Virus record (IMG/VR): IMGVR_UViG_3300043469_002683
Span: 1-26,147 of that record
DNA from: a virus
Reading direction: 5' to 3' (one strand)
Length of the DNA: 26,147 nt
Both the position numbers and the translations under genes were made by a program. Positions 1-26,147 of the stretch are shown piece by piece. Each line of letters starts with the position of its first letter. Within the stretch, counting starts at the first letter, position 1. The notes below the pieces were generated by a model. That model did no database searches. It had not been told where the DNA came from and saw only the letters and a list, made by a program, of their open reading frames with translations.

Positions 1-28
1 AAGGATATTCTAAAAAAAACATATCCTT
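1..28. repeat. Short hairpin at window edge
   Basis: The 8-base arms AAGGATAT (1-8) and ATATCCTT (21-28) are perfect inverted repeats around an A-rich loop. No gene is visible in positions 1-140. The hairpin could be a terminator for something left of the window, but without flanking sequence this cannot be told. Confidence 0.4.
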
Positions 29-73
29 ATGCAATACTTTCTTTCGTAATGCTTATCTATATGTATAATCGCC

Positions 74-117
74 AAAACGAACCGTCTCGGATTTTAAAAC
101 GAACCGTCCGAGTTTAG
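74..117. repeat. Two AAAACGAACCGTC repeats at 22-bp spacing
   Basis: The 13-base word AAAACGAACCGTC starts at 74 and again at 96, so the period is exactly 22 bp, two helical turns. The copies are direct repeats in a gene-free stretch beyond the last phage gene. Paired protein-binding sites are the simplest reading. Mu-type transposase end sites are also about 22 bp long and arrayed near the phage ends, so this could be part of the phage right end, but that is inference. Confidence 0.6.
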
Positions 118-140
118 GCAACATTCCCCGCAATTATACC

Positions 141-166
141 AAAAAGCCCCGATTATGGGGCTTTTC
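141..166 (-). terminator. Rho-independent terminator after the methylase gene
   Basis: AAAGCCCC and GGGGCTTT form a tight stem with a 6-base loop GATTAT. On the minus strand it lies just after the methylase stop and is followed by a T run. The plus-strand side also ends in T-rich sequence, so the hairpin could work in both directions. Confidence 0.8.
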
Positions 167-173
167 TTTTTAT

Positions 174-971
174 TTAAACAGTATTTAAAGGATAGTTGGC
201 TGTTAGTACCTCGGTTTTAAGTTTTCCGGGCTTACCGTAATTATTGGCTATACTTACGCGAAAATCCAACTGAGTTGTATACCAGCCCTGTTTTTTTGTA
301 TATTCCTTTAAAATCGGGCTAGGATAAGAACTAAGCAGGAATTTGCCTTTAATCCGGCTCAATAGTGACAATAGGTTGTCGAAATCCTGAAGGCTATATC
401 CATCATAATGTCCGCAATTAGAATTATAGTAAGGTGGATCACAATAAAAGAAAGCATTTTCAGAATCTCTGCTTTCGATAATTCGCAAAGCATCAGTACA
501 TTCAATTTGAACCTGTTGAAGCCTTATTGCATAATCAACGCTAAAACCGTCTCGCTTATTAGCTACCTTTTTGGAAGTTGAACCTTTTGTAAGATCATAA
601 CCCCAAGCTTTATCTAAGCCTGAAGCAAAGGATTGAGTGGCTAGTACCCATATTGCCCATGCGCGCTTTATTTCGCTAAACATGTCTGGGTTTCCGTTAA
701 TTACTTGCGCCCTTCGATGCAAGTCGCGACTATGAAGACTGACTTGTATCTCTTTTTCCAAAGACACAAAATCGTGCTGCACCACACGGTAAAAGTTAAT
801 CAATTCTCGATTAGTGTCGTTTATTACTTCAACATCTGAAGGTTCTTTAGCAAAGAAAATTGCCGCGCCACCTACAAACGGTTCGCAATAAAGTTTGTGC
901 TCAGGAATAAGCTTAAGAATGGTGGACGCTAACTTTTGCTTGCCTCCATAATAACTGATTGGGGTTTTCAT
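174..971 (-). CDS. dam: D12-class N6-adenine DNA methyltransferase (Dam-like)
   Basis: A 265-aa protein with the signature of D12-class (Dam/DpnM type) adenine methylases: an N-terminal SAM-binding segment YYGGKQKLA at residues 7-15, FVGG at 32-35 and the catalytic DPPYY at 178-182. The length matches the family. It is expected to methylate adenine N6 using S-adenosylmethionine; the usual Dam target is GATC, but specificity cannot be read here. It is the last gene of the minus late block, separated from the tail fibre gene by a strong terminator and closed by its own terminator, so it is probably an independent unit. DNA-modification genes at the end of the late region recall the position of mom in phage Mu. 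A role in evading host restriction is inferred. Confidence 0.93.
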   Translation of the reverse strand: MKTPISYYGGKQKLASTILKLIPEHKLYCEPFVGGAAIFFAKEPSDVEVINDTNRELINFYRVVQHDFVSLEKEIQVSLHSRDLHRRAQVINGNPDMFSEIKRAWAIWVLATQSFASGLDKAWGYDLTKGSTSKKVANKRDGFSVDYAIRLQQVQIECTDALRIIESRDSENAFFYCDPPYYNSNCGHYDGYSLQDFDNLLSLLSRIKGKFLLSSYPSPILKEYTKKQGWYTTQLDFRVSIANNYGKPGKLKTEVLTANYPLNTV

Positions 972-1022
972 TGTATTTATTTATTGGTTTATATTTGTAG
1001 TCTCTGACAAGTATTTTAAAAC

Positions 1023-1083
1023 AAAAAAGGTGGATACACACCGACATAAAGGCATTGCCTTGTCTTGGTGTGTATCCACCTTT
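1023..1083 (-). terminator. Long nested hairpin terminator between tail fibre and methylase
   Basis: A perfect 17-bp stem pairs 1026-1042 (AAAGGTGGATACACACC) with 1067-1083. Its loop carries a further pairing (GACA with TGTC) and a nested hairpin AAGGCA-T-TGCCTT. Read on the minus strand, the stem is followed by TTTT-G-TTTT, the layout of an intrinsic terminator. A smaller hairpin GCAGGG/CCCTGC (1117-1135) sits on the stop codon of the upstream tail fibre gene. The stem is much longer than a terminator needs. Confidence 0.75.
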
Positions 1084-1126
1084 ATGCGTCCGGAGGGTCA
1101 GAGCTTCGGGCGCAAGGCAGGGCTAA

Positions 1127-1897
1127 TTACCCTGCTGCCAAACTCAATGGAAATTTTAACGAGTTAAGTATTGCACTGCGTCCAGCTCCTGTTGCTGCAG
1201 ACCCTCCAATATTAATATGACCATCAGTGCCTAGTTCTAAAGCGATCACATCATTTGTATTGTTATTTGAAATAATATGAGCAACTGCTTTACTTGGTAA
1301 ATTAGGACGCGCCCATTCAGGAAGTGCAGCACTAGTAATTGTACCTGAACTACCTAAAGCAGTCTCAACAGTCATCAATCCTTGTAGTTCAATGTGATCA
1401 TGATGCCTACGATACCGTAACGATGTTCCTGTAACACCACCAACAGCTGGTATATTTACCCATGCACTAGGCATCAACCATCGCGAGTTTTCAAATGCAG
1501 CCAAATTAGGTGTTCCACCTGTGCCAGCAATTGTTGCTTTTCTAATTTTATATACCTGTTTTAACGACCCGTCTTTGTACTCAATCAATGGCGTGCCGTT
1601 TGTTTCTGTAACAGTAAAAAAAGCTGTTGAATAATCTGTCTGAAGTATAGCTTGCCCATCAAACACACAAGGCTCACCATTTATAACCACAACACCAGCT
1701 GCAAACACCCAAGTATCAACAAATACGGTTGGTGCTATCTCTAAAGTACCCGAAGTGCGTTCACATCCATTTACAATAAAGTTACTGCCACAACGGTTAC
1801 CTATCGCTTTAATTGCTGCATCAAGAGCCGTCTGCAAAAATTCGATTTGTGATAAGGTGAGCTTGTGTCCACCTGTATAAAATTGTAATTTATTCAT
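1127..1897 (-). CDS. Putative tail fibre / receptor-binding protein
   Basis: A 256-aa protein, last of the tail genes and directly after the tail protein I-like gene, the position where fibres lie in Mu/P2-type phages. Residues 1-35 (MNKLQFYTGG, LSQIEFLQTALDAAI) resemble the virion-attachment part of fibre-like proteins; the remainder is rich in G, T, S, N and beta-prone segments such as LEIAPTVFV and GEPCVFDGQAIL, and the end is glycine- and alanine-rich. No enzyme motif is visible. A role in host binding is inferred from position and composition. It starts 3 bases after the stop of its upstream neighbour, which suggests translational coupling. Confidence 0.6.
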   Translation of the reverse strand: MNKLQFYTGGHKLTLSQIEFLQTALDAAIKAIGNRCGSNFIVNGCERTSGTLEIAPTVFVDTWVFAAGVVVINGEPCVFDGQAILQTDYSTAFFTVTETNGTPLIEYKDGSLKQVYKIRKATIAGTGGTPNLAAFENSRWLMPSAWVNIPAVGGVTGTSLRYRRHHDHIELQGLMTVETALGSSGTITSAALPEWARPNLPSKAVAHIISNNNTNDVIALELGTDGHINIGGSAATGAGRSAILNSLKFPLSLAAG

Positions 1898-1900
1898 CGT

Positions 1901-2398
1901 TTAAACGTAATTATAATCATGTGTTCGTCCAGCTAATTTGTAAAATCTTAGCCATGCATCCATTTCACCTTGCCTACTAGTCAATGATGATGGAGTTTCA
2001 ATAGTTATGTCGGTTTGAGAAACCACTTCACTATCGCTATATATGATATCAACATCCGGGTCAATTTCAATATCGCTAAAAATATGTACCAGCTCTTCAG
2101 GATAAACAAATGTTGAGTCGCTGTAAATGTATATTTTGCTAGCTGCATCATCATTCGTGATTACTTCTATTCTTCTGCTTGTCGGATCAAACAAATCATT
2201 AAGCCTACTTTCAAGCGACAATCTCTGTGAGTTGTGAAGTATAATTCCATTGATGCGCTCGCGCTCTGCATTAAATGCATCATAAATTTCCTCGCCCGGT
2301 TTGCACAGCACGTAATGCAGGGCAATACGCTTTGGCTTACGCAAGTATGCTGGCAAAAACTGCTCAACCCATAACCGTATTAGCCACACATACTTCAT
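1901..2398 (-). CDS. Baseplate/tail protein, tail protein I (gp48)-like by position
   Basis: A 165-aa acidic protein with no motif recognised with confidence. It starts MKYVWLIRLWVEQFLPAYLR and contains several Asp/Ser-rich stretches (IDPDVDIIYSDSE). Its start codon overlaps the stop of the baseplate J gene by one base (TAATG), and the tail fibre gene follows. In P2 and Mu the gene between J/gp47 and the fibre encodes tail protein I/gp48, which joins fibres to the baseplate, so the same role is inferred from synteny. Similarity to gp48 itself is not evident by eye. Confidence 0.5.
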   Translation of the reverse strand: MKYVWLIRLWVEQFLPAYLRKPKRIALHYVLCKPGEEIYDAFNAERERINGIILHNSQRLSLESRLNDLFDPTSRRIEVITNDDAASKIYIYSDSTFVYPEELVHIFSDIEIDPDVDIIYSDSEVVSQTDITIETPSSLTSRQGEMDAWLRFYKLAGRTHDYNYV

Positions 2399-3198
2399 TA
2401 GGCAGGTATATAAGTTAGTTGTGTTGATAATGGAAATGCTGGATCAATATTATAATATCCCGAAAATGGCACATAGCTATAAGGTACAGCTACGTATGTT
2501 CCTGCGTTTGGTTTAATCTGCAGGTTAGTAATGTCTACTCCTCCTGCACGTACTGAATCAACAGATTCAATCGCATCACGTAATATATTGCGGTTAAATA
2601 TACCATCAAAGAATACAGTGCGCAGGTGCTCATTTATTGCAGCCTCAACTGCGGCTTTTACTTCGCTTAGCACACGTTTACCATCATAATAGATAGTTGC
2701 ATTTAAACGAATTAAATCAGCATCTGTGCTAATGATATTGGTTTTTGTTCCAGCAAACTTAATATCACGGATGTAAGCAGTAAATGCCACGAGCTCATCA
2801 TTGCTTAGCTTCTCAAGCACATCATTGCCTTTGGCCACTTTGATAACGACTGTACCCGATAATCCTTCAGTGATGGCTGCATATTTAACCACTCTTGCAG
2901 ACTCGTCTATTACCGGGTAAACCACTTTGCCGTCAACTACCTGAAGCGAATCGCCATATTGAAATTCAACAGCACGATCGGCATACCATCTTGCAGTACC
3001 AGGAATAGCTTCGGATGCTTTTTGTTCAAGTTCTAATTTGTAGCTAGTAAAGTAATCTCGTAAAGTAGTGTGCTGTGCTGCTACTACATTACGTATGGCC
3101 ACCCATTCAGCAACTTGGCTACTGCTTAAACCAGCCAAATCAGGTTCGTTAGCAATGGCTGCATTTATAATGGATATTTGTTCTTGAATTGTTGTCAT
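2398..3198 (-). CDS. Baseplate J-like wedge protein (Mu gp47-like)
   Basis: A 266-aa protein matching baseplate J-like proteins: an N-terminal helical region, a central repeat-like core with G-T-V-V-I-K-V-A and a C-terminal region with the typical pattern LIRLNATIYYDGK, VKAAVEAAINEHLR, and FNRNILRDAIESVDSV. These last segments resemble the J-family end where the protein contacts the neighbouring wedge. It is slightly shorter than Mu gp47 (about 360 aa). It should be a structural wedge of the baseplate that triggers sheath contraction with gp46-like wedge protein. It sits in a compact operon between a coiled-coil tail protein and the tail protein I-like gene. Confidence 0.8.
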   Translation of the reverse strand: MTTIQEQISIINAAIANEPDLAGLSSSQVAEWVAIRNVVAAQHTTLRDYFTSYKLELEQKASEAIPGTARWYADRAVEFQYGDSLQVVDGKVVYPVIDESARVVKYAAITEGLSGTVVIKVAKGNDVLEKLSNDELVAFTAYIRDIKFAGTKTNIISTDADLIRLNATIYYDGKRVLSEVKAAVEAAINEHLRTVFFDGIFNRNILRDAIESVDSVRAGGVDITNLQIKPNAGTYVAVPYSYVPFSGYYNIDPAFPLSTQLTYIPA

Positions 3199-3200
3199 CT

Positions 3201-3719
3201 TTAACCTGCGGTTTCTGTTACGCGTATAGAATTAGATCCATCAGCATGAATATCACTCATCACTGCTTTAATCGCTGCTATATCTGCTTTAATTAAGGCC
3301 GTGTCTGCTTTAAGAGTTGCTATATCTGCACTAATAGTTGTTAGCGTAGTGTTCGTTGCGCCAGTATTAGTAGCTATGGCATCCAACACTGTACTGTAAT
3401 CTACAGTCTTGGTATCAATTGATGTAGCTTCAGCCAATATTAATGCAAGCAATTCTCCTGCATTTTTATCCGCTTCACTATCATATAACCTGTCTAATAT
3501 AGTACCTAACTGAGTATTCATCTCAGTCAGTTTGGCCACCTTTCTCTTCACAAATGCCATCATGGTATCATTAGCTGTATCACTTGCAGCTGGGTCATCA
3601 TTTGTTTTACCAAAATCGGCATGCGTGTCAATGTTATGATGGCTGATGTGTTCTTCTGTCTCAACCGTTGTTTTTAAGGTGCGGTTTGAGCCTGCACCGT
3701 CTTTAACTATTAAAGCCAT
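3201..3719 (-). CDS. Tail-associated protein with helical repeat region
   Basis: A 172-aa protein of unknown function. The N-terminus (MALIVKDGAGSNRTLKTTVE) has the look of a small beta-structured attachment segment. Residues about 60-160 are predicted helical, with a heptad-like repeated pattern in ADIATLKADTALIKADIAAI, suggesting a coiled-coil trimer. Its start overlaps the end of the upstream LysM-like gene. Position between LysM-like and baseplate J genes suggests a baseplate or short-fibre component. Similar proteins with an HI(S)HHN-type stretch occur in phage tail clusters, but I cannot name a family. Confidence 0.55.
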   Translation of the reverse strand: MALIVKDGAGSNRTLKTTVETEEHISHHNIDTHADFGKTNDDPAASDTANDTMMAFVKRKVAKLTEMNTQLGTILDRLYDSEADKNAGELLALILAEATSIDTKTVDYSTVLDAIATNTGATNTTLTTISADIATLKADTALIKADIAAIKAVMSDIHADGSNSIRVTETAG

Positions 3720-4045
3720 GTTATATAAAATGAATTACGTTGTTGTTCAAAATCATATCGCCAATCAAAATCTCCGTTTGGCTGATATCCTGTATTTACT
3801 CTCAGTCTGTTAATCTTATAGTATGCAGCAATTGTTCGGTTACTTTCTGTAAGCTCAGGCACTTCTTCACGGATTAGCAATAAATCTCCAGCCTTTATCA
3901 GTCTGAATGTTTCACCATCTTCAACCAAACCGTTAGGGCCAATGTTATTATCAGCCATCAAAACGTGTAATCCTTCATAGCAGCCATATTCTTGTATAGC
4001 TATATCAATCAATGTTTGCCCTTCAGCTACCTTAAGCTCTTTCAT
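3710..4045 (-). CDS. LysM-like tail protein (P2 gpX type)
   Basis: A 111-aa protein whose first half fits a LysM-like module as found in tail protein X: VAEGQTLIDIAIQEYG near residues 5-20, then a hydrophobic core VLMADNNI and a final LIKAGDLLLI. gpX-type proteins bind the baseplate or help the tail pass peptidoglycan. The C-terminal half is aromatic (DFDWRYDF, FYITWL) and not recognised. It overlaps the wedge gene upstream (ATGA-type overlap) and the coiled-coil protein downstream, so translation is likely coupled. Confidence 0.6.
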   Translation of the reverse strand: MKELKVAEGQTLIDIAIQEYGCYEGLHVLMADNNIGPNGLVEDGETFRLIKAGDLLLIREEVPELTESNRTIAAYYKINRLRVNTGYQPNGDFDWRYDFEQQRNSFYITWL

Positions 4046-4341
4046 GAGTTAGCCCTTTCTGCATATACTTGAATTTGGCCATCATCTCCAAATTCTACAC
4101 TTTCGTTAACCCATCTATCAGCCCTCAGTTGCAGTATTACTTCTGCCTCTTCCACCAAGTTGTTTATCCGCGAATTAATCAATCTTGCAGCACCATAACC
4201 CACTAGCGGAGCTGTGCGCACTTCGCCTTTGTTCACAATCATCAATCGCTCGATGGCTTGGCTGTCATTCTCGCCAAACTTCAAGTCACCACCAGTGATG
4301 ATGATATCATTATCTGATCCTATGAGTAAATCCTTAGCCAT
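4042..4341 (-). CDS. Baseplate wedge protein, gp25/gpW (Mu gp46)-like
   Basis: A 99-aa protein of the size of T4 gp25/P2 gpW. It shows the family pattern: an early D-I-I-I-T-G-G-D-L segment, then A-I-E-R-L-M-I-V-N-K-G-E-V-R (the conserved region before the E-P-R / G-V-G core), VGYGAARLIN and a C-terminal V-E-F-G-D-D-G-Q-I-Q-V. In contractile phages this protein initiates sheath assembly on the baseplate wedge. Synteny supports the call: spike upstream, LysM-like and J-like downstream, all overlapping by a few bases. Confidence 0.8.
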   Translation of the reverse strand: MAKDLLIGSDNDIIITGGDLKFGENDSQAIERLMIVNKGEVRTAPLVGYGAARLINSRINNLVEEAEVILQLRADRWVNESVEFGDDGQIQVYAERANS

Positions 4342-4855
4342 GCTTTACCTTTTCATTTTCAATTTGCGAGCGTTCTGTTTCGGCAACAGGTGTTATGGTC
4401 TGTGTTGCAAGTGATGGTGGTGTTCCAACTGATGATGGGCTACCCGGAACATAAGCTGCTGCAAATGCATTCCATTTGCTGATCTGATTGTTCAACTTTT
4501 GTTCAATCGCATTCAGCCTGCTAGTAACAGCTTCTACTTTTACCAATCCACCAAACTCATCACCTCTTAACACCAATTCATCTACCTCAGTAGTTACAAA
4601 TACGCCATACACATTCAGTGAGTTAAACATGGGTACAATACCAACCAAGCTGTTCACTTTTGGAAATGCCACCATCGGATTTTCAAACTCATCACTGGCA
4701 GCAAGAAGGCGCACATCGTTTATCGTCTCATCACTGCCTTCAATCTTCACCACACAGGTATATTCAAACTTGTTAACCGATACTACTGTGCCCACTGTAA
4801 TGTGCTTCAGCTCTTCGGTTATCATTTTGCGTAGTATATCTCTAATATGGCTCAT
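4334..4855 (-). CDS. Baseplate spike/assembly protein, gpV (Mu gp45)-like
   Basis: A 173-aa protein that follows the hub gene and precedes the wedge gene, the usual place of the membrane-piercing spike. Residues 18-110 have the OB-fold-like beta pattern of gpV/gp45: TVVSVNKFEYTCVVKI, NDVRLLA, NSLVGIVPM. Residues about 120-140 look helical and the C-terminus is P/T/S-rich with no visible HxH iron-binding tip, which in P2 and Mu spikes terminates the protein. A separate tip protein or a different apex is therefore possible. Confidence 0.65.
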   Translation of the reverse strand: MSHIRDILRKMITEELKHITVGTVVSVNKFEYTCVVKIEGSDETINDVRLLAASDEFENPMVAFPKVNSLVGIVPMFNSLNVYGVFVTTEVDELVLRGDEFGGLVKVEAVTSRLNAIEQKLNNQISKWNAFAAAYVPGSPSSVGTPPSLATQTITPVAETERSQIENEKVKHG

Positions 4856-5877
4856 TATTTTTCTCTATTGGTTGCGGTGGCATTAGCGCGCCAACCTATG
4901 GTTGCAGTTACTTCATATCCGTTTGTTCCAAAATTGTCAGTCACGGCATCTATATGATATCGGTCGCTAGCTCCGCGAAGCTCGTATTGTTCATCAATCA
5001 GCTCAGCAATCAATCCGTGGAGCACACCTTTGGGTAATCCAAATCCTACAATGTCACCACTGTATCCATCTACTTTAAACTTCTTTAAATCAGCTTCAGC
5101 ATTTTTCCGAAGCGTTGCTTCACTTACATTCATATAGTGTACCGTGCGAATACCTCCATCCGGGTCTCCAACTTCTACTTTTAAATCTTTTCCTTTAACC
5201 ACCTTGCAAATTGCACGCACCTTTATACGCACATCATCAGCACGCATATACTGCAGGCTGTTTTCTTTTACATTCTTTTGGAAATGATATTTAACTGGAG
5301 CAGCAGTCAATAAATCGGCACTGCCATAAGGTTTACCTACTACAAGAACAGGCTCACCGTTCACCATGCGGAAAAACGACTTAAGCCCAAATGTCTTTTC
5401 AATATCCATCAGCGTACCTGCAGCTGTTCCTGTACGCACCACATAGTTAGTGCCAAGGCTTGTGTTCAGTAGATCATACTTATAGCCGGGGCAGGCATAT
5501 TTAATTACATCTTCTAATTTGTGGTTGGCAAATGTCCTTGTCTGTACAGGCATTCTTTTCAAATTCCACATCTCATCCTCGCACTGTATCATAAGCGGCA
5601 TTGTTGGCATCACGCTTCGCGCCACATAGCCTTTAAAGCGAGTAATATTATTGCCATCATATCCTATTCGAATCTCAACCCGGTCGCCTGTTTTAATTAC
5701 ATCAATAATGTTCTTCTCCTCTAGGTCAAGTCCACGCACAAGTATTTTCTTGGCAATTTTAATCGTTGCTGTATCAGTCATTTCGCGCCAATCGCTACGA
5801 ATCTCAACCTCATTGGCAAAGGTCAATTTCAGCGATCCTATTAATATATTACACGTTAGTACAAACACTTTAAACAT
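4855..5877 (-). CDS. Baseplate hub protein, gpD (Mu gp44)-like
   Basis: A 340-aa protein of late-control-D/baseplate-hub type. The beginning (residues 20-60, NEVEIRSDWREMTDTATIKI) and GDRVEIRIGYDG at about 65-76 follow the beta-barrel pattern of hub proteins; residues 110-180 (LEDVIKYACPGYKYD, GTLMDIEKTFGLKSFFR) fit the second domain. The trimeric hub connects the tail tube to the spike. It overlaps the upstream gene by 8 bases and touches the spike gene. The hydrophobic N-terminal residues look like a signal peptide at first sight but are probably the first strands of the barrel. Confidence 0.78.
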   Translation of the reverse strand: MFKVFVLTCNILIGSLKLTFANEVEIRSDWREMTDTATIKIAKKILVRGLDLEEKNIIDVIKTGDRVEIRIGYDGNNITRFKGYVARSVMPTMPLMIQCEDEMWNLKRMPVQTRTFANHKLEDVIKYACPGYKYDLLNTSLGTNYVVRTGTAAGTLMDIEKTFGLKSFFRMVNGEPVLVVGKPYGSADLLTAAPVKYHFQKNVKENSLQYMRADDVRIKVRAICKVVKGKDLKVEVGDPDGGIRTVHYMNVSEATLRKNAEADLKKFKVDGYSGDIVGFGLPKGVLHGLIAELIDEQYELRGASDRYHIDAVTDNFGTNGYEVTATIGWRANATATNREK

Positions 5878-6484
5878 TGTTTAAATCTAAAATAATTGGC
5901 TCATCACTCAAGCAAACCATTTCATATGGCTGCACATTCTCGTATCCTTCCATTGGAGGGAATCGCAAGTCTGTAATCACCACTTCATGAATGTCGAGAT
6001 CATTTAATAAACGCGAATACACGCGCATGCTTTTATTAACCTTAAACACTTGAGACATTTGTTTGCGTGCCTCACGTGGGTACTCTGCCTTTTGATTTTT
6101 AGTGCCGTAATTAATCATAAAACCGCGAAAAGTAATTTGCCAATCACCATCGCTTATCAGCTCCTTTACCGTACCGTTCTTTCCGGGCATAATGGTTTGC
6201 ACAATATTCTTACTAGCACCAATATCCACCACCGAAGCTTCAGGGAGGTACCAAACTTCCGCACCACCAGCTTCTTCTTCACTTCTAAAGCTAAGGCTCG
6301 CATCGCTGATCTGAAACCCAAAACGGTCAAACAAATAAGCTCCTGTACGTTTGTGATACAATCCGCTGCCATCCTTGGTTTTTACTTCAGGCTTCGAATC
6401 CCCAACAAAATACACAGGCACTTGGGTATATACCCCAAATGCCTTCAAAAGTATTTCGTCAAATGATCCTGTAAATTGTGCCAT
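5870..6484 (-). CDS. Tail/baseplate protein, DUF6046-like
   Basis: A 204-aa protein, recalled as resembling the DUF6046 family of Bacteroidota phage tails. Visible features: an N-terminal helix, GLYHKRTGAYLFDRFGFQIS, and a C-terminal beta-rich stretch with FRGFMINYGTKNQ and VVITDLRFPPMEGYENVQPY. It lies between the chaperone and hub genes, where a DNA circularisation/tail connector-like protein (Mu gp43, P2 region) is usually found, so it may be a hub-proximal tail component. Its ATG shares bases with the stop of the frameshifted chaperone extension (TAATG), so ribosomes finishing the frameshift product could re-initiate here. Confidence 0.6.
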   Translation of the reverse strand: MAQFTGSFDEILLKAFGVYTQVPVYFVGDSKPEVKTKDGSGLYHKRTGAYLFDRFGFQISDASLSFRSEEEAGGAEVWYLPEASVVDIGASKNIVQTIMPGKNGTVKELISDGDWQITFRGFMINYGTKNQKAEYPREARKQMSQVFKVNKSMRVYSRLLNDLDIHEVVITDLRFPPMEGYENVQPYEMVCLSDEPIILDLNNV

Positions 6485-6693
6485 TATATTGCCAGCTCTT
6501 CGCCTTTATCTAAGTTAAATCGCTTACTCTCAAAATTCAGCACCCACAAAAGTTGTCGATGCTTTTCGCTCCATTCCTCGTCCGAAAGCTGCTCCGGAAA
6601 TGGTATGTTTAAGTGGTAACTGATCAGTGCGTTAATCTTACGTAGGTAATCTTCGCCCGGCTCCTCCTTGATGGGAGGAGACAGGCCTATAAG
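6484..6693 (-). CDS. Frameshift extension of the tail assembly chaperone (G-GT / E-E' type)
   Basis: A stop-free reading frame in the -1 phase relative to the upstream 112-codon gene, coding 69 residues (LIGLSPPIKEE... to ...DKGEELAI) and ending in TAA at 6484-6486. It contains no ATG, so it cannot easily be made as a separate protein, yet its amino acid composition is protein-like (DYLRKINALISYHL, DEEWSEKHRQLLWVLNFE). It starts exactly at a slippery heptamer. In lambda (G-GT), P2 (E-E') and many tailed phages the chaperone is extended this way by a small fraction of ribosomes. The fused product would be 180 aa. Confidence 0.8.
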   Translation of the reverse strand, partial: LIGLSPPIKEEPGEDYLRKINALISYHLNIPFPEQLSDEEWSEKHRQLLWVLNFESKRFNLDKGEELAI

Positions 6694-6699
6694 TTTTTT
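6661..6699 (-). promoter_or_regulatory. Programmed -1 frameshift signal: A AAA AAC plus stem-loop
   Basis: On the minus strand the zero-frame codons ...GTA AAA AAC TTA TAG contain the canonical slippery heptamer A AAA AAC (6699-6693), two codons before the zero-frame stop. Twelve bases after it is a 7-bp GC-rich stem, CTCCTCC (6680-6674) with GGAGGAG (6667-6661), loop CATCAA. The spacer is somewhat longer than the usual 5-9 nt. Confidence 0.82.
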
Positions 6700-7025
6700 A
6701 CTTCACCTCCAAAGAACTTCACATAGCTGCCAGCTCTGTATTGTGCAGATAATGCATAATCAACATCATCCTCGTTGTCACTCACCAATCGAGCATCGCC
6801 ACCTAGCCATAAGTTGTCGAGCAAGTATTTGCCAGCCACCAATAGGCCTTCGTTGCCACTCTTTACAAATGCCTGCTCAATATGCACGCGCTTATATTTG
6901 CGCATGTAACCGTAGCAGGTTTCCATTTCTGTTTCGATCTCAATTACAAGAACATTTTTGTGCTCGGCTTTCCAAGCGGCTATTTGATCTTCGGTTGCCT
7001 TTCCGACTTCCATTTTTTGGTTCAT
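6687..7025 (-). CDS. Tail assembly chaperone, short form
   Basis: A 112-aa protein placed directly after the tail tube gene, where myophages carry the assembly chaperone. It begins MNQKMEVGKATEDQIAAWKA and has a mostly helical first half with mixed charge, then YVKFFGGEVKNL at the end. It resembles Bacteroidota phage proteins of DUF6848 type as far as I recall. The short form would bind the tape measure in the cytoplasm; the long form, made by -1 frameshifting near codon 111, would recruit tube protein. Unusually the tape measure gene is not next to it but about 12 kb away on the other strand. Confidence 0.68.
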   Translation of the reverse strand: MNQKMEVGKATEDQIAAWKAEHKNVLVIEIETEMETCYGYMRKYKRVHIEQAFVKSGNEGLLVAGKYLLDNLWLGGDARLVSDNEDDVDYALSAQYRAGSYVKFFGGEVKNL

Positions 7026-7037
7026 AAATATAGATAA

Positions 7038-7472
7038 TTACAGAGGTTTCATCCCGTTTACTTTTTGAATGCGCATTGGAACTTTCCAAGCCAATGCATC
7101 CGTAGTGCCAGCTTTCACTTGCAAGCTGCGTTCTTTAGGTTTGCACCCGCGCAATACTTGCTGCATCACAACCGGTAGTTTCTTAAAAGTGATCGTGATG
7201 TCAAATGGATTCAGGTTCAAAACCGATCCGTTTGCGGCAATTTCAAGTCCGATCACTTCATCCATCAGAATGGTTATATCGCCTTCAGCTGTTTCCATGC
7301 CCTCGATGTAATCAATCGGATCTTTTGATCCAATGACATGCACATCGCCAATGTCTTGCTTCGAGCTAAAGTTAATCTCAGTAACTCCGCGCACAATGCG
7401 TCCTAAAAAGAACACTTCTACGTCATTTGCGCTGTAGGCTTTGCCTCCTATTTTTATAGTTTCGTTTGCCAT
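7038..7472 (-). CDS. Tail tube protein
   Basis: A 144-aa protein immediately after the sheath gene. It has the features of tube proteins of Mu/P2-like tails: a beta-rich chain with a loop near the N-terminus (VEVFFLGRIVRGVTEINFSS), a central ILMDEVIGLEI and a C-terminal VPMRIQKVNGM. It forms stacked hexamer rings through which DNA passes. The size is typical (Mu gpM 118, P2 FII 172). The order sheath, tube, chaperone is the conserved myophage order and supports the call strongly. Confidence 0.8.
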   Translation of the reverse strand: MANETIKIGGKAYSANDVEVFFLGRIVRGVTEINFSSKQDIGDVHVIGSKDPIDYIEGMETAEGDITILMDEVIGLEIAANGSVLNLNPFDITITFKKLPVVMQQVLRGCKPKERSLQVKAGTTDALAWKVPMRIQKVNGMKPL

Positions 7473-7478
7473 TATCTA

Positions 7479-8762
7479 TTAAGCATTAAAAGGGTTTGAA
7501 AATCCTGATTTGATGGTGATTCTTCTGCCAATCACCAGCGGCACAAATGAGCACTCAACAACTATCTCTTCACCAGCCAATACATTTATGCCTGGTGGAA
7601 TATATGAGTCAACACCTCCGCTAATCTCAGCGCTCATTTCGTCCTCAATGGCCTTGTTTACGGCTTGCTGCAAGCCTGCTTTAGCCGTTGCGCTCAATTC
7701 GCCAGTTGCAGGATCAGCCTGCAAGCGTGCATTGGTTGTCAACGGCAGCAATGCATTTCTACGTAACAATTGCGCTTTATCAATCACATAGTTTGCTTCT
7801 TTAAATGAGTAATCGTTTGTAATAGGCACACAGGTATGCGAGTCACTTAAGTAGATTCCGGCATACCCGGTAATCTGCTCACACACCACATAACCAAGGT
7901 CGTCAAGGTCGTTGATTGCATCTGCAGGATCGGCAAATGCGCTCACCAAGTTATTGCCCGATAAGCCAGCCGATAAAAACGCGCCTTGCGCATCGTTTTG
8001 CAAGTTCAAAGCTTCAGTAAGCTCACCTACGTTTTGGCTCAATGCAGCCAAGGTATCCAAGCCTACCACATCACCAATTGCAGCATAATCTTCGTAGCGT
8101 GAATCAGCAGCCATCACAGCCGGATCAGCAGCCAATACTACCGATACGCGTGGAGCTGTGCCACTTGTGCGCAAGCTCACCAAATCGCCAACAGTTCCGC
8201 TAAATGCGCGACCTTCAACCCACACGTTCACGAACAAGTAATCTTCGGCCATTAACTCGGCAAGCTCCTGCGCTTTAGCCACTGCAGTAGGCACGGTGTT
8301 ATCAATGCCATTGGCAATGGTTGGTGTATAATCTGCTGCCGGGTTGGCGCAGATACCAAGGCTCACCACTTGACCTGTTTCCAGTTGTGGTTTCATATCG
8401 TTCAGCAACTTTTTAGCATAGTTCTGATCTTTATCAGCAAGCAATGCCAAGGTTTGGTGCGTTGTGCTCACTTTTTGTGGCGCAAACAACACAAACAATG
8501 TCGCACCCGGATTGCGCAAAAAGAAACGCGTCAAATGATGATTAACCAATAAATCATTGGTAGTATCGTATGCCGCATTCACCTTAAGAACATCGGTTAT
8601 ATCACTTGAGCCAGTCAACTTATAGGTTGTACCAAGTTGCAAGCCACCTACTACGGCAATGGCATTCATTACCAGTGCTCCAATCTTATCTGGAGCAGTG
8701 TTTTTACGGCTAAGGTTGCCGTTGGTTCTTTGGGTTTTTGGCCCTTTGTTTCTAATTGTCAT
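7479..8762 (-). CDS. Contractile tail sheath protein (DUF2586-like)
   Basis: A 427-aa protein. It is recalled as DUF2586-type sheath of Bacteroidota phages: an alpha/beta domain with GDVVGLDTLAALS and ITGYAGIYLSDSHTCVPITNDYSF, and the sheath-like C-terminal part DKAQLLRRNALLPLTTNARL (about 325-345), followed by a beta end IVVECSFVPLVIGRRITIKSGF. These match the conserved sheath region in which the long helix and the terminal strands form the interlocking mesh. Contraction drives the tube through the envelope. Its start overlaps the stop of the spanin-like gene by 4 bases (ATGA). Confidence 0.85.
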   Translation of the reverse strand: MTIRNKGPKTQRTNGNLSRKNTAPDKIGALVMNAIAVVGGLQLGTTYKLTGSSDITDVLKVNAAYDTTNDLLVNHHLTRFFLRNPGATLFVLFAPQKVSTTHQTLALLADKDQNYAKKLLNDMKPQLETGQVVSLGICANPAADYTPTIANGIDNTVPTAVAKAQELAELMAEDYLFVNVWVEGRAFSGTVGDLVSLRTSGTAPRVSVVLAADPAVMAADSRYEDYAAIGDVVGLDTLAALSQNVGELTEALNLQNDAQGAFLSAGLSGNNLVSAFADPADAINDLDDLGYVVCEQITGYAGIYLSDSHTCVPITNDYSFKEANYVIDKAQLLRRNALLPLTTNARLQADPATGELSATAKAGLQQAVNKAIEDEMSAEISGGVDSYIPPGINVLAGEEIVVECSFVPLVIGRRITIKSGFSNPFNA

Positions 8763-9304
8763 CTTATAATTCGAATTATGATTATCACTAATAATGCGTT
8801 AAGTGCTATGCTTATCATTAGCCACAACCACAGGTTTGATCCTGCAGCCTTCTTCACTAATTCTTCAGCTTTGCTATACGCCTGCTTCACTTCTTGCTTC
8901 AGGTGGCTGTTTTCGCGTGTCAATTGGTTAATCGACTCTTCGCAACCACAATCTATAATCAGCGTATCGCCTTTGCTTTTCGCAGTGGCGTAGCTCCTAC
9001 CATTACGCTGCTTAATATTTACAGGCTTAAGCCTTCCCAAACTGTCGCATGGTGTGGCTATTTGCATTTCAAAACTTATGCTGTCGCGGTAAACAATACT
9101 GTCGTAGCGCTCACGCTTAATTTCCACCCGTACAGAATCACTCCTGGTCTCTTTGGTTTCTTTAGTAGTTCTACAGCTCATGGTACCGAACATAAAGGCC
9201 ATTGCCAATAATGCCACTCCCAGCAACATAAGCTTGTCAATTAGCTGCTCACGCTTGCGTTTGCGAACCATTCTCTGTTGATATGTTTCTTTATTTTCTG
9301 ACAT
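8759..9304 (-). CDS. Spanin-like protein, possible unimolecular (u-)spanin
   Basis: A 181-aa protein from the ATG (MSENKETYQQ); a GTG 6 bases earlier is also possible. A basic N-terminus (RKRKRE, 15-20) precedes a hydrophobic stretch LMLLGVALLAMAFMFG (25-40) ending TMSC, which resembles a Bacteroidota lipoprotein cleavage site with Cys44. Then follows a charged, helical periplasmic region (50-150) and a C-terminal membrane segment about 157-178. Lipoprotein anchor plus C-terminal membrane helix is the u-spanin topology (T1 gp11 type), linking outer and inner membranes for the last lysis step. It follows the endolysin, the normal place for spanins. If the lipobox is not used, it is a two-pass protein. 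Confidence 0.55.
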   Translation of the reverse strand: MSENKETYQQRMVRKRKREQLIDKLMLLGVALLAMAFMFGTMSCRTTKETKETRSDSVRVEIKRERYDSIVYRDSISFEMQIATPCDSLGRLKPVNIKQRNGRSYATAKSKGDTLIIDCGCEESINQLTRENSHLKQEVKQAYSKAEELVKKAAGSNLWLWLMISIALNALLVIIIIRIIR

Positions 9305-9875
9305 GATCACTCACTTGATATATGTTTCTGATCCTTCTTCTCAAACTATACACGCCATCACCTTCTCGGCTTTGGCCATTGTTGGTATTGCCTTCATTGG
9401 TTATGACCCACTCACCACGCACATCGTGAATAAAGAAGATGTGACCAATGCGACCTAAGTGCTGATAATACAGCGCTCCAGTATTGGCTCTCCAAGCTGC
9501 CAACTTCTCAAACTTGTGAGAGCCGTGCTTTGCCCTATCCCACACCACATGTTGGGCTTTAAACCAACTCCGTGCTGCTCCGTTGCCATTTATCCAACCT
9601 TTTATACCAGCTAACTTTAGCACCGTAGCCGCATAACTGGCACACCAAGGATCGCCTTTGCGATTGCCTGTAGTGCGCTGTATGGCTTCCACCTTTGGGC
9701 CATCATTGCGCCCGGTTGCCTCTGTTGTGCCAATAAACGACTCATACACCTTAGCCACGCTGTCGCGTGTAGGCGTAGTCTTTATGGCAGCATCAGCGCG
9801 AAGGCCAGCAAGTAGCAGGCATACAAGCCCAATACCAGCAATACCTTTGTATAGTCTTTTAAAGAACTGAACCAT
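9291..9875 (-). CDS. Secreted endolysin, CHAP-like cysteine peptidase/amidase
   Basis: A 194-aa protein. Residues 1-30 form a Sec signal peptide: a basic start, a hydrophobic core GIGLVCLLLAG and an ADA-A cleavage site. The enzyme has a CHAP/NlpC-like pattern: GDPWCAS with Cys78 as nucleophile, GRIGHIFF with His145, and EGNTN at 161-165 as the polar third residue. This matches TIGR02594-like phage hydrolases. It should cut peptidoglycan in the periplasm, with export by the host Sec system instead of holin pores. Its start lies inside the holin gene (94 bases of overlap), and its end overlaps the spanin-like gene. Confidence 0.82.
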   Translation of the reverse strand: MVQFFKRLYKGIAGIGLVCLLLAGLRADAAIKTTPTRDSVAKVYESFIGTTEATGRNDGPKVEAIQRTTGNRKGDPWCASYAATVLKLAGIKGWINGNGAARSWFKAQHVVWDRAKHGSHKFEKLAAWRANTGALYYQHLGRIGHIFFIHDVRGEWVITNEGNTNNGQSREGDGVYSLRRRIRNIYQVSDHVRK

Positions 9876-10129
9876 TGTTTAAATTCCTTTACTGTAAAAC
9901 CGAAGAATAAGAATGCATTAATCGCAATGCCCACCTGCGCAAACGAGTTGGCTATAAGCGTGCGAAATGCCGCAATAAATACGTCCTGAAACAATCCAAT
10001 GCCAATTACATCAGCGTTTGGATTAAGTTCAATCAACAAGCCGCTCACATACATCAGTAGCATGGCTGCCACTGGTATGCTCCATAGGCCATCCCAAGTA
10101 ATCAGTATATTGCGTATTATCTTAATCAT
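9782..10129 (-). CDS. Holin-like membrane protein
   Basis: A 115-aa protein from ATG at 10129; a GTG at 10150 would add 7 residues. It has two to three hydrophobic segments: IPVAAMLLMYVSGLLIEL, a central VGIAINAFLFFGF and a C-terminal VLLVLGLYACYLLAFALML, and charged residues between them. Its last 94 bases overlap the endolysin start. Position next to endolysin and spanin genes supports a holin role. Because the endolysin has its own signal peptide, this holin might only depolarise the membrane; that is inference. It follows the tRNA in transcription order. Confidence 0.65.
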   Translation of the reverse strand: MIKIIRNILITWDGLWSIPVAAMLLMYVSGLLIELNPNADVIGIGLFQDVFIAAFRTLIANSFAQVGIAINAFLFFGFTVKEFKQWFSSLKDYTKVLLVLGLYACYLLAFALMLP

Positions 10130-10220
10130 TCCTTTGTTTTTAAATGCCACCCGTGCCGTGGTGGCGCGTACCGTGTTTGTGTGTTTAAATCGCTGTTTTG
10201 CCTTATCTCGCTTAGCGTTG

Positions 10221-10293
10221 TTGCGGGGGTTGGACTCGAACCAACGACCTGCGGATTATGAGTCCGCTGCTCTACCGTCTGCGCTACCCCGCG
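10221..10293 (-). tRNA. tRNA, anticodon CAT (Met or Ile2), with C1-A72 mismatch
   Basis: A complete 73-nt cloverleaf on the minus strand: acceptor CGCGGGG/CCCCGCA (one mismatch, C1-A72), D stem GCGC/GAGC with one G-A mismatch, anticodon stem GCGGA/TCCGC with loop CTCATAA, variable loop AGGTC, T stem GTTGG/CCAAC with TTCGAGT. Discriminator A73; CCA is not encoded (CAA follows). The C1-A72 mismatch is the hallmark of bacterial initiator tRNA, but C11-G24 and A31-T39 are elongator-like, and the anticodon arm resembles tRNA-Ile2 (CAT with lysidine). Its amino acid identity is therefore open. It lies between two late genes in the same direction. Confidence 0.93.
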
Positions 10294-10307
10294 ATGTTAC
10301 TCAGCTA

Positions 10308-10640
10308 TTAGTTTAGCTGAGTAGTTCCTGCGTGTAAGAAGGCTGTGCCATCATACACGTAAACTAAGAGTTGCGACTTGTTCGCGGTCAATGTTTGTGC
10401 AGTTCCGGTCATTCCGGTTCCTGGTGTCAACACGCGGTTTGTGCCATCAACACTTGTTTTAATTAACAACTCCGCGCCTGCTTCCAGTTGTGGATCAACT
10501 GTAAGGTTAAGCGTGGCCGCTCCGGTCAATTGACCTAGCGTTAAAAAGGTTTTCGCATCGGTAATGGTCGCTGCGATGGTAGCTGCATATGCTTTGCTTT
10601 GCGCGTCTGCAGCTCCAAATGGGAATTTTGGTTTTGACAT
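10308..10640 (-). CDS. Small head-associated protein, unknown function
   Basis: A 110-aa protein, mostly beta-prone with many T, A, G and S residues: TIAATITDAKTFLTLGQLTG, LLIKTSVDGTNRVL and LLVYVYDGTAFLHAGT. No catalytic motif or signal. It lies three genes after the major capsid gene and just before the tRNA and lysis cassette. Small beta proteins in this place are often head decoration or fibre-like proteins, but I do not recognise a family; the role is inferred from position only. Confidence 0.5.
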   Translation of the reverse strand: MSKPKFPFGAADAQSKAYAATIAATITDAKTFLTLGQLTGAATLNLTVDPQLEAGAELLIKTSVDGTNRVLTPGTGMTGTAQTLTANKSQLLVYVYDGTAFLHAGTTQLN

Positions 10641-10651
10641 TTTATTCAGGA

Positions 10652-11020
10652 TTACTTGTTAGACTTCTTTTTGCTCGACTTCTTAGGAGCAGGCTCCTCA
10701 GCCACTTCTTCAGCAGCTGGCTCCTCAGCTACTTCTTCAGCAGCCAACTCCTCAGTTACTTCTTCAGCAGCTTCATTCACTGCTTCTGCAATCGCTTCTG
10801 CTGCTTGTTCGGCTGCACTGTCTAGTGCATCCAACTGGTCGCGAAACACTTTGGTATAGATGCCAAATTCAGGGTTCTCTTTTCCCAATGTATTGGCATG
10901 CGATTGGGCATGTCCCGGTCTTTGGAATGCCTGTCCATCTGCTGTAATAAACAACATATCGGCTTCGGGATTTGCCTCAAAAGCCTCTTTTACTTTATTT
11001 GTTAATTCTTGTGGAGTCAT
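10652..11020 (-). CDS. Small protein with acidic repeats and lysine-rich tail
   Basis: A 122-aa protein. Residues 1-70 form a compact domain (LTNKVKEAFEANPEADMLFI, GQAFQRPGHAQSHA, FGIYTKV) of a kind seen next to capsid genes in Bacteroidota phages. Residues 71-105 are almost only A, E, V, P (units of AAEEVAEEP), and the end is KKSSKKKSNK. The protein is thus strongly acidic with a basic tip. It could be a head-associated or DNA-mimic-like protein; the function is unknown. It follows the capsid gene after a 111-bp spacer containing a large hairpin. Confidence 0.6.
   Translation of the reverse strand: MTPQELTNKVKEAFEANPEADMLFITADGQAFQRPGHAQSHANTLGKENPEFGIYTKVFRDQLDALDSAAEQAAEAIAEAVNEAAEEVTEELAAEEVAEEPAAEEVAEEPAPKKSSKKKSNK
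10692..10772. repeat. Three 27-bp tandem units inside the acidic protein gene
   Basis: The 27-bp unit GGCTCCTCAGCCACTTCTTC... begins at 10692, 10719 and 10746 with a few substitutions and encodes a 9-residue acidic repeat. Such tandem copies change in number by slippage. Confidence 0.75.
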
Positions 11021-11062
11021 AATGTTTTATATAGTTAAGTTGAACATCTTGCACCACCTTAA

Positions 11063-11106
11063 CCCGGCTCCGTCAGCAGAATGGATAACTGCATCGGGTA
11101 GCCGGG
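11063..11106 (-). other. Large hairpin in the capsid-downstream spacer
   Basis: CCCGGCT (11063-11069) pairs with AGCCGGG (11100-11106), with further inner pairings (CCG/CGG and GCAG/CTGC) around the loop ATGGATAA. It is not followed by a T run on the minus strand, so it is more likely an RNA-processing or stability element than a terminator. It lies in the 111-bp gap between the capsid gene and the next gene. Confidence 0.55.
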
Positions 11107-11131
11107 CCTTGGAGGATTATGATAAATAATC

Positions 11132-12169
11132 TTACGCGTGCGCTTGGATGAGTGCCACCACACCTTTTTGGTCGGTGCGAGCAATACGGCCTCCACAGTT
11201 TACTTTTGCCGAGAACACCGATCCATAGTACTCAGGCTTTTCCAAATCGCTGTAAACTTTGGCAGCGCCTTCAGCTCTGCGCACCATGTTTTTTTGCCAA
11301 ATCAACACAGCCTCGTTATCGGAGCTGGCTGCGGCAGCGCCAAACGCTTTCTTCACCGGAGTTCCTGTATTGTCATACAAGGCCAATCGGCTGCGTTTGT
11401 AAATCTGAATTCCAAGGATTTCACCTACAATACCTTTTTTAATAAGGTCTACTAGTCCACGTTTTTGATAATCGATAAACTGATCGATTTTCAACATTTG
11501 GCCATAGATGCTTGCAGGCACACAAGCAAAACGGTCAGCTTGCGGCACATCCATGCGATCAAGCAAAGTTACTGCATCTACCCAATCTGCGTATTGAATC
11601 AATTTACGATTACCACTTGCACCCGGTGCAGTAGCAACTGTTGTACCACCAGTGGTTCTTACAAAATTGCTTCCCAATGTAGGCATCCATATTTGTCCGA
11701 AATTATCAGCCACGTTTGTATTCAATGTATTGGTGTGATCATACAATACCGACTGACGCTTTGCGTAGCTCAACTGCATCTCTTCTGTATCTTGTATTAA
11801 AATAGGATCAGTTGTAAACTCGTCTACCTCATATTCTTCAGCGTCATCATTACGCTTATTGATTTGAGCAGGTAGAGTCGTCCTATTACGTTCAACATTT
11901 GGTATTGCTCCGGCTTGTGGCAATCTTACGTATCTACCATCTAGCCACATGCTGTCATCCTTCGAATTTTTGTAAAATTCATTATCCGGAAACAGGTTCT
12001 CTTGAATGTCCTTTGTGAACACAGTTACCAGTGGCGATGCCGCGAGTACCACTCCGGTATTGTCAAAGGCAAATTGAAGGATTGCAGGCTCTGCCTGCAC
12101 AGTTACAATGGATACGGTTAGCAACAAAACGCTAAACAACGTGCGGAGGATTGATTTTGAGGTTTTCAT
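11132..12169 (-). CDS. Major capsid protein with signal-like leader
   Basis: A 345-aa protein read as a major capsid protein of HK97 type: after the prohead protease/scaffold gene, with LPQAGAIPNVERNRTTLPAQ in the N-arm region, IWMPTLGSN and a C-terminal domain with DWVDAVTLLDRMDVPQADRF, VGEILGIQIYKRSR, and SVFSAKVNCGGRIARTDQKG. The last parts match capsids of Bacteroidota phages. Residues 1-26 look like a Sec signal peptide (K3, K5, R9, hydrophobic 11-23, VQA before E27), which is unexpected for a capsid. The segment may instead be a delta-like leader removed by the protease. No other start codon near by gives a better N-terminus. Confidence 0.75.
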   Translation of the reverse strand: MKTSKSILRTLFSVLLLTVSIVTVQAEPAILQFAFDNTGVVLAASPLVTVFTKDIQENLFPDNEFYKNSKDDSMWLDGRYVRLPQAGAIPNVERNRTTLPAQINKRNDDAEEYEVDEFTTDPILIQDTEEMQLSYAKRQSVLYDHTNTLNTNVADNFGQIWMPTLGSNFVRTTGGTTVATAPGASGNRKLIQYADWVDAVTLLDRMDVPQADRFACVPASIYGQMLKIDQFIDYQKRGLVDLIKKGIVGEILGIQIYKRSRLALYDNTGTPVKKAFGAAAASSDNEAVLIWQKNMVRRAEGAAKVYSDLEKPEYYGSVFSAKVNCGGRIARTDQKGVVALIQAHA

Positions 12170-12228
12170 TTATCTGTTTTTGAATTAATTACTTTGGATG
12201 TTTCTTTTGATTACTATTTATGATCAGA

Positions 12229-12696
12229 TTAAGCCTCGGTATAATCAGCTCCGTACTCGTTTTTGAACAAGTTTTTAAACTGCTCAAAATCGTTAGCTTT
12301 CATATCGCGCAACTCCTTTTCAGTGTGCTGGCTAAACTTCTTTGCAGGTGCTGCAGGTGCAGCTCCAAACGCTCCGGTTACAATTACCTGCTTAGGATCA
12401 ATGCGGCCTTGTAAGCCATCAAACAAATCCTTCACGGCATCATAATCATTAGCAGCCATTGCTACATATTTCTCTTTGCTTTCGGCTTTCACCTTGCCAT
12501 CTTTAATGGCAGCCTCTACCAGTGTGGTAGCTTTATCTTTCGCAGCATTTTCTACTAAGCTCTCAAGCTCGGTAATGCGTGCGTCTTTCGCCTTCATAGC
12601 TGCATCTACCACGGCAGATACTTGCTCATCTGTTGACTCATCGGTCAACGTGTGCTGCACTTTGTAAGCGTTTAGCACAAGGATGGTTTTCTTCAT
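12229..12696 (-). CDS. Possible nested scaffold protein, in frame with the protease
   Basis: An ATG at 12696 inside the protease frame would start a 155-aa protein (MKKTILVLNAYKVQ...) that covers only the scaffold region. The codon falls at the protease/scaffold boundary, and an A-rich stretch GAAATAAAC precedes it, as at many Bacteroidota start sites. Mu gpZ and lambda Nu3 are made in the same manner. Independent translation is inferred; no more direct signal is visible. Confidence 0.45.
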   Translation of the reverse strand: MKKTILVLNAYKVQHTLTDESTDEQVSAVVDAAMKAKDARITELESLVENAAKDKATTLVEAAIKDGKVKAESKEKYVAMAANDYDAVKDLFDGLQGRIDPKQVIVTGAFGAAPAAPAKKFSQHTEKELRDMKANDFEQFKNLFKNEYGADYTEA

Positions 12697-13338
12697 GTTT
12701 ATTTCAGATTTAAATGGATGTAAAATGGAATTGTAAAAAGCTAAGGCATCAGCTTCTTGTGTGAATTGTTGTTTAGGTTTGGCAACTTTGGCATCGCTCT
12801 TAATCACATAATCGCATAATCCGGCTGCTACAGCCTCGTTGGCATCAAACCACTTCATTACTCCTGGTTTAAACCACTTGGCCACTACTTCATCAGTTTG
12901 TCCGGTACGATTCTTTATAATGTTTAGTGCTTTCTTTTCGAGTTTCTCGGCAAAATCAGCCTGCGAACGTACGTGATCTGCTTCGCCATGCACACCAACT
13001 TGCGCCTTATGGGTCATGAATGATGCATTATCATGAATACCTAGCTGTCCGGGACTGGCTGCTTGCGACAATATACCTCCCATACTGGCAGCCATACCTA
13101 CTATTTCTACCTCAATTATCATTTGGCTGGCTTTCAACAAATCGTAATAGGCAAATCCGTGCATCATATTACCACCACCCGAATTAATCAGCATTTTGCA
13201 GCGTTTTGCTCCGCTGTCTATCGTCTTCTCAAGCGCAGCACGAAAGCCTTTGTAATCGGCATCATCGCCTATAATACCTTCTACATAAATGTGGGGTACT
13301 GAGTTGCGCACTTGTATGTGATAGAATGTTCCTTTCAT
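12229..13338 (-). CDS. ClpP-type prohead protease fused to scaffold domain
   Basis: A 369-aa protein from ATG at 13338; the frame is open further to a GTG at 13365. Residues 1-195 form a ClpP-like/S14 fold: LINSGGG (about 50-56), the nucleophile Ser85 in MAASMGG, the catalytic-type His110 in FMTHKA, and the family's NRTGQTDEVV helix. Residues about 215-369 are helical and charged like a scaffold (DARITELESLVENAAK, KELRDMKANDFEQFKNLF). The protease would cut scaffold and capsid leader after assembly. This layout equals Mu gpI with its nested scaffold gpZ. It is the first gene of the minus block, next to the divergent region. Confidence 0.83.
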   Translation of the reverse strand: MKGTFYHIQVRNSVPHIYVEGIIGDDADYKGFRAALEKTIDSGAKRCKMLINSGGGNMMHGFAYYDLLKASQMIIEVEIVGMAASMGGILSQAASPGQLGIHDNASFMTHKAQVGVHGEADHVRSQADFAEKLEKKALNIIKNRTGQTDEVVAKWFKPGVMKWFDANEAVAAGLCDYVIKSDAKVAKPKQQFTQEADALAFYNSILHPFKSEINMKKTILVLNAYKVQHTLTDESTDEQVSAVVDAAMKAKDARITELESLVENAAKDKATTLVEAAIKDGKVKAESKEKYVAMAANDYDAVKDLFDGLQGRIDPKQVIVTGAFGAAPAAPAKKFSQHTEKELRDMKANDFEQFKNLFKNEYGADYTEA

Positions 13339-13502
13339 GATCGTGTCTCTCGCGTTTCGTTGCACAAATTTGAAGTAAAGTATTGCTTTAATAAAACGAT
13401 ACTAAAACGCTGTAAATCAATTTTAATACAGCGTGTATATTTTCATCCATTGTGTTTTCATACTTCGTGCTTTACGCGCGTATTCTTCGCAATTTTGTGA
13501 GC
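13339..13502. promoter_or_regulatory. Divergent late control region
   Basis: This gap separates the minus structural block from the plus packaging block, so promoters for both should lie here. It is AT-rich and contains an inverted repeat CGCTGTA (13408-13414) / TACAGCG (13427-13433), a candidate activator or operator site midway between both starts. I see no convincing match to the Bacteroidota promoter pattern TTTG...TAnnTTTG; the nearest on the minus strand is TACTTTAC. Confidence 0.55.
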
Positions 13503-13949
13503 ATGAAAACGAAGGAGAGACGAGCACGCAAAACCAAATCAGAGCTAGAAGCCCTCAAATCGCTGGCATATGAATGGTTTATGAACGCTGACAAAACCCA
13601 AAAGGAAATAGCCGAAATCATTGGAGTAAGCGAAGCCACCATGAGCACATGGTCAAGCGATGGCCGTTGGGATGAGCTGAAGGCATTGGAGCGCGCAAGC
13701 CGTGGTGGCACGGTGCGCAACCTCATGAAGCGCATTTTCGAAGAGTCGCAAAAAGATGATCCGGATGCAGACAAAATCAGCAAACTAGCGGCTTCGCTCG
13801 AAAAGTTAGAGCAAAAGAAAGTAACCGTACCAAACATCATCAGTGTGTTTATGGGCTTCGGCTCATGGCTGTATAAGGTTGATCCTGACTTGGCCAAAAA
13901 GATTACCAGCTACCAAAATCAATACGTAGAAGAAAAGATAAGTGAGTAA
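13503..13949 (+). CDS. Small terminase-like DNA-binding protein (Mu gp27/DUF1804-like)
   Basis: A 148-aa protein from ATG at 13503 (MKTKERRARKTK); the frame is open upstream but an earlier start would add a hydrophobic stretch unlike the family. Residues 27-60 form a helix-turn-helix, KTQKEIAEIIGVSEATMSTW, followed by a basic helical region and SLEKLEQKKVTVPNI. This matches DUF1804/gp27-type proteins that select DNA for packaging with the large subunit. It is the first gene of the plus block and overlaps the large terminase by 8 bases, implying coupled translation. Confidence 0.78.
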   Translation: MKTKERRARKTKSELEALKSLAYEWFMNADKTQKEIAEIIGVSEATMSTWSSDGRWDELKALERASRGGTVRNLMKRIFEESQKDDPDADKISKLAASLEKLEQKKVTVPNIISVFMGFGSWLYKVDPDLAKKITSYQNQYVEEKISE

Positions 13950-15543
13950 CCGTATAGATCATATTACTAAGCGCAGTCTTGAGGACTGGAAAAAGCATTG
14001 CGAACTGATTGCAAACAGCTCCAGCGTGCCTATGGCTGAAACCAAGGCCGAGCAGGCGCAGCGCATTGCCAAAGCCAAGCGCGAATACGGCTACTTTGTA
14101 GCTACGTACTTCCCCATTTATGCAGATGCACCCTGCGCCAAGTTTCACTTGGATGCAGCCAACAGCATACTCAAGCAGCCCAACCGAATTAGCGTATTGG
14201 AATGGCCACGCGAACACGCTAAGTCCGTTCACGCCACCATTATGATTCCTATGTGGCTCCTCATTCACGAAGAGCTGGACGGAATGATTTTAATGGGCAA
14301 AAATGCCGATGATGCTTGCAACCTGTTGTCTGATATTCAGGCGCAGCTGCAAAACAACCTGTTATTCATTAACGACTACGGCCAGCAGTTTGCCTTTGGC
14401 GATTGGGCCGAAGGTGATTTTACAACCAAGGACGGAATCCGATTCTTGGCCATTGGCCGCGATAAGTCGCCACGTGGTGCGCGTAAAGGTGCCAAGCGAC
14501 CAAACTATGCAGTGATTGATGATATTGATGACGAGGAGATCGTATTGAACCAAAAGCGCGTGAAGAACGTAATCAAACGCATCCTTGGTGGTCTATTCTT
14601 TGCATTGCAAACAAAGAAGTGGCGAATGGTGGTGGCAGGTAACCGCATTCACTCACAATCCATTCTTGCGCACATGGTGGGCGATACAAAGCCAAATGCA
14701 CCTAAGCGCAAAAATATATACCACAGTAAGATTTTCGCTATTGATCCCAAAACCGGAATACCAGCATGGCCTGAGCGTTACTCGCTTAAAGATATCAACG
14801 ACAAGATTGATGCCGCAGGGCCTACCATTGGCCGTCAGGAGTTATTCCATGAAACCCACGTTGAGGGCGAAATCTTTAAGGATAAATACTTCAAGTGGAA
14901 AAAGATGCCAAAGGTGAACTGGAAGAACTACGAAGTAATCATTGGTTATATTGATCCTTCTTTTGAAAACAATCCAACCAGCGATTATAAAGCCGCTCGC
15001 GTATGGGCCAAAAGGAGCGAAGAGCGCCACTGCTTAAAGTCATTCGTGCGCAAGTGCGAAATGATGGAAGTGTTCGACTTCTGCTCACGATTTGAAGATT
15101 CACTTCCCGAAGATGTGGCCGTACAATGGTTGATCGAGGAGCAGTTCTTTAACCGACCCATTAAAGAGGCCTTGGCCATGCACAATAAGAAGCGCGCAAA
15201 GCTCAAAAAACGCACCTTATCCATCACCATTGATAGCCGCACCAAGCCAAATAAGTACACACGTATTGTGCGGATGGAGCCTCAGTATTATGAAGGCAAT
15301 GTGTACTACAATATTGACGAGATGCACGATAGCGATATGGTGGAGGGCAATAATCAGCTGAAGGGAATTGAACCCGGATACAAAGGCCCTGACGATAGCC
15401 CCGATGCGGATGAGGGTGCTTGGAATGAGCTGGATAAGCACAGCCTACTCAACCAAGGCGAAGCGCGAACTGGCAAACGCACACGCAGTAGACGCAAAAT
15501 GGATGCTGACGAAATATATCACAATTCAAAATCATCATGGTAA
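13942..15543 (+). CDS. terL: Terminase large subunit (Mu gp28-like)
   Basis: A 533-aa packaging motor starting at GTG inside the end of the small subunit gene. The ATPase domain has an atypical Walker A, WPREHAKS at 88-95, a Walker B VIDDIDDEE at 191-199, and the following coupling region VVAGNRIHSQS. The nuclease domain begins at IGYIDPSFEN with Asp338 as first metal ligand, later SITIDSRTKPNK and a final acidic PDADEGAW. It packs DNA into the prohead and cuts it. The size and order fit gp28-like terminases of Mu-type phages. Confidence 0.92.
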   Translation: MSNRIDHITKRSLEDWKKHCELIANSSSVPMAETKAEQAQRIAKAKREYGYFVATYFPIYADAPCAKFHLDAANSILKQPNRISVLEWPREHAKSVHATIMIPMWLLIHEELDGMILMGKNADDACNLLSDIQAQLQNNLLFINDYGQQFAFGDWAEGDFTTKDGIRFLAIGRDKSPRGARKGAKRPNYAVIDDIDDEEIVLNQKRVKNVIKRILGGLFFALQTKKWRMVVAGNRIHSQSILAHMVGDTKPNAPKRKNIYHSKIFAIDPKTGIPAWPERYSLKDINDKIDAAGPTIGRQELFHETHVEGEIFKDKYFKWKKMPKVNWKNYEVIIGYIDPSFENNPTSDYKAARVWAKRSEERHCLKSFVRKCEMMEVFDFCSRFEDSLPEDVAVQWLIEEQFFNRPIKEALAMHNKKRAKLKKRTLSITIDSRTKPNKYTRIVRMEPQYYEGNVYYNIDEMHDSDMVEGNNQLKGIEPGYKGPDDSPDADEGAWNELDKHSLLNQGEARTGKRTRSRRKMDADEIYHNSKSSW

Positions 15544-15707
15544 AACATCACTCAATTATCGAAATGATCGCAATTTGGCTATTCACTATCCTTGGATGGG
15601 TCACAAAAATTCTTCCCATCATTCAGATCATATCGCTGCTGCTTGCGTGTGCGGTGTCATGTGTTACCCTATACAAACATTTCGCAAAGAAAGGAGACAA
15701 CAAATGA
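15537..15707 (+). CDS. 56-aa hydrophobic membrane protein
   Basis: A short gene (MVKHHSIIEMIAIWLF...) whose ATG overlaps the terminase stop and whose TGA overlaps the next ATG (ATGA). It encodes a likely two-helix membrane hairpin (residues 8-22 and 25-45) followed by a basic tail KHFAKKGDNK. An AAAGGAGACAAC stretch precedes the next gene and lies in its last codons. The tight overlaps on both sides show that it is a real gene. Function unknown; a second holin-like or superinfection-exclusion protein are both guesses. Confidence 0.65.
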   Translation: MVKHHSIIEMIAIWLFTILGWVTKILPIIQIISLLLACAVSCVTLYKHFAKKGDNK

Positions 15708-16375
15708 AATACATCACATCCAGCGATTGGGATATGCAAATTCGCACACAGGTATTAGCCGTTGTTCGCAACAGCGAGGCTGCATTACAAGATGCAATTG
15801 ACGCTGCAATAAGTGAAGCTCAGAGCTACCTTTTAAGCAAATACGATATTAACAAAATCTTTGCACCTGTTTATGATTGGGATGCTGCGGCAACTTACCC
15901 TATTGATACGAGAATTCGTTTTGTAGCCAATGAATTCAGAACTGTAATACCTTATTCCGAAAATGATTTAGTGCATTTTCAAGGTAATATTTTCAAAGCT
16001 AAGGATGCCATTACCGCAGGTTCATTTAAACCTGCCGAGTGGGATGAAATTGCAAAACAAAACAGCCATTACCATGTAATAACCGAGACGACTACTGCTT
16101 CATTTTTGCCTACAAGCAACGAGTATGCAGCTGGCGACACTCGTCATCCATATCTCTTAGCATTATGTAAAGACATAACACTCTACCATATTCACAGCAA
16201 TATAAGTCCTAATAATATTCCGGAGCTACGTGCTAAACGCTACGATGCGGCAATCAAATGGCTCACTTTAGTTAGTAGCGATAAACTAGCTGCCGATCTA
16301 CCTCTTATTAATACTGATCAAGCACTAGGAGCGATGCGCTTCGGTGGCAACACAAAATATTCACAACGCTGGTAA
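15704..16375 (+). CDS. Head-tail connector-like protein (Mu gp36/DUF1320-like) with inserted domain
   Basis: A 223-aa protein starting at ATG 15704 (MKYITSSDWD), preceded by AAAGGAGA. The first 50 residues and the last 75 fit gp36-like proteins: EAALQDAIDAAISEAQSYL near 25-43 and RHPYLLALCKDITLYHIHSN..., RYDAAIKWL later. In between, residues about 57-117 hold two similar beta units (YPIDTRIRFVANEFRT; YSENDLVHFQGNIFKA) ending in PAEWDEI, resembling small carbohydrate-binding modules of the CBM5/12 type. gp36-like proteins join head to tail. The insertion makes it longer than Mu gp36 (about 140 aa). Confidence 0.65.
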   Translation: MKYITSSDWDMQIRTQVLAVVRNSEAALQDAIDAAISEAQSYLLSKYDINKIFAPVYDWDAAATYPIDTRIRFVANEFRTVIPYSENDLVHFQGNIFKAKDAITAGSFKPAEWDEIAKQNSHYHVITETTTASFLPTSNEYAAGDTRHPYLLALCKDITLYHIHSNISPNNIPELRAKRYDAAIKWLTLVSSDKLAADLPLINTDQALGAMRFGGNTKYSQRW

Positions 16376-16378
16376 ATT

Positions 16379-17728
16379 ATGACTAAAAAATCATCACAAC
16401 CTAAAGATATTGCTCAACTGGTAAAGCAAGTAATGGCCCATCCGGATTCGGATGTATTTAAAATGCAACTAGCCAAGGCTGCGCGCAAAGATCCGGCACG
16501 CGTGCTAAGTACCATCATCAAGTACCAACACACGCAGTACCAAAAAGAAATACTACACTGGAAATTGGCGCGTGCAGAAGCCAAGGATATTTACAATCCG
16601 CGCAGAGGCATGCTAACCGATTTGTATGAAGATATTGAATTGGATGCCTTCATTCACGGTATTGTGCATAATAAGCGCATATTCAAAATCAGCAACAAGC
16701 CATTCAAAATAGTAAATGAGGCAGGAAAGGAGCAGCCCGAAAAAACCAAGCTGCTGCGCAGTCAATGGTTCAATGACTTTCTGAAGCTGGCAATGCAATC
16801 GCGTTTCTATGGCTACACACTCATTTATTTTGTAGAGTGGAGTGCTGAAGGTCGCATCATCAAAAGTGATGTAGTGCCACGCAGGCACGTAATTCCGGAT
16901 AAGCATATTTGGACTAAGTACCAGCACGACCTATACGGATACGATTACACACAACCACCATTTAGCCAATATATGATAGGCGTGGGCCGCGAGGATGACC
17001 TTGGTTTGTATGAAAAGGCTGCGCTGCTTTATATCTTAAAAAAACACTCGTGGCAAAGTTGGGATGAGTTCGAAGAGCGTTTCGGTATTCCAATTCCAAT
17101 AGTTAAGACTGCCAGCAGCGACAAAAAGGTACTTGATCAGGTAGAAAAGTGGCTGCGCGAATTGAGCACAGGTAGCTATGGCATCATACCTGATGGTGGA
17201 GAGCTTACTGTGGTTGAAACAGGTAAGACGGATGCGCACCAAGTCTTTTTTAAGAAAATAGAAATGGCCCAAATGGAGCTAGAGATACTCTTCACAGGTC
17301 AACTCCGCGAAACCAATAAGAATGGCACTTATGGCAAGGAGGCTGCCAAAGAAGAAGAAGCACAAGAGCTGATTGAGGACGACAAAACATTTATCGCCAA
17401 CGTTATAAACGATAAGTTGCTGCCGCTACTCCGTACCAATGGATACCCAATTACCGACACCGATCGCTTTGATTGGAACGATGGTGAGCAACTAGATCCA
17501 AAAGCGCGTTTGGATATTTTCAAAGGCGTGAAAGACTTAGGATTCAAAGTATCAGCCAAACAAGTAAGCGAGGAACTGGACGTAATAATTGAGGGAGAAG
17601 TTGAACAAAATGCAGATCCTAATAAGAAAAAAGAAGAAGGCGAAGATGATAAGGATAATCCCGATGGTAGCATCAACGCCATCGCTAAAATGCACGCTCA
17701 AATATTGAAGATATATAACCATGTGTAA
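16379..17728 (+). CDS. Portal protein (Mu gp29/DUF935-like)
   Basis: A 449-aa protein of gp29 type. Typical features: N-terminal helical region with LTDLYEDIELDAFIHGIVHN (about 80-98), the middle WDEFEERFGIPIPI at about 230-243, and the conserved region LFTGQLRETNKNGTYGKEAA, then DDKTFIANVINDKLLPLLRTNG. The C-terminus is acidic and lysine-rich. As portal it forms the ring through which DNA is packaged and docks the terminase. The order terminase, gp36-like, portal, F-like follows Mu roughly. It overlaps the next gene by 8 bases. Confidence 0.88.
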   Translation: MTKKSSQPKDIAQLVKQVMAHPDSDVFKMQLAKAARKDPARVLSTIIKYQHTQYQKEILHWKLARAEAKDIYNPRRGMLTDLYEDIELDAFIHGIVHNKRIFKISNKPFKIVNEAGKEQPEKTKLLRSQWFNDFLKLAMQSRFYGYTLIYFVEWSAEGRIIKSDVVPRRHVIPDKHIWTKYQHDLYGYDYTQPPFSQYMIGVGREDDLGLYEKAALLYILKKHSWQSWDEFEERFGIPIPIVKTASSDKKVLDQVEKWLRELSTGSYGIIPDGGELTVVETGKTDAHQVFFKKIEMAQMELEILFTGQLRETNKNGTYGKEAAKEEEAQELIEDDKTFIANVINDKLLPLLRTNGYPITDTDRFDWNDGEQLDPKARLDIFKGVKDLGFKVSAKQVSEELDVIIEGEVEQNADPNKKKEEGEDDKDNPDGSINAIAKMHAQILKIYNHV

Positions 17729-18866
17729 GCTCTGCATACATATGGAATTGCCCAAGAAGTATCTTGATGAGTTACCCGAAGTATTCAGGCGCACGATGCG
17801 CAATTTGTATCGGGGAAAAATCACAGCTGAAGATTTAAGCGATGAGTTGGTGCAACTATTGGCGCGCGAGCTTTGGAGTGGGGTAAATATTGGTTATGGC
17901 AGTCAGGAGCTTGGCAATAGTGGCATGGCCGAAGTGCTCAAGCATAATGTATTTGTATTCTCAGGTTTCAAAACTTACAAGCAGCTACAGGAAGCCAGCT
18001 TACTTATGCTCAATCCAAGCACAGGTGCGCTGCGCTCATTCAATGAGTTTATGAAAGACGCACTCGCTATTAACGAGACCTATAATATTGCCTACCTGCA
18101 GGCTGAATACAATCACGCAGTTGCTGCAGCACAAAGTATGGCCGAGTGGGAGCGTGTGTGGGAAGCCCGCGAAGCCGTTCCCTACCTTAAGTATAAAACA
18201 GCAGAAGATGAGCGCGTGCGCGAAAACCATCGCCCACTAAATGATGTAGTGCGACTGGTTGACGATAAGTTTTGGGATATGTATTACCCACCAAATGGAT
18301 GGAACTGCCGCTGCGTGGTAGTTCCGGTGGTAAGCGCCAAAGCTGAAGAACTGGAGCAAGTACCCGCACTTCCGGATGTGCCTCCTATGTTTCGAACCAA
18401 CGTAGGCAAAACAGGTGTCATATTTCCCAATACGCATCCATACTACAAGACTGCTAACGAGCAAGCTATAATTAAGAAATCAGAATCGCTAATTGCAGAT
18501 AATAGGGTTGATATAAAGATATTAAGAGGAGCTTCAAAACGTGCTGCCGAAAGCTATATAGGGCAATCAAAGTCTTTTCCTCAAATCGTAAAAGCTGTCG
18601 AGATTACAAAATCAGGTATTGCTCACATGGCATCATACGGATCAAACGAAACCTATAGGTACAAATTAGAAGCCCTAAAACGTATTGATCTTTTACTGCA
18701 AAGGGCTGTCTATAAATCATCAGAACCTGACTATAAAGGCAGACGAAACGTAAGCATTCACAAGCTCGAAACCAGTTACGGAGAACATAAGATTGAGTTG
18801 ATTGTAAGAGAAGCTGAGCAAAAAGCTATATTGTATGATTTGAAAATAAAAAAAGAGGGCCCCTAA
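17721..18866 (+). CDS. MuF-like minor head protein with C-terminal nuclease-like domain
   Basis: A 381-aa protein. Residues about 1-245 are a Mu gpF/SPP1 gp7-like head morphogenesis domain, with the conserved RVRENHRPLNDV and YYPPNGWNCRCVVVPV. Residues about 250-381 do not belong to that domain. They resemble the phage-linked Barnase-EndoU-ColicinE5/D-RelE-like (PBECR) nuclease group: GIAHMASYGSNETYRYK, LEALKRIDLLLQRAVYKSS, then a beta end HKIELIVREAEQKAILYDLK. Such fusions would be injected with phage DNA or serve in competition. The C-terminal call is by pattern only. No immunity gene is evident next to it. Confidence 0.75.
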   Translation: MCKLCIHMELPKKYLDELPEVFRRTMRNLYRGKITAEDLSDELVQLLARELWSGVNIGYGSQELGNSGMAEVLKHNVFVFSGFKTYKQLQEASLLMLNPSTGALRSFNEFMKDALAINETYNIAYLQAEYNHAVAAAQSMAEWERVWEAREAVPYLKYKTAEDERVRENHRPLNDVVRLVDDKFWDMYYPPNGWNCRCVVVPVVSAKAEELEQVPALPDVPPMFRTNVGKTGVIFPNTHPYYKTANEQAIIKKSESLIADNRVDIKILRGASKRAAESYIGQSKSFPQIVKAVEITKSGIAHMASYGSNETYRYKLEALKRIDLLLQRAVYKSSEPDYKGRRNVSIHKLETSYGEHKIELIVREAEQKAILYDLKIKKEGP

Positions 18867-18951
18867 CCAGTACATATGAGCAGTGTTACGTGCGTCATCC
18901 TGTGATCAGAAGCCCACTACAAATATAAAACATTAAACAGCATAATTCCAA

Positions 18952-20526
18952 ATGAGCAGACAAGGACTTGAATATATCATAAACTTACGTGGCGACAACT
19001 TTTCACGAGGCATGGAACGCGCCAAAAGCCAAACTGCAGGGTTGGATTCGCAGTTTAAAAAACTAGGCGCAACCATAGCCGGAGCATTTGCCGTGAGCCA
19101 AATTACTGCATTTGGCCAAGAGGCTGTTCTCACCAGTGCCAAGGTAGAAGGTATGGAACGCGCCATCAAATTTGCAGGAGGGCAAGAAGGTGGTAAAAAC
19201 CTCGAATACGTGCGCTCCGAAGCCAACAGGTTAGGTCTTGACCTAATGGCTGCCGAAACGGGATACCGCACACTCTCAGGAGCCATGATGGGCAACGTAG
19301 AACTTGCTAAACAACAGAATACTATTTATACTGCCGTTTCTAGCGCCATATCTGCCCTTGGTGGCGATAATGAGCAACTGGAGGGATCAATACTTGCTCT
19401 TTCGCAAATGGCCTCCAAAGGCACTGTAAATGCTGAAGAATTAAGAGGTCAATTGGGCGAGCGCTTACCGGGTGCTTTTAGCATAGCGGCACGCGCAATG
19501 AATATGACTGAGCAGCAACTTGGGAAAGCGATGGAAAAAGGTGAAGTAATGGCAACAGACTTTTTGCCAAGATTTGCCCGCGAGCTACAAAATACTTTTG
19601 GCGATCAAGCCACGGCCAATGCCAACAGCTTTACAGCACAAATGAACAGGGCTAATAATGCCATGCTGGATCAAACCACCACACTCGGCACCATGCTACA
19701 GCCTGCTTACCTTAGCTGGCTCAATGCCAAATCACAAGAAATTGGTTTGTTGACATCCGCTGTCAAATTCATTGACGAAAATCGCGCAGGCTTTACAGCC
19801 TTAGCAGTTGGTGTTGGTGCAGTAGCCACTGCATATGGTTTGTATGTGGGCATTCAAAAGGGAGCGCTAATTCTTCAGGCTATTCAATACACTTCAGGCT
19901 TACTTCACCTTGCATATTTGGAAGGTTTAAGCCGTGGATTGGGCAAAGCTGCAGCCATGCAACACGCATTAAATGTGGCAATGAATTTGAACCCGATAGG
20001 GCTTATCGTTACCGGAATAGGATTGCTAGCTGCAGGTTTGTATTACGCATGGCAAAAAAGCGAAACTTTCCGTGGCGCACTCAAAGGATTGTGGGCAGCC
20101 ACTCAAGAACTTCTTAGTCCTGTTATGGGGCTTGGCAAAGCAGTCATAGGATTATTCACTGCTAATCCTGCGATGTTGCTTCAGGGATTATCTGAAGCCA
20201 AGCAAGCATTTGCCAATATGGATGTAAAAGGAGCGTTTAGCAAAGCCTACAATGCCGAAATTGGCACCGGAGATAAAACCGCAACCGACAAACCCGGACT
20301 TGCCACTGCTGGAGCTATGAAGGGTAAACAAGGAGCTGCGGCAGGTGGCGCAGCAGGGAAAGCAAGCGCAGGCACTAGTGTTCGTAATGTCAATGTGAAC
20401 ATAAAGAACTTGGTGGAGCGATTAGAGATTAAAGCGAGCACAGTCAAAGAATCATCGCAGAATCTTCGCAAGGAGATTGCGAGCATATTGATAGATGCCA
20501 CGCGCGATTACGAGCAAGCTCTTTAA
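18952..20526 (+). CDS. Tail tape measure protein
   Basis: A 524-aa protein with the tape-measure N-terminal domain (residues about 45-230): GQEAVLTSAKVEGMERAIKF, LGLDLMAAETGYRTLSGAM, and LRGQLGERLPGAFSIAARAM. Residues 275-375 contain two membrane-like hydrophobic stretches (ALAVGVGAVATAYGLYVG; GLIVTGIGLLAAGLYYAW), then a low-complexity K/G/A-rich region and a helical end. It sets tail length and crosses the membrane on infection; 524 residues imply a short tail. The gene lies in the packaging block on the strand opposite to sheath, tube and chaperone. It is flanked by gaps of 85 and 62 bp instead of overlaps. Confidence 0.85.
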   Translation: MSRQGLEYIINLRGDNFSRGMERAKSQTAGLDSQFKKLGATIAGAFAVSQITAFGQEAVLTSAKVEGMERAIKFAGGQEGGKNLEYVRSEANRLGLDLMAAETGYRTLSGAMMGNVELAKQQNTIYTAVSSAISALGGDNEQLEGSILALSQMASKGTVNAEELRGQLGERLPGAFSIAARAMNMTEQQLGKAMEKGEVMATDFLPRFARELQNTFGDQATANANSFTAQMNRANNAMLDQTTTLGTMLQPAYLSWLNAKSQEIGLLTSAVKFIDENRAGFTALAVGVGAVATAYGLYVGIQKGALILQAIQYTSGLLHLAYLEGLSRGLGKAAAMQHALNVAMNLNPIGLIVTGIGLLAAGLYYAWQKSETFRGALKGLWAATQELLSPVMGLGKAVIGLFTANPAMLLQGLSEAKQAFANMDVKGAFSKAYNAEIGTGDKTATDKPGLATAGAMKGKQGAAAGGAAGKASAGTSVRNVNVNIKNLVERLEIKASTVKESSQNLRKEIASILIDATRDYEQAL

Positions 20527-20588
20527 TAAGTATTTAAATAGCATATAAACGATCCTGTGTCGTGGATGACTATACATAACACGAAGAT

Positions 20589-21107
20589 ATGATAAACGAA
20601 AACGCAAGCAAATTTGAGCGTATAATATCGCGGTATAAAAAGCTAATGCAGCAGGCTCCCGATCAAGTTGGAGCTATAGCACTACAGCTTTACAAGGCCG
20701 ATACCTTTCAGCGACAGGGTCAGATTATGGGCACTAACGTGAAGGCTTGGCCAAAACGCCAAGCGCAGCCCAAAAACAGAATTGGCGCTGCATTACTCAC
20801 CAAGTCCGGAGCTTTAAGGCGCGACCTAAAATATACTAAAAGCGGCAGACGCGTAGTATTGAGCAGTAATATGCCATACAGCAAGATTCAAAACGATGGT
20901 GGCACAGTGCAAATAACCAGCAAAATGCGCAAGTTCTTTTGGGCAATGTATATTAAAACCAAAGATGAATTTTGGAAAGGTATGGCACTAAAAAAAGGTT
21001 CATTCACTATAAAACCACGTCCATTCTTATACGACACTCCGGAACTGGCCAATAGGCTAGATGCCCATTTTATTCCCGTAATCAAAGACATACTTAAAAA
21101 TTCATAA
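20589..21107 (+). CDS. Tail completion / virion morphogenesis protein (Mu gpG-like)
   Basis: A 172-aa protein with the conserved pattern of phage virion morphogenesis proteins: a helical N-terminus, DTFQRQGQIMGTNVKAWPK, a central LLTKSGALRRDLKYT (about 75-90), YSKIQNDGGTVQIT and a C-terminal KPRPFLYDTPELANRLDAHF. In this family the R-P-F motif near the end is typical. It works at the head-tail junction, making tails able to join heads. The gene is in the plus block after the tape measure and 3 bases before the next gene. Confidence 0.82.
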   Translation: MINENASKFERIISRYKKLMQQAPDQVGAIALQLYKADTFQRQGQIMGTNVKAWPKRQAQPKNRIGAALLTKSGALRRDLKYTKSGRRVVLSSNMPYSKIQNDGGTVQITSKMRKFFWAMYIKTKDEFWKGMALKKGSFTIKPRPFLYDTPELANRLDAHFIPVIKDILKNS

Positions 21108-21109
21108 TC

Positions 21110-21679
21110 ATGAGCATAAAAGGCGACATATTTAAAGCAATAGGCCAACACCTGATGGATAAGCTACAATTTTCAAACAACCACATGCCAAGCCTACAAT
21201 GGTTTGATAAAGACTTTGGACAAGCTGATCTGATAAAAGAAGGAATTGTAGCACTACCCATGCCTGCAGCATTAATCAGCTTTCGCACACCGAATTGGAG
21301 CAGCGCGCTCAGTGGCGTGCAGCAAGGTAGCACCACCATTCGTGTTCGCATTTTGTGGGAAAACTATGCCGACAGCTTCCAAGGCTCCATCAACCAAGAT
21401 AAAGCCATTCAGTTTTTCGAATTCAACGAATTAGCCCATAAAGCGCTTCAGGGATTTAGTGGAGAGTTTTTTTCGGGCCTCGACAGAAATGCCGATGACG
21501 AAGACGATGATCACACCAACGTGGTTATTACAGATATGTTCTACGCTACCATCATAACAGACGATAGCAGCGACAATACAGGATTTGAACCAATAACAGA
21601 TCCCTTAGCCAAAACCACACAAACTGAACCTGTTCGACCCGATAGCTCCACCAATCATGCATGGGTAATACCGAACTAG
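21110..21679 (+). CDS. Tail terminator-like protein (Mu gp37/DUF1834-type by position)
   Basis: A 189-aa protein with a tail-terminator-like layout: an N-terminal helix (MSIKGDIFKAIGQHLMDKL), an alpha/beta core PAALISFRTPNWS, GSTTIRVRILWENYADS, then a helix and an acidic loop (DRNADDEDDDHTN) before strands VVITDMFYATIIT. The order gpG-like followed by this gene equals gpG-gp37 in Mu. It would cap the tail tube and bind the head connector. It is the last plus gene; only 5 bases separate its stop from that of the convergent minus gene. Confidence 0.68.
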   Translation: MSIKGDIFKAIGQHLMDKLQFSNNHMPSLQWFDKDFGQADLIKEGIVALPMPAALISFRTPNWSSALSGVQQGSTTIRVRILWENYADSFQGSINQDKAIQFFEFNELAHKALQGFSGEFFSGLDRNADDEDDDHTNVVITDMFYATIITDDSSDNTGFEPITDPLAKTTQTEPVRPDSSTNHAWVIPN

Positions 21680-21684
21680 ACAGA

Positions 21685-21909
21685 TTAAAAATCTTGACTA
21701 GTATTTACTTTATTTAAGACGCCACGGTCAACATTGTTTCCGTGCCTCACCATTGCGAATGCAATTTCATAAGCATCCGCAGCAATTTCATGTGGTTTTT
21801 TAGGTGCAACAACCTCGCTGCGATTTGATAGGTAGTGAATCTTTAGTTTTGATTCACGTTCAATAAGTGACTGCATAGCATGCAATGCAAAAGTGTCTAG
21901 TTTGTCCAT
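21685..21909 (-). CDS. Small hypothetical protein
   Basis: A 74-aa protein (MDKLDTFALHAMQSLIERES...) with no recognised motif; it is helical with a central KPHEIAADAYEIAFAMV. It lies alone between the convergent end of the plus block and a strong terminator. Because the terminator hairpin is just upstream of its start, it must have its own promoter or depend on read-through. It may be a small regulatory or anti-defence protein, but nothing in the sequence supports a specific role. Confidence 0.5.
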   Translation of the reverse strand: MDKLDTFALHAMQSLIERESKLKIHYLSNRSEVVAPKKPHEIAADAYEIAFAMVRHGNNVDRGVLNKVNTSQDF

Positions 21910-21936
21910 TTTTGATTTAATTAAGTAACAAATATA

Positions 21937-21964
21937 AAAAAAGCCCTCAATTGAGGGCTTTTTT
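21937..21964. terminator. Bidirectional rho-independent terminator
   Basis: A perfect palindrome AAAAAAGCCCTCAA|TTGAGGGCTTTTTT with six or more A/T on both sides. It closes the minus operon ending at 21966 and could also stop plus-strand transcription. Confidence 0.85.
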
Positions 21965-21965
21965 G

Positions 21966-22601
21966 TTACTCCGAATCTTTCAGTGATTTTATATTGTAAT
22001 AAGTAAAATCATGATACTCTGTAAATCTAAAATTGACTCGTTTAAATCGAAGTAGCTCAAGCGCATTTTTCAACTTTAAATAGGTATCTTCAATATTCGC
22101 ATTTGACGCAAAGAAGCCGCCTGTAAAGGTTATAGTCTTATTGCCATCATATTCCACTTCAATATTGTTTCTCCATAGCATGGTACGGCACTCGTCAGCA
22201 TAAGCCTTACGTAATTTCGGAAACGACTTTGTTTGTAGGTTTGTTATTTTGTCAAAAAGTTTCTGTGCAACAGTGCTTATTGATACACTATCGTGCTTAA
22301 TATATTTTTTCATCAAAGCGCGATAATCTTTAAAATCTTTCGCCACTCCAACAATACCTTCAGATGAACCAATATTCTTACTTAATTTAAACTCGTCATA
22401 GTAGGCCTCGATAAAAGCCAATTCAATTAGCTTTTTTTGATAATCTGCAGCAACTCTGTCTTCTTTAATAACTGATGTTGATGCACCACTATTAATCTCT
22501 TCATTCGCATTTCCACATGATTTGCAAGCGCGTACGACAAATACAAATAATACAAATACGATTATTCCAGCTATAATTTTATTCTTATCCATGTTATTCA
22601 A
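21966..22601 (-). CDS. Membrane-anchored protein, unknown function (cargo)
   Basis: A 211-aa protein with one N-terminal membrane helix (residues about 9-23, IIAGIIVFVLFVFVV) followed by C26 and C29, and a soluble region of about 180 residues with helical and beta parts (FIEAYYDEFKLSKNIG, YDGNKTITFTGGFF, LKLKNALELLRFKRVNFRF). The Cys residues follow RA and KS, so a lipoprotein is unlikely but possible. It overlaps the T9SS-sorted gene upstream by 8 bases, so they probably act together. It is not a recognisable phage structural protein and is likely a lysogenic conversion gene. Confidence 0.6.
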   Translation of the reverse strand: MNNMDKNKIIAGIIVFVLFVFVVRACKSCGNANEEINSGASTSVIKEDRVAADYQKKLIELAFIEAYYDEFKLSKNIGSSEGIVGVAKDFKDYRALMKKYIKHDSVSISTVAQKLFDKITNLQTKSFPKLRKAYADECRTMLWRNNIEVEYDGNKTITFTGGFFASNANIEDTYLKLKNALELLRFKRVNFRFTEYHDFTYYNIKSLKDSE

Positions 22602-23286
22602 TAATTAATGACTGTACGTTATTAGCCAATGTAAAGTAATATACACCGGATGGTAAAAGGTCAATTTGCAATAATGTTTGTCCTTGATTTATATAAACTT
22701 TCATAGCAACCCTACCAGCAGCATCTAAGATCACAGCTTCTCCTTCAATAGGGCTAACCACTGTAAGCTCCTTTTGGGCAGGGTTAGGATAAATTAATAC
22801 CTCATTTTCTTCTTTATTATCAAATTGAGATAATCGTGTAAATGTGCTACCAATCACACCATATACTTGAACACCAGCAGTGCTAATTAACATTAATTTA
22901 GTGCCATGTTCGGTGTTAATAGGCATGAATGATCCGGAGCGATCAAACGTAAATATTACACTGCCGTTATCGTCTATCAAATACGATTTGTTGGAAGTAA
23001 ACGATACTGCTATAAACTCAAAGCCTTGGTCGTTATCGAACAAAGCTCGTGACACAAGCTGTACTTGCGCATCACTTTCGCTAATTGTAGCAGTTATAGA
23101 TCCCACTTGCTGATGGTTACTATTGCGAATTACTAGCTGTTTAGTTGCTGAATTGTAAGTGCTAAAAGCCCAATCAGTTGAGCTAATACGATGATAGAGC
23201 GTACCTGAAGGGTAGCTTTGTTCTAATGTTTGTGCCTGTGCCATCATCCCGATGAGCAGTAGGGTCAGAGTTGTCCATTTTTTCAT
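22594..23286 (-). CDS. Secreted protein with T9SS sorting domain (cargo)
   Basis: A 230-aa protein. Residues 1-18 are a Sec signal peptide (MKKWTTLTLLLIGMMAQA). Residues about 25-150 are beta-strand-rich and of unknown fold. Residues about 160-230 are a type A C-terminal sorting domain of the type IX secretion system: VLIYPNPAQKELTV at 163-176, ILDAAGRV, and the end LPSGVYYFTL...SLIIE. The protein would therefore be passed through the outer membrane by T9SS and attached to the surface or released. Phage virions have no use for this; it points to a moron changing the lysogen's surface and fixes the host as Bacteroidota. Confidence 0.85.
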   Translation of the reverse strand: MKKWTTLTLLLIGMMAQAQTLEQSYPSGTLYHRISSTDWAFSTYNSATKQLVIRNSNHQQVGSITATISESDAQVQLVSRALFDNDQGFEFIAVSFTSNKSYLIDDNGSVIFTFDRSGSFMPINTEHGTKLMLISTAGVQVYGVIGSTFTRLSQFDNKEENEVLIYPNPAQKELTVVSPIEGEAVILDAAGRVAMKVYINQGQTLLQIDLLPSGVYYFTLANNVQSLIIE

Positions 23287-23313
23287 TTTATTGTTATTTA
23301 AAGGGTGTTAAAA

Positions 23314-23583
23314 TTATTTATGGTAGCCACGTTTATATGTTCCTCGCACTATCATGAATATCGTATCCGGATCTACAAAGTATTTCGTCTGCAGCTTCTC
23401 ATGAATGACGTATTCCATATCCAAATGCTTTTCACTTGTCAGGTGATGAAACTCCTTGCGTATTTCTTCATCCCTCAACCTAAGTAGCTCCTTTCGCGAA
23501 AGCTTTCGATACTGCTTGGTAGGCACTGTCATGTTAGGCAAATTTAATTGAATTTCAAGTTGTTTCGACATATTATTTTTCAT
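23314..23583 (-). CDS. Small phage protein, unknown function
   Basis: An 89-aa basic, charged protein; start at 23583 or a second ATG at 23571 (MSKQLEIQLNLP). It has KQYRKLSRKELLRLRDEEIR, a helical basic region, then a short acidic part VDPDTIFMIVRGTYKRG. No known motif was recognised. It is last of a set of four overlapping small genes; the overlap of 11 bases with the upstream gene indicates translational coupling. Confidence 0.55.
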   Translation of the reverse strand: MKNNMSKQLEIQLNLPNMTVPTKQYRKLSRKELLRLRDEEIRKEFHHLTSEKHLDMEYVIHEKLQTKYFVDPDTIFMIVRGTYKRGYHK

Positions 23584-23869
23584 TCATATGTATTAATCTA
23601 AAAAGTGCGTTGTCTATATCCACGCTCAGGTTCATTTGAATACGCATTACCTTCACAGCTTCAAGTTCTGCAGGAGTTAGCTTTAGGGTATATTGTTGGC
23701 TAATGGTGCCACCTGCAGCTTTACGAATTACTTTGGTGCGAACCTGCTGTGCTACCAAAGAGGTAACACGAGTTGCGCTTGGCCCTAAACCATGAGCCTC
23801 TATAAAAAGTACACAGGCAATATTTAGATATTGCATATCACTTGCGTTCAGTTTTTTCGGTTTTGGCAT
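23573..23869 (-). CDS. Small phage protein, unknown function
   Basis: A 98-aa protein (MPKPKKLNASDMQYLNIACV...). Pattern: a helical part with SDMQYLNIACVLFIEAHGLG, a middle RVTSLVAQQVRTKV and a C-terminal LTPAELEAVKVMRIQMNLSV. The basic N-terminus and helices might indicate nucleic-acid binding. It overlaps both neighbours (32 and 11 bases), so it belongs to the same operon as the GemA-like gene. Confidence 0.55.
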   Translation of the reverse strand: MPKPKKLNASDMQYLNIACVLFIEAHGLGPSATRVTSLVAQQVRTKVIRKAAGGTISQQYTLKLTPAELEAVKVMRIQMNLSVDIDNALFRLIHMNEK

Positions 23870-24269
23870 ATGCTGCTAAAGTTGATTTTAAATATTGTTG
23901 TGCCTGACTCACCAATTTAGGCAACTCAGCTGCTGAGTATTGGTTCAATGTCTTCTTCAGATAGCCATATTTTTCCACCCAAGCATAAATCTTGGCCATG
24001 TCAGCCCTTGGCCCTATGGTGTAACCGCACTGGCGCAGGTGGCTTATTATCTTCTTACGCATTCGGTCAGCTTTGTCACGCTCATGTTTTTCCATGCCAT
24101 CCTTCAGGTAGGTAATCATGCGCTTGGCTTCATCATGCGTAAGTCCACGGGTGGAGCTTTCTCTACCATTGGTAAATTCATGCACCAAGTCAATTTTATA
24201 TGCCATCTTACCGCACTTGTGCAGCAACGTGTGTATGGCTGTTAGTTGTTGTTTAGTAACGGTATTCAT
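23838..24269 (-). CDS. GemA-like phage regulatory protein (gp16/DUF1018-type, tentative)
   Basis: A 143-aa protein from ATG 24269. It resembles Bacteroidota relatives of Mu GemA/gp16: an N-terminal TKQQLTAIHTLLHKCGK, a central GLTHDEAKRMITYLKDG, and MRKKIISHLRQCGYTI ... AKIYAWVEKYGYLKKTLNQYSAAELPKLVSQ, a pattern like the helices of DUF1018 proteins. These proteins modulate host gene expression or DNA topology in Mu. The family fit is partial, since the order of the segments differs from Mu's. It overlaps the upstream gene by 17 bases. Confidence 0.5.
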   Translation of the reverse strand: MNTVTKQQLTAIHTLLHKCGKMAYKIDLVHEFTNGRESSTRGLTHDEAKRMITYLKDGMEKHERDKADRMRKKIISHLRQCGYTIGPRADMAKIYAWVEKYGYLKKTLNQYSAAELPKLVSQAQQYLKSTLAAYAKTEKTERK

Positions 24270-24681
24270 CAAGGTATCTTTCTTTGTTTAAGTATGTGGC
24301 AGGGTATGCTAGCTCAATTCGTTTTGATGCTACGAATTTTTTGTACTTGGATATCATTTGGATGGCTTTTACTTTATCGCCTTTAGTAAGACGTTTCCAT
24401 GCGGTCTCTGCTTCTTTTTTGCCAACTTTGTAGTTGTACTCTTTCCAAAACCGATCGAAGCTCAGGTCAGGCTCAATCTCGGCAATGCGCATAGTGCTGT
24501 CTTTGGCTTTGGTCAAGGTTACCAATTCATTATATGTAAAGGGTATGTTTTTATACAACCAAGTGCGCTGCACTGGTATGAGTGTGGCAAATATTTCAAA
24601 CCCATTCAATTCGTCCTGGTCATTAAACCGGAATATGATCTCTCCGGTAAATCGTTCACTGGTTAATGATATGTCTTTCAT
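24253..24681 (-). CDS. Phage protein with replication-protein-type C-terminal motif
   Basis: A 142-aa protein. Residues 1-70 are a small alpha/beta part (SERFTGEIIFRFNDQDELNG). The C-terminal part from about 75, F-x-x-F-W-x-x-Y-x-x-K-V-G-K-K-E-A followed by W-x-x-L and LAYPATYLNKERYLDEY, is the pattern often found at the C-terminus of phage replication initiators and related proteins. The N-terminal winged-helix part normal for them is absent, so it may be a shortened or dedicated accessory factor. It is the first gene of the minus operon, just after a gap with an inverted repeat. Confidence 0.5.
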   Translation of the reverse strand: MKDISLTSERFTGEIIFRFNDQDELNGFEIFATLIPVQRTWLYKNIPFTYNELVTLTKAKDSTMRIAEIEPDLSFDRFWKEYNYKVGKKEAETAWKRLTKGDKVKAIQMISKYKKFVASKRIELAYPATYLNKERYLDEYRY

Positions 24682-24737
24682 AGTTCTTGATTATTTTACT
24701 GGCACTGGTGTTATCTGTATGTTACTATCAAATAGCT

Positions 24738-24765
24738 GTAAATACTGTCATTTAAGGTTATTTAC
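24738..24765. promoter_or_regulatory. Inverted repeat upstream of the accessory operon
   Basis: GTAAATA (24738-24744) and TATTTAC (24759-24765) form a 7+7 inverted repeat 57-84 bases upstream of the operon's first ATG, a typical operator position. The gap 24682-24839 holds no gene; it is AT-rich and probably contains the operon promoter, which I could not pinpoint. Confidence 0.4.
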
Positions 24766-24839
24766 GTCAACTTAAACATGCTGTCCTTTTTTAACAACTC
24801 TTTTTCTGAAACTATTGTACTTTAATTTATATATAAGAA

Positions 24840-24908
24840 ATGAGTAAGAAAAAAAAGAAAAAGAAGCAAGTGCGCAATCCTTATTTGGATTTTGTAACTT
24901 GTTTTTAA
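24840..24908 (+). CDS. Possible 22-aa lysine-rich microprotein
   Basis: A short plus-strand frame ATG AGT followed by seven lysine codons, then QVRNPYLDFVTCF and TAA. It is divergent from the accessory operon. The A-rich run could produce it by chance; no ribosome-binding sequence or clear promoter stands out. Listed as a candidate only. Confidence 0.2.
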   Translation: MSKKKKKKKQVRNPYLDFVTCF

Positions 24909-24960
24909 AAAAGTAACAGACCATTCACTGATACTTAGTTTTGTTAGCCACCGCACTTTT

Positions 24961-25004
24961 TCGGAAATGGCGCAGTTCGCTTTGCGCAACTCGCCACCTT
25001 CCGA
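24961..25004. repeat. Imperfect hairpin with bulged base
   Basis: TCGGAA (24961-24966) pairs with TTCCGA (24999-25004), GGCG with CGCC and AGTT with AACT, with small mismatches and one bulged base, around the loop CGCTTTGCGC. It directly adjoins the 54-nt element on its right and forms a compact block of structured DNA downstream of the DUF551-like gene. The rest of 24909-25063 contains no gene. Confidence 0.55.
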
Positions 25005-25057
25005 TAACGGTCGCTGAGCGAAATAGCAAGCAACTGCGCCCAGCTTTGCGTTAGCAG
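25004..25057 (-). repeat. 54-nt element, copy 1 (CTGCTAAC...CCGTTAT)
   Basis: Read on the minus strand it begins CTGCTAAC and ends CCGTTAT, 54 nt in total, with TGGGCGCAGTT in the middle. It begins 7 bases after the stop of the DUF551-like gene. A copy of the same length with the same ends occurs at 25412-25465 in the opposite orientation. Confidence 0.55.
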
Positions 25058-25063
25058 AAAGCA

Positions 25064-25369
25064 CTACTGACCGTCTCCGTTTGACAATTTTTTCCATCCA
25101 ATTACTTTTTGTTTATCTTTCAATACCCAGTTGTTAAAGATGCAATCAACTACTTCTTGATACTTCCACACGTTCTTACATTCTTGTTCGTGTTCAATTA
25201 ACACAAGATATTTGCCATCAAATTCAGGCATACCTGTTTGCCACATATTCCACTTATCAAAGGTTTTCATTATTGCAGTTGCTAAATGATAGCCGTTTTC
25301 GTCTGCAATTTCTTTTCTTACTTGTGTAAAAAGTTCAAAGAATGCTTCACTTTGTTTTGAATTTTCCAT
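25064..25369 (-). CDS. DUF551-like small protein
   Basis: A 101-aa protein. Residues about 40-95 fit DUF551: MWQTGMPEFDGKYLVLIEHE (W...P..DG.YLV), then a region VVDCIFNNWVLKDKQKVIGW ending in K-K-L. DUF551 proteins are common on phages and mobile elements, with unknown function. The N-terminal 40 residues are helical (EAFFELFTQVRKEIADENGY). The gene sits exactly between two inverted 54-nt elements, which suggests it entered as a cassette. It starts ATG with an A-rich leader. Confidence 0.65.
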   Translation of the reverse strand: MENSKQSEAFFELFTQVRKEIADENGYHLATAIMKTFDKWNMWQTGMPEFDGKYLVLIEHEQECKNVWKYQEVVDCIFNNWVLKDKQKVIGWKKLSNGDGQ

Positions 25370-25411
25370 TTTGTATTTATAATTAAATTTCTACTAATTG
25401 AACCGTGCCAT

Positions 25412-25465
25412 CTGCTAACAGCACATTGGCGGCATTAAAACGACCGCCAATCTGCCAACCGTTAT
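25412..25465 (+). repeat. 54-nt element, copy 2 (CTGCTAAC...CCGTTAT)
   Basis: Same 54-nt length and same ends as the copy at 25004-25057 but inverted relative to it. Internally ATTGGCGG pairs with CCGCCAAT, so it forms a cruciform-prone hairpin. Its distal end includes the stop codon of the 59-aa gene at 25462. The rest of 25370-25461 shows no independent gene. Confidence 0.5.
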
Positions 25466-25641
25466 AGCAGTCCATAATGCAGCTTAGCATCTCGTTCGCT
25501 GTCGAACCATCGCCACCCGTCTACTGGATAGGTATATGTATCCTTTTCAGCCTTCAGTAGGGTATAGTTTGGTGCAAATACAGCATTGGGAGCATGTAGC
25601 ATGTTACCGTTAGTGTCTAGTTTGTAAAATCCTTCGTTCAT
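25462..25641 (-). CDS. Short tail-module protein
   Basis: A 59-aa protein (MNEGFYKLDTNGNMLHAPNA...) with the pattern N-G-N-M-L-H-A-P-N-A-V and YTYPVDGWRWFDSERDA. Small proteins with DGWxWFDSExDA are familiar from the ends of Bacteroidota phage tail-fibre modules, where they follow large fibre genes. ATG follows the stop of the leucine-rich repeat gene after 4 bases, showing coupling. Function unknown. Confidence 0.6.
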   Translation of the reverse strand: MNEGFYKLDTNGNMLHAPNAVFAPNYTLLKAEKDTYTYPVDGWRWFDSERDAKLHYGLL

Positions 25642-25645
25642 GTTT

Positions 25646-26147
25646 TTATAGTGTTACAGTCCAGTTTTTAGCAGTGGCAATGGCTATTTGTGGTGCAGTT
25701 AATAAACCTGCACCGGGATTTCCGGCAACGCTGATTTTTTGACTGGTCGTTGCCGATCGGTCAACTAAAGAGTTTGTGAAAATGTCAACTATTGCATTCT
25801 GACTCAGTTGCCCACTGGCAAATGAAATATTCGCATTAATGTTTGTCATTTCTACCCTCACTAAACTTTTCATATTCGTAAATGCAGTACCAAAATTAGT
25901 AACCGCACTGGCATCCATAGCTGGTATTGATCGGATATTGTAATTGTTCTTTATTACTCCTTCCAAATTGGTACACACACTTATATCTAACAATGGAAAT
26001 GAGCGGGCATTCTGACATCCGTTGCAAAATGATTGAATCGTTGTGCAAGCTGAAGTATCATAGTCGGGTATATATTCGAGGTTCGAACAGCCTTCATACA
26101 TGGACCAAACATCAGTGCAATTGGATGTGTCGTAAGGAGGTGGAATG
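25646..26147 (-). CDS. BspA-like leucine-rich repeat protein, C-terminal part
   Basis: The frame is open to the window edge, so only the last 167 residues are visible. They contain repeated units of about 23 residues with C-N/T-x-L and x-P-x-x-D-x-S patterns: YDTSNCTDVWSMYEGCSNLE, YIPDYDTSACTTIQSFCNGC, FPLLDISVCTNLEGVI, IPAMDASAVTNFGTAF. This is the BspA/DUF285-type leucine-rich repeat of surface and tail-fibre proteins. The end QIAIATAKNWTVTL is typical for the final cap of such proteins. A receptor- or surface-binding role is inferred. It is followed by the 59-aa gene. Confidence 0.75.
   Translation of the reverse strand, partial: IPPPYDTSNCTDVWSMYEGCSNLEYIPDYDTSACTTIQSFCNGCQNARSFPLLDISVCTNLEGVIKNNYNIRSIPAMDASAVTNFGTAFTNMKSLVRVEMTNINANISFASGQLSQNAIVDIFTNSLVDRSATTSQKISVAGNPGAGLLTAPQIAIATAKNWTVTL

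Follow-up and report, generated by a model that had tools for sequence, protein, structure and literature searches.

Gene organization of the tail module

The stretch of DNA analysed here, referred to below as the window, comprises positions 1–26,147 of the IMG/VR record IMGVR_UViG_3300043469_002683 and encodes a head of Mu-like type together with a contractile tail. The genes of sheath, tube and tail assembly chaperone follow each other in this order on the minus strand. The sheath gene (7479..8762, DUF2586) was assigned by the matches of its product to PF10758 (E 1.3e-30) and to the tail sheath family PHROG_907. The gene that adjoins it and directly precedes the chaperone gene (7038..7472) encodes a probable tail tube protein; this assignment is based on its position and on a match to PHROG_4579, tail protein (E 1.1e-7), and the same product also matches PHROG_9206, labelled as major head protein (E 2.5e-12). 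The G-like, 112 aa chaperone is encoded in the zero frame at 6687..7025, and is followed on the same strand by an extension in the -1 frame (6484..6693) and by the gene of a DUF6046/baseplate hub protein (5870..6484).

The tape measure protein gene (PF20155 TMP_3, E 1.1e-19) is not immediately 3' of the chaperone gene; it lies on the plus strand, at 18952..20526, in a divergent terminase-portal operon. The same divergent layout is found in Flavobacterium phage fF4: in both cases the genes of terminase, portal, MuF-like protein and tape measure occupy one strand, and those of protease, capsid, sheath, tube, chaperone and hub occupy the other, some of these names being assigned by position or by eye. 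The fF4 tape measure gene (12078–14078) is likewise in the terminase-portal operon. A nucleotide search of phages with the terminase half of the window returned no match. The window also contains, amid the structural genes, a tRNA-Met gene with the anticodon CAT (10220–10293, minus strand; ARAGORN, Rfam tRNA 62 bits) and, near the contig edge, an ORF resembling DNA adenine methyltransferase (174–971, minus strand; FVGGAAIFF and CDPPYY recognized by eye).

Predicted fold of the zero-frame protein

Searches of Pfam with the zero-frame protein and with the extension indicated no usable family; a weak match to DUF6848 appeared in two relatives only. The profile of PHROG_19076, annotated as 'unknown function', matches 50 of the 51 members of the chaperone family that were compared, including the window protein (E 1.3e-7). 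The AlphaFold2 model of the latter, obtained with an alignment of 51 relatives, has a pLDDT of 93.7. In the comparison with solved structures 3FGX ranked first (Z 7.0), YqbN (3KLU) second (Z 3.8), and gp13 of HK97 (2OB9) fifth, with a weak Z of 2.4; all three are phage tail assembly chaperones (PMC9603447). The Z values are moderate, and the appearance of three entries from one small family among the nine matches listed is unlikely to be due to chance. Additionally, the chaperone family profile matches 3FGX by sequence (E 3.6e-4). The assignment of the zero-frame protein as a tail assembly chaperone is thus supported by its predicted fold, by the profile match to 3FGX and by the place of its gene after those of sheath and tube.

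The slip site, the extension and the hairpin of the window

The 3' end of the chaperone gene reads GTA AAA AAC TTA TAG. It contains the slippery heptamer A_AAA_AAC in phase (6693..6699, minus strand), the slip codons of which end one sense codon (TTA) ahead of the stop codon TAG (6687..6689). The -1 frame is open from 6693 to 6487 (69 codons), has no ATG of its own and ends with TAA (6486..6484), a stop codon that shares TAATG with the start of the hub gene. The predicted frameshift product (GT-like, 6484..7025) is 180 aa long. Each of these elements, namely the in-phase heptamer near the stop, the 69-codon frame without ATG, the shared TAATG and the 180 aa fusion, had been described in an initial annotation made from this sequence, and all were confirmed. 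The 7-bp GC-rich stem placed by that annotation 12 nt downstream of the heptamer is also present, but it forms only the upper half of a longer, interrupted stem of 12 bp, which starts 6 nt past the heptamer. The complete hairpin, which is the presumed stimulator (6655..6686, minus strand), consists of 5 bp, a 1x1 mismatch and 7 bp, with a loop of 6 nt.

The heptamer alone is not unusual, as A_AAA_AAC occurs 11 times in the window vs. 9.8 expected; what is unusual is its phase, its place at the gene end, the accompanying hairpin and the conservation. The energy of the hairpin is -22.6 kcal/mol vs. a mean of about -7.2 kcal/mol for versions with synonymous codons (z of -5.3 and -4.9 in two runs), and none of the 200–300 randomised versions was as stable. 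Equally stable folds were found in 12 of the 17,402 sliding 45-nt segments of both strands, neighbouring segments overlapping each other.

The extension is predicted to fold into a two-helix domain (pLDDT 92.3). A PDB search with its profile and model gave no credible relative, which does not exclude that one exists.

Conservation of the -1 arrangement

The first tblastn search with the extension matched phages of the Winoviridae that infect Flavobacterium and Winogradskyella. Scans of viral contigs with single proteins recovered no close relatives; an alignment of these phage extensions, used as a query, recovered the 80 IMG/VR loci analysed here. At the threshold of 70% identity they form, together with the window, 49 clusters (the window and 48 others). 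In all 80 loci the extension lies in the -1 frame relative to the homologous gene, and in none of them is it in frame or in the +1 frame; in 78 loci the -1 relation and an intact extension were established by a script, and L036 and L037 were assigned by hand from their sequences. Six Bacteroidota genome contigs, including those of Chryseobacterium soli and C. indologenes, have the same arrangement, as do the isolated phages Peternella, FPSV-S1 and fF4. The chaperone and the extension encoded by these phages (Peternella_1, FPSV-S1 and fF4), as well as by lotta8/pippi8, are homologous to those of the window. In the published phages that were inspected the extension is unannotated or labelled as hypothetical. 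The papers on Winoviridae, with Peternella (PMC8776804), and on Hankyphage (PMC12135933) mention neither a frameshift nor a chaperone, and the open-access literature searched yielded no paper on a frameshifted tail assembly chaperone in Flavobacterium phages.

In relatives with measurable dS, the part of the extension past the zero-frame stop has a dN/dS of 0.03–0.25, which indicates that purifying selection acts on it. Homologs in Bacteroidota phages and purifying selection in them are what the initial annotation had proposed to look for, and both were found.

In contrast to the window and fF4, Peternella and many other relatives have the tape measure gene right after the extension, which is the usual, though not a defining, gene order for chaperones of the G/GT type. 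A search of five relatives with TMP_3 had low sensitivity, as the tape measure gene annotated in Peternella escaped it and the fF4 match fell below the cut-off. The place of the tape measure gene differs between relatives, and thus the gene order has changed while the frameshift was kept.

Slip sites in relatives

In many relatives A_AAA_AAC or A_AAA_AAG occupies the position that the heptamer has in the window. Across the 49 clusters we found A_AAA_AAG in 13, A_AAA_AAC in 8, A_AAA_AAA or A_AAA_AAT in 4, G_GGA_AAG in 2 and A_AAT_TTT in 1. An in-phase X_XXY_YYZ site within the last six codons is present in 28 of the 49 clusters vs. 34 of the 429 ends of other ORFs in these loci. In most of the remaining clusters the site is weaker, being A_AAG or A_AAC after GTA or GAA; A_AAG tetramers with partial re-pairing in the P site are documented shift sites (PMC5009743). 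The distance from the slip site to the stop is usually exactly one codon. Among the isolated phages, in-phase A_AAA_AAG is present in FPSV-S1 and Peternella, and G_GGA_AAG in fF4. A Shine-Dalgarno-like GAGG was also seen 5' of the slip site in relatives; Glu-Ala codons alone could yield it.

The closest relatives of the window, L007–L009, have no A-run and read CTG (or TTG) GGG GAR GTY TAG; GGG GAR GTY TAG is also found at the chaperone stop of the Chryseobacterium loci L087–L089, which have no A-rich slip site. In L014 and L025, representing two clusters, no slip site could be recognized. Of the two elements whose conservation the initial annotation had proposed as a test, the -1 frame is retained in all relatives, whereas the heptamer varies.

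RNA structure downstream of the stop

Compared with synonymous randomisation, the sequence past the stop is significantly structured (p <= 0.01) in 23 of the 49 clusters, as judged by the better of two segments, 45 nt or 90 nt, without correction. The signal weakens into the extension, from a mean z of about -1.1 at its start to about -0.2 to 0 from 56 nt. A strong hairpin is retained in L008 and L009 despite their G_GGG_GAR site. A 7-bp stem with two compensatory pairs is present in L044, L053 and L086, and in L013 and L016–L018 97% of cells pair (with the pairing slid by -1 column), with one compensatory pair.

Lineages with weak slip sites have longer structures (z of -8.5 in L083 and -8.3 in L068). 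In L068, L083, L036, L067, L038 and similar loci a long branched stem was observed between the EAAEV and DPDSL codons, in the first ~90 nt past the stop; it has no match in Rfam. When the structure derived from L068 was imposed on 21 sequences, 70% of cells paired vs. 32–42% in slid controls, and the covariation score was moderate (0.184 vs. 0.067–0.131). RNAalifold found no consensus in the same alignment of weak-site relatives, and because of this the ~85-nt structured RNA is regarded by us only as a lead.

A possible, though rather doubtful, explanation of these patterns is that the family keeps the -1 extension while its slip site and stimulator have been replaced several times. Tentatively, the heptamer with a compact hairpin would then characterize the lineage of the window, G_GTA_AAC and G_GAA_AAG with the ~85-nt branched stem would characterize the weak-site relatives, and G_GGG_GAR the nearest relatives of the window. 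The branched stem, if it is a true stimulator, would be of unusual size for bacterial frameshifting.

Discussion

Results of our analysis indicate, with little room for doubt, that a Winoviridae-like contractile-tailed phage of Bacteroidota carries a tail assembly chaperone gene of G/GT type with a -1 frameshift. Our data show the elements in the sequence, the conservation of the -1 arrangement, the purifying selection that acts on the extension and the fold of a chaperone. That frameshifting occurs, how efficient it is and how the two products share their tasks is inferred. Most ribosomes would halt at TAG to give the 112 aa chaperone. A minority, delayed by the hairpin while AAA occupies the P site and AAC the A site, would slip one base back and synthesize the 180 aa protein with the added two-helix domain. 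By analogy to gpG and gpGT of lambda, coating of the tape measure protein would be the task of the short form, and the extension present in the long form would bring in tube subunits.

The lambda G/GT tail assembly chaperone, with its -1 frameshift, was reportedly described by Levin in 1993, and the slip site of lambda is G_GGA_AAG. The locus of the window resembles it in the short chaperone and its -1 extended form, in the shift near the gene end and in the location between the tube gene and later tail genes. Unlike lambda, the window uses A_AAA_AAC and its tape measure gene is not adjacent, and no family-level sequence match between the two was found. With P2 (E and E+E', annotated in NC_001895 as a joined CDS) it shares the contractile tail and the late -1 shift; however, the tape measure gene T of P2 overlaps the end of E', and a comparison of the extension with E' revealed no significant similarity (hhalign probability 0.8%). 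The proposal of a lambda- or P2-like chaperone next to the tube gene is upheld as to the fold, the adjacency to the tube gene and the conserved -1 frame; the position of the tape measure gene differs from that in lambda and P2. The programmed -1 shift itself was in all probability interpreted correctly, as all 80 relatives are -1, most of them have a site prone to shifting one codon ahead of the stop, and purifying selection acts on the extension. In the case of Mu, to which the phage of the window is similar in having a frameshifted chaperone gene, the shift is -2 (PMC5009743). A -2 route of this type, equivalent to the +1 frame, was rejected, since the window and all 80 loci use -1.

Several points count against the G/GT reading: the weakness of A_AAA_AAC in E. 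coli, where it is much less slippery than A_AAA_AAG (PMC5009743), the G_GGG_GAR of L007–L009, the siteless L014 and L025, the separate tape measure gene and the Z of 2.4 for the HK97 protein. The most probable alternative, which we nevertheless consider very improbable, is termination-coupled re-initiation in the -1 frame, which would yield the extension as a small protein of its own, with no fusion. The zero-frame stop does fall within the -1 frame, the 3' arm of the hairpin (AAGGAGGAG) looks Shine-Dalgarno-like, and fF4 has an annotated 48 aa ORF at the extension. In the window, however, the lack of ATG in the -1 frame is accompanied by the lack of any ATG, GTG or TTG close after the Shine-Dalgarno-like stretch, the conserved residues of the extension in relatives start close to the slip site, 5' of the start annotated for the fF4 ORF, and slip-type motifs stand at a fixed distance ahead of the stop.

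Still less probable is a shifted message arising by transcriptional slippage. The window does have a run of six A, and longer runs occur in L039, L059, L078 and L085, but a run of this length is short for slippage by RNA polymerase if it has only six A, many relatives have just three or four A (GTA AAC, GAA AAG) or GGGAAAG, and the downstream structure fits ribosomal frameshifting. That the gene is broken or contains a homopolymer sequencing error, with nothing programmed, can practically be dismissed: although the break falls at an A-run of an IMG/VR contig, it recurs at an identical position in the 80 loci as well as in isolated phages, some of the slip sites are not homopolymeric, and no in-frame fused copy was found in close relatives.

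A -1 frameshift in the chaperone gene has long been known in lambda and many tailed phages, according to those parts of PMC3711429 and PMC5009743 that refer to Xu 2004. What appears to be new here is the membership of this family and not the mechanism, which in the case of lambda G/GT and P2 E/E' is textbook knowledge. PHROG_19076 can be renamed as tail assembly chaperone, and the extension gains a function in published Winoviridae phages and in many gut and environmental relatives, by which the maps of their tail genes are corrected. The separation of the chaperone and tape measure genes implies that their adjacency is not required. Judging from the sequences, Bacteroidota phages seem to make repeated use of A_AAA_AAC, which is weak in E. 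coli. With its large number of natural slip sites at a single orthologous position, the family lends itself to studies of frameshifting on Bacteroidota ribosomes.
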